Assembly: GCA_019510095.1 (NCBI GenBank)
Contig: JAEKLB010000024.1
Location: 1-49,657, forward strand
Direction: 5' to 3'
Source: Acidobacteriota bacterium
GTDB lineage: Bacteria; Actinomycetota; Acidimicrobiia; Acidimicrobiales; CADCSY01
Length of the DNA stretch: 49,657 nucleotides
Position numbers and translations under genes: made by a program. The notes under the pieces are model-generated. The model was not told the DNA's origin and did no database searches. It worked only from the letters and a program-made list of their open reading frames with translations. Shown in pieces: positions 1 to 49,657 of the stretch (position 1 is its first letter; every line of letters starts with the position of its first letter).

Positions 1-690
1 GGGGTGAATGATGTCCATGCCCTCGTAGCCGAGGCCCCGGCTGTGCATGGCGAAGGCGGCCAGTCCGTCGAGGTCGGCGATGTCGGTCCACAGCCCGGTC
101 ATGGGATTGGGAACGCCCGCGGCCCGGGCTGCCAGCAGCACCTGCGACCGCACCATGAGCGTCTCGGTGCCCTCGGGGGTCCACCGGTAGCCCAGCGCCC
201 GCTCGACGTCCCCGCCTCTCGTCGACAGGGCACCGAGATAGGCGAGCCGGCGTGAGGACTCGGCGATGACGTTGGCGTCACGCAGGCCGCGGGCCGTCTC
301 CAGGATCGGCGTGATCCACACGCTGCCCGCCGGCAGCCCACGCTTGCGCTCCAGCTCGCCCAAGGCGCGGTCGACGGCCCCGATGTCGCCGGCCGAGGCG
401 ACCTTGGGCACGACAACGCCGTAGAGACCAGGCCCGACCACGGCATCGAGGTCGGCGGCGAGGTCGGGGCTGCCGGGTTCGCCCACCCGGACGAACAGCG
501 TGTGATCGGCCCCGTGGTGAGCCAGCACCGCGACGACCGAGGACCGGGCCGCTGCCTTCTCGCCCGGGGGCACCGAGTCCTCGAGATCGAGGATCAGCGC
601 GTCGGCGCCGTAGCCAAGCGCCTTGTCCATCCATGCCGCCCGGTTGCCGGGCACATAGAGCCTCGATCGCACTGGCCGGGCGGGGGTCAC
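1..690 (-). CDS. citE: HpcH/HpaI aldolase / citrate lyase beta-like (CitE-like CoA-ester lyase), C-terminus runs off the window
   Basis: Reverse-frame reading from GTG at 690: VTPARPVRSRLYVPGNRAAWMDKALGYGADALILDLEDSVPPGEK...; typical CitE N-terminus. Overlaps upstream MaoC gene by 4 nt. Confidence 0.85.
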   Translation of the reverse strand, partial: MTPARPVRSRLYVPGNRAAWMDKALGYGADALILDLEDSVPPGEKAAARSSVVAVLAHHGADHTLFVRVGEPGSPDLAADLDAVVGPGLYGVVVPKVASAGDIGAVDRALGELERKRGLPAGSVWITPILETARGLRDANVIAESSRRLAYLGALSTRGGDVERALGYRWTPEGTETLMVRSQVLLAARAAGVPNPMTGLWTDIADLDGLAAFAMHSRGLGYEGMDIIHP

Positions 691-1184
691 GTCGGGCGGC
701 GGTGCATCAGGGCGTTGCGCACGGCCTTGCACACCAGCTCGTCCCGCTGGTTGAAGCCCTCGTGCTGGAAGACCACGATGCCGGTTGCTGGGCGCGACGC
801 CGACGGGCGAGCCGACAGCACCTCGGTGACGACGTGGATGGTGTCGCCGGCGAAGATCGGCGCCGGAAAGGTCACCTCGTCGAACCCGAGGTTCGCCACC
901 GTCGTGCCGTGGGTGGCCTCGGGAATCGAGATCCCGACGACGAGTCCCAGGGTGAGCAGGCTGTTGATCAGCGGCTTCCCGTACATGCCCGTGGCCGCCG
1001 CCTCGAAGTCGACGTGGAGCGAGGCCGGGTTCATCGTCATGCCACAGAACAGGAAGTTCTCGCTCTCGGTCATCGTCCTGGTGAAGGCGTGGCGGATGCG
1101 GAGCCCGGGCGTCAGCTCCTCGAACCACTTGCCGAGGTGCAACGGCTCGTTCGGGTTGTCGTCGGTCGTTCTGTCGTCGGTCAC
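687..1184 (-). CDS. MaoC-family dehydratase
   Basis: 165 aa ORF, hot-dog MaoC-like sequence (GKWFEELTPGLRIRHAFTRTMTESENFLF...), operonic with CitE-like gene. Confidence 0.85.
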   Translation of the reverse strand: MTDDRTTDDNPNEPLHLGKWFEELTPGLRIRHAFTRTMTESENFLFCGMTMNPASLHVDFEAAATGMYGKPLINSLLTLGLVVGISIPEATHGTTVANLGFDEVTFPAPIFAGDTIHVVTEVLSARPSASRPATGIVVFQHEGFNQRDELVCKAVRNALMHRRPT

Positions 1185-1193
1185 GGCGCCGGT

Positions 1194-2717
1194 CTACACC
1201 GGCGGGACGCCCAGCCGCCGCGATCGCTCTCGTTCGACGGGATCGGCGGTGGCGAAGCGCGACACCAGCTCGTGACGCAGCCGCTCGAACGGCACGACGG
1301 CATCGACGACCAGCTCGCTGGCCAACCGGAGCAGATCGATGTCGAGCTCGTAGTCCGCCCGCTTCTCCTCGACGAAGCGCTGGCGCTCGGCGGGGTCGTC
1401 GATGGCGGCGATGCGGTTGGCATAGACGGCGTTGACGGCGGGCTCGGGCCCCATCACCGCGATCTTGGCGCTCGGCAGCGCGAGGGTGGCGATCGGGTCG
1501 AACGCCGGTCCGCTCATGGCGTAGAGCCCGGCGCCGTAGGCCTTGCGCACCACCACGCAGATCTTCGGCACGGTGGCCTCGGTGATGGCGTAGATCATCT
1601 TGGCGCCGTGGCGGATGATGCCCTGCCGCTCGACCTGGGTGCCGATCATGAAGCCCGGCACGTCGGCGAGGAACACCAGCGGGATGTTGTACGAGTCGCA
1701 CAGCCACACGAACCGGGCGGCCTTGTCTGCCGAGTCGACGAACAGCACGCCGCCCTTGTGCTGCGGGTTGCTGGCGACCACCCCGATCGGGTGGCCTTCC
1801 AGACGGGCGAGACCGGTGATCAGCTCCTGGGCGAAGAGCGGCTTCAGCTCGAAGAACGAGTCCTCGTCGACGACGCCCTCGATGAGGTCGTGCATGTCGT
1901 AGGCCTCGGACTCGTGCTCGGGGATGACCGCCGCGGTCAGCTGCCGTACGGGGGGGAGCGCGGGGGCGGTCGGCGGCAGCTGGCGCCAGCTCGACGGCGG
2001 GTACGACCACAGGTAGCGCGCCTGGTCGATCGCGCCAGCGTCGTCGGCCGCCAGGTTGTCGCCCGAGCCCGAGACCGTGGCGTGCATGCGGGCGCCGCCC
2101 ATCTCCTCGAGCGTCACGTGCTCGCCGACCACCTGCTCGGCCATGCGCGGTGACCCGAGGTACATCGAGGCGTTGCCCTCGACCATGATCACCACGTCGG
2201 CGAAGGCGGGGATGTACGCGCCACCGGCGGCCGACGGGCCGAACAGGCAGCAGATCTGGGGGACCCGGCCCGAGAGCCGCACCTGGTTGGCGAAGATGCG
2301 CCCGGCGCCGCGGCGACCCGGGAACAGCTCGACCTGGTCGGTGATGCGGGCTCCCGCCGAGTCGACCAGCCAGAAGATCGGGAGCTCGTGGCGGATGGCG
2401 TGCTCGGTCAGGCGGACCATCTTCTCGACGGTTCGGGCCCCCCATGAACCCGCCTTCACGGTCGGGTCGTTGGCGACGACGCACACCGGTCGGCCGTCGA
2501 CCCGGCCAACGCCGGTGACGACGCCGTCGGCGGGAAGGTCGGGGGCCGACGCGTTGGCGAGGAGGCCGTCCTCGACGAGCGAGCCGTCATCGAGCAGGAG
2601 GGCGAGGCGGTCGCGCACGAAGAGCTTCCCCTGGGCCGCCAGCTTGGCCGCGCCCTGGTCGAGGTTGCCCCGGAGGGCGCGGGCGGCCCCGGCGGCCAGC
2701 TCCTCCGGCGTGGTCAT
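1194..2717 (-). CDS. Acyl-CoA carboxylase beta (carboxyltransferase) subunit
   Basis: 507 aa; FVRDRLALLLDDGSLVEDG, GRVDGRPVCVVANDPTVKAGSWG, DVPGFMIGTQVERQGIIRHGAKM. Confidence 0.92.
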   Translation of the reverse strand: MTTPEELAAGAARALRGNLDQGAAKLAAQGKLFVRDRLALLLDDGSLVEDGLLANASAPDLPADGVVTGVGRVDGRPVCVVANDPTVKAGSWGARTVEKMVRLTEHAIRHELPIFWLVDSAGARITDQVELFPGRRGAGRIFANQVRLSGRVPQICCLFGPSAAGGAYIPAFADVVIMVEGNASMYLGSPRMAEQVVGEHVTLEEMGGARMHATVSGSGDNLAADDAGAIDQARYLWSYPPSSWRQLPPTAPALPPVRQLTAAVIPEHESEAYDMHDLIEGVVDEDSFFELKPLFAQELITGLARLEGHPIGVVASNPQHKGGVLFVDSADKAARFVWLCDSYNIPLVFLADVPGFMIGTQVERQGIIRHGAKMIYAITEATVPKICVVVRKAYGAGLYAMSGPAFDPIATLALPSAKIAVMGPEPAVNAVYANRIAAIDDPAERQRFVEEKRADYELDIDLLRLASELVVDAVVPFERLRHELVSRFATADPVERERSRRLGVPPV

Positions 2718-3856
2718 GTCACCGGGAGCCCGAGGCCGCGGGCGATGACCATGCGTTGGATCTCACTCGTGCCCTCGCCGATCTCGAGGATCTTGGCATC
2801 GCGGTAGAAGCGGGCCACCGGGTTGTCGTCGATGAAGCCGGCCCCACCGAAGACCTGGGTCGCCACCCGGCTGGCGGCGACTGCGGCTTCGGTGGCGTAG
2901 AGCTTGGCCATGGCCGCTGCCTGGGTGATCGGCCGCCCGGCGTCACGGAGCCAGGCCGCCTTGTAGGTGAGGTTGGTGGCGTTCTCCACGGCGACTGCCA
3001 GATCGGCGAGCTGGAAGGCCACTCCCTGGAAGCGACCGATCGGACCACCGAACGCCTCCCGCTCGCCCGCATAGGCGGTCGCGAGGGAGAGGCAGGCCCG
3101 GGCGCAGCCCAGTGCCAAGGCAGCAATGGCGACGCGACCGTCGTCGAGGATGGCGAGGAAGTTGCGGAAGCCGGCGCCCGGCGCGCCGAGCAGATGGTCG
3201 GCCGGGACGCGGCAGTCGTCGAGCACGACGCCGTGGGTGTCGCTCGCGTGCCAGCCCAGCTTCCGGTAGGGCGGCTCGACGACCAGTCCCGGTGAGCCGC
3301 TCGGCACCACGAAGGCGCAGATGCCGTCGTCGGTGCGGGCCGTCACGGTGACGATCGAGGTGATCGGCGTGCCCGAGTTGGTGATGAAGGCCTTGGCCCC
3401 GTTGAGCACCCACTCGCCGGCCTGCTGGTCCCATGACGCCTTGGTCGCGGTGGCGCCGGCGTCGCTGCCACCGCCCGGCTCGGTGAGGCCGAAGGCCCCC
3501 AGCCGTCGCCCGGCGACGAGGTCGGGCAGCCAACGCGATCGTTGCTCGTCGGTGCCGAACCGGAAGATCGGATTGGCCCCGAGCCCGACCCCTGCCGAGA
3601 GGGTGATCCCCATCGACTGGTCGACGGCCCCGATCTCCTCGATGGCGATGCACAGCGAGGTGAAGTCGCCGTCGCCGCCGCCCCACGCTGCGGGGAACAC
3701 GATGCCGAAGAAACCGAGCTCGCCCATGCGCAACACGGTGTCGATCGGGAAGACGTGGTCGCGGTCCCACGCCTCGGCGTGGGGGGCGATCTCTGCCCGA
3801 GCGAAGTCCCGGACCACCGACCTGAACGCCTCGTGGTCCTCTGACAGCTCGAACAT
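2714..3856 (-). CDS. Acyl-CoA dehydrogenase
   Basis: Start MFELSEDHEAFRSVVRDFARAEIAPH; FGLTEPGGGSDAG and FGGAGFIDDNPVARFYRDAKILEIGEGTSEIQ motifs; ATGA overlap with AccD-like gene. Confidence 0.93.
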   Translation of the reverse strand: MFELSEDHEAFRSVVRDFARAEIAPHAEAWDRDHVFPIDTVLRMGELGFFGIVFPAAWGGGDGDFTSLCIAIEEIGAVDQSMGITLSAGVGLGANPIFRFGTDEQRSRWLPDLVAGRRLGAFGLTEPGGGSDAGATATKASWDQQAGEWVLNGAKAFITNSGTPITSIVTVTARTDDGICAFVVPSGSPGLVVEPPYRKLGWHASDTHGVVLDDCRVPADHLLGAPGAGFRNFLAILDDGRVAIAALALGCARACLSLATAYAGEREAFGGPIGRFQGVAFQLADLAVAVENATNLTYKAAWLRDAGRPITQAAAMAKLYATEAAVAASRVATQVFGGAGFIDDNPVARFYRDAKILEIGEGTSEIQRMVIARGLGLPVT

Positions 3857-3905
3857 GGCGTGCCGCTCCCGTGTCCCCTTGCGGCCCACCGTAGCGACGG
3901 TGCCG

Positions 3906-4382
3906 CTAGCTGGTGCGCGTACCGATGTCGTTGCAGTCGGGGCACTCCTCGACCAGGCCGACCCGTGCCAGCCAGCCGTAGACGGTGCAGCCCATGCAGA
4001 AGCCGGCGAACGCCTCGAGGGCGGCGAAGGTGGCAAGGATCCCCAGCAGCGCCCAGGCCGCTGTCGACGCGCCGATCGCCAGCAGGAGGACGACAGCGGA
4101 CGTGAAGGTGGCGCCCATGCCTTGGGCGAAGCGCTTCGGTGTTCCTGGGACAGGCCTGGGGGCGATGGCGAGGCGGGGGCGGATGACACGGGTGACGAGC
4201 AGGGCGAGCGGGCTGAAGCGAGGGCCGCTGGCGACCCGGAGCAGGAAGCCCAGCCACAGGACCACGACGAGCGCCGGGCTGTGCAGGGCGATGGCCAGCA
4301 CCGCCCCGGCGAAGACGCCCGTGGCCACCAGTCGGGCCGACACCTCGTCGACCGGGTTCGGAAAGGCGAGCAGGGCAGTCAT
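3906..4382 (-). CDS. DUF4395 family membrane protein
   Basis: 158 aa, several hydrophobic segments, ...FAGFCMGCTVYGW... typical of DUF4395. Confidence 0.7.
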   Translation of the reverse strand: MTALLAFPNPVDEVSARLVATGVFAGAVLAIALHSPALVVVLWLGFLLRVASGPRFSPLALLVTRVIRPRLAIAPRPVPGTPKRFAQGMGATFTSAVVLLLAIGASTAAWALLGILATFAALEAFAGFCMGCTVYGWLARVGLVEECPDCNDIGTRTS

Positions 4383-4384
4383 GG

Positions 4385-4811
4385 TCAGTCGCCGAGCAGC
4401 TTCCCCATCAGCTCCACGAACGTGCGCGACTCGGCGGCGTTGAGTCGTTTGGCACCGACCAGCGGCTCGGCCATGGCCTCGCGGGCGCTCTCCCGGGTCT
4501 TCTCCCCGAGCGGGGTGAGCTGCACCAGCTTCACCCGCCGGTCAGTGGGGGACGCGTGCCGTTCGACCAGACCGCGACCCTCGAGCTCGTCGACGATCGA
4601 CGTGACGTAGGACGCATCGCAGGCCATGTGCTCGGCCATTGCCCGCATGGTCGGTGGGCGGTCGGGCTCGAGCCAGAAGAGAGCCTTCAGGAAGCCGGGG
4701 TTCGGGACGCCGATCTCACGGGAGACGTCGTGCAATCGGGCGTGGACACGGTCGTCCATGAACACCCGGAACAGCGACGCCCATGCTCGCCGGGTCGGGT
4801 CCTCGCCCACG
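4385..4811 (-). CDS. MarR-family transcriptional regulator (start approximate)
   Basis: winged-helix sequence MRAMAEHMACDASYVTSIVDELEGRGLVERHASPTDRRVKLVQLTPLG; GTG at 4811 chosen as start. Confidence 0.85.
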
Positions 4812-4867
4812 GGCTCATCGTACAGCAGATTGCTTCTGCGTGAACGATTGTTGATAGAGAAAGAAAG

Positions 4868-4881
4868 TTGATCCAGGTCAA
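4868..4881. promoter_or_regulatory. Imperfect palindrome TTGATCCAGGTCAA in MarR/ABC divergent intergenic region
   Basis: TTGA-N6-TCAA dyad; differs from TTGAT-N4-ATCAA at one position. Confidence 0.4.
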
Positions 4882-4905
4882 TGAAGTGGCGTAAGGTGGG
4901 CGGCC

Positions 4906-5907
4906 ATGGAGCAGCAACCGGCAATCCTCGTGGAGGACGTCCACAAGCGGTTCGGCCCGGTCGAAGCCCTTCGGGGCATCGACCTGGTCGTGCCCACCGG
5001 CACCGTGTTCGGGCTGCTGGGCCCCAACGGCGCCGGCAAGACCACCGCCGTGCGGATCCTCACGACCATCCTGCGACCCGATCGGGGCCGGGCCACCATC
5101 CTCGGGCTCGACGTGGCCCGTGACGCCGAGCGCGTGCGCCAGACCATTGGCCTGGCCGGGCAGAGCGCGGCCGTCGACGAGAACCTGACCGGCCGCGAGA
5201 ACCTCCGGCTGATTGGCCGGCTCACCCATCAGCCGAAGGAGCAGATCCTGCCGCGCGCGGCCGAGCTGCTCGAGCGGTTCGACCTGGTCGACGCGGCCGA
5301 CCGCCCAGTGAAGACCTACTCGGGCGGGATGCGCCGCCGGCTCGATCTGGCGGCCGCCCTCGTGCACCGACCGGCGGTGCTCTTCCTCGACGAGCCCACC
5401 ACCGGTCTCGATCCGCGCTCACGAACCGATCTCTGGGGCGTGATCGAGGGTCTGGTGGCCGAGGGCGCCTCGGTGCTGCTCACGACGCAGTACCTCGAAG
5501 AGGCCGACCGGCTGGCCGACCGCATCGCCGTCGTCGACCACGGCCTGGTCATCGCCGAGGGAACGGCGGCCGAGCTGAAGGCCCGGTTGGGCGACACGAT
5601 CGTGCACGTCGACCTCGTGGCGCCGGGTGAGGCCGAACAGGTCAAGAGCCTCCTCGCCGAGCTCGGCCCGGTCGAGATCGGGGAGGACGGCAAGAGCATC
5701 GAGGTCAACGTGGCCGACAGCGGTCGCTCGCTCCTCCGAGCGGTGCGGATCCTCGACCAGGCAGGCATCGAGCCCGAGTCGGTCGCTGTGCGGGAACCCA
5801 GCCTCGACGACGTCTTCCTGTCGATCACCGGCCACAAGGCCGAGGACGACGAGGCGCCCACCGAGCCGTCGAAGAACATGACGAAGTCCGACAAGGAGGC
5901 CTCGTGA
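4906..5907 (+). CDS. ABC transporter ATP-binding protein, daunorubicin-resistance (DrrA) type
   Basis: GLLGPNGAGKTTAVRIL, YSGGMRRRLDLAAALVHRPAVLFLDEPTTGLD. Confidence 0.95.
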   Translation: MEQQPAILVEDVHKRFGPVEALRGIDLVVPTGTVFGLLGPNGAGKTTAVRILTTILRPDRGRATILGLDVARDAERVRQTIGLAGQSAAVDENLTGRENLRLIGRLTHQPKEQILPRAAELLERFDLVDAADRPVKTYSGGMRRRLDLAAALVHRPAVLFLDEPTTGLDPRSRTDLWGVIEGLVAEGASVLLTTQYLEEADRLADRIAVVDHGLVIAEGTAAELKARLGDTIVHVDLVAPGEAEQVKSLLAELGPVEIGEDGKSIEVNVADSGRSLLRAVRILDQAGIEPESVAVREPSLDDVFLSITGHKAEDDEAPTEPSKNMTKSDKEAS

Positions 5908-6704
5908 CCACCATCACGCTCGACGCGCCGGTCGCCGCCGGCAACACGCGCAACACGGTCGTGGCCGACGCCATCTCCATCACCTGGCGCAACCTGCGGA
6001 GCATGATGCGGACGCCGGAGGTGGTGGTGTTCAGCACGATCCAACCGGTGATCTTCGTGCTGATGTTCCGGTACGTCTTCGGCGGCGCCATCAAGGTGCC
6101 GGGTGTTCCCTACGTCGACTTCTTGATGCCCGGCGTGTTCGTGCAGACGGTGGTCTTCGGCGCCACCAACACCGCGGTCGGCCTGGCCCAGGACATGCAG
6201 ACCGGGATCATCGAGCGGTTCCGGTCGCTCCCAATGGCCCGTTCGGCGGTGCTGGCCGGGCGCACGCTCGCCGACCTCGTGCGCAACGTCTTCGTGGTCG
6301 CGATCATGTTCCTGATCGGGTTCGCCGTCGGCTTTCGCGTCCACACCAACGTGCTGTGCCTGTTCGCCGCGGTCGGGCTGGTGCTGCTGTTCGCCTTGGC
6401 GTTCTCGTGGGTGTTCGCCTTGATCGGGCTGGGTGTGCGCAACGCCGAGGCAGCCCAGGCGGCGTCGTTCCCGTTGCTCGCCGTGCTGGTCTTCGCGTCG
6501 TCGGCGTTCGTGCCCCTCGGCTCGATGCCCGGCTGGCTCCAGGTCTACTCCCGCCACCAGCCCGTCTCGAACACCGTCGAAGCGGTTCGCGCCCTCGTCC
6601 TGGGCGGTCCGACGATGCGGCCAGTCCTCATCGCCCTGGCGTGGATGATCGGCATCCTCGCCATCTTCACCACGCTCGCCGTCGACCGCTACCGCCGGCT
6701 CTGA
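5904..6704 (+). CDS. ABC transporter permease (DrrB/ABC-2 type)
   Basis: six hydrophobic segments, ATGA overlap with ATPase gene. Confidence 0.92.
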   Translation: MTTITLDAPVAAGNTRNTVVADAISITWRNLRSMMRTPEVVVFSTIQPVIFVLMFRYVFGGAIKVPGVPYVDFLMPGVFVQTVVFGATNTAVGLAQDMQTGIIERFRSLPMARSAVLAGRTLADLVRNVFVVAIMFLIGFAVGFRVHTNVLCLFAAVGLVLLFALAFSWVFALIGLGVRNAEAAQAASFPLLAVLVFASSAFVPLGSMPGWLQVYSRHQPVSNTVEAVRALVLGGPTMRPVLIALAWMIGILAIFTTLAVDRYRRL

Positions 6705-6711
6705 GTCCTTC

Positions 6712-6762
6712 CGTTCTTTGGCGACTTGCCCGCACACAGTGCGGGCAAGTCGCCGGAGAACG
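6712..6762. terminator. 24-bp stem / 3-nt loop palindrome between convergent genes
   Basis: CGTTCTTTGGCGACTTGCCCGCAC-aca-GTGCGGGCAAGTCGCCGGAGAACG; two non-identical pairs would be G-U in RNA. Confidence 0.75.
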
Positions 6763-6764
6763 AG

Positions 6765-7525
6765 CTAGGGCTGGGCGATCAGTGACCGGTTCTTGACGAT
6801 GGCCTTGCGGTAGTCGCGGTTCATGTAGGCGATGAAGTCGAGGCTGATCTCCTTGGGACAGGCCTCGTGGCACTCGCCGTGGTTGGTGCAGGAGCCGAAG
6901 TACTGCTCCATGACCCCGACCATGCGCACCGTGCGGTCCCACCGCTCGGGCTGGCCCTGCGGGAGCAGGTTGAGATGGGCGAGCTTGGCCGACGTGAACA
7001 GCTGGGCGGCCGAGTTGGGGCAGGCGGCCACGCACGCACCGCAGCCGATGCACTGGGCCGCATCCATCGCGGTGTCGGCGACCGCCTTCGGCACCAGCGT
7101 GAGGTTGGCTTCCTGGGCGGCACCGGTGGTGACCGAGATGTAGCCGCCGGCGGCGATGATCTCGTCGAACGTCGACCGGTTCACGACCAGGTCCTTGACG
7201 ATCGGGAAGGCGGTGGCCCGCCACGGCTCGACCACGATGGTGTCGCCGTCGGAGAACTTGCGCATGTGCAGCTGGCAGGTGGCGGTGCCCTTCTGGGGGC
7301 CGTGGGCCTGACCGTTGATCATCATCCCGCACGAGCCGCAGATGCCCTCGCGGCAGTCGTGCTCGAAGGCGATCGGCTCCCGGCCCTCGACGATGAGCCG
7401 GTCGTTGAGGACGTCGAGCATCTCGAGGAACGACATCTCCTCGCTGATGCCGGGAACGTCGTAGGTCTCGATCCGGCCCTCGGTGCCAGGCCCGGCCTGG
7501 CGCCACACCTTCAGGGTCAGGTCCA

Positions 7526-7526
<1 letters not shown>
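6765..7526 (-). CDS. sdhB: Succinate dehydrogenase / fumarate reductase iron-sulfur subunit
   Basis: [14 protein letters not shown]...; [42 protein letters not shown]. Confidence 0.93.
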
Positions 7527-9448
<1,922 letters not shown>

Positions 9449-9460
9449 CGAGGCCTCAGC

Positions 9461-10195
9461 TCAGTAGGTGACCGCATGGGTCACGATCAGGATCGGGAAG
9501 GAGATGTTGCCGAGGACGATGGCCCCGGCGAAGGCCCATGCGAACCATGAGCGCCATTGGTTGAACCTCGGGTTGTTCCAGCCCATCGACTGGAAGAGGC
9601 TCCAGGCGCCGTGCCACAGGTGGATGCCGAGCGCCACGTTGGCCACCACATAGGTGATGGCGACGGGTGGCCGCCGGAACGAGTGAACCATGTTGTGCCG
9701 TACCGCCCCCCGGATGAAGTCGCCGTTGGCGGCGCCCCAGGTGAGGTCGGCGAGGTGGAACACGATGAACAGCCCGACGAGGATCCCCGTCCAGCGCATG
9801 GTTCGGCTGGCGAAGTTGGCGGCGATGAAGTCGCGCCGGTTCGTGTACTTGATGTCGGCCCGGTGGTTCAGGCGGGTGAGCGACCAGGCGGCGTGGATGT
9901 GCAGCACCACCGCAGTGATCAGCAGTCCTCGGAGGAGCCACAGGAAGACCGTGCGGGGGAGGGCCGGCTCGCCGATGGTGCGGAGCCACTCGCCGTAGAC
10001 GTCGAGGTGATCGCCCCCGAGGTAGAGCTTCAAGTTGCCGACCATGTGACCGACGATGAAGAGCATCCCGATGATGCCCGTGATCGCCATCACGTACTTC
10101 TTGCCAAGGGCCGTTCCGTAGAGCTCGATGAACCACGGGCGCTTGCGCTTCGTGGTCGCGAGCTCGGCCGCGGCCGGACGTGTCGTCGTCGCCAT
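9461..10195 (-). CDS. sdhC: Succinate dehydrogenase cytochrome b subunit (b558 family, fused C/D type)
   Basis: 244 aa, five hydrophobic helices with conserved His; operonic with sdhAB. Confidence 0.9.
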   Translation of the reverse strand: MATTTRPAAAELATTKRKRPWFIELYGTALGKKYVMAITGIIGMLFIVGHMVGNLKLYLGGDHLDVYGEWLRTIGEPALPRTVFLWLLRGLLITAVVLHIHAAWSLTRLNHRADIKYTNRRDFIAANFASRTMRWTGILVGLFIVFHLADLTWGAANGDFIRGAVRHNMVHSFRRPPVAITYVVANVALGIHLWHGAWSLFQSMGWNNPRFNQWRSWFAWAFAGAIVLGNISFPILIVTHAVTY

Positions 10196-10243
10196 ACAGC
10201 GACCGACGCTATTCCTGGTCCCTGGAATCCGGGGAATTGCGGG

Positions 10244-11956
10244 TCAGGCCGATATGACCGACTCGTAACGATTGGTCACTGCCACGTCGTTGGCGGTCAG
10301 CCGCAGCGCGAACGAGAGCGGCCCGGGGGCGTCGGGGACCACCAGCTGGGCGGTGCCGACCCGGGCGCAGCCGTCGGCCGGCACGTCGCCCTGCCACCGC
10401 CAGGAGCGGTCGCCGCCCGTCCATGTCAGCGTGGCCTCGACGACCGCCCCGGCCAGGCGCTGGCGGCGGTCGCTCACCACATGGACGTCGAGGGTGAGGG
10501 TGTCGCCCGGGGCCACCGCGTCGGGCAGCGGGTCGGCGGCGACCACGACCGGCTGGGCCACGCCCTCGGGGTCGGTGCCGGGCGCCAGGCAGAACCCGCC
10601 GCTCGGCCGGTACTTGAGCCTCCGGAGCGACTCCGCCTGGCGGCGGTCGACGCCGGTCAGGAACCGCACCGCCCGGGGCATGACCCGGCCGAGCCGCAGC
10701 ACGTCGCGGCTCTCCCGGCCGGCGGCGGCGCGGCTGGCCACCGGCCGGGTGCCGTCGGCCTTCTCCAGCGCCCGCACCGCGGTGCCCTCGAGCAGGTTGG
10801 CGCCGCGGTTCGGCCACTCGTGGGCGCACCAGATGGCAATCGAAGGATGATGGCCGAGCAGGTCGACAGCTGCGCCTGCCTGCCGGGCCGCCTGCTTGCG
10901 GACACCCCGGGCGTACGGGCCGCTGAGCGGCAGGTCCTGCCACAGGAGCAGGCCCAGCTCGTCAGCGGCGTCGTAGACCTCAGGCCTGGTGATGTGGGCG
11001 CGCAGGCGCAGCAGGTCGAAGCCGGCGAGCCGCAAGCCCTCGACGTGGTCGCGCAGGTCCTGCGGCTCGGCGGCGGCCAGGTCCGGTCGTGCCGGCCCGC
11101 TGGTGGTGCCCTTGAGGAACAGGCGCTCGCCGTTGACCGCGAGGATTCGGTCCTTCCGGGTCACCGACCTCAGCCCGATCCGGCGGGTGAGGATGTGGCT
11201 GGTGGTGCCCTCGGCGTCGAGCTCGACGGTGAGGTCATGGAGCGGTTGGCGGCCGAGGGCGTGCGGCCACCACCGGTCCGGCCGGGGCACGGTCAAGATC
11301 CATTCGACGAAGTTGGAACCCTCTGCGATCGACCTCTCCGTGGTGTCGGCGGCCTCGTGGCCGGCGAGCGACGTGCGCAGCGAGACCGTGCGGGCGGCGT
11401 CGCTGAGGAGCTCGGCCCGCATCAGGAGCACGGCCTGCTCCTCGGTCGCGTCGCGGCACACGACGCGCAGGTCACGCGCCCGGACCGGACCAGTGTGCTC
11501 GAGTCGCACGCCGCGCCAGATCCCGCCCGGGTTCCAGCCCGGGTCGTCCCGTTGGAACGCCCCGGTCAGGCTTCGGTCGGAGCCCGGCGGGCAGCCGACC
11601 TCGACCGCCAGCAGGTGCTCCGACCTGGCGGCCAGCTGCGCGGTGATCTCGAACGTGTGGCGGTTGAAGTAGCCCTCCGTCGTGCCGAGGTACGCCCCGT
11701 CGAGCCAGATGTCACCGAGGTAGAAGATGCCGTCGAAGACCAACCACGCCCGCTGGGCAGCAGGGGCGGCGCCGGCCGCGAACTCATGCCGGTAGAGCAC
11801 GGGCCCGTCGGTCCCGGCGAGCGCGTCGGTCGACCGCCAGTGGCCGGGCACCGTGATCGGCACCCAGTCGTCGTCGTTGGTGCGAGGGAGGGTGAAGGCC
11901 CGCCGGAGGGTCTCGTCGGCGATCGCCGCCCGCCAGTCGCCGGCCAGGTCGAGCAC
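10244..11956 (-). CDS. Glycoside hydrolase family 2-like protein, apparently with reduced catalytic barrel
   Basis: MLDLAGDWRAAIADETLRRAF...YRHEF..., WLDGAYLGTTEGYFNRHTFEIT, HHPSIAIWCAHEWPN. Confidence 0.75.
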   Translation of the reverse strand: MLDLAGDWRAAIADETLRRAFTLPRTNDDDWVPITVPGHWRSTDALAGTDGPVLYRHEFAAGAAPAAQRAWLVFDGIFYLGDIWLDGAYLGTTEGYFNRHTFEITAQLAARSEHLLAVEVGCPPGSDRSLTGAFQRDDPGWNPGGIWRGVRLEHTGPVRARDLRVVCRDATEEQAVLLMRAELLSDAARTVSLRTSLAGHEAADTTERSIAEGSNFVEWILTVPRPDRWWPHALGRQPLHDLTVELDAEGTTSHILTRRIGLRSVTRKDRILAVNGERLFLKGTTSGPARPDLAAAEPQDLRDHVEGLRLAGFDLLRLRAHITRPEVYDAADELGLLLWQDLPLSGPYARGVRKQAARQAGAAVDLLGHHPSIAIWCAHEWPNRGANLLEGTAVRALEKADGTRPVASRAAAGRESRDVLRLGRVMPRAVRFLTGVDRRQAESLRRLKYRPSGGFCLAPGTDPEGVAQPVVVAADPLPDAVAPGDTLTLDVHVVSDRRQRLAGAVVEATLTWTGGDRSWRWQGDVPADGCARVGTAQLVVPDAPGPLSFALRLTANDVAVTNRYESVISA

Positions 11957-12018
11957 GGCTGCATCGGTCGTGTCGATGCCCAGACGGTAGCCAGGCCGCT
12001 TCCGGTAGCTTCGACGGC

Positions 12019-13425
12019 ATGACCTCTCGACCCGCGACCATCGGTCAGCTGCGGGATTCCGGCTGGGAATCGGTTCCGGTGAAAGAAGAGCTCCGGCGCA
12101 ACGCCATGCGGAAGATCGCCGCCGGTGAGCAGCTCTTCCCCGGGGTGCTCGGCTACGACGACACCGTCCTCCCGCAGCTGGAGAACGCCCTGCTGGCCGG
12201 TCACGACGTGATCTTCCTCGGCGAGCGGGGCCAGGCCAAGACGCGCATGATCCGCAGCCTGGTGCAGCTCCTCGACGAATGGCTGCCGGTGATCGCCGGC
12301 TCCGAGATCAACGACGACCCCTACGAGCCGGTGTCCCGGCACGCGCGCGACCTGGTTGCCGAGAAGGGCGACGAGGCGCCGATCGAGTGGGTGTCCCGCG
12401 AGACCCGCTTCGGCGAGAAGCTGGCAACCCCTGACACCTCCATCGCCGATCTCATTGGCGAGGTCGACCCGATCAAGGTGGCCGAAGGGCGCTACCTCTC
12501 CGACGAGCTGACGTTGCACTACGGGCTCGTTCCCCGCACCAACCGTGGCATCTTCGCCATCAACGAGCTCCCCGACCTCGCCGAGCGGATCCAGGTGGGC
12601 CTGCTCAACGTGCTCGAGGAGCGCGACGTGCAGATCCGGGGCTACAAGGTGCGGTTGCCGCTCGACGTCATGTTGGTGGCTTCGGCAAACCCCGACGACT
12701 ACACCAACCGCGGCCGCATCATCACGCCGTTGAAGGACCGGTTCGGCTCGCAGATCCGCACGCACTACCCACTCGAGCTCGAGACCGAGGTGGCGATCGC
12801 CAAGCAGGAATCGCGCAGCCTCGACGTTCCGGGCAAGCGGGTGGCCGTCCCCGAGTTCCTGGCCGAGGTCGTGGCCCAGCTGTCGCACCTGGCCCGTTCG
12901 AGCCCGCACGTCAACCAGCGCTCCGGTGTGTCGGTGCGCCTCACGGTGGCCAACAACGAGACACTGCTGGCCAACGCCATGCGCCGCGCCCTGCGCGGGG
13001 GCGAGGACGAGGTCGTGCCGCGGGTCAGCGATCTCGACGCCCTCGTGGCGTCGACCGCCGGCAAGATCGAGCTCGACACGGTCGAGGAGGGTCGCGACGA
13101 GCAGATCGTCGAGAACCTGGTGAAGGCGGCGCTGCTCACGACGTGGCGGGCCCACTGCAACATCGGCAGCCTGGTCGACGTCGTCGGCTCGTTCGACGAG
13201 GGCCGGGTCGTCCACGCCGGCGAGGACGTTCCGTCTGCTCACTACGTCGAGCTGGTGGCCGACGTCCCCGCCCTGCGGCCCCACGTCCAGGAGCTGATCG
13301 GCGACGACGAGAGCCCCGCCATGGTCGCCAGCGCCGTCGAGTTCCTCCTCGAGGGCCTCCACCTCTCGAAGCGGCTCAACAAGGACGCCATCGGCGGCCG
13401 GGCCACCTACCGAGGCCGCGGCTAG
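12019..13425 (+). CDS. MoxR/ChlI-type AAA ATPase
   Basis: 468 aa; GHDVIFLGERGQAKTRMIR, GIFAINELPDLAERIQVGLLNVLEERDVQIRGYKVRLPLDVMLVASANPDDYTNRGRIITPLKDRFGSQI. Confidence 0.88.
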   Translation: MTSRPATIGQLRDSGWESVPVKEELRRNAMRKIAAGEQLFPGVLGYDDTVLPQLENALLAGHDVIFLGERGQAKTRMIRSLVQLLDEWLPVIAGSEINDDPYEPVSRHARDLVAEKGDEAPIEWVSRETRFGEKLATPDTSIADLIGEVDPIKVAEGRYLSDELTLHYGLVPRTNRGIFAINELPDLAERIQVGLLNVLEERDVQIRGYKVRLPLDVMLVASANPDDYTNRGRIITPLKDRFGSQIRTHYPLELETEVAIAKQESRSLDVPGKRVAVPEFLAEVVAQLSHLARSSPHVNQRSGVSVRLTVANNETLLANAMRRALRGGEDEVVPRVSDLDALVASTAGKIELDTVEEGRDEQIVENLVKAALLTTWRAHCNIGSLVDVVGSFDEGRVVHAGEDVPSAHYVELVADVPALRPHVQELIGDDESPAMVASAVEFLLEGLHLSKRLNKDAIGGRATYRGRG

Positions 13426-13436
13426 TTCCTCCTTCT

Positions 13437-13491
13437 CCTGTTCTGCGGTATCGCGGGTCCGCTCAGCGGACCGCTGATACCGCAGAACAGG
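13437..13491. terminator. 55-nt near-perfect palindrome filling the convergent junction
   Basis: CCTGTTCTGCGGTATCGCGGGTCCGCT-c-AGCGGACCGCTGATACCGCAGAACAGG; 24 of 27 positions complementary. Confidence 0.7.
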
Positions 13492-13496
13492 CAGGG

Positions 13497-14231
13497 TCAG
13501 AGGGGTTGGCAGGTCTCGCAGGCGTAGGCCCAGCGGCCGGCCAGATCCCAGCGGCGGACGGGGGCGCCGCAGGTCTGGCAGGCGTCGAGCCGGTAGATCG
13601 TCCGGCCGCTGATGCGTCCTTCGCGCACGCCCTTGCGCAGGAGGCGCACGAGCGTGCGCCACAGGGCACGCCACTCCTCCTCGGTGATCGACGACGCCTG
13701 CCGCAGCGGATGGATGCCGTGGGCCTTCAGTGCCTCGGCCCGGTAGACGTTGCCCACGCCCGCGACAACTGACTGATCGAGCAGCGCCTGGCCGACCGGG
13801 ATCCGCCGGCGGCGCAGCGACTGCCACGCTCGATCGGGATCGGCATCGGGGCGCAGCGGGTCGGGGCCGAGGCGGGCGAGCACGGCCGCCTTGCCGCCGC
13901 CGTCGAGCAGCTCGCAGATCGTCGCCCCAACCAGGTCGACGGCCGCGTCGTCGCCGACGATCCGCATCCGGCACGTCTCCCGTGGCGTCGGCGCGGGGAG
14001 CGCATGGGTCGTGAACGTGCCGTAGAGCCCAAGGTGGACGTGCACGATGCGGCCGCCGGCGTACTCGTGGAAGAGGTGCTTGCCCCACGCGTCGGTGGCC
14101 TCCAGCACCGCGCCGTCGACCACGCGGGCGTCGCCGAACCGGCCCTGCGGCGAGGACACGCGGACGGGCGTGCCGGCGAAGAGCCGCTCGTGCTCGGAAG
14201 CCAGCCGGCGGATCGTGTGGCCCTCGGGCAT
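13497..14231 (-). CDS. nei: Formamidopyrimidine-DNA glycosylase / endonuclease VIII family
   Basis: MPEGHTIRRLASEHERLFAG... N-terminus and C-terminal zinc finger CQTCGAPVRRWDLAGRWAYACETCQ. Confidence 0.88.
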   Translation of the reverse strand: MPEGHTIRRLASEHERLFAGTPVRVSSPQGRFGDARVVDGAVLEATDAWGKHLFHEYAGGRIVHVHLGLYGTFTTHALPAPTPRETCRMRIVGDDAAVDLVGATICELLDGGGKAAVLARLGPDPLRPDADPDRAWQSLRRRRIPVGQALLDQSVVAGVGNVYRAEALKAHGIHPLRQASSITEEEWRALWRTLVRLLRKGVREGRISGRTIYRLDACQTCGAPVRRWDLAGRWAYACETCQPL

Positions 14232-14265
14232 GGCGGAACTCTGCCGCATCGCCGCGCTGTGCTGT

Positions 14266-14285
14266 GATGTGTAGGTACCTACGCG
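14266..14285 (+). promoter_or_regulatory. Shared upstream motif copy 1 (GATGTGTAGGTACCTACGCG)
   Basis: 18/20 identical to 14910..14929; contains perfect palindrome GTAGGTACCTAC; 17 bp before lipoprotein start. Confidence 0.5.
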
Positions 14286-14301
14286 GACGTGGTGCCGGCA
14301 G

Positions 14302-14751
14302 GTGTTGGTGGCCGGGGTGGTCGCCGGGGTGGTCCTCGGCTTGGTGGGCTGCGCCTCCAATGACGTCACCGGTGGGCGGCCGACGCCCCGCCTGCCCAAC
14401 GGGCCCACCGCCGCCCTCGCCGCGGTCCCGCTGCCGAACGGCAGCCGAGAGGTGAGCCGCTCCATCGCCGGGCCCAACCGGATCTCCGCCGACTACGACG
14501 TGCCGACGGCCACCGCGGTGGAGATCGTCGGGTTCTACCGCCGCCAGCTCCTGGCGCTCGGATGGCGCGAGAGGACCCTGCATGCGCCCACCGGCACCAG
14601 CGCCGGTGGCACCCGCCGGGCCGACTTCGTCGCCGGGCCGGAGTACCTCCAGGTCACGGCGGTACCCATTCCGGAGGCGTTCGCCGCCGCTCGCGGCTTC
14701 GTCACCAGGCTGACCCTGATCTTGACCGCGCCCGGCGCCCTGGCTGACTAG
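14302..14751 (+). CDS. Small predicted lipoprotein
   Basis: signal sequence VLVAGVVAGVVLGLVGC (lipobox LVGC) followed by ~130 aa domain. Confidence 0.65.
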   Translation: MLVAGVVAGVVLGLVGCASNDVTGGRPTPRLPNGPTAALAAVPLPNGSREVSRSIAGPNRISADYDVPTATAVEIVGFYRRQLLALGWRERTLHAPTGTSAGGTRRADFVAGPEYLQVTAVPIPEAFAAARGFVTRLTLILTAPGALAD

Positions 14752-14820
14752 TCATCGCGACCTCCTGAGGTCTGCGCTCCGGAAACCCGTCGCCGGGCGG
14801 GCATTGCCCGAGATGACTAG
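14748..14820 (+). other. Cloverleaf-like structured element (candidate RNA structure)
   Basis: 9-bp closing inverted repeat CTAGTCATC/GATGACTAG with three internal hairpins. Confidence 0.35.
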
Positions 14821-14909
14821 CCCGATCGGGCCAGCGTCGCCTCCCCCCGAAGCGGTGAGGAGTCCCATTTCCAGGATGATCCTCCCTCAACACCCCCCTG
14901 CCATGATCC

Positions 14910-14929
14910 GATGTGTAGGTAACTAAGCG
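14910..14929 (+). promoter_or_regulatory. Shared upstream motif copy 2 (GATGTGTAGGTAACTAAGCG)
   Basis: 18/20 identical to 14266..14285; upstream of TasA-like gene. Confidence 0.5.
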
Positions 14930-14973
14930 ATGGTGTAGTGGGCTACGCGGCGGAAGGGATCAGGGAGGTGGCA

Positions 14974-15657
14974 GTGCGCAGACGGCTTCGGTCATGGCTC
15001 CTCGCATTCCTCGTCACCGGCTTGGCCCTGAACATGACCGAGGGCACCTTCGCCTCGTTCACCGCGGACACCGCCAACGCTGGGACGTTCGCGACGGGCT
15101 CGTTGGTGCTCTCCAACCAGGTGGAATCGGCCACCACCTGCCTGTCGACCGCTGGCGGGACCACCGACGCCAACGCCAATGCCTGCGACGCCCTCTACTC
15201 CCTCAACGCCCGCAAGCCGGGACAGAGCGCCAACGTCGACGTCACCCTCATCAACGAGGGCAACATCGACGGGTCGAGCTTGCAGCTGTCATGGGCCACG
15301 CCGCCGTGCACGACGGCCGACGCGGCGAGCACGATCTTCCACGGTGCCGGCGATCTGTGCCCGCAGATGCGGATCTACGTCCAGCAGTACACATCCGACG
15401 CCAACCGCAGCACCAACACCCGTACGGGCGGCACGTGCTGGTACGGCGGCGGTTCGGCGACGAGCTGCAGCTTCAACGCCGCCAAGACGCTGGCCGACCT
15501 GGCCACCCACGACGACTCGGCGCCGATCGACCTCGGACCGACGGTCACGGGCGAACAGCGCTTCCTCCGCGTCTACGTCCAGCTGCCCGGCACGGCCGGC
15601 AACGACGTGCAGGGTCGCACGGTCGACGTGCCCCTTCGCTGGCAGCTGCTGCAGTAG
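14974..15657 (+). CDS. TasA/SipW-dependent-type secreted surface protein
   Basis: RRRLRSWLLAFLVTGLALNMTEGTFASFTADTANAGTFATGSLVL signal region; AGGGAGG ribosome-binding site before GTG 14974 (ORF open from 14938). Confidence 0.7.
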   Translation: MRRRLRSWLLAFLVTGLALNMTEGTFASFTADTANAGTFATGSLVLSNQVESATTCLSTAGGTTDANANACDALYSLNARKPGQSANVDVTLINEGNIDGSSLQLSWATPPCTTADAASTIFHGAGDLCPQMRIYVQQYTSDANRSTNTRTGGTCWYGGGSATSCSFNAAKTLADLATHDDSAPIDLGPTVTGEQRFLRVYVQLPGTAGNDVQGRTVDVPLRWQLLQ

Positions 15658-17106
15658 GTGCAGCTGACCGCAGGGTCACCATCGGTAGCCTCCGTCGCGG
15701 TGCCACGGGTCTTCCGGCGTCTCGACCTTGGTCGGTTGACCGTGGGCCAGCTCGTGCTGGTTGCCGGCATCCCGTGCTTCGCCGTCGCTGCTGGCGAGCT
15801 GCTGCTGGTCAAGACCGGCCCGGGTGCCTCGCTACCCGGCCTCAAGACCGCGCTCGAGGGCGTGCAGGGGATGATCGCCCTCCTGGTTGCCTTCCTGCTC
15901 TACGGCCGGTGCCAGCGCAGTCGGGCCGCCGTCGACGCCGTGCTGCTGTCCGGGTTCCTTCTCTTGGCCTGCAACAGCATCCTCGTCGTCGTCGACCTCG
16001 TCGTCCTGCCCGGCACTCCGCCTGCGGACGGGGTGGTGTGGGGCCGTGTGTTGCTGCGGTTTGCCGGTTCGTTGGCCATCGCCCTCGCCGCAGTCCTCCC
16101 GCTGCGGGTGTCGTTCGACCGGGTCAGGGCGCCGATCACCGCACTCGCGGGCGTGGCTGTTTGCGCCGCCATCGCGATGACCGTTGCCGAGGACCACTTG
16201 CCCGAGGCAGTTCGAATGGGCGGACCTCGCTCGGCGCTGGTGGTCGGCAGCCATCCCCTCGTGAGGGTGGCGTTGGTGGCGCAGCTCCTGCTGGCTTCCG
16301 TCGCGGCGTGGGGCTTCTATCGCCGGGCATCACGTGAGCGCGATGTCCTCGTGAGCGCTCTCGCTGTTGCATCGGTCGTGAATGCCGCGTCGTTCCTCGC
16401 CTTCACCGGTCGGCCGAGCCTCTACACCGACCACGTGCACGTCGGCGACGTGCTGCGCGTGCTGTTCTGGCTGGTCGTGCTGGGCGGCGCCGCCGGCGAG
16501 GTCGCCGCCTTCTGGCGTAGCGAGCGCGACCTCGCGGTGTTGGAGGAGCGCCGCCGTGTTGCACGCGAGCTGCACGACGGGCTGGCCCAGGAGCTTGCCT
16601 ACATCGCCCAGCAGGCGCAGCTGCTCAATGACGGGGACGCGCCCGAGCGCGCGCTCCACCACATGTTGACCTCGTCGCAGCGGGCGCTGGACGAGTCTCG
16701 TCGTGCCATCGCCGTGCTCCGCGGGTCGGGCCGGGAGACGCTCGAGGAGATGGTGCGGCAGGCCGCCGAGGACGTTGCTGCCAGAGCCGGTGCCGGCGTC
16801 ACCGTCGAGGTCGACGCCGGGCTCGAGCTCGACGCCGACGTTCGCGAGACGGTCGTCCGCATCGTTCGCGAAGCCGTCTCCAACGCCGCCCGGCATGGGC
16901 GGGCACGGGCGATCAGGGTGCGTCTCGGGGCCGACCGTGTGCTCCACATCGACGACGACGGCGCAGGCTTCGTGGTCGAGTCGGCGACGGCGGGCGATCG
17001 CTATGGGATCCTGACGATGCGTGAGCGAGCAGCCGGGATCGACGCTCGGTTCGCGCTTCGCAGCGCGCCGGGAGTGGGAACCTCGGTCGAGGTCGTCCTG
17101 CCATGA
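15658..17106 (+). CDS. NarL-type (HisKA_3) sensor histidine kinase with multi-TM N-terminus
   Basis: ERRRVARELHDGLAQELAYIAQQAQ; HATPase region REAVSNAARHGRA...IDDDGAGF. Confidence 0.9.
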   Translation: MQLTAGSPSVASVAVPRVFRRLDLGRLTVGQLVLVAGIPCFAVAAGELLLVKTGPGASLPGLKTALEGVQGMIALLVAFLLYGRCQRSRAAVDAVLLSGFLLLACNSILVVVDLVVLPGTPPADGVVWGRVLLRFAGSLAIALAAVLPLRVSFDRVRAPITALAGVAVCAAIAMTVAEDHLPEAVRMGGPRSALVVGSHPLVRVALVAQLLLASVAAWGFYRRASRERDVLVSALAVASVVNAASFLAFTGRPSLYTDHVHVGDVLRVLFWLVVLGGAAGEVAAFWRSERDLAVLEERRRVARELHDGLAQELAYIAQQAQLLNDGDAPERALHHMLTSSQRALDESRRAIAVLRGSGRETLEEMVRQAAEDVAARAGAGVTVEVDAGLELDADVRETVVRIVREAVSNAARHGRARAIRVRLGADRVLHIDDDGAGFVVESATAGDRYGILTMRERAAGIDARFALRSAPGVGTSVEVVLP

Positions 17107-17762
17107 ATGAGTTGGATGGAGTGCGCGTCGTATTGGCCGACGACCATCCACCGACGCGGGCCGGTGTGAAGTGGACCCTCGAGCGGGCGGGCGCCACCGT
17201 GGTGGCCGAGGTCGGCGATGGCACGTCCGCGATCGAGGCGGTCGAACGGGAGCGGCCGGACGTCTGCCTGATCGACATTCGCATGCCGGGTGGTGGAGGC
17301 ATCGCCGCGACGCGCGGGATCGTCGCCAAGCAGCCGGACACGTTGGTCGTGATCCTCACCGTGTCCAGGGACGACGACGACCTGGTGGCTGCCATGCGGG
17401 TGGGGGCCGCGGGCTATCTCCTCAAGGACATCGAGCCGAAGCGAATGGTCGCTGCCATCGAGGCCGTCATGGCCGGGGAGGTGTCGATGCCGCGAGCCCT
17501 CGTGCGGCCGCTCCTCGACGAGGCCGAGGGTCGGGCTCGTGGTCGCCGGGTGACCGGTCGCGACCAGCGGAGCGCGTCCTTGAGCCCGCGGGAGTGGGAG
17601 GTCCTCGACCATCTGGCGTCGGGCTCGACCACCGCCGAGGTGGCCGGAACCACGGGGATGGCGCCGGCCACCGTTCGAGTCCATGTCGCCGCCATCCTCC
17701 GGAAGCTGGGTGTCGCCACCCGCCATGAGGCCATCGACCTTGCCAGACGACAGGCCGAGTGA
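17103..17762 (+). CDS. LuxR/NarL-family response regulator
   Basis: VVLADDHPPTRAGVK, CLIDIRMPG, LSPREWEVLDHLASGSTTAEVA; ATGA overlap with kinase. Confidence 0.93.
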   Translation: MNELDGVRVVLADDHPPTRAGVKWTLERAGATVVAEVGDGTSAIEAVERERPDVCLIDIRMPGGGGIAATRGIVAKQPDTLVVILTVSRDDDDLVAAMRVGAAGYLLKDIEPKRMVAAIEAVMAGEVSMPRALVRPLLDEAEGRARGRRVTGRDQRSASLSPREWEVLDHLASGSTTAEVAGTTGMAPATVRVHVAAILRKLGVATRHEAIDLARRQAE

Positions 17763-17791
17763 GCCTGAGGGCGAGGGCGTAGCCTTCGCCC

Positions 17792-19801
17792 ATGGGGCGT
17801 TTCAACTACTCGCGGTGGGACGGGACCCAGGTCGGGTTCGACCTCGACGCCGACGCGGTGCTGGCCGAGATCAGCGACGACCTGATCCACCACGGCGACG
17901 TGAACGCCGCCCTGCGGCGGATGCTCCAGAGCGGCTTCGAGGACCGCGAGGGAAACCGTGTCCAGGGCATGCGGGAGATGCTCGAGAAGCTGCGCCAGGA
18001 ACGGCGCGAGCGGCTCGAGAACTTCGACCTCGGTGGCGTCTACAACGAGATTGCCGAGGCCTTGAAGGAGGTCGTCGACACGGAGCGCGGGGGCATCGAC
18101 GACTTCCAGCGTGAGGCGCGCGAGTCGGGCGACGATCGCCGCCGCGAGATCGCCGACCAGGTCGCCGCCGAGAAGGCCATGGAGCTCGACCTGTTGCCGC
18201 CGGACCTCGCCGGCCAGGTCCGCGAGCTCCAGAAGTACGAGTTCACCTCACCGGAGGCGCGGGAGAAGTTCGAGCAGCTGATGGAGCAGCTCAAGCAGGA
18301 GCTGGCCAACCAGTACTTCAACCAGGTCCAGGAGGGCATGCAGAACCTCGGCCCCGAGGACATGCAGCGGATGAAGGACATGCTGGCCGACCTCAACCAG
18401 ATGCTCGAGCAGCGTGACGCGGGAGAGGAGCCCGATTTCGACGGCTTCATGGAGAAGTACGGCGACTTCTTCCCGGAGAACCCGCAGAACCTCGACGAGT
18501 TGCTCGAGCAGATGGCCCAGCGCATGGCTGCCGCCCAGGCGATGCTCAACTCGATGACGCCGGAGCAGCGGGCCCAGCTCCAGGCGCTGTCCGAGCAGCT
18601 GATGGAGGACATGGACCTCCGCTGGCAGATGGACCAGCTGTCCCAGAACCTCCAGAACGCCTTCCCCCAAGCTGGCTGGGGCAAGCAGTACCGGTTCTCG
18701 GGCGATGAGGAGCTGAGCTTCGGGGAAGCCGCCCAGATGATGCAGGACCTCGGCGATCTCGATCGCCTCGAGCAGCTGCTGCGGGGGGCGTCCAACCCCG
18801 GTGCCTTGGCCGAGGTCGATGTCGAGCGGGCCAAGCAACTGCTCGGCGACGACGCCGGGCTGAGCCTGGAGCGCATGGCCCAGGTGGCCCGCATGCTCGA
18901 GGACGCCGGGCTGATCGAGCAGCGCGAGGGTCGCTACGAGCTCACCCCGCGTGGCATCCGCAAGATCGGTCAGAACGCCTTGTCCGACCTGTTCTCCAAG
19001 CTGCTCCGCGACCAGGGTGGCCGCCACGAGATGGAGCGGCTGGGCGTCGGTCACGAGCGCGCCTACCAGACCAAGCCCTACGAGTTCGGCGACCCGTTCA
19101 ACCTCGACATCCACAAGACGATCCGCAACGCCATCCAGCGGGCGGGTGGCGGCACACCGGTGCAGCTCATTCCCGATGACTTCGAGATCGAGCAGACCGA
19201 GACGCTCACCCGCGCGGCCACGGTGCTGATGCTCGACGTATCGCTGTCGATGCCGATGCGCGACAACTTCCTTGCCGCCAAGAAGGTGGCGATGGCCCTG
19301 CACTCCCTGATCTCGTCGCAGTTCCCTCGTGACTTCCTCGGCGTGGTGACCTTCTCGAAGGTCGCCCGCGAGCTCAAGCCCGAGCACCTGCCCGAGGTCT
19401 CATGGGACTTCGACTACGGCACCAACATGCAGCACGGCCTGCTGCTGAGCCGCCGGATGCTGGCCAAGCAGAGCGGCACCAAGCAGATCATCATGATCAC
19501 CGACGGCGAGCCCACCGCTCACTTCGAGCCGGGCATGGACGAGCCGTTCTTCAGCTACCCGCCGGTGCGGGAGACGGTCGACGCCACCCTGCGGGAGGTC
19601 AACCGCTGCAGCCGGGAGGACATCCGGATCAACACGTTCATGCTCGATGCCAGCGGCTACCTGAAGAACTTCGTGGAGAAGATCACCCAGCTCAACGGCG
19701 GGCGGGCGTTCTTCACCACCCCTGACACCCTCGGCGACTACGTGCTGGTCGACTTCATGGAGCACCGCCGCAACGTGTCCCGCGGCCGCCGCGTCTCCTA
19801 G
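17792..19801 (+). CDS. VWA-domain protein (MoxR-partner type)
   Basis: 669 aa; MIDAS motif LMLDVSLSM; coiled Gln/Glu-rich middle. Confidence 0.88.
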   Translation: MGRFNYSRWDGTQVGFDLDADAVLAEISDDLIHHGDVNAALRRMLQSGFEDREGNRVQGMREMLEKLRQERRERLENFDLGGVYNEIAEALKEVVDTERGGIDDFQREARESGDDRRREIADQVAAEKAMELDLLPPDLAGQVRELQKYEFTSPEAREKFEQLMEQLKQELANQYFNQVQEGMQNLGPEDMQRMKDMLADLNQMLEQRDAGEEPDFDGFMEKYGDFFPENPQNLDELLEQMAQRMAAAQAMLNSMTPEQRAQLQALSEQLMEDMDLRWQMDQLSQNLQNAFPQAGWGKQYRFSGDEELSFGEAAQMMQDLGDLDRLEQLLRGASNPGALAEVDVERAKQLLGDDAGLSLERMAQVARMLEDAGLIEQREGRYELTPRGIRKIGQNALSDLFSKLLRDQGGRHEMERLGVGHERAYQTKPYEFGDPFNLDIHKTIRNAIQRAGGGTPVQLIPDDFEIEQTETLTRAATVLMLDVSLSMPMRDNFLAAKKVAMALHSLISSQFPRDFLGVVTFSKVARELKPEHLPEVSWDFDYGTNMQHGLLLSRRMLAKQSGTKQIIMITDGEPTAHFEPGMDEPFFSYPPVRETVDATLREVNRCSREDIRINTFMLDASGYLKNFVEKITQLNGGRAFFTTPDTLGDYVLVDFMEHRRNVSRGRRVS

Positions 19802-19927
19802 AGCCCCCGGAGAGCCACCGCCCGATCGGCGGCGATTTGTCAAACACCCTCTTGCGCTGGGCCTATGCCGCGGGTCATGATCACACAGATGTAATTACAC
19901 GGGTGGTCTACCGAGGGGAGAACCGCC

Positions 19928-20206
19928 GTGATGAACGCAGTCGATCCGAGCGACAAGACATGGCAGGACATGGCGAACTGCCTGGGCGTCGACCCCGATC
20001 TCTTCTTTCCGGAGCGCGGGGCCTCGACACGCGAGGCCAAGGAGGTCTGCCGGGGGTGCGTGGTGCGCGACGAGTGCCTCGAGTTCGCGCTTGCCAATGG
20101 TGAGAAGTTCGGCATCTGGGGCGGCATGAGCGAGCGCGAGCGCCGGCGCATTCGGCGGGCCCGAGCCATTGCCCGCCGGGCGGCAGCCTCGGTGGTGTCG
20201 GCCTAG
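19928..20206 (+). CDS. WhiB-family iron-sulfur regulator
   Basis: WQDMANCLGVDPDLFFPERG...CRGCVVRDECLEFAL...IWGGMSERERRRIRR. Confidence 0.95.
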   Translation: MMNAVDPSDKTWQDMANCLGVDPDLFFPERGASTREAKEVCRGCVVRDECLEFALANGEKFGIWGGMSERERRRIRRARAIARRAAASVVSA

Positions 20207-20229
20207 GACCTAGCGCCTAGCGCCTAGTC
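20202..20229. repeat. 4 x 7-bp tandem CCTAGCG-type repeat across convergent stop codons
   Basis: CCTAGGA CCTAGCG CCTAGCG CCTAGTC; CTAG at 20203, 20210, 20217 and 20224. Confidence 0.85.
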
Positions 20230-21030
20230 CTCGCCGGCGGGCGGTCGGTGTGCCAGCCGCCATTCGACGGTCCGGTCGGCCGCCAGGTCGAGCTCGGCCC
20301 ACCGCCCTCGGGGGACGGCGTCGAGCACCACCGCAGGCAGGAGGCCCACCAGCTCGGCGCCCGCGGTGGCGGCCAGCTCGGCCACCGCGTCGTAGGCCGC
20401 CGCTGGCCCGGTCCGGCCCGGCTCGACGAGGTTCATCGAGACCTGCACCCGGTCGCCGACCTGCAGGCCCAGGGCCCGGAGGGTCGTCCCTCGAACCGCA
20501 GCGGCCACCCGCCGGGCCACCGCCAGGTCGGGCTGCGCCAGCCAGACGTTGTAGGCCACGAGCGGGCCCCGGGCGCCCACCGCAACCGCTCCGGCGGTGG
20601 GATGGGGCCGGGGTGGGCCGGCGGTCGGCGCCAGCTCCCGGAACGCCTGCTTGCGGACCTCCGGGAGCGACGGGCCGCCGATGCCGTAGGCGAACCCGGG
20701 CAGGCCGAGGGTGGCGGCCGCCCAGGCCAGGAACTGGGCCCGGGCCGACACCGCGTCGTCGAGGGTGCTCTCGCCCCAGGGGACGAACGGGACCACGTCG
20801 ACGACCCCGAACCGCGGATGCACCCCCTGATGCAGCCCCAGGTCGATCATGTCGACGGCCACCGACGCCACCCGGCGCGGCGCCTCCTCGCCGACCAGCG
20901 TCAGCACCGCCCGATGGTGGTGAGGGTCGACGTGGATGTCGAGCAGCTCAGCGCCAGCGGCTCGGCGCAGCGCCGCGAGAACATCGCGTGAACGACCCTC
21001 GGCGACATTCAGCGGACAGAGCAGGGGCAC
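20224..21030 (-). CDS. Glutamate formimidoyltransferase-like (FTCD N-terminal domain) protein
   Basis: VPLLCPLNVAEGRSRDVLAALRRAAGAELLDIHVDPHHHRAVLTLVG, GVHPRFGVVDVVPFVP. Confidence 0.85.
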   Translation of the reverse strand: MPLLCPLNVAEGRSRDVLAALRRAAGAELLDIHVDPHHHRAVLTLVGEEAPRRVASVAVDMIDLGLHQGVHPRFGVVDVVPFVPWGESTLDDAVSARAQFLAWAAATLGLPGFAYGIGGPSLPEVRKQAFRELAPTAGPPRPHPTAGAVAVGARGPLVAYNVWLAQPDLAVARRVAAAVRGTTLRALGLQVGDRVQVSMNLVEPGRTGPAAAYDAVAELAATAGAELVGLLPAVVLDAVPRGRWAELDLAADRTVEWRLAHRPPAGED

Positions 21031-21042
21031 TACATTGCCTCC

Positions 21043-21201
21043 ATGAACCTCGGAGCACCTGAGCTCCTCATCCTTCTCCTCATCGTCCTGCTCGTGTTCG
21101 GTGGCGCCAAGCTGCCGAAGCTCGCTCGCTCTCTCGGCGAGGCCCAGCGCGAGTTCAAGAAGGGCCACGACGAGTCGGCCGAGGACACCCCCAAGACCTG
21201 A
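21043..21201 (+). CDS. tatA: TatA/TatE-type Sec-independent translocase subunit (52 aa, not in ORF track)
   Basis: MNLGAPELLILLLIVLLVFGGAKLPKLARSLGEAQREFKKGHDESAEDTPKT. Confidence 0.92.
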   Translation: MNLGAPELLILLLIVLLVFGGAKLPKLARSLGEAQREFKKGHDESAEDTPKT

Positions 21202-21213
21202 CCGTCTCGCCCG

Positions 21214-21239
21214 GGAACTTCCTGTCCGCCGACGACGTT
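21214..21239 (+). promoter_or_regulatory. Candidate ECF-type promoter GGAACT-N16-CGTT
   Basis: GGAACT 21214-21219, CGTT 21236-21239, between tatA stop and GTG of ECF sigma ORF. Confidence 0.4.
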
Positions 21240-21299
21240 CCTGTAGCGGCACCCGCCTGGGAGGACATCGCCCGCAGTCATGGGCGCTTCCTCTACACC

Positions 21300-21737
21300 G
21301 TGGCGTACCGACTGACAGGGAACGACGCCGACGCACAGGACCTCGTGCAGGAGGTGCTGCTCCGGTTGCACCGGGGCCTCGCCACCTACCGACCGGGCTC
21401 GTTGGAGGGTTGGTTGAGCCGGATCACCACCAACGCCTTTCTCGACGAGACCCGCCGCCGCCGCCGGCGACCGACGGTGCCGTTGCCCGATGATCCCGAG
21501 CGCGTCCCCGCCGAGCACGTGGCGGGGGACGGCGGGTCGACGACGTCCCTGCCCGACGACATCCAGGCCGCCTTGCGGTCGTTGCCCGACGACTACCGCG
21601 CCGCGGTGGTGCTGTGCGACGTCGTCGGCTTGCCCTACGACGAGATCGCCGACCGGCTCGGCGTGCCGGTGGGCACGGTCCGCAGTCGCATCCACCGCGG
21701 TCGCTCGGCGCTGCGAACCCTGCTGGCCCACCGATGA
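21300..21737 (+). CDS. ECF-family RNA polymerase sigma factor (true start probably upstream; non-canonical CTG at 21198 possible)
   Basis: AYRLTGNDADAQDLVQEVLLRLHRGL, LPDDYRAAVVLCDVVGLPYDEIADRLGVPVGTVRSRIHRGR. Confidence 0.9.
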   Translation: MAYRLTGNDADAQDLVQEVLLRLHRGLATYRPGSLEGWLSRITTNAFLDETRRRRRRPTVPLPDDPERVPAEHVAGDGGSTTSLPDDIQAALRSLPDDYRAAVVLCDVVGLPYDEIADRLGVPVGTVRSRIHRGRSALRTLLAHR

Positions 21738-22459
21738 GCGACGCGCCCGTCACCGATGCCGCCGGCCACGTGGGCGACGCCCTGTCGGCGTATCTCGACG
21801 GCGAGCTCGGCCGGCGCCAGCACGCCGAGGTGGGCGCGCACGTGGCCGGATGTGCCACCTGCGCCACCGAGCTGGCGACCGTGCGGGCGGCCCGGCTGGC
21901 CATCCGCACCCTCCCGGCGGTGCCGCCGCCCGTCGACCTCGTCGAGCTGGGGCGTCGGTCCAGACCGCTGCCGGCCAGGCGTTCGCGGCTGCTGGCGGGG
22001 CTGGGACCAGCGGTCGCAGCCGTTGCGGTCGGGCTGGTTCTCGCAGTTGCTGCGGCCCATCCGGCAACGTTCGTGCACCCCCCGGCCCTCGCCGGTTATC
22101 AGCGGGTCGCGACCGTTCGGTCGAGCGGTGCCGTCCAGATCGTCTATCGACGGGGCGTGAGCCGCCTCACCGTGTACGAGTCCCGTGGCCGGCTCGATCG
22201 GTCGATGGTGCCGGTGGAGGCCACCCGGCTGTCGATCTCGGGCAGCGACGCCTGGGCCTGGGACCACCCCAGCGGCACCGGCCAGGTGATCGTGTTGGGC
22301 GTTGACGGGCTGGTCGTGACCTTGGTGGGCGATGACTCACCGGAGGCACTGCAGGCCGTCGCCAAGGCCCTGCCCGGCCCGCCCCGCGCCGGACTGCTGC
22401 GCCGGCTGCAGCACGCCAGCAGCGGCGCGCTCCATCACCTGGGCCCCGGCCCCGGCTGA
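21734..22459 (+). CDS. Zinc-finger anti-sigma factor with one TM segment
   Basis: MSDAPVTDAAGHVGDALSAYLDGELGRRQHAEVGAHVAGCATCATEL (HxxxCxxC); ATGA overlap with sigma gene. Confidence 0.85.
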   Translation: MSDAPVTDAAGHVGDALSAYLDGELGRRQHAEVGAHVAGCATCATELATVRAARLAIRTLPAVPPPVDLVELGRRSRPLPARRSRLLAGLGPAVAAVAVGLVLAVAAAHPATFVHPPALAGYQRVATVRSSGAVQIVYRRGVSRLTVYESRGRLDRSMVPVEATRLSISGSDAWAWDHPSGTGQVIVLGVDGLVVTLVGDDSPEALQAVAKALPGPPRAGLLRRLQHASSGALHHLGPGPG

Positions 22460-22479
22460 GGAACCGGGGAGACCGCAGG

Positions 22480-22743
22480 TCAGCGCTTGCCTGCTGCGGC
22501 TTCCTGGCGGCGGCGGCGGAGGATGCGGCGACGCTCACGCTCGGAGGCGCCACCCCAGATGCCGTGGTCGATGCGCTCGACCAGGGCGTACTCGAGGCAC
22601 GGCTCCTTGACCGGGCACTCGGCACAGAGGCGGCGGGCGACGTCGACGCCGACACCATCGCTCGGGAAGAACGTGGCGGGCGCGACCTCTCGGCACTTGC
22701 CGAACCGCATCCACTCGGTGTCCATAGGGCCTCCATCGGCCAT
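22480..22743 (-). CDS. WhiB-family regulator (alternative start 22725)
   Basis: GKCREVAPATFFPSDG...CAECPVKEPCLEYAL...IWGGASERERRRILRRRR. Confidence 0.94.
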   Translation of the reverse strand: MADGGPMDTEWMRFGKCREVAPATFFPSDGVGVDVARRLCAECPVKEPCLEYALVERIDHGIWGGASERERRRILRRRRQEAAAGKR

Positions 22744-22758
22744 CGGTCTTGCTCACTG

Positions 22759-22785
22759 TACGGAAAAGCGGGCGAATTGGTTCCC
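22759..22785 (-). promoter_or_regulatory. Candidate ECF-type promoter for whiB: GGGAACC-N16-CGTA (minus strand)
   Basis: -35 complement GGTTCCC 22779-22785; -10 complement TACG 22759-22762. Confidence 0.5.
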
Positions 22786-22798
22786 ATCCCTCCAAAGA

Positions 22799-22825
22799 GG
22801 GAACCGCGGTCGGGCCCCTTCCGTT
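22799..22825 (+). promoter_or_regulatory. Candidate ECF-type promoter for htrA: GGGAACC-N16-CGTT
   Basis: GGGAACC 22799-22805, 16-nt spacer, CGTT 22822-22825, ATG at 22834. Confidence 0.65.
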
Positions 22826-22833
22826 ACACCGAC

Positions 22834-24129
22834 ATGGACGAGCCCTCCCCCTTCCCCGCCCCGGTTCCCGAGGAGCCGACCCGCCCGGAGTGGCTCGACG
22901 AGCCGCCCGTGACGGCTCCGGAGCCGGCCAGGGGGGCGGTCGACGACTGGGCCATGCCGACGACGGCACGCTTCCCGCGGTTCGAGGCACCTCCGCCCGG
23001 TGGCTGGCCGCCGCCGCCTCCGCGCCCCCCGGGCGCCGCCACGGTGACCGGTGACGACAGGAAGGGCTGGCTGCGGCCGGCCGTGGCCGGCGGCTTGGTG
23101 GGCGCCCTGGTCGCCGCGGCCGTCGCCGGCGGCATCGTGGCCGCCAGCGACGATGGGCGGTCATCGGGTCCAGCCTCGCTGGTCAGCCGGCCGGCCGTGG
23201 CCCTCGCCCCGGGCAGGCCCCTCGACATCCGGGGCGTCCTCGCTGCGGTCAGCCCCGCGGTGGTGGCGATCAACACCAAGGGTCCCGGTGGCCAGGAGGG
23301 CGCCGGCACGGGCATGGTGGTCGAGTCCGACGGCACGGTCCTGACCAACGCCCACGTGGTCCAGGGCGCGTCGACCATCTCGGTGGCGCTGCCCGACGGC
23401 AAGGAGTTCCCGGCCGAGCTGGTGGGGTCGTTGCCCGACCAGGACGTTGCCCTGCTCCACATGCGAGGGGCGGCGGACATCGCCACCGTGACCCTCGGCA
23501 GCTCGTCGAGGCTCCAGGTCGGCGACGACGTGGTGGCCGTCGGCAATGCCCTCGGCCTCGGCGCCGAGCCCACGGTCACCAGAGGCATCGTCTCCGCCCT
23601 CGGGCGGACGATCGAGGCCGGCAACCGGGTGACCTACACCGACCTGATCCAGACCGACGCCGCCATCAACCCCGGCAACTCGGGGGGACCACTGGTGAAC
23701 GCCGCCGGCCAGGTCGTGGGGGTCAACAGCGCGGTGGCCAGCTCGGCCCAGAACATCGGCTTCGCCCTGTCGATCGACAGCGTGAAGCCCCTGCTCGGGC
23801 GGCTGCACACCGGCATCGGGGGCGCGCTGCTGGGGGTCACGACGGTCACGGTCGGCAACGTGTTCCCCGGCGTGCTCGAGCAGTTCGGCATCACCCGCGA
23901 CGACGGTGCGTTCGTGCAGGACGTGCTGGCGGGCAGCGGCGCGGCGGCGGCCGGGCTGCGGCCAGGCGACGTCATCCTCGGGGCTGACGGGAAGCGGGTG
24001 CGCACGAACACCGACGTCAGCGGGGCGATCGCCCGGCACGCGCCGGGCGACTCGATCGCCATCGTCTACGAGCGACGGGGCCACAGGCACACGGTGACCG
24101 CCAAATTGGGTTCGCGGAGCACCGGGTAG
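22834..24129 (+). CDS. HtrA/DegP-like S1C serine protease with TM anchor and PDZ domain
   Basis: TNAHVVQGAS, DVALLHM, NPGNSGGPLVN triad motifs; GGLVGALVAAAVAGGIVAA helix; C-terminal PDZ. Confidence 0.93.
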   Translation: MDEPSPFPAPVPEEPTRPEWLDEPPVTAPEPARGAVDDWAMPTTARFPRFEAPPPGGWPPPPPRPPGAATVTGDDRKGWLRPAVAGGLVGALVAAAVAGGIVAASDDGRSSGPASLVSRPAVALAPGRPLDIRGVLAAVSPAVVAINTKGPGGQEGAGTGMVVESDGTVLTNAHVVQGASTISVALPDGKEFPAELVGSLPDQDVALLHMRGAADIATVTLGSSSRLQVGDDVVAVGNALGLGAEPTVTRGIVSALGRTIEAGNRVTYTDLIQTDAAINPGNSGGPLVNAAGQVVGVNSAVASSAQNIGFALSIDSVKPLLGRLHTGIGGALLGVTTVTVGNVFPGVLEQFGITRDDGAFVQDVLAGSGAAAAGLRPGDVILGADGKRVRTNTDVSGAIARHAPGDSIAIVYERRGHRHTVTAKLGSRSTG

Positions 24130-24141
24130 CCTCGACGCCCT

Positions 24142-24438
24142 ATGTCGCAGCAGACCGTCGAAGCCCCCCAGCAGCCGCAGGGTCACGTGCGGGTGGTGTA
24201 CCTCGGCCCGGTCGCGCCCCACTGGGAGGTCCAGTCCGACTTCGGCGACCCCAAGGGCATCGACGAGTTCCGCCAGCGGGTCATGGCCCGGCTGGTGCTG
24301 CTGCCCCCGCACGACCCACAGTTCCGGCGCAACCGCGAGCGGGTCGCCCGCGACGCGGAGCGTGAGAACCTGCTGCTCGAGTGGGACCTCGGCCTGCCCG
24401 ACGAGCAGGCCCCGCCCGATCCCGCCTACCGCTCGTAG
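24142..24438 (+). CDS. Conserved hypothetical protein (98 aa)
   Basis: ORF with good codon bias between htrA and ROK gene: GHVRVVYLGPVAPHWEVQSDFGDPKGIDEFRQRVMARL. Confidence 0.7.
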   Translation: MSQQTVEAPQQPQGHVRVVYLGPVAPHWEVQSDFGDPKGIDEFRQRVMARLVLLPPHDPQFRRNRERVARDAERENLLLEWDLGLPDEQAPPDPAYRS

Positions 24439-24453
24439 AGGAGCCCTCATCGG

Positions 24454-25389
24454 GTGACGACCACCATTGGCATCGACGTGGGCGGCACCAAGGTGCAGGC
24501 GGTCGTGCTCGACGGCACGGAGGTACGAGCGGACGCGCGGGTCGAGACGCCCGAGCACGGCGGGCCCGACGCGGTCGTTGCCGCCATCGCTGACTGCGTC
24601 GAGCAGCTCGGAGGGGTGAAGCACATCGACGGCGTCGGCCTCGGCGCACCCGGTGTCGTCGATCGTCACACGGGTGAGGTCCTGCGGGCGCCGAACCTGC
24701 CCGGTTTCGACGCGCCGGTCCCGCTTGGCGCCATGGTCGCCGACGCGGTTGGGGTGAAACGGGTGGCCGTTGCCAACGACGTCAGCGTCGGCACGCTGGC
24801 CGAGCACGAGCTCGGCGCGGGCAGGGGATGCGACGACCTGTTGGGTGTGTTCGTCGGCACCGGTGTCGGTGGCGGCCTCGTGCTGCGGGGCAAGCCGTAT
24901 CACGGGAGCACTGGCGCCGCCGGCGAGATCGGCCACGTCGCCATCCGTGACGGCGGTCGTGCCTGCGGTTGTGGCGGCGTCGGTCACCTCGAGGCCTATG
25001 CCGGGCGGGCCAGCCTCGAGCGTGAGGCACGGCGGCGCCATGCCGATGGCGAGCCGACGCTCCTGGTCGAGCTCGCCGGCGACGGACGCATGAAGTCGAG
25101 CGTGTGGCGCAAGGCGGTCGAGGCCGGCGACACGATGGCGCTGTCGCTGATCGACGACGCGGTGGCGGCGCTCGGCGAGGCGTTGGCGTCGGCGACCAAC
25201 CTGCTCGATCTCTCGATGGTCGTGCTGGGAGGGGGACTGGCCGACAAGCTCGGTCCCGGCTTTGCCGGACGGGTCGAGGAAGCCACGCGCCACCTGCTGT
25301 TCGTCCCCGGTTCACCTCTTCGTGTGGTGCCCGCCGCCCTGGGCGATCTTGGCGGAGCGATGGGCGCGGCACTCATCGCTCGTCGGTGA
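24454..25389 (+). CDS. ROK-family glucokinase
   Basis: TIGIDVGGTKVQAVVLDG, GTGVGGGLVLRGKPYHGSTGAAGEIGH, CGCGGVGHLEAYAG. Confidence 0.93.
   Translation: MTTTIGIDVGGTKVQAVVLDGTEVRADARVETPEHGGPDAVVAAIADCVEQLGGVKHIDGVGLGAPGVVDRHTGEVLRAPNLPGFDAPVPLGAMVADAVGVKRVAVANDVSVGTLAEHELGAGRGCDDLLGVFVGTGVGGGLVLRGKPYHGSTGAAGEIGHVAIRDGGRACGCGGVGHLEAYAGRASLEREARRRHADGEPTLLVELAGDGRMKSSVWRKAVEAGDTMALSLIDDAVAALGEALASATNLLDLSMVVLGGGLADKLGPGFAGRVEEATRHLLFVPGSPLRVVPAALGDLGGAMGAALIARR
25299..25320 (+). promoter_or_regulatory. Candidate intragenic PHO box upstream of ppk
   Basis: GTTCGTCCCCG|GTTCACCTCTT, two 11-bp units, ~80 bp before ppk start. Confidence 0.3.
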
Positions 25390-25399
25390 GAATGACGCC

Positions 25400-27514
25400 A
25401 TGGCTGCTCATCTCGAGTCGTTCATCGAGGGGCCGTCGTTTGCCGATGACACCCGCTATCTGAACCGCGAGCTCTCGTGGCTCGACTTCAACGCCCGGGT
25501 GCTGTCGCTCGCCGACGTCCCGACGACGCCGGTGTTGGAACGGGCCCGCTTCCTCGGCCACTTCGCCCAGAACCTCGATGAGTTCTTCCAGGTGCGGGTG
25601 GCTGGCCTCGATGATCAGGCAGCCGCTGGCCTCGGCGCCGTCTCGCCCGAGGGGCAGACGCCCGCCGAGCAGCTCACTGCCATCCGTGATCGGGTGGAGG
25701 AGCTGATCGCCCACCAGGACCGCATCTTCCTCGACGAGGTGGCACCGGCACTGGCCGGTTCCGGCATCCAGCTCTCCGACTGGGACACGCTCGACGACGA
25801 CGACCGCGCCTATCTGGTGGAGGTGTTCGAGCGGCAGGTCTTCCCCGTGCTCACGCCGCTGTCGGTCGATCCTGGCCACCCGTTCCCGTACATCTCCGAT
25901 CTGTCGCTGAACCTGGGCGTGATGGTGCGCGATCCCACCACCGACGTCCGCCGCTTCGCCCGGGTGAAGGTGCCCGATCTCCTGCCCCGCTTCGTCGTCA
26001 TGCCCGATGGCGAGCGATATGTGCCGCTGGAACAGGTCATCGCGGCCCATCTCGAGGTCCTGTTCCCGGGCATGCGGATCGAGGCCCATCACCCGTTCAG
26101 GGTCACCCGCAACGCCGACTTCACGCTCGAGGAAGCCGAGGCCGACGACCTCCTCGAGGCGGTCGAGCTCGAGTTGCGCCGCCGGCGCTTCGGCCGGGCG
26201 GTGCGGCTGGAGGTGATGTCGGGCTTCGACGAGGAGATCCTCGACCTGCTGCTCGCCGAGCTGGCGCTGGGCCGCGAGGACGTCTTCGTCACGCGGGCGC
26301 CGCTCGACCTCGGGGGCCTGATGAGCGTGTACGGGCTCGCCCGCCCCGACCTCAAGTACGAGTCGTGGCGGGCGGTGAGCCCGCCAGGGCTGGTGGCCCC
26401 CGAGGGCGACGCCATCGACATCTTCGAGCGCATCCGGGCGCGCGACATCCTCGCCCACCATCCCTACGAGAGCTTCACGAGCACGGTCACCGCGTTCATT
26501 CGCGCCGCGGCAGCCGACCCGAAGGTCCTCGCCATCAAGCAGACGCTCTACCGAACATCGGCCGACAGCCCGATCGTGCAGTCGCTGATCAGCGCAGTCG
26601 AGGCCGGCAAGCAGGTCGCGGCGTTGGTGGAGATCAAGGCCCGGTTCGACGAGAAGGCCAACGTCGCCTGGGCCCGTGCCCTCGAAGAAGCGGGCGTGCA
26701 TGTCGTGTACGGCCTGATGGGACTGAAGACGCACAGCAAGACGGCACTGGTGGTTCGCCAGGACGACGACGGCATTCGTCGCTACTGCCACATCGGCACC
26801 GGCAACTACAACGAGCGCACGGCGCGGAGCTACGAGGACATCGGCGTGCTGACCTGCGACCCGCAGGTCGGTGCCGATCTGACCCAGCTGTTCAACTACC
26901 TCACCGGCTATGCCCGCCAGGAGCGGTTCCGCCGGCTCCTGGTGGCGCCCGGTTCGATGCGCCCCCGACTCATCAGCCTCATCGAGAACGAGGCGAGCGT
27001 GGGCGGCGGCCGGATCGTCATGAAGATGAACCATCTCGTCGACGTGGCGGTGATCGACGCGCTGTACGCGGCATCGCAGGCTGGCGTCGAGATCGACCTC
27101 GTCGTGCGAACGACGTGCTGCCTGCGCCCCGGCATCCCGGGGTTGTCGGAGAACATCCGGGTGCGCTCGCTCGTCGGTCGCTTCCTCGAGCACTCACGCA
27201 TCTACCACTTCGCCAACGGCAACGGCCGGGCGAAGCCGGCCTACTACGTGGGTTCGGCCGACCTCATGCCGCGCAACCTCGACCGTCGGGTCGAGGCGCT
27301 CCTGCCGATCGACGACCCGGCGTTGCAGGCCCGGCTGCACGAGATCCTGTCGGTCAACCTGGCCGACGACGAGCTGGCATGGGTGCTCTCCTCGACCGGC
27401 TCGTGGCAGAAGGTGCCCACTGAGATCGGGGTGAACACCCAATCGGTGCTGCAACAGCGGGCCCGCGATCGACGAAAGGCCGGCGCCGCCGATGGCCCCC
27501 GACGCCTCCATTGA
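25400..27514 (+). CDS. ppk: Polyphosphate kinase 1
   Basis: YLNRELSWLDFNARVL, KQTLYRTSADSPIV, HIGTGNYNERTARSYEDIG. Confidence 0.96.
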   Translation: MAAHLESFIEGPSFADDTRYLNRELSWLDFNARVLSLADVPTTPVLERARFLGHFAQNLDEFFQVRVAGLDDQAAAGLGAVSPEGQTPAEQLTAIRDRVEELIAHQDRIFLDEVAPALAGSGIQLSDWDTLDDDDRAYLVEVFERQVFPVLTPLSVDPGHPFPYISDLSLNLGVMVRDPTTDVRRFARVKVPDLLPRFVVMPDGERYVPLEQVIAAHLEVLFPGMRIEAHHPFRVTRNADFTLEEAEADDLLEAVELELRRRRFGRAVRLEVMSGFDEEILDLLLAELALGREDVFVTRAPLDLGGLMSVYGLARPDLKYESWRAVSPPGLVAPEGDAIDIFERIRARDILAHHPYESFTSTVTAFIRAAAADPKVLAIKQTLYRTSADSPIVQSLISAVEAGKQVAALVEIKARFDEKANVAWARALEEAGVHVVYGLMGLKTHSKTALVVRQDDDGIRRYCHIGTGNYNERTARSYEDIGVLTCDPQVGADLTQLFNYLTGYARQERFRRLLVAPGSMRPRLISLIENEASVGGGRIVMKMNHLVDVAVIDALYAASQAGVEIDLVVRTTCCLRPGIPGLSENIRVRSLVGRFLEHSRIYHFANGNGRAKPAYYVGSADLMPRNLDRRVEALLPIDDPALQARLHEILSVNLADDELAWVLSSTGSWQKVPTEIGVNTQSVLQQRARDRRKAGAADGPRRLH

Positions 27515-29024
27515 GCGAGAGGTCAAGCTGGCGGTCTGGCCTGGCTTTCGGCTGCCCGACCTGAGCGGGGTCGTCGACCAGGCCACTGCCTCGCCCGCCG
27601 CCGACCAGCAGCTCGAGGCGACTTACTACGACACCGAGGATCTCCGGCTCGGCCGCTCGGGGATCACGCTTCGCTACCGCACGGGTGAGAGCACCGACGC
27701 CGGCGACGCCGGGGTCTGGACGTTGAAGCTCCCCGATGAGTCGGCGACGGCCGGCGCGCTCAGTCGTGCCGAGCTCACCGTGGCCGGTGATCCCCGTGCC
27801 GTCCCCGCCGAGCTGAACGAGGTGGTCGCGGCGCGGGTGCGGACAGCCACGCTGGGACCGGTCGCCAGGCTCCAGACCGCCCGTCGCCGCACCGACGTGC
27901 GCGACGCGAGTGGCGAGCTGGTTGCCGAGGTGGTCGACGACGAGGTCTCCGTGCTCGACGGCGACCGGGTCGCCTTGCGCTTCCGGGAGGTCGAGGTCGA
28001 GCTCGGGGCGGCAGGCGACGAGTCGGCGCTCGCCGAGCTCGTGGTTCGCCTGCGGGCCGCTGGAGCCGGCGCCCCCGATCCCACGCCCAAGGTGATTCGC
28101 GCGCTGGGACCGGCGGCCGTGCTGCCGCCCGAGCTGGCCGAGGTGACGCTCGGCAAGCGGCCGACTGCCGCGCAGGTGTTGCGGGCCGGCCTCACTCGAT
28201 CGGTCCGGCGCCTGATCGACCACGACGTTCTCGTCCGGGAAGGCGCCGATCCCGAAGGTGTGCACCAGGCACGAGTCGCCACCCGCCGCCTTCGCTCCGA
28301 CCTCCGTGTCTACGAGTCGTTGCTCCAGCCGGGATGGGTGGATCCCTTGCGTGATGAGCTGTCGTGGCTCGCCGATCGCCTCGGTGGCGTGCGTGACGCC
28401 GACGTGTTGCTGAGTCGCCTCGAGCGCCAGCTCAGTGAGCTGGGTCCTGCCGATCGGGTGGCCGGGTCGCGCCTCGTCGCCATCCTCGGTGCCGAACGGG
28501 CGGAGCGTCGCGGCGAGCTGCTCGAGGCCTACCGCTCGAGCCGTTACCTCGAGCTGCTCGACCGTCTGGTCGCCGCCGCCGCGGCACCTCCGACGCTGGC
28601 CGCTGCCGATCGTGCCGCGGGCGACGTGCTCCCCGCGCTCGCGCGTGGACCGTGGCTGTCGTTCGCCAAGGCGGCCCGTCGCATCACCACGCAATCGCCT
28701 GGCGACGCGCTGCACAAGGTCCGCATACGCGCCAAGCGTGCTCGTTACGCTGCCGAAGTGGCCTCGATCGCGGTCGGCAGACCAGCGCAACGACTGGCTG
28801 ACGCGCTGGCGGCGGCGCAGGATGTGCTCGGCGATCACCACGACGCCGGTGTCGCGGGCGACTGGCTGCGCGCTGCTGCCGCCGATGCCGCACCCGACGT
28901 GGCGTTCGTGGCCGGCGAGCTGCTCGTGCGCCAACGCGTCGAGGCCGACCGTCACCTCGAAGCGTGGCCGGCGGTGTGGGATCGACTGCAGAAGGGGAGG
29001 CTCACCTCGTGGCTGAAGGCGTAG
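27492..29024 (+). CDS. CYTH-CHAD domain protein
   Basis: N-terminal EREVKLAV...YYDTEDLRL...LRYR (CYTH), C-terminal VHQARVATRRLRSDLRVYESLL and HKVRIRAKRARYAAEVAS (CHAD). Confidence 0.9.
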   Translation: MAPDASIEREVKLAVWPGFRLPDLSGVVDQATASPAADQQLEATYYDTEDLRLGRSGITLRYRTGESTDAGDAGVWTLKLPDESATAGALSRAELTVAGDPRAVPAELNEVVAARVRTATLGPVARLQTARRRTDVRDASGELVAEVVDDEVSVLDGDRVALRFREVEVELGAAGDESALAELVVRLRAAGAGAPDPTPKVIRALGPAAVLPPELAEVTLGKRPTAAQVLRAGLTRSVRRLIDHDVLVREGADPEGVHQARVATRRLRSDLRVYESLLQPGWVDPLRDELSWLADRLGGVRDADVLLSRLERQLSELGPADRVAGSRLVAILGAERAERRGELLEAYRSSRYLELLDRLVAAAAAPPTLAAADRAAGDVLPALARGPWLSFAKAARRITTQSPGDALHKVRIRAKRARYAAEVASIAVGRPAQRLADALAAAQDVLGDHHDAGVAGDWLRAAAADAAPDVAFVAGELLVRQRVEADRHLEAWPAVWDRLQKGRLTSWLKA

Positions 29025-29431
29025 ACACACAGATTCCGCTGGTTCGTGCCGGCGGCGGTGTGGTCTGGCGCGCCGGGGCGAACGGCGAGACCGAGGTGTT
29101 GGTGGTGCACCGGCCGAAGTACGACGACTGGTCGTTGCCCAAGGGCAAGCGCGATGCCGGTGAGTCGGACGAGGCGTGCGCGCTACGCGAGGTCGAGGAG
29201 GAGACCGGCCTCCGTTGCACCTTGGGACCGGAGCTGGCCAGCAGTGCCTACATCGATCGCAAGGGCCGCCCCAAAGAGGTGCGGTGGTGGGTGATGACCG
29301 CCGTCGACGGTGCCTTCGTCGCGACTGAAGAGGTCGACGAGGTCCGGTGGCTGTCGATGGGCGTGGCCCGGGCGCTGCTGAGCTACGACCGCGATCGAGA
29401 GATCCTCGACTCCTTCGTCGGAGGCAGCTGA
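29009..29431 (+). CDS. Nudix hydrolase
   Basis: Nudix box GKRDAGESDEACALREVEEETGL; GTG start overlaps CHAD gene. Confidence 0.92.
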   Translation: MAEGVDTQIPLVRAGGGVVWRAGANGETEVLVVHRPKYDDWSLPKGKRDAGESDEACALREVEEETGLRCTLGPELASSAYIDRKGRPKEVRWWVMTAVDGAFVATEEVDEVRWLSMGVARALLSYDRDREILDSFVGGS

Positions 29432-29445
29432 CCGGTCCGGTCAGC
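29427..29445. terminator. Palindrome containing both convergent stop codons
   Basis: GCTGACCGG-t-CCGGTCAGC. Confidence 0.5.
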
Positions 29446-30172
29446 GGGAGGTCGCTGGCTCGTGGGGGACCACGACATCCAGCGCAGGGATGCTCGGGTA
29501 GAGGAATCGAGCGAGGGCGACCGCGAGCGCAGCGCCTGCCAGTTGCGCGGCGATGAAGCCTGGCGCCGATGATGGCTTGATCCCGGCGAAGGTGTCGGTG
29601 AGCGTGCGGCCGACGGTCACCGCCGGGTTGGCGAACGACGTCGACGACGTGAACCAGTAGGCGGCGGCGATGTAGCCACCGACCGCGAACGGCGCGGCCG
29701 CGGCTTTGCCCGACCGCACGACGCCGAAGATCACGAGCAACAGCCCGAGCGTGGCGACGACCTCCCCGAGCCACAGCCCGCCCGAGGATCGGGTGTGGGT
29801 CGACGTGGTGACCGCCGGGAGCTCGAACATGAGGTTGGCAACCACCGCCCCGATGCACGCGCCGACGACTTGCGCAGCCACGTAGACCGCCGCGGCCGCC
29901 GAGGTGACACCGCCGAAGATGCGATCGGCCAGCGTGACCACGGGGTTGAGATGAGCACCCGATACCGGGCCGAAGGCCAGGATCAGGGCGATCAGCCCGG
30001 CGCCGGTGGCAATCGAGTTCTCGAGCAGCTGCAACCCGACGTCGCCGGGCGACAGCCGCTGGGCGGCGATGCCCGACCCGACGACGATGGCGACGAGCAG
30101 GGCGGTGCCGAGCAGCTCAGCGACGGCCTTGCGGGCCAGCTCGAGGCGGGGCGCGCTCCCATCGACGATCAT
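29441..30172 (-). CDS. MIP/aquaporin-family channel
   Basis: SGAHLNPVVTLADR and FANPAVTVGRTLTDTFAGI (two half-helix NPx motifs), six TM. Confidence 0.9.
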   Translation of the reverse strand: MIVDGSAPRLELARKAVAELLGTALLVAIVVGSGIAAQRLSPGDVGLQLLENSIATGAGLIALILAFGPVSGAHLNPVVTLADRIFGGVTSAAAAVYVAAQVVGACIGAVVANLMFELPAVTTSTHTRSSGGLWLGEVVATLGLLLVIFGVVRSGKAAAAPFAVGGYIAAAYWFTSSTSFANPAVTVGRTLTDTFAGIKPSSAPGFIAAQLAGAALAVALARFLYPSIPALDVVVPHEPATSR

Positions 30173-30221
30173 GGATGGAATCTAGGCACCCGCCGACGGT
30201 GGGGCCTGGCCCGGCGCCACC

Positions 30222-30298
30222 GTTCATCCCACGGTCGGTCGCCGGTCGCGGTGCGGCCGGCAAGTGTTCGCCACCCGTTCACCTCCCGTCCACATTGG
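30222..30298 (+). promoter_or_regulatory. PHO-box array: seven 11-bp units in register upstream of pstS1
   Basis: GTTCATCCCAC GGTCGGTCGCC GGTCGCGGTGC GGCCGGCAAGT GTTCGCCACCC GTTCACCTCCC GTCCACATTGG. Confidence 0.7.
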
Positions 30299-30366
30299 GG
30301 GCGGGCCCCCGTCACCGGTCGCCCGTAGGTTGCCGTCGTCGCCACCGACGACCCAGGAGGAATCCC

Positions 30367-31455
30367 GTGCGAGTCACCCCCCGGCGCCTGCGGCGCATGC
30401 TCCCTGCCCTGCTGCTCCTCCCGCTGCTTGCCACGGCGTGCGGCGGCGACGACAGCGGGTCCAGCTCGAAGGGCAAGAGCTCGTCTGGCTCCGACCTGTC
30501 GGGCACGCTCAATGGCTCCGGCTCCAGCTTCCAGAACAACTTCGATCTGGCCGCCATCGACGGGTTCACCGCCGATGAGTCGGGGGTCACGATCAACTAC
30601 AACTCCGTCGGGTCCGGGCAGGGCAAGACCGAGCTGGCGGCTGGGGTGACCGACTTCGCCGGCACCGACAGCCTGGTGAAGCCGGAGGAGAAGGCCGGCT
30701 TCAAGGGCGGCGACCTCCTCTACTTCCCGACCGTCGCTGCCCCGATCACCGTGTCGTACAACGTGAGCGGTCTCGACGACCTGAAGCTGTCGCCGGAGAC
30801 GCTCGCCAAGATCTTCCAGCGGGCCGTGAAGACATGGGACGATCCGGCGATCAAGGCTGACAACCCCGACGCCTCGCTGCCGTCGAAGGCGATCACCGTG
30901 GTGCACCGCGCCGACGGTTCCGGCACGACCAGCAACTTCACCAAGTACCTGGCTGCCGCCGCGCCCGGCGTCTGGACCCTGGGGTCGGGCGACACCGTGG
31001 CGTGGCCGGCCGACGAGCAGGCCGGGCAGAAGAACGCCGGCGTCGCCCAGATCGTCAAGCAGTCCGACGGGGCGATCGGCTACGTCGACTTCTCCGATGC
31101 CACCGCTACCGATCTTTCGGTGGCGTCCATCAAGAACAAGGCTGGGAAGTTCGTTGCCCCGACCCTCGACGCGGCATCAGCGGCAGTGGCCGCAGCGACG
31201 ATCGGCATCGACCTCACGTACAGCCCGCTCGATCCCGAGGGCGATGACGCCTACCCGATCACCTCGCCGACCTGGATCCTCGTCTACAAGAACCAGACCG
31301 ACGCCGGCAAGGCCGCAGTGCTCAAGGCATTCCTGCGCTACGTCCTGACCGACGGGCAAGATTTGGCCGCCGACAACGGCTACGCCCCGATCTCGAAGGA
31401 TCTGGCCGGCAAGGCAGTGGCCCAGCTCGACCAGCTCGTGCTGCCGGGCGCCTGA
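30367..31455 (+). CDS. pstS: Phosphate ABC transporter substrate-binding lipoprotein
   Basis: lipobox LLATAC; GSGSSFQNNF..., TINYNSVGSGQGKTEL, HRADGSGTTSNFTKYL. Confidence 0.94.
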   Translation: MRVTPRRLRRMLPALLLLPLLATACGGDDSGSSSKGKSSSGSDLSGTLNGSGSSFQNNFDLAAIDGFTADESGVTINYNSVGSGQGKTELAAGVTDFAGTDSLVKPEEKAGFKGGDLLYFPTVAAPITVSYNVSGLDDLKLSPETLAKIFQRAVKTWDDPAIKADNPDASLPSKAITVVHRADGSGTTSNFTKYLAAAAPGVWTLGSGDTVAWPADEQAGQKNAGVAQIVKQSDGAIGYVDFSDATATDLSVASIKNKAGKFVAPTLDAASAAVAAATIGIDLTYSPLDPEGDDAYPITSPTWILVYKNQTDAGKAAVLKAFLRYVLTDGQDLAADNGYAPISKDLAGKAVAQLDQLVLPGA

Positions 31456-31479
31456 GCTCGATCGAGAGCTGAACAGGGC

Positions 31480-32460
31480 GTGGCCGACCACTTGGACCTC
31501 ACCCAGGAGGACCGGGGCGCGCATCTCGACACGGCCTTTCGCCTCCTGGCCCTGGCGGCAGGGGTCACGGTCCTCGCGATCCTCGGACTGATCGCCTGGT
31601 CGACGACACACGAGGCGTGGCCGGCGTTCCGAGTCGCCGGTCTGCACTTCCTCACCTCCAAGCATTGGGTGCCCAACGATCCCGACGGGCCTGGTCCCGC
31701 CACCGCCCAGTACGGCACGTTCGCCTTCGTCTACGGCACGCTCGTGGCGTCGACCATCGCCCTGCTGCTCGCCGTTCCGGTGAGCATCGGCATCGCCCTG
31801 TTCACCACCGAGCTGGCCCCCCGCCGGCTCCGCCGGCCGATCACCAACCTCATCGATCTGCTGGCCGCCATCCCCTCGGTGGTCTACGGCCTGTGGGGCA
31901 TCGCCGTGCTCGCCCCCCAGGCGCAGGGGTTCTACGGCGATCTCCACCGGTGGTTCCGACCAGTGCCGGGGCTCAACCGGCTGTTCGGGCCCGACCCCAA
32001 CGGGCGCAGCCTCATGACGGCGGGGGTGATCCTGGCCATCATGATCACGCCGATCATCACGTCGCTCACCCGCGAGGTGTTCACCACGGTGCCACGGGGT
32101 GAGAAGGACGCCGCGTTGGCCCTGGGGGCGACTCGCTGGGAGATGATCCGTGCGGCGGTCTTGCCCCATAGCTTCGGGGGCATGACGGGCGCGGTGATGC
32201 TCGGGCTCGGGCGGGCGATGGGCGAGACCATTGCCGTGGCCCTGGTCATCGGGTCGTCGCCCCAGGTCGTGGCCAACCTGTTCAAGCCGGGTGATGCCAT
32301 GCCGGCAGTGATCGCCAACCAGTTCGGCGAGTCCGGGGGCACCTTCCGCGCCGCCCTGATGGGGCTCGGGGTGGCCCTGTTCGCCATCACCATCATCATC
32401 AACATGTCGGCCCGGCTGCTCGTCCGCCGGGCCGAGGTCAGGGTCAGGGGTGCGGCATGA
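31480..32460 (+). CDS. pstC: Phosphate ABC transporter permease
   Basis: PstC-like TM protein; [29 protein letters not shown]. Confidence 0.94.
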   Translation: MADHLDLTQEDRGAHLDTAFRLLALAAGVTVLAILGLIAWSTTHEAWPAFRVAGLHFLTSKHWVPNDPDGPGPATAQYGTFAFVYGTLVASTIALLLAVPVSIGIALFTTELAPRRLRRPITNLIDLLAAIPSVVYGLWGIAVLAPQAQGFYGDLHRWFRPVPGLNRLFGPDPNGRSLMTAGVILAIMITPIITSLTREVFTTVPRGEKDAALALGATRWEMIRAAVLPHSFGGMTGAVMLGLGRAMGETIAVALVIGSSPQVVANLFKPGDAMPAVIANQFGESGGTFRAALMGLGVALFAITIIINMSARLLVRRAEVRVRGAA

Positions 32461-33344
32461 CCGTGGTGTCGCTCGCCCGGGCACCCGACCTCACCACCTC
32501 GACGGTGGCCCGGCGGCGATCGGTGGCCAACGCTGCCGCCACGGCGGCCATGTGCGTCGCCTTCCTCGTCGCCATGGTTCCGCTCGTGCTGATCATCGGC
32601 TACCTCCTGGCGCGGGGCGGACGCGTCATCAGCTGGGACTTCCTGAGCGGCAACATCCCGCTGCCGACGGCCAAGGGTCCCGGGATGGGCCCGGCGGTGG
32701 TCGGCACCTTGGTGATCACCGGCGCGGCAGCGGTCATGGCCATCCCGCTCGGCGTGTTCGGCGCCATCTACCTCAACGAGTTCGGGAGGCGGAGCCGCCT
32801 CGCATCTGTGATCCGGTTCATGGCCGACGTCATGACCGGTGTGCCGTCGATCGTGATGGGGCTGTTCATCTACACCATCTGGGTGCTCCGCTACGGCCAG
32901 TCGGGGCTGGCGGGCGCGCTGGCGTTGGCCTGTCTCATGCTGCCGGTCGTGATCCGGACCACCGAGGAGATGTTGCGCCTGGTGCCCACCGAGCTCCGCC
33001 ACGGCAGCGTGGCGCTGGGGGCGCGGACGTGGCGCACCGTGTTGACGGTCGTGCTGCCCGCCGCCCTACCCGGCATCGTCAGCGGGGCGATGCTCGCGGT
33101 GGCCCGCGCTGCTGGTGAGACCGCCCCCTTGCTCTTCACGATCGGCATCGTCCGGGAGCGCAATGCCAGCCTCTCGGGGCCGAACACCGCGCTGTCGGCT
33201 CAGATCTTCAGCAATGCCAGTCAGCCGTTTGCTGGCGCCATCGACCGGGCATGGGGCGCGGCGTTCACGCTCGTCCTGCTCGTCTTCCTGCTCACCGTGG
33301 TCGCCCGCATGGTGGCCGCCCGATTCGCGAGCGAGTCGAACTGA
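32457..33344 (+). CDS. pstA: Phosphate ABC transporter permease
   Basis: [59 protein letters not shown]. Confidence 0.94.
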
Positions 33345-34153
33345 TGGAATCCGAACCGGTTGAGGTGCCTGATGACTTCGTCTTCGAGGCCAGCGACCTG
33401 AGCGTCTACTACGGCGCGTTCCGCGCCGTCCGTGACGTGCAGCTGGAGGTCGCCCGGCACGAGGTCACCGCGTTCATCGGACCGTCGGGATGCGGCAAGA
33501 CCACAGTGCTCCGTTGCTTCAATCGGATGAACGACCTGATCGACGGCGCCCGCGTCGAGGGGACGCTCCGGTACCACGGCGTCGATCTCTACGACCCGGC
33601 CGTGCGCCCGGTCGAGGTTCGGCGCCGGATCGGCATGGTGTTCCAGAAGCCGAACCCCTTCCCGAAGTCGATCTTCGACAACGTGGCGTACGGACCTCGC
33701 ATCGCGGGCGTCCCTCGTGGCGACCTCGAGGGCGTGGTCGAGAAGGCACTCCGCCAGGCGGCGCTCTGGGACGAGGTGAAGGATCGGCTCAAGCGGTCGG
33801 CCTTGAGCCTGTCGGGTGGTCAGCAGCAGCGGCTCTGCATCGCCCGGGCCATCGCGGTGGAGCCCGAGGTGCTGCTGATGGACGAGCCCTGCTCGGCGCT
33901 CGACCCCATCGCGACCGGCCGCATCGAGGAGCTGATGGCGGCGATCAAGCAGCAGTACACGATCGTCATCGTGACCCACAACATGCAGCAGGCCGCTCGC
34001 GTCAGCGACATGACGGCCTTCTTCACCACCGAGGTGAACGAGATAAGTGACACGCGCACGGGTGTGCTGGTCGAATATGACCGTACGGAGACCATGTTCT
34101 CGAACCCACGTGATCAACGCACCGAGAACTATGTGACTGGCAGGTTCGGCTGA
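33344..34153 (+). CDS. pstB: Phosphate ABC transporter ATP-binding protein
   Basis: [60 protein letters not shown]. Confidence 0.96.
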
Positions 34154-34887
34154 TGGACCAGGAGGCCCCGATGGCGGCGATCGAGATCAGGAAGAACTTC
34201 CACCACGAGCTCGACGCCATTCGAGACGACGTGGTTCGGGCGGCGGGGATGGTCACCGAGTCCCTGGCGCGGGCCACCCAGGCCTTCCTCGACGGGGATC
34301 TGGAGATCGCCGACGAGATCATCCGCAACGACGACATTGTCGATGCCCTCACCATCGATGTCGAGGAGCGGTGCTTCCAGCTGCTCGCCCTCCAGCAGCC
34401 GATGGCGTCCGACCTCCGGGCCATCGTGACCGCCATCAGGGTCCTGCCCGAGATCGAGCGGACGCACGACCTCATCACCAACATCATGAAGGCCACTCGC
34501 CGCACCTACGGCGTGGACTTTGCCCCGAAGCTCCGGGGCCTGATCGAGCAGATGGGGTCCGGGGTGCACCGGTTGTACCGGCTGGCGATCGACGCCTACA
34601 TCGACCGCAACACCGCGCTGGCCGATGCGCTCGACGACATGGACGACGAGATCGACAACCTCCATCGCGAGTTCATCGCCGCCATCTTCGAGATCCGGGA
34701 GGGGCGGGAGATCGAGCTCCCGATCGCCGTCCAGCTCGCCATGGTTGGGCGGTTCTACGAGCGGATTGGCGACCATGCGGTGAACATCGGCGAGCGGGTC
34801 CATTACATGGTCACCGGCTGGCTCCCAGAGCACACGGGCGCTGCCCGCCTCGCGGCACGCGAGGCCGACGAGGTGCCAGGCGAGTGA
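34153..34887 (+). CDS. phoU: Phosphate signalling protein PhoU
   Basis: RKNFHHELDAIRDDVVRAAGMVTESLARA, QPMASDLRAIVTAIRVLPEIERTHDLITNI. Confidence 0.95.
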   Translation: MDQEAPMAAIEIRKNFHHELDAIRDDVVRAAGMVTESLARATQAFLDGDLEIADEIIRNDDIVDALTIDVEERCFQLLALQQPMASDLRAIVTAIRVLPEIERTHDLITNIMKATRRTYGVDFAPKLRGLIEQMGSGVHRLYRLAIDAYIDRNTALADALDDMDDEIDNLHREFIAAIFEIREGREIELPIAVQLAMVGRFYERIGDHAVNIGERVHYMVTGWLPEHTGAARLAAREADEVPGE

Positions 34888-34918
34888 CTCGCTTGCCCAG
34901 CATCGACGAGGGCGGCTG

Positions 34919-36115
34919 ATGTTCGGGCGCTCGTTGCGCCGTCGTCTCGCCGTGCTGGCCGCACGAGTCGATGGCGAGGGGCTTCTCAGCTCGAGCGCCG
35001 AGGCATCCCTCGCCCGGATCGAGCGGGTCATCGAGAACCACCGCGAGCAGCTCGACGAGGGCCGTCGTGACGTTGCCCGGGCCTGGCGTGCGCTCGACGG
35101 CATTCCCCAGGGCGTCGTGCTCTGTGACGATGAGGGTCGCGAGGTCTTCCGGAACGAGATGGCCCACGCCTTCGTCGACGCCCGCCACGCCGAAGCGCTC
35201 GTGGAGCAAGCGGTGCAGGAACAGCTCGCGGCGGCCCTCGCGGGTGCGGCCGGGCGACGGAGCCTCGACATCCTCGGTCCTCCCCGGCGCATGCTCGTGA
35301 TCACGGCCGCGCCGCTTGACGACGGCGCCCGCCCGGTCGGTGCCGTGGCAGTGATCGACGACGTGTCCGAGCGGCGCCGGCTCGAAGCCGTTCGCCGCGA
35401 CTTCGTTGCCAACATCAGCCACGAGCTGAAGACACCCATCGGGGCCCTGGGGTTGCTGGCCGAGACCATTGCCAGCGAGGAGGACCCGACCGTCATGCGC
35501 CGGTTGGCCGAGCGCATGACCGGCGAGGCGTTCCGGGTGGGGCGGATCATCGACGACCTCCTCGCCCTGTCGCAGATCGAGGCCGAGGAGCAGCCGCTGC
35601 GTGAGCTCCTGGCGGTGTCGGCGCTGGCGGCCGAGGCGATCGATCGCATCGTCTCGTTGGCCGAGGCCCAGCACATCGTCATCGACGTGAGCGGTGTTGG
35701 TCCTCGCCACAGCGTGCGGGGCGACCGCCGCCAGTTGGTCTCGGCGCTCGCCAACCTGCTCGAGAACGCCTGCAAGTACAGCGACCCGGACTCGATCGTC
35801 GAGGTGGCGTCGGTCGCCGACGGCACCTGGGTCGAGATCTCGGTCCGCGACCGGGGCATCGGCATCCCGACACGCGACCTCGAACGGGTCTTCGAGCGCT
35901 TCTATCGCGTCGACCGCGCCCGCAGCCGGGAGACCGGCGGCACCGGCCTGGGCCTGGCCATCGTCCGCCACGTCGCCGGCAACCACAGCGGCGAGGTGCG
36001 CGTCGACTCGCAGGAGGGCGAGGGCTCCACCTTCACCCTGCGGCTCCCGTCCGGTCCCGGCCCGGTCGCGGTCAGCACGTTCGACGAGCCCCACCACCAA
36101 GCGGAATCGGCATGA
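34919..36115 (+). CDS. PhoR/SenX3-like histidine kinase without recognisable TM segment
   Basis: PAS-like region then RRDFVANISHELKTPIGALGLLAETI, NLLENACKYS, GTGLGLAIVRHVAGNHSGEV. Confidence 0.92.
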   Translation: MFGRSLRRRLAVLAARVDGEGLLSSSAEASLARIERVIENHREQLDEGRRDVARAWRALDGIPQGVVLCDDEGREVFRNEMAHAFVDARHAEALVEQAVQEQLAAALAGAAGRRSLDILGPPRRMLVITAAPLDDGARPVGAVAVIDDVSERRRLEAVRRDFVANISHELKTPIGALGLLAETIASEEDPTVMRRLAERMTGEAFRVGRIIDDLLALSQIEAEEQPLRELLAVSALAAEAIDRIVSLAEAQHIVIDVSGVGPRHSVRGDRRQLVSALANLLENACKYSDPDSIVEVASVADGTWVEISVRDRGIGIPTRDLERVFERFYRVDRARSRETGGTGLGLAIVRHVAGNHSGEVRVDSQEGEGSTFTLRLPSGPGPVAVSTFDEPHHQAESA

Positions 36116-36140
36116 TCGACCCAGAGGAGACACACGAGCA

Positions 36141-36884
36141 ATGAGCAACGTCCTGGATCAGCGCACCACGATCCTGGTGGTGGAGGACGAGGAGTCCTTC
36201 ATCGATGCCTTGGCGGTTGGCCTCCAGCGTGAGGGCTTCCGTGTCGAGGTGGCCCGCGACGGCGCCGAGGCCCTCGAGCTCTTCGAGCTCGTCCAGCCCG
36301 ATCTCATCCTCCTCGACGTCATGCTGCCCCGTGTCTCGGGCATCGACGTGTGCCGCCAGATCCGCACCACGTCGCAGGTGCCGATCATCATGGTGACGGC
36401 CAAGGCTTCCGAGATCGACACCGTTGTCGGCCTGGAGGTCGGCGCTGATGACTACGTCTCCAAGCCCTACCGGCTGCGGGAGCTCGTGGCCCGCATGCGG
36501 GCCGCGTTGCGCCGGGCATCTGCCGAGGGCAGGGTGGCGACGCTCCCGGCCGACGACGCCGACGTGCTCGAGATCGGCGACGTCCGCCTCGACGCCGACC
36601 GCCACGAGGTGACCATCCGGGGTGCTCAGGTCGCCTTGCCCCTCAAGGAGTTCGAGCTGCTCGACGTGCTGCTCTCGCACGCCGGGCGGGTGTTGACGCG
36701 TGACACGCTCATCAGCCGGGTCTGGGGCGCCGACTACGTCGGCGACACCAAGACCCTCGATGTGCACATCAAACGGCTGCGGGCCAAGGTCGAGGCCGAT
36801 CCGTCGCGCCCATCCCGGATCGTCACCATCCGGGGCCTGGGCTACAAGTACGAGCTGCCGAAGGACCCCGTCCGATCGCAGTAG
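36141..36884 (+). CDS. OmpR-family response regulator (PhoP/RegX3-like)
   Basis: ILVVEDEESFIDAL, LILLDVMLPRVSGIDVC, KTLDVHIKRLRAKVEADPSRPSRIVTIRGLGYKYE. Confidence 0.94.
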   Translation: MSNVLDQRTTILVVEDEESFIDALAVGLQREGFRVEVARDGAEALELFELVQPDLILLDVMLPRVSGIDVCRQIRTTSQVPIIMVTAKASEIDTVVGLEVGADDYVSKPYRLRELVARMRAALRRASAEGRVATLPADDADVLEIGDVRLDADRHEVTIRGAQVALPLKEFELLDVLLSHAGRVLTRDTLISRVWGADYVGDTKTLDVHIKRLRAKVEADPSRPSRIVTIRGLGYKYELPKDPVRSQ

Positions 36885-36889
36885 CCCTC

Positions 36890-36940
36890 CGAGTTCTGGG
36901 CAGAAACGTGCGCTCGGCGAGCTCTATTGCCCAGAACTCG
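36890..36940. terminator. Palindrome at convergent junction, right arm inside the AlkB-like CDS
   Basis: CGAGTTCTGGGCA...TGCCCAGAACTCG (13 bp) with inner GCTCG-g-CGAGC. Confidence 0.65.
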
Positions 36941-37619
36941 ATCGTTTGCCGCCGTAGGCGAGCGGCGCTCGGTACGACCCGCCCACGAACGGCCGCCCCC
37001 GCTGGCGGGCGTGGCGCCACTGGATCGAGATGCGGGGCCCGAGGGGCTCGTCCGGTCTGTACGGCACCGAGTGCTCCCAGTCCGCTTGGCACCGGCCGCC
37101 CATGACCAGGAGGTCCCCCGCTGCTGGTCGCAGGTCATGGGTCGCGCCCTTGCCGACGGCGTCGGCGTGGCGGCTGGCCCGGGGCCGTAGGAGCCAGGGG
37201 CGGGCAGCGCCAAGGGTGAGGATGGCGATCACAGTGTCGTCGAGCCAGCGCATGTCGGTATCACGGTGGAAGGCCTGGCCGTCGCTCCCGTCGCGATAGA
37301 GGATGAGGCCGAAGCCCTCGAAGGTGACGCCGTAGTGGTGTTGCAGGGTGCGGTGGATCGGGGCCAGGGCGGGATGGGGAAGAGGTGTGCCCCGCCGCCA
37401 CATCGATCCGAGGCGACGCTCCTCGACCCAGTGGTCGTACCGGAAGAGTTGGCTGCTGCGCCAGGCCACCCCGCTGTGCAGCGCGTCGAACAGGTCGTCG
37501 GCGCCGCTGAGCCAGCCGCGGCCCACGTCGACCCACGACGTCTCGTCGAGCTGGAGCCGCTCGATCCCAACCGTGGCGTCGACGCCGATGTGCTCGCCGG
37601 CAGCAGCGCTGTCGCCCAC
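36924..37619 (-). CDS. AlkB-like 2-oxoglutarate/Fe(II) dioxygenase
   Basis: FEGFGLILYRDGSDGQAFHRDTDMRWLDDTVIAILTLG, ...LGPRISIQWRHA (HxD and Arg motifs). Confidence 0.85.
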   Translation of the reverse strand: MGDSAAAGEHIGVDATVGIERLQLDETSWVDVGRGWLSGADDLFDALHSGVAWRSSQLFRYDHWVEERRLGSMWRRGTPLPHPALAPIHRTLQHHYGVTFEGFGLILYRDGSDGQAFHRDTDMRWLDDTVIAILTLGAARPWLLRPRASRHADAVGKGATHDLRPAAGDLLVMGGRCQADWEHSVPYRPDEPLGPRISIQWRHARQRGRPFVGGSYRAPLAYGGKRSSSGQ

Positions 37620-37759
37620 GCCTCAAGCATGCCCGCATCCCTTCCCTGAGTTGTCGTTCCCGCGAAGTTCATCCTGCTCTGGCCGGGCGGCGACCAACTC
37701 GACACCTGGCCGCGAGATGGTGAGTGCGTGCCCAACCGGCACCATCGAAAGGAGCGCCA

Positions 37760-38047
37760 ATGTCAGGGATGCCCATCGAGATGCTCACCGAGGTCGACGA
37801 GCTCGCGGCCCTACCTCATTGGTCGGTGCACGACCTCCGGCCGGACACACGACGCGTCCTGGCCGCCATGCCTGCAGAGGCGGTTCAGTGCGCCCTGGCG
37901 CTGAGTCGCTCCCAAGCCAGCGCCGCGTCCCGTCGGTTGACGCATCGGGCGCTCGTCGTGCTGGCGTGCCACGACCACGGCGATCCGTTCTCAGGGGTCC
38001 TGGACGGCGCGCGTCGCGGTTGCCGTCAGCTGGCCTTCGCCGGCTGA
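37760..38047 (+). CDS. Hypothetical small protein (95 aa)
   Basis: AAAGGAG RBS before ATG 37760; MSGMPIEMLTEVDELAALPHWSVHDLRPDTRRVLAAMPAEAVQ... Confidence 0.6.
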   Translation: MSGMPIEMLTEVDELAALPHWSVHDLRPDTRRVLAAMPAEAVQCALALSRSQASAASRRLTHRALVVLACHDHGDPFSGVLDGARRGCRQLAFAG

Positions 38048-38068
38048 CGGTCCTGAGCGCGGGACAAA

Positions 38069-38112
38069 ACGTCGAGGCCCCCGCCGGTAGCAACCGGCGG
38101 GGGCCTCGACGT
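38069..38112. terminator. Perfect 20-bp stem, 4-nt loop (bidirectional terminator candidate)
   Basis: ACGTCGAGGCCCCCGCCGGT-agca-ACCGGCGGGGGCCTCGACGT. Confidence 0.85.
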
Positions 38113-38140
38113 CAGGGGAGAGCGGTGGAGCTCGTTCGGG

Positions 38141-39484
38141 TTACGGCCGGTCGACGGTGGCGCTGTGGAAGCCCGCCTTCTTCAAGCGGTTCACGAGGGC
38201 CTGGGCCTGGCCGTGGTTGGACTGCGGCTTCTCGACGTCGAAGCGGTTCTTCGCCTCGCGCTCGACGACGAAGCCGGTGAAGCCCTTCTTCGCCAGGGTG
38301 GCTCGCAGCGACTTGGCCTTGGCCAAGGTGGCCACCTTCTTGGCCGATGCCTGGAAGGAGACCTTCTTGGCGGTCGTACCAGTCGGCTTGGTGGTGGGGG
38401 TACCCGGCTGGGTCGTCGTCGGACCAGCGTTCGGCCGAGGATCGTCGCCCGGGACCTTGTCGAGGTTGGCCATGGCCGCCGCGATCATGTTGGCCGGCAG
38501 CGGTGCGTAGTTGAGCGGGGCCGCCCTGTCCTGGCCAGCGTGGAGGATGTAGTAGATCCACGCCTTGAGGTTGGTGCCGAGCTGCTCGTTCATGTTGGTC
38601 GGGATGAGCAGGTAGGTCACGGCGACGAGCGGGTAGGCGCCGCTGGTGCCCGTGGTCCAGGCCGGGTCCATGTTGACGGTGCCGTCGGCGTTGACGACGC
38701 CGTCAGCCACCGCGTCGGTGACTGCCTTGGTGGTGGGCTGGACGAACTGGTCGCCGCTGTTGCGGACGCTGGCCGTGCTGAGACCGCGCTCCTTGGCGAA
38801 GCTGACCTCCATGTATCCGATGCCGCCACTGGCGGCGACGACGCCATTGGCGACGCCGTCGTTGCCCGACTTGGCGATCTGGCCGTTGTCGGTCGGGAAC
38901 TGCGAGGTGGCGCCGTAGCGCCACGAGCTCTTGGCGGCGGCGTTGAGGAAGCCGGTGAAGTTCGCCGAGGTGCCCGAGCTGTCGGACCGCACGAACGCCT
39001 GGATGGGCAGGTTCGGCAGCCCGCTGTTGCCGTCGTTGGCGATCCGGCCGGAGTTCCAGTTGGTGATCTCGCCGGAGAAGATTCCGGCGATCGTGGGCGG
39101 GCTGAGCTTCAGGGACGGGTTGCCCGGGAGGTTGTAGCCCAGGGCGATGCCGCCGGAGATCTCGGTCAGGTTGACGAAGTTGCCGTACTTGGCCTTCAAG
39201 GCCGCGGTGTCGGACGCCGACGCGGGCGTGTCGCTACCGGCGAAGTCGACGGTGCCGTTGATGAGCTGGCTCCGGCCAGCACCCGAGCCGACGCCCGTGT
39301 AGTTGATCGTGACGCCGGCGCTCTTCTTGAAGTCGGCCTTCCATTGCTCGATGATGTTGAGCGGGAAGGTCGCGCCCGCGCCGCTCACGGATGTCTTCTT
39401 GTCCACCTCTGCCGATGCGGACGCAGCACCAGCTACGACCAGTCCGGCAGCGAGCAATCCCGCCGTGAATCGCTTGCCTCGCAC
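38141..39484 (-). CDS. pstS: PstS-family phosphate-binding protein with Pro/Thr linker and C-terminal SPOR-like domain; non-lipoprotein signal peptide
   Basis: GAGATFPLNIIEQW...INYTGVGSGAGRSQLINGTVDFAGSD; C-term FQASAKKVATLAKAKSLRATLAKKGFTGFVVEREAKNRFDVEKPQSNHGQAQALVNRLKKAGFHSATVDRP. Confidence 0.9.
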   Translation of the reverse strand: MRGKRFTAGLLAAGLVVAGAASASAEVDKKTSVSGAGATFPLNIIEQWKADFKKSAGVTINYTGVGSGAGRSQLINGTVDFAGSDTPASASDTAALKAKYGNFVNLTEISGGIALGYNLPGNPSLKLSPPTIAGIFSGEITNWNSGRIANDGNSGLPNLPIQAFVRSDSSGTSANFTGFLNAAAKSSWRYGATSQFPTDNGQIAKSGNDGVANGVVAASGGIGYMEVSFAKERGLSTASVRNSGDQFVQPTTKAVTDAVADGVVNADGTVNMDPAWTTGTSGAYPLVAVTYLLIPTNMNEQLGTNLKAWIYYILHAGQDRAAPLNYAPLPANMIAAAMANLDKVPGDDPRPNAGPTTTQPGTPTTKPTGTTAKKVSFQASAKKVATLAKAKSLRATLAKKGFTGFVVEREAKNRFDVEKPQSNHGQAQALVNRLKKAGFHSATVDRP

Positions 39485-39545
39485 GTTGTTCTCCCTTGTC
39501 GGTGTTGTGCTGTCATCTCAAGCTGTTGCGGGAGACGGTAAGGAG

Positions 39546-39600
39546 GCAACGCGAACACCAAAGAGGGAGCAGGTGACCGGGAGGTGAACAGCGCCCGAAC
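39546..39600 (-). promoter_or_regulatory. PHO-box array upstream of pstS2
   Basis: minus strand GTTCGGGCGCT GTTCACCTCCC GGTCACCTGCT (ccctctttggt) GTTCGCGTTGC in 11-bp register. Confidence 0.65.
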
Positions 39601-39608
39601 GTCTGCCC

Positions 39609-39896
39609 ATGAGCAGGGGGGCCACCGAAGAACCACCGCGCGCGAGGCCCGGCCTGCGAGCATGGAAGGCCATGAGACGTGAAGAGCCCGGCGAGGACCG
39701 TGTCCTGACCCCGCGGATGATCGGCACCATCGCCGCGGTCATCCTCGCTCTGGTGTTCATCGCCGAGAACACGGCGAAGACCGACATCCGGTTCATCGTC
39801 CCGAAGGTGCAGTCACCCCTCTGGGTCGCGCTCCTGGTGACCTTCGTGGTCGGCGCCGCCGCCGGTTGGTTCGCCGCCCGCTCCCGCCGCGACTGA
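39609..39896 (+). CDS. LapA-domain (DUF1049-like) membrane protein
   Basis: MIGTIAAVILALVFIAENTAKTDIRFIVPKVQSPLWVALLVTFVVGAAAGWFAARSRR. Confidence 0.8.
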   Translation: MSRGATEEPPRARPGLRAWKAMRREEPGEDRVLTPRMIGTIAAVILALVFIAENTAKTDIRFIVPKVQSPLWVALLVTFVVGAAAGWFAARSRRD

Positions 39897-40736
39897 TCAG
39901 CCGAACCGGCCGTTGATGTAGTCCTCGGTCCGGGGGTCGTTGGGGGCCGTGAACAGCTCGCTCGTCGGGCCGAACTCGACGACGGTGCCGGGCCGGCCCT
40001 CGTCGCCGAGGAAGAACGCGGTGTAGTCCGAGACTCGCGCCGCCTGCTGCATGTTGTGGGTGACGATGACGATCGTGACGCTGCCGACGATGTCGCGGAT
40101 CGTCTCCTCGATGCGCAGGGTGGAGGTCGGGTCGAGGGCCGAGCACGGCTCGTCCATGAGCAGCACCCGCGGCGACACCGCCAGGGCCCGGGCGATGCAC
40201 AGCCGCTGCTGCTGGCCGCCTGACAGGGCGCCGCCGGCAGAGCCGAGGCGGTCCTTCACCTCGCGCCAGAGGCCGGCCTGATCGAGGCAACGCTCGACCA
40301 GGTCGTCGTTGCTCCCCTCGTTCTTGATGCCGGCGAGCTTGAGCCCCGACAGCACGTTCTCGCGGATCGTCATGGTCGGGAACGGGTTGGGCTTCTGGAA
40401 CACCATGCCGATGTGGCGACGGGTCTCGGCCGGCCGCACACCGATGCCGTACACGTCGGCGCCGTCCAGCAGCACCTCGCCGGCCAATGACGACTTCGGG
40501 ACGAGCTCGTGCATGCGGTTGAGCACCCGGAGGAACGTCGACTTGCCGCAACCCGACGGCCCGATGATGGCCGTGACCGAGTTGGCCGGCATGGCCAAGG
40601 AGATGTCGTCGAGGATCTGGTGCTCGGCGAACCAGGCCGCCACGGTCCGGGCCTCGAGCGTGGCCCCGTTGCCGGTCGGGAGGACAGCGGGGTCGATCAT
40701 CGAGACCGGAGGAGCAGGAGTGGTCGTCATGTTCAT
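39897..40736 (-). CDS. pstB: Phosphate ABC transporter ATP-binding protein (second copy)
   Basis: [61 protein letters not shown]. Confidence 0.96.
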
Positions 40737-41815
40737 CAGGCTGCCTTTCGGACGCGCCCGAACAGGCGGGCCACGGTGAAGAGGGTGAGCACGAGCAGGA
40801 TGAGCACCAGGGCGCCCGCCCAACCGCGGGCGACCTGGGAGGGCACGGCGTTTCGCACCCGCTGGTAGACGAAGAGCGGCAGCGACGATTGGGCGCCCTT
40901 GGTCGGGTTGACGTTGACGCTGTCGGTGCCGAACGCCGTCATCAGGAGAGGCGCAGTCTCCCCGGCGATCCGGGCCACGCCGAGGATGCCAGCGGTGATG
41001 AGCCCGCTGCGGGCGGTCGGCAGGACGATGCTGGTGACCGTGCGCCACTTCGGCGCGCCGAGGGCGAGTGATGACTCGCGCAGCCCGTCGGGCACCAACT
41101 TGAGCATCTCCTCGGCGGTACGGGCGACGGTGGGGAGCATCAACACCGACAGCGCCATGGCGGCGGCCAGTCCGGAGAAGCCCTTCTCGAGCCGCACCAC
41201 CCAGAGCGTGTAGATGAAGAGGCCGGCGACCACCGATGGGATGCCGCTCATCGAGTCGACGAAGAAGCGCACGACTCGAGTGAGCCGGCCGGGGTACTCC
41301 GACAGGTAGACGGCAGTGAGGATGCCGAGCGGCGTGGCGATCAACGAGGCCAGGCCGACCTGCTCGACCGAGCCGATGATGGCGTGCTCGGCGCCGCCGG
41401 CTGACGCCGGATCGAGCGGCCCGACCTCCTCGAGGGTCTTGGTGAAGAACCCGGGGTGCATGCCGCCGATGCCCTTCGACACCACGTACCAGACGATGAA
41501 GCCGAGTGGCACCAGCGCGACGCCAGCCGACCCGGTGATGAGGATGGTTGCGGTCCGGTCTTTGGCCGCCTGCGGGTCGAGCCGCAACGAGACGTCGACG
41601 ACCTCGAGCGCGACGAAGGCGGCGAACGCGAAGACCACCGAACCGAACGCGCCGCTGAGCGGCGTCGCCAGGAACACGAGCGCGGTGAGGATGACGGCGA
41701 CGCCGGCAACGCCAGCGATCCGCACGCCTTCGGCAGGGGTGATGGCCTGCGGGCGGCGGCGAGTGGGGGTGGGCAGCGACGCCGGGTTCGGTGACGGGAC
41801 GGTCGTGACGGTCAT
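40736..41815 (-). CDS. pstA: Phosphate ABC transporter permease (second copy), N-terminal extension
   Basis: [59 protein letters not shown]. Confidence 0.94.
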
Positions 41816-42807
41816 CAGTCGACCAGCCCCCTCGAGGAGCGCGACCGGTTGACGACGACACGGGCGACCATGTTGACGATCAGCGTGACGACGAACAGGA
41901 CCAACCCGGCGGCGACCAGTGCCTTGCGGCCAGCCAGGCCGGCCTCGGGGAACTGATTGGCGATGTGGGCTGCGACCGAGCCGCCACCCGGCTCGAGGAT
42001 GTGCGGGGTGATCTGGAAGTTGATGCTCAGGATGAGCGCGACGGCGATGGTCTCGCCCAGCGCCCGGCCGAGCCCGAGCATGGCGGCACCGACCATCCCG
42101 CTCCGGCCGAACGGCAAGATGACCCGGCGCACCATGCCCCACCGGGTCCCGCCCAAGGCCAGGGCGCCTTCGCACGTCGTTCGGGGCACCTGGGCGAAGA
42201 CCTCGCGGGTCACCGAGGCGATGATCGGCAGGATCATGAGGGCGACGACGATGCCGCACACGAACATCGACGAGCCGAACACCCGCCTCGACGTGTGGAA
42301 GATCGGGATGAAGCCAAGGTGGTCGGTCAGCCACCGGCTGGTGCCGTTCAGCCGGGGGGAGAGCCAGTAGAGGCCCCACATGCCGTAGATCAGTGATGGG
42401 ATGGCGGCGAGGAGGTCGATCATCGTCACCAGTGGGCGGGCCAGCCAGCGGGGGGCGTACTCGTTGACGTAGAGCGCCGAGCCGACGGCAACGGGGAGGG
42501 CGATGGCCAGGGCGACGAGGGCGATGACGAGGGTGCCGACCAGCAGGGCCGCCACGCCGAACACCGGCGGGGTGAGATCGGGGAACCACTGGAAGCGAAC
42601 GAGGAATGACCAGCCCGCCTGGTGGAGTGCCGGCCACGCCTCCATGAAGAGGAAGAGGAAGATCAGGCCGAGGATGGCGAGCACCGACCAGGCCGCGCCG
42701 ATGACCAGCGCTTGGAAGGCGCGGTCGGCCCGCGTCGGCGAGGCCACGATCCGGCGCCGGACCGGGGCGGCAACGCCGTCCGGAAGGGTGGTGACCGCCA
42801 CGAGCAC
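41815..42807 (-). CDS. pstC: Phosphate ABC transporter permease (second copy)
   Basis: [36 protein letters not shown]. Confidence 0.94.
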
Positions 42808-42851
42808 AGCTTCATCGGGCGAGGTGGCAGCGGTCCGGCCGCCAGATGGCT

Positions 42852-42873
42852 TTCAGGTGAACGGTGGTTGAAC
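42852..42873 (-). promoter_or_regulatory. PHO box upstream of pstC2
   Basis: minus strand GTTCAACCACC|GTTCACCTGAA, 45 bp before pstC2 start. Confidence 0.6.
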
Positions 42874-42946
42874 GACCATTCGCGATTCGACCGGATCGGG
42901 CCAAGCGTTGCGGTCGCCCGCCGGCGCCTCGTCGTAGCCTGAGCCG

Positions 42947-44203
42947 GTGGCCGGCTCCCGCCGAACGTCGGTGCCACGCCCGGGCAGCCCGGCGGCCGAC
43001 TCCGGGTGGCGGCCCCTCGCGCCACGGCGGCCCGGCCCGGTGCCCCCGTTCGCCCGGCTGGCGCGCGCTCACGCCCTGAGCTCGGCTGGCGATGCCCTGG
43101 TCGCCATCGGGCTGGCCGGCTCGCTGTTCTTCTCCATCAGCCCCGAGGCGGCGAGAGGGAAGGTCGCCCTCTACCTGGCGCTGACGATGGCCCCGTTCGC
43201 CTTGGTGGCGCCGCTCATCGGCCCCCTGCTCGACCGCCAGCAGGGCAGCCGCCGTGCCGTGCTGGTCGGGTCGATCGCCGGGCGAGCCGTGGTCTGCTTC
43301 CTGATGTCCCGCCATCTCCACGGGCTGCTGCTGTTCCCCGAGGCGTTCGCCGCCCTGGTGCTCGGCAAGGCCTACGCGGTGGCCAAGGCGGCGCTGGTGC
43401 CGGCGGTCGTCGACGATCCCGGTGAGCTGGTGCAGGCCAACGCCAAGCTCACCTTGATCTCGGCGGCGATGGGCTTCGCTGCCGCCGGCCCAGGCGTGCT
43501 CGCCTACCAGCTCGGCGGTGAATGGGTGCTGGGTCTGGCCGCTGTCACCTTCGCGGTTGGCGTCGGGTTCGGCTTGCAGATCCCGCGAGCGAGTGCCCCG
43601 GTGCCGGCCACCGCGGCCGAGCGAGCCGAGCTGCGTGGCACGGGCGTCCTGCTCGCCGCCGCAGCCATGGCCGTGCTGCGGGGTCTGGTCGGGTTCCTCG
43701 CCTTCCTGTTGGCCTTCTCGCTGCGGGCCGACGACGCGCCGGCGTGGTGGTTCGGCGTGGTGATCGCCGCGAGTGGCTTCGGCGCGGTCGCGGGCGCGGT
43801 GCTCGCTCCCTTGGTCCGGCGATTCTTGCGCGAGGAGCGCATCCTTCTCGGCTGCCTCATCGTCGTCGCCGTGGGTGGCCTGCTCGCAGTGCAGCAGGCG
43901 GCCGGCCGGCCAGCGGGTGCCGTCTTGGCCTTCGCCATGGGCACCGCGGCGAGTGCCGCCCGGCTGTGCTTCGACGCCATCGTGCAGCGCGACGCGCCCG
44001 ACGCCGACAAGGGGCGGTCCTTCGCCCGGTTCGAGACGCGGTTCCAGCTGGCGTGGGTGCTGGGCGCGCTGGTGCCGGTGGCCCTCTCGGTGCCGACCGA
44101 CGTCGGCTACAGCATCATCGCCATCGCCGCCACGGTCCCTGCCGTGTCGTACCTCACCGGGCGCCAGCCATGGAAGCTCACGACGCGGGGCGCGGTCGGA
44201 TGA
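42947..44203 (+). CDS. MFS-type transporter
   Basis: ~12 hydrophobic segments, MAPFALVAPLIGPLLDRQQGSRRAVL. Confidence 0.8.
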   Translation: MAGSRRTSVPRPGSPAADSGWRPLAPRRPGPVPPFARLARAHALSSAGDALVAIGLAGSLFFSISPEAARGKVALYLALTMAPFALVAPLIGPLLDRQQGSRRAVLVGSIAGRAVVCFLMSRHLHGLLLFPEAFAALVLGKAYAVAKAALVPAVVDDPGELVQANAKLTLISAAMGFAAAGPGVLAYQLGGEWVLGLAAVTFAVGVGFGLQIPRASAPVPATAAERAELRGTGVLLAAAAMAVLRGLVGFLAFLLAFSLRADDAPAWWFGVVIAASGFGAVAGAVLAPLVRRFLREERILLGCLIVVAVGGLLAVQQAAGRPAGAVLAFAMGTAASAARLCFDAIVQRDAPDADKGRSFARFETRFQLAWVLGALVPVALSVPTDVGYSIIAIAATVPAVSYLTGRQPWKLTTRGAVG

Positions 44204-44685
44204 GGGTGGTGGTGCTGTCCGACACGCATCTCCCCGACGGCGGGAACCGCGATCTGCCGGTGCGGGCGTGGCGGGAGCTCGAGCGGGCCGACGTGATCCT
44301 CCACGGCGGCGACGTCACCGGTGCCGCGCTGCTCGCCTCGCTGCGGGAGCGGGCGCCGGTGCACGCGGTGCTCGGCAACAACGACCACGGCATCGTCCTG
44401 CCCGGGACGCTGGTGCTCGACCTCGCCGGGGTGCAGGTCGCCATGATCCACGACAGCGGCCCACGGGCCGGGCGCGAGGGCCGCATGCACCGTCGGTTCC
44501 CGCATGCCCAGCTGGTGGTCTTCGGGCACTCGCACATCCCGTGGGACGCCGGCGGTCTCGGCGGGCAGCGGCTGCTCAACCCGGGGTCACCGACCCAGCG
44601 GCGGGGCCAACCGCATCCGACGCTGGCCACCGTCGACCTCGACGACGGCCGGATCGTGGCCACCGCCATCGTCGCCGTCGACTGA
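44200..44685 (+). CDS. YfcE/MJ0936-type metallophosphoesterase
   Basis: MRVVVLSDTHLPD, ILHGGDVTG, VLGNNDHG, VFGHSHIPW, LLNPGSPTQRR. Confidence 0.92.
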   Translation: MRVVVLSDTHLPDGGNRDLPVRAWRELERADVILHGGDVTGAALLASLRERAPVHAVLGNNDHGIVLPGTLVLDLAGVQVAMIHDSGPRAGREGRMHRRFPHAQLVVFGHSHIPWDAGGLGGQRLLNPGSPTQRRGQPHPTLATVDLDDGRIVATAIVAVD

Positions 44686-44703
44686 CTGCGTAGCCTCGAT
44701 CGC

Positions 44704-44961
44704 ATGTGCCGGAACATCACGACCCTTCGCGGGTTGGAGCCGGCGGCCACGCCCCAGGAGATCGAGGCGGCCGCCCGTCAGTACGTGCGCAAGGTCGGCG
44801 GGGTCCAGTCGGAGTCACCGCGGACGCGCGACGCGGTCGAGCGCGCCGTGCAGAAGGTGCTGGAGGCCACCGCCGAGCTGCTCGTCGACCTCCCGCCCCG
44901 GCGCCAGCCGCCGCTCACCCTCCCGCCCCTGCGCCGCATCGCCGCCCGCTCAGCGACCTGA
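44704..44961 (+). CDS. DUF2277 family protein
   Basis: MCRNITTLRGLEPAATPQEIEAAARQYVRKVGG. Confidence 0.88.
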   Translation: MCRNITTLRGLEPAATPQEIEAAARQYVRKVGGVQSESPRTRDAVERAVQKVLEATAELLVDLPPRRQPPLTLPPLRRIAARSAT

Positions 44962-44967
44962 CCTTCC

Positions 44968-45018
44968 CGTTCTGCGGTATCGGCGGTCCGCTCGACGGAC
45001 CGCGGACACCAAAGAACG
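44968..45018. terminator. Degenerate palindrome at convergent junction
   Basis: CGTTCTGCGGTATCGGCGGTCCG...CGGACCGCGGACACCAAAGAACG. Confidence 0.5.
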
Positions 45019-45030
45019 AGAAGCAAGCGA

Positions 45031-46091
45031 TCAGTCGGGGAGGTCGATGCGGGCCAGCCAGAGGCCGGGGGCGTCGATCTCGGCCGGGGTGGGGAGCACC
45101 TGCGCCGACTGCCACAGGCGGGCCAGGCCCTCGGTGCCGGCCCGCTCGACGATCCCGGCGATGAACGCGTCGCCCCGCTCGTACTGCGACTGGCCGAGCT
45201 CGACGCCGAGCAGGTGCTCGACGAACCGGTCGGCGTCGCCGGCGGTGACGCGCCGCCGGCGGACTGCCTCGGTCAGCATGTCGTACGACCCGATGAGGCG
45301 CTGGCCCACGCTGTCGACCACCCAGTCGACGTAGCCGACCAACGCGGCCAGCAGCGCTTCGAGGCGGGGGAGCAAGACCCGCTGCTCGGGGCTCTGGATG
45401 GCGCCGAGCAGCACTGCCGGATCACCGATCGCACATGGGGGATGCTGAGCACGGCATGGGTGGCCAGCTCGGAGACGCACAGCCACAGCCGCAGATCGTC
45501 GGGCGGCACGTCCCACGCGGCGCCGAACTCGTTGAGGTTCGACGACACCACCGCCAGCTCGTCAGAGGGCGGCCGGGGTATCGGGAGGTCGTACTGGCCG
45601 AGGGCCCGGGCCGCCAGGTGCCCGACCATCCCACCCGCCTGCATGCCGAAGAGCAACGGGCCGAACGCGGTCGAGAACCCCTGCAGCAGCTGGGTGACCG
45701 GATCGTCGGCTTCGTCGGGCGCCGGGTCGGCGGTGCTCGTCAGCGACTGCGACAGCCGCTCGAGCAACGGCCGCCAGGCGTCGATGGTGCGGGCCGCCCA
45801 CGTGGCCTTGGTGACCGGTACGAGCTGCACCACCCGCCCGGTCGTCGACAGCGCCAACCCGGTCACGTCGGTGACGTGGAGGTCGGCCACCCGGGTGAGC
45901 TCCTCGAGCCGGATCCGCTCGACCGGGTCGGGATTGTCCTCCGACTGGCCTGCGGTGGCGATCTGGATGGCGAACTGCCGGGCCGTGTCCCAGCTCACCG
46001 CGCCGGGCGACTGGAACATCTTCGCCAGGTCGTTCAGGAACGGGATTCCCTCGAACGGGTTGCCCTCCGTTGGACCCTGGTCGCCCACCAC
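45031..46091 (-). pseudogene. DUF2342-type zinc-dependent metalloprotease, frame-broken near 45425..45441
   Basis: N-part in one frame (...LRLWLCVSELATHAVLSIPHVR), C-part in another (AIGDPAVLLGAIQSPEQRVLLPRLEALLAALVGYVDWVVDS...LPTPAEIDAPGLWLARIDLPD). Confidence 0.7.
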
Positions 46092-46105
46092 GGCATCGTA
46101 GGCGG

Positions 46106-47170
46106 GTGACGGACAGATCCCACGTCGTGCTGACCGGTGCCACGGGCTCGTTGGGGCGCCGCGTGCTCGAGCTGCTCTCGGCCGATCCGGCCGTGGCCGA
46201 GATCGTCGCCGTCGATGCCGCCACGCCCCTTGACCTGCCTCCTCGCGCCACGTTCGCGGCGGCTGACCTGTCCCAAGGTGAGCTGAAGCCGCTGCTCGAA
46301 GGGGCCGACACCGTGGTCCACCTGGCCTTCGCCGCCGGGCAGGCGGTCGCTGACGAGGCCACCATCAGCGCCAACATCGAGGGCACCCGCCGGCTGCTCG
46401 ACTCCGCTGGCGCGGTGGGCGTGCGCCATGTCGTGCTGATGTCGAGCGCCGCCGTCTACGGCGCCTGGCCCAACAACCCGGTGCCGCTCACCGAGGACGC
46501 GCCCGTCCGCCCCAACCCGGGAGCCGCGTACGCGGTGCAGAAGGGCGAGATCGAACGGCTCGGCCGGTCGTGGGCCGCCGCCCACCCGGGCACGACGGTC
46601 GCGGTGCTACGGCCGGCCGTTGCGGTGGCCGGCGGCGAGTGGAGCTGGCTCGCCCGGTCGCTCGGTCTCTCCGCAGGCATCCGGGCCGGCCACGACGACC
46701 CGCCGTTCCAGCTCCTGCACCTCGACGATCTCGCCGCCGCGGTCGACGTCGCCCGCCGGGCTGGCCTCGATGGCCCCTACAACGTGGCGCCCGATGGGTG
46801 GGTGAGCGGCGAGGAGGCGCACGCCCTGGCCGGGGACCCGCCCCGTGTGCGGTTGCCGGCGTGGGCGGTCACCGCCGCGGCCGCCGTGCTCTGGCGCTGG
46901 CGGATGGGTCGCATGCCACCCGGCCTGGTGCCGTACACGATGCATCCCTGGGTGGTGGCCAACGACCGGCTGAAGGCCGCCGGCTGGGCGCCCACCCGTT
47001 CGAACGAGGAGACCTGGGTCGAGGCCACGCCCGGCACGCCCTGGTCGCGTCTGAGCCCCAAGCAGCGACAGGAGCTCGCCCTCGGCGCCGCCGGTGCCGG
47101 TGGGCTCGGTGCCCTCGCCGGGCTGGTCGCCGCCGCCCGCCGGGCCCGGTCGAGCCGCCGCGCGGGCTAG
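46106..47170 (+). CDS. NAD-dependent epimerase/dehydratase
   Basis: VVLTGATGSLGRRVLELL (Rossmann), YAVQKGEIERL (YxxxK). Confidence 0.9.
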   Translation: MTDRSHVVLTGATGSLGRRVLELLSADPAVAEIVAVDAATPLDLPPRATFAAADLSQGELKPLLEGADTVVHLAFAAGQAVADEATISANIEGTRRLLDSAGAVGVRHVVLMSSAAVYGAWPNNPVPLTEDAPVRPNPGAAYAVQKGEIERLGRSWAAAHPGTTVAVLRPAVAVAGGEWSWLARSLGLSAGIRAGHDDPPFQLLHLDDLAAAVDVARRAGLDGPYNVAPDGWVSGEEAHALAGDPPRVRLPAWAVTAAAAVLWRWRMGRMPPGLVPYTMHPWVVANDRLKAAGWAPTRSNEETWVEATPGTPWSRLSPKQRQELALGAAGAGGLGALAGLVAAARRARSSRRAG

Positions 47171-47175
47171 CCAAC

Positions 47176-47230
47176 CCCGAGTTCTGGAGTCTGAGTACCG
47201 GTATCCGGCATCAATCCTCCGGAACTCGGG
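47176..47230. terminator. Palindrome at convergent junction
   Basis: CCCGAGTTCTGGAG...CTCCGGAACTCGGG (14 positions, one T/G wobble) with inner TACCGGTA. Confidence 0.65.
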
Positions 47231-47232
47231 CG

Positions 47233-48393
47233 TCAGGGCGCCGGGCGCTCGCCGAGCACGACCGCGGTCACCCGCTCCATGCCCTTGTGCATGTAGCGGA
47301 GCGAGATGCGCTCGCCGGGGCGGTGGCTCCGGAGCACGACTCGAAGGGCCGACATGGTGTCGACCGGATGGTCGTCGAGGTCGATGATCACGTCACCGAC
47401 GGACAGGCCGGCGTAGTACGCGGGACCACCGTTGACCAGCTCGGCGACGCGAGCGCCGCCTTGGTTGTCCTCGCCCCTGACGCCGAGCCACGAGTACTTG
47501 ATCGGCCGACCGGCCAGCAGGTCGGTGGCGATGGCGCGGGCGATGTCGACCGGGGTGGCGAAGCCGAGCCCGTCGCTGCCGTTGCCATCGGCCGCATAGG
47601 CGGTCGTGATGCCGATGACCACGCCTTCGCTGTCGAGCAGGGCGCCCCCGGATGAGCCCGGCGCGATGGTGGCGTCGGTCTGGATGAGGTCGCGCAGGGC
47701 CCAGCCCTTGCCCGACGACAGCTGTCGGCCGAGCGCCGACACGACACCGGTGGTGACCGACGCCGGCCCGGCGAGGCCGAGGGGCGAGCCGATGGCGATG
47801 GCGGGCTCACCAACCGCGAGCCCGTCGACGCTGCCGAACACGGCTGTGTGGAACGGCCGGTCGCTGTCGACCCGCACGACGGCGATGTCCGACTCCACGT
47901 CGGCGCCGGCGAGACGGCCGGGCAGCCGCCGGCCGTCGGCCAGCTCGACGGTGATCCGCTTGGCCCCCTCGACCACGTGGGCGCTGGTGACGATGGCGCC
48001 GTCGTCGCGGAGGATCACGCCCGAACCGATCGACCGGCCCGAGCCGGTGATCTCGAGGCGGACGATGGCGGGCCGGACCTCGGCGGCCACCGCCACGATG
48101 TTGTTGGGGTCGACGGTGAAGGTGGCGGGTCGGACCGCTTCCCGGATCACGGCCTGGCGCTGGACGGGAGCCGGCCTGTCGTGGAAGGCGCCGGTGACGG
48201 TGAGGAGGCCGACCGTGAGGACCGAGCCGACCAGGCTCGACACCAGCGCGACCGGCCAGGCCCGGCGGGCCGACGACGAGTCGTCCCAGTGCAGCTCGGA
48301 GGGATGCCGCCAGAGCCGGTCGTCGGGCGGGGGCGGGGAGCGGAAGGCGGGCGGGCGTGGGTCGTCGACGTCGTCATGCTCGCCGAGGTCCAC
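47233..48393 (-). CDS. HtrA-like S1C serine protease with TM and PDZ (second in window)
   Basis: TSAHVVEGAK, DIAVVRVD, APGSSGGALLDSEG; C-terminal PDZ. Confidence 0.92.
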   Translation of the reverse strand: MDLGEHDDVDDPRPPAFRSPPPPDDRLWRHPSELHWDDSSSARRAWPVALVSSLVGSVLTVGLLTVTGAFHDRPAPVQRQAVIREAVRPATFTVDPNNIVAVAAEVRPAIVRLEITGSGRSIGSGVILRDDGAIVTSAHVVEGAKRITVELADGRRLPGRLAGADVESDIAVVRVDSDRPFHTAVFGSVDGLAVGEPAIAIGSPLGLAGPASVTTGVVSALGRQLSSGKGWALRDLIQTDATIAPGSSGGALLDSEGVVIGITTAYAADGNGSDGLGFATPVDIARAIATDLLAGRPIKYSWLGVRGEDNQGGARVAELVNGGPAYYAGLSVGDVIIDLDDHPVDTMSALRVVLRSHRPGERISLRYMHKGMERVTAVVLGERPAP

Positions 48394-48470
48394 GAAGGCC
48401 GAGGATACGGCCGGGCACCTTCCGGTTGGCCGCGGGGGCGCTTCGCAGGGGCGACCTCTACCATCGCGTC

Positions 48471-48944
48471 ATGCATCCGCCCACCACCGGTGAGACGTGG
48501 GTCGCGCTCAGCGACGCCGCGTTGCCGGTGGGGGCCATCAGCGACTGGGTGGTCCGGCCCGATTGCGGCGGGCTGGTGCTGTTCAGCGGCACCGTCCGCG
48601 ACCACGCCGAGCACCGCACCGGCGTCACCCAGATCGTCTACGAGGCCTACGCCGAGCAGGTCGAGCCTCGCCTCCTGGCCATCGCTGAGGACGCCCGGGG
48701 CCGCTGGCCCGACCTCGGTCGGATTGCCCTGCTCCACCGCACCGGCGCGTTGGCCCTTCGGGAGTCGTCGGTGGTGGTGGCCGTCAGCGCGCCCCACCGG
48801 GCCGAGGCGTTCGCCGCGGCCCGGTTCTGCATCGACGCGCTCAAGGCCACCGTGCCGATCTGGAAGAAGGAGACCTGGGACGGCGGCGAGGACTGGGGCC
48901 TGGCCGCCCACGACCTCGACCAGCTCGAGGACCTGGACGCGTGA
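48471..48944 (+). CDS. moaE: Molybdopterin synthase catalytic subunit
   Basis: GGLVLFSGTVRDHAEHRTGVTQIVYEAYAE, ALKATVPIWKKE. Confidence 0.93.
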   Translation: MHPPTTGETWVALSDAALPVGAISDWVVRPDCGGLVLFSGTVRDHAEHRTGVTQIVYEAYAEQVEPRLLAIAEDARGRWPDLGRIALLHRTGALALRESSVVVAVSAPHRAEAFAAARFCIDALKATVPIWKKETWDGGEDWGLAAHDLDQLEDLDA

Positions 48945-48945
48945 G

Positions 48946-49080
48946 ATGAGCGGGCTCGGGTTCCTGCTGATCGCCTTGGTGCTGAGCATGCTGCACTCGA
49001 GCATCACCGAGTTTATTCTGGTGCCCATTTGCGAGGATCAGTCCAACCGACTCCTGGCAGGCGCAATCGAAAAGGTTTGA
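48946..49080 (+). CDS. Small membrane peptide (44 aa)
   Basis: MSGLGFLLIALVLSMLHSSITEFILVPICEDQSNRLLAGAIEKV; starts 1 nt after moaE stop. Confidence 0.4.
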   Translation: MSGLGFLLIALVLSMLHSSITEFILVPICEDQSNRLLAGAIEKV

Positions 49081-49133
49081 CATTTTGTTTGGTTTGCTTC
49101 TTTTTCAAAAACTCTTGTAGGGCCTGAGTCGGC

Positions 49134-49657
49134 ATGGCACGCGATCTGGCGATCGACCTCGGCACGGCGAACACCCTTGTCTATGCGCGCGGGCGCGGCA
49201 TCGTGCTGAACGAGCCGTCGGTCATCGCCCTCAACGTCAACACCGGCGATGTCCTGGCCATGGGCCACGAGGCATGGCAGATGATCGGGCGGACGCCCGG
49301 CTACATCCAGGCGGTGCGCCCGCTGCGGAAGGGCGCCATCACCGACTTCGACGTCACCCAGCGGATGATCCGGCTCCTGCTGCACCGGGCTGGCGTGACC
49401 CGCCTCACCCGGCCGCGGGTGCTGATCTGCGTGCCGTCGGCCATCACCGAGGTCGAGAAGCGGGCGGTCACCGAGGCGGCTCGTCGGGCCGGTGCCGCGG
49501 AGGCCCAGCTCATCGAGCAGCCAGTGGCGGCGGCCATCGGCGCCGGGCTTCCGATCAACGAGCCGCTCGGCAACATGATCGTCGACGTCGGTGGCGGTAC
49601 ATCGGAGACGGCGGTCATCTCCCTGGGCGGCGTGGTCGCGCTGCGGGCCATCCGCAC
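49134..49657 (+). CDS. mreB: MreB-like rod-shape protein, truncated by window end
   Basis: MARDLAIDLGTANTLVYARGRGIVLNEPSVIAL, MIVDVGGGTSETAVISLGG. Confidence 0.93.
   Translation, partial: MARDLAIDLGTANTLVYARGRGIVLNEPSVIALNVNTGDVLAMGHEAWQMIGRTPGYIQAVRPLRKGAITDFDVTQRMIRLLLHRAGVTRLTRPRVLICVPSAITEVEKRAVTEAARRAGAAEAQLIEQPVAAAIGAGLPINEPLGNMIVDVGGGTSETAVISLGGVVALRAIR

Follow-up and report, generated by a model that had tools for sequence, protein, structure and literature searches.

The window, that is, the whole stretch of 49,657 nucleotides that was analysed, carries two genes for phosphate-binding proteins of the PstS type, and the features of both loci are collected in Table 1. The initial annotation had described pstS2 as a PstS paralog with a Sec-type signal lacking a lipobox, a Pro/Thr-rich linker and a C-terminal tail of about 70 residues resembling a SPOR domain, and pstS1 as a lipoprotein gene. 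The coordinates of both genes proved correct, and the sequences claimed for the linker and the tail were confirmed without change.

Table 1. Positions of the pst genes, protein parts and predicted regulatory elements in the window.
Feature	Position	Strand	Description
PHO box upstream of pstS1	30266..30294	plus	predicted
pstS1	30367..31455	plus	lipoprotein PstS (LLATAC); heads pstS-C-A-B-phoU-phoR-phoP
Terminator	38069..38112		predicted; 20-bp perfect inverted repeat just past the pstS2 stop
pstS2	38141..39484	minus	447 aa; non-lipidated PstS with C-terminal SPOR-like domain
SPOR-like domain	38144..38362	minus	residues 375-447 (73 aa), pI 10.8
Pro/Thr-rich linker	38363..38449	minus	residues 346-374, from sequence
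PstS phosphate-binding domain	38450..39397	minus	about residues 30-345; from profiles and motifs
Sec signal peptide	39410..39484	minus	residues 1-25, no Cys, from sequence
PHO box of pstS2	39572..39600	minus	predicted; GTTCACC-TCCC-GGTCACC and a weaker third unit
pstB2	39897..40736	minus	
pstA2	40736..41815	minus	
pstC2	41815..42807	minus	
PHO box upstream of pstC2	42856..42873	minus	predicted

PstS2 and its operon

The pstS2 gene starts with a GTG codon at 39484 and its stop codon occupies 38141-38143. The product matches TIGR00975 with 236 bits (curated cut-off 205) and Pfam PBP_like_2 with E=1.8e-44, and the solved structure nearest to it is M. tuberculosis PstS3 (4lvq). The motifs TF, GSG, SD and RxDxSGT, whose role in phosphate binding is established for E. 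coli PstS, are present as GAGATFP, GVGSGAGR, FAGSD and RSDSSGTS, and they are also conserved in PstS1 and in the closest relative of PstS2 (L004). Judged from its sequence, the assignment of PstS2 as a PstS is firm. A signal peptidase I site is predicted between ASA and EV, and there is no lipobox Cys; indeed, the whole 447-residue protein contains no cysteine. An alternative start supplying a lipobox, which the initial annotation had named as a result that would speak against it, was looked for and excluded: going upstream from the GTG, the frame stays open for no more than 11 residues, and these include no Cys. Therefore PstS2 is not a lipoprotein.

The genes pstC2-A2-B2 lie directly upstream of pstS2 on the same strand, with a gap of 412 bp between pstB2 and pstS2. 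In Streptomyces, the PHO-box consensus consists of GTTCACC units spaced 11 bp apart (PMC7866108). With at most one mismatch, 4 matches were found in the window against 0.13 expected. Since a separate PHO box is predicted in front of pstS2, in agreement with the 412-bp gap, the gene probably has its own starvation-induced promoter. Another of the 4 matches (34768-34785, minus) lies antisense inside phoU and may be due to chance, and a similar repeat is also found at 25299-25316 (plus). Near pstS1, at 27492-29431, a CYTH/CHAD-like protein followed by a NUDIX-like protein was recognized by eye, and these genes appear to belong to a phosphate/polyphosphate gene group.

Identity of the C-terminal tail

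When searched in isolation, the tail matches the Pfam SPOR profile (PF05036) with 22.0 bits (E=2.2e-4), barely passing the cut-off of 21, while the whole PstS2 protein scores 15.4 bits (E=0.023) with the same profile, which is below the cut-off. The tail has a sole close relative in the genome, the tail of a 178-aa secreted protein (G000:C36; L003 1264-1800) that consists of a signal peptide, a Thr-rich stretch and a SPOR-like tail. This second tail passes the same cut-off with 23.5 bits (E=7.2e-5), its match spanning positions 9-73 of the 76 in the profile. The two tails share only 38% identity, so that the tail of PstS2 is no copy of the other. Among NCBIfam profiles the best match is FtsN, which is sub-threshold, and a profile built from the two tails ranks the SPOR domain of CwlC (1x60) first among 177,635 PDB sequences, though only with E=0.27. 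LytR_C and RecX were considered as the identity of the tail and rejected, both scoring below the cut-off, and PHROGs gave no match.

The AlphaFold model of the tail, computed from the single sequence with no alignment, shows strand-helix-strand-strand-helix and a short last strand, with a mean pLDDT of 72.6. At this moderate confidence, the predicted order of elements is that of a SPOR domain (beta-alpha-beta-beta-alpha-beta, RNP-like), as the initial annotation had expected. The full-length model, based on a 3-sequence alignment, is uninformative (pLDDT 45). When the tail model was compared with the PDB by Foldseek, no match fell below E=0.001; the top 50 were mostly ferredoxin-like, KH or RRM-type folds with E above 0.06, and SPOR entries were absent from them. 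The hhalign comparison with four SPOR domains of E. coli gave only low probabilities of 5-26%. Taking the profile matches of both tails together with the predicted fold order, we consider it likely, with good confidence, that the tail belongs to the SPOR family.

In comparison with the SPOR proteins FtsN, DamX, DedD, RlpA and CwlC, the tail is alike in size, in the predicted order of strands and helices and in its profile match, and also in having a basic position of the FtsN R285 type and a flexible linker preceding the domain. The difference is that the SPOR proteins carry the canonical Gln and a partner domain that is a division protein or wall enzyme, whereas PstS2 carries Ser and a nutrient receptor. 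Alignment of the tail to the four SPOR domains of E. coli places Ser380 of PstS2 at FtsN Q251, the canonical Gln site. The same replacement is found in the G000:C36 tail, and the canonical Phe is Val in the PstS2 tail. Arg414 takes the position of FtsN R285 and RlpA R309; K382, K383 and R409 are near it and may tentatively be set beside the basic patch of RlpA, R302/R309/R311.

Enzymes of the Amidase_3 class generate denuded glycan, and the genome has one Amidase_3 gene. SPOR domains bind such denuded glycans, and the Gln (RlpA Q270, FtsN Q251) is the residue most important for this binding, its occurrence at strand 1 being preferential but not universal; FtsN Q251 and R285 are among five residues whose mutation lowered septal localisation (PMC6895207). 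One special case of a wall tether is that the tail would concentrate PstS2 at the septum through glycans denuded by amidase and so focus phosphate uptake at division sites. This known behaviour of SPOR domains (PMC6895207), the presence of Amidase_3 and the position of Arg414 speak for it; but the missing Gln counts against septal concentration, as does the change of Phe to Val, and no division gene is linked to the pst operon. From our analysis we regard septal concentration as doubtful.

The loss of Gln in both paralogous tails may be read in another way as well, namely that the tail is a basic domain, derived from SPOR or resembling it, which has lost the recognition of denuded glycan, and that PstS2 is held through an anionic wall polymer, PstC2A2 or some other protein. 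The tail pI of 10.8 would suit such a contact, and so would L006, a basal member of the PstS2 clade whose C-terminus is a plain basic tail rich in Thr and Lys. However, the basic position in strand 3 is conserved, a folded domain is predicted, and no alternative ligand is known. This reading is possible but rather unlikely.

Anchors among the relatives of PstS2

Our survey of the order and the phylum covered 134 PstS-domain sequences, each of which was scored for the lipobox and the C-terminus. Two lipobox calls were corrected by eye before counting (L169, where the Cys lies within the hydrophobic core, and L022, where the lipobox was missed automatically), and L102, truncated by a contig end, was left out of scoring. 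A C-terminal transmembrane (TM) helix occurs in 0 of the 100 PstS with a lipobox against 25 of the 33 scorable PstS without one. The remaining 8 are PstS2 with its SPOR-like domain, L006, L170 and five sequences without a tail. L170 (782-1042) has, in place of the TM anchor, a tail of about 80 residues with two Cys, which is weakly Big-like (E=0.51). The PstS2 tail contains no TM helix, its maximum hydropathy being 0.38. The Fisher test for the association of lipobox and TM helix gives p = 2e-20, but the counts are not independent events; since the tree requires only 9 changes over five states, the association rests on few events.

In the tree, which was built by a quick method, all the tailed non-lipoprotein PstS form one clade of 30 (SH-aLRT 99), and PstS2 groups within it with L004 and L005 (SH-aLRT 99). 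The TM-anchored members, including L021, L085, L086, L089, L092-L101, L103, L104 and L125, carry a long low-complexity linker, and it was found that the SPOR-like domain of PstS2 occupies the site where these relatives have the TM helix. The gene order divides in the same manner: pstS is last (C-A-(B)-S) in all 21 loci checked in the non-lipidated clade and first (S-C-A) in all 8 lipoprotein loci checked. Because clade, tails and operon order split alike, the SPOR-like domain can be said to lie where the relatives have their anchor. For example, L021, L086 and L096 share with PstS2 the clade, the pstC-A-(B)-S order and the Sec signal without lipobox; what sets them apart is the C-terminus, a TM helix with a basic end instead of the SPOR-like domain. 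We found no described family matching the TM-anchored non-lipidated clade in those parts of the searched literature that were covered. Within the lipoprotein clade, L019 appears to have lost its lipobox Cys (GARFGT).

The C-terminus of L004 (4390-4629) reads IVSTG-TM-RRR and is sortase-like; its best matches, Gram_pos_anchor and the LAVTG model, are sub-threshold, and its genome has 5 sortase genes. The likeness of this sister to sortase-anchored surface proteins is not shared by PstS2, which has no sorting signal; any attachment of PstS2 to the wall would be non-covalent. A sortase gene (G020:C116:10832-11194) and a TM-anchored pstS were seen on one contig, some 6 kb apart. L005, the sister closest to PstS2 within its family, lacks both a lipobox and a tail, and no remnant of a SPOR tail was found behind the sister genes L005/L106, L004 and L006.

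The initial annotation had proposed a search for PstS-SPOR architectures. The fusion is present here, but no second case turned up when 397 genomes from the order and 337 from the phylum were screened; as the two sets overlap slightly, this makes it a singleton among about 720 genomes. Pfam SPOR scores above the cut-off in 7 of the 397 order genomes, and among the matches listed for them no SPOR match overlaps a PstS match outside this genome. A scan of the whole collection with narrow patterns returned one relative, which is without the tail. The titles and abstract openings of the literature searched name no fusion of SPOR with PstS or with another binding protein. Elsewhere, two SPOR-like repeats were seen in a small protein that resembles a lipoprotein (L037 1003-1737, G337). 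With the fusion found in this genome only, the genome fragmented into 227 contigs and the junction known from the assembly alone, the tail might have been joined to pstS2 by mis-assembly. This is very improbable, as the tail is no copy of the one in G000:C36, the frame is continuous, GC3 agrees between the tail and the PstS part (0.97 vs 0.96), and the stop is followed by the predicted terminator with its perfect inverted repeat.

Proposed retention of PstS2 and its meaning

For solute-binding proteins of Gram-positive bacteria, a membrane tether is thought necessary. In S. lividans, only cell-bound PstS sustains uptake, whereas PstS released to the medium fails to do so, which supports this need (PMC2605767). 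An unanchored PstS is therefore expected to need a tether. The lipoproteins S. lividans PstS and M. tuberculosis PstS1-3 resemble PstS2 in the binding domain, the Pst operon and the predicted PHO-box control; they are lipid-anchored and have no C-terminal appendage, whereas PstS2 has no Cys but a linker and a SPOR-like domain. Since PstS2 is without lipid and SPOR domains bind peptidoglycan, the most economical assumption is a tether at the C-terminus. As the relatives have a membrane anchor in the position of the SPOR tail, the tail is probably a replacement tether.

The mechanism we propose is as follows. PstS2 would serve a second Pst transporter, pstC2-A2-B2-S2, as its functional phosphate-binding protein. 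Upon phosphate starvation it would be made from its own PHO-box promoter, exported through Sec and cleaved by signal peptidase I. The SPOR-like domain, rather than a lipid, would then keep it near the cell by binding the glycan strands of peptidoglycan, and the Pro/Thr linker would provide the reach from the wall-held protein to PstC2A2, to which phosphate would be delivered. The domain would have taken over from the C-terminal transmembrane (or sortase-type) anchor usual in the clade.

The initial annotation had suggested that PstS2 is retained by the cell wall in place of a lipid anchor, perhaps with a concentration at division sites. The SPOR-like nature of the tail and a retention by something other than a lipid are well supported by the profile match, the predicted fold, the absence of Cys and the membrane anchors of the relatives; that the cell wall itself is what holds the protein is the part we infer, and our analysis leans modestly in its favour. 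The following points are counted against the tether: the lost Gln, the whole-protein SPOR score below the cut-off, the weak Foldseek and hhalign results, L005, the single occurrence and the fragmented assembly. In particular, the lack of both lipobox and tail in L005 means that a tether may be dispensable. The same sister would favour PstS2 being secreted and free, with a tail that has no retaining role. This we consider quite unlikely, as 25 of the 33 PstS without lipobox carry the TM helix and unanchored PstS is non-functional in S. lividans (PMC2605767). On the whole, the explanation that the SPOR tail holds PstS2 in the wall, replacing the C-terminal anchor of its clade, is the one we hold to be somewhat probable. 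Tentatively, PstS2 could even be an ABC-transporter nutrient receptor tethered to glycan by SPOR, with phosphate caught in the wall layer and possibly concentrated at the sites of division amidases.

Across a whole clade, PstS dispenses with the lipid in favour of the C-terminus, where one member has swapped in a domain of a cell-wall-binding type. PstS2 makes it testable whether a receptor bound to the wall can feed a transporter in the membrane, and whether its position in the wall would be random or septal.
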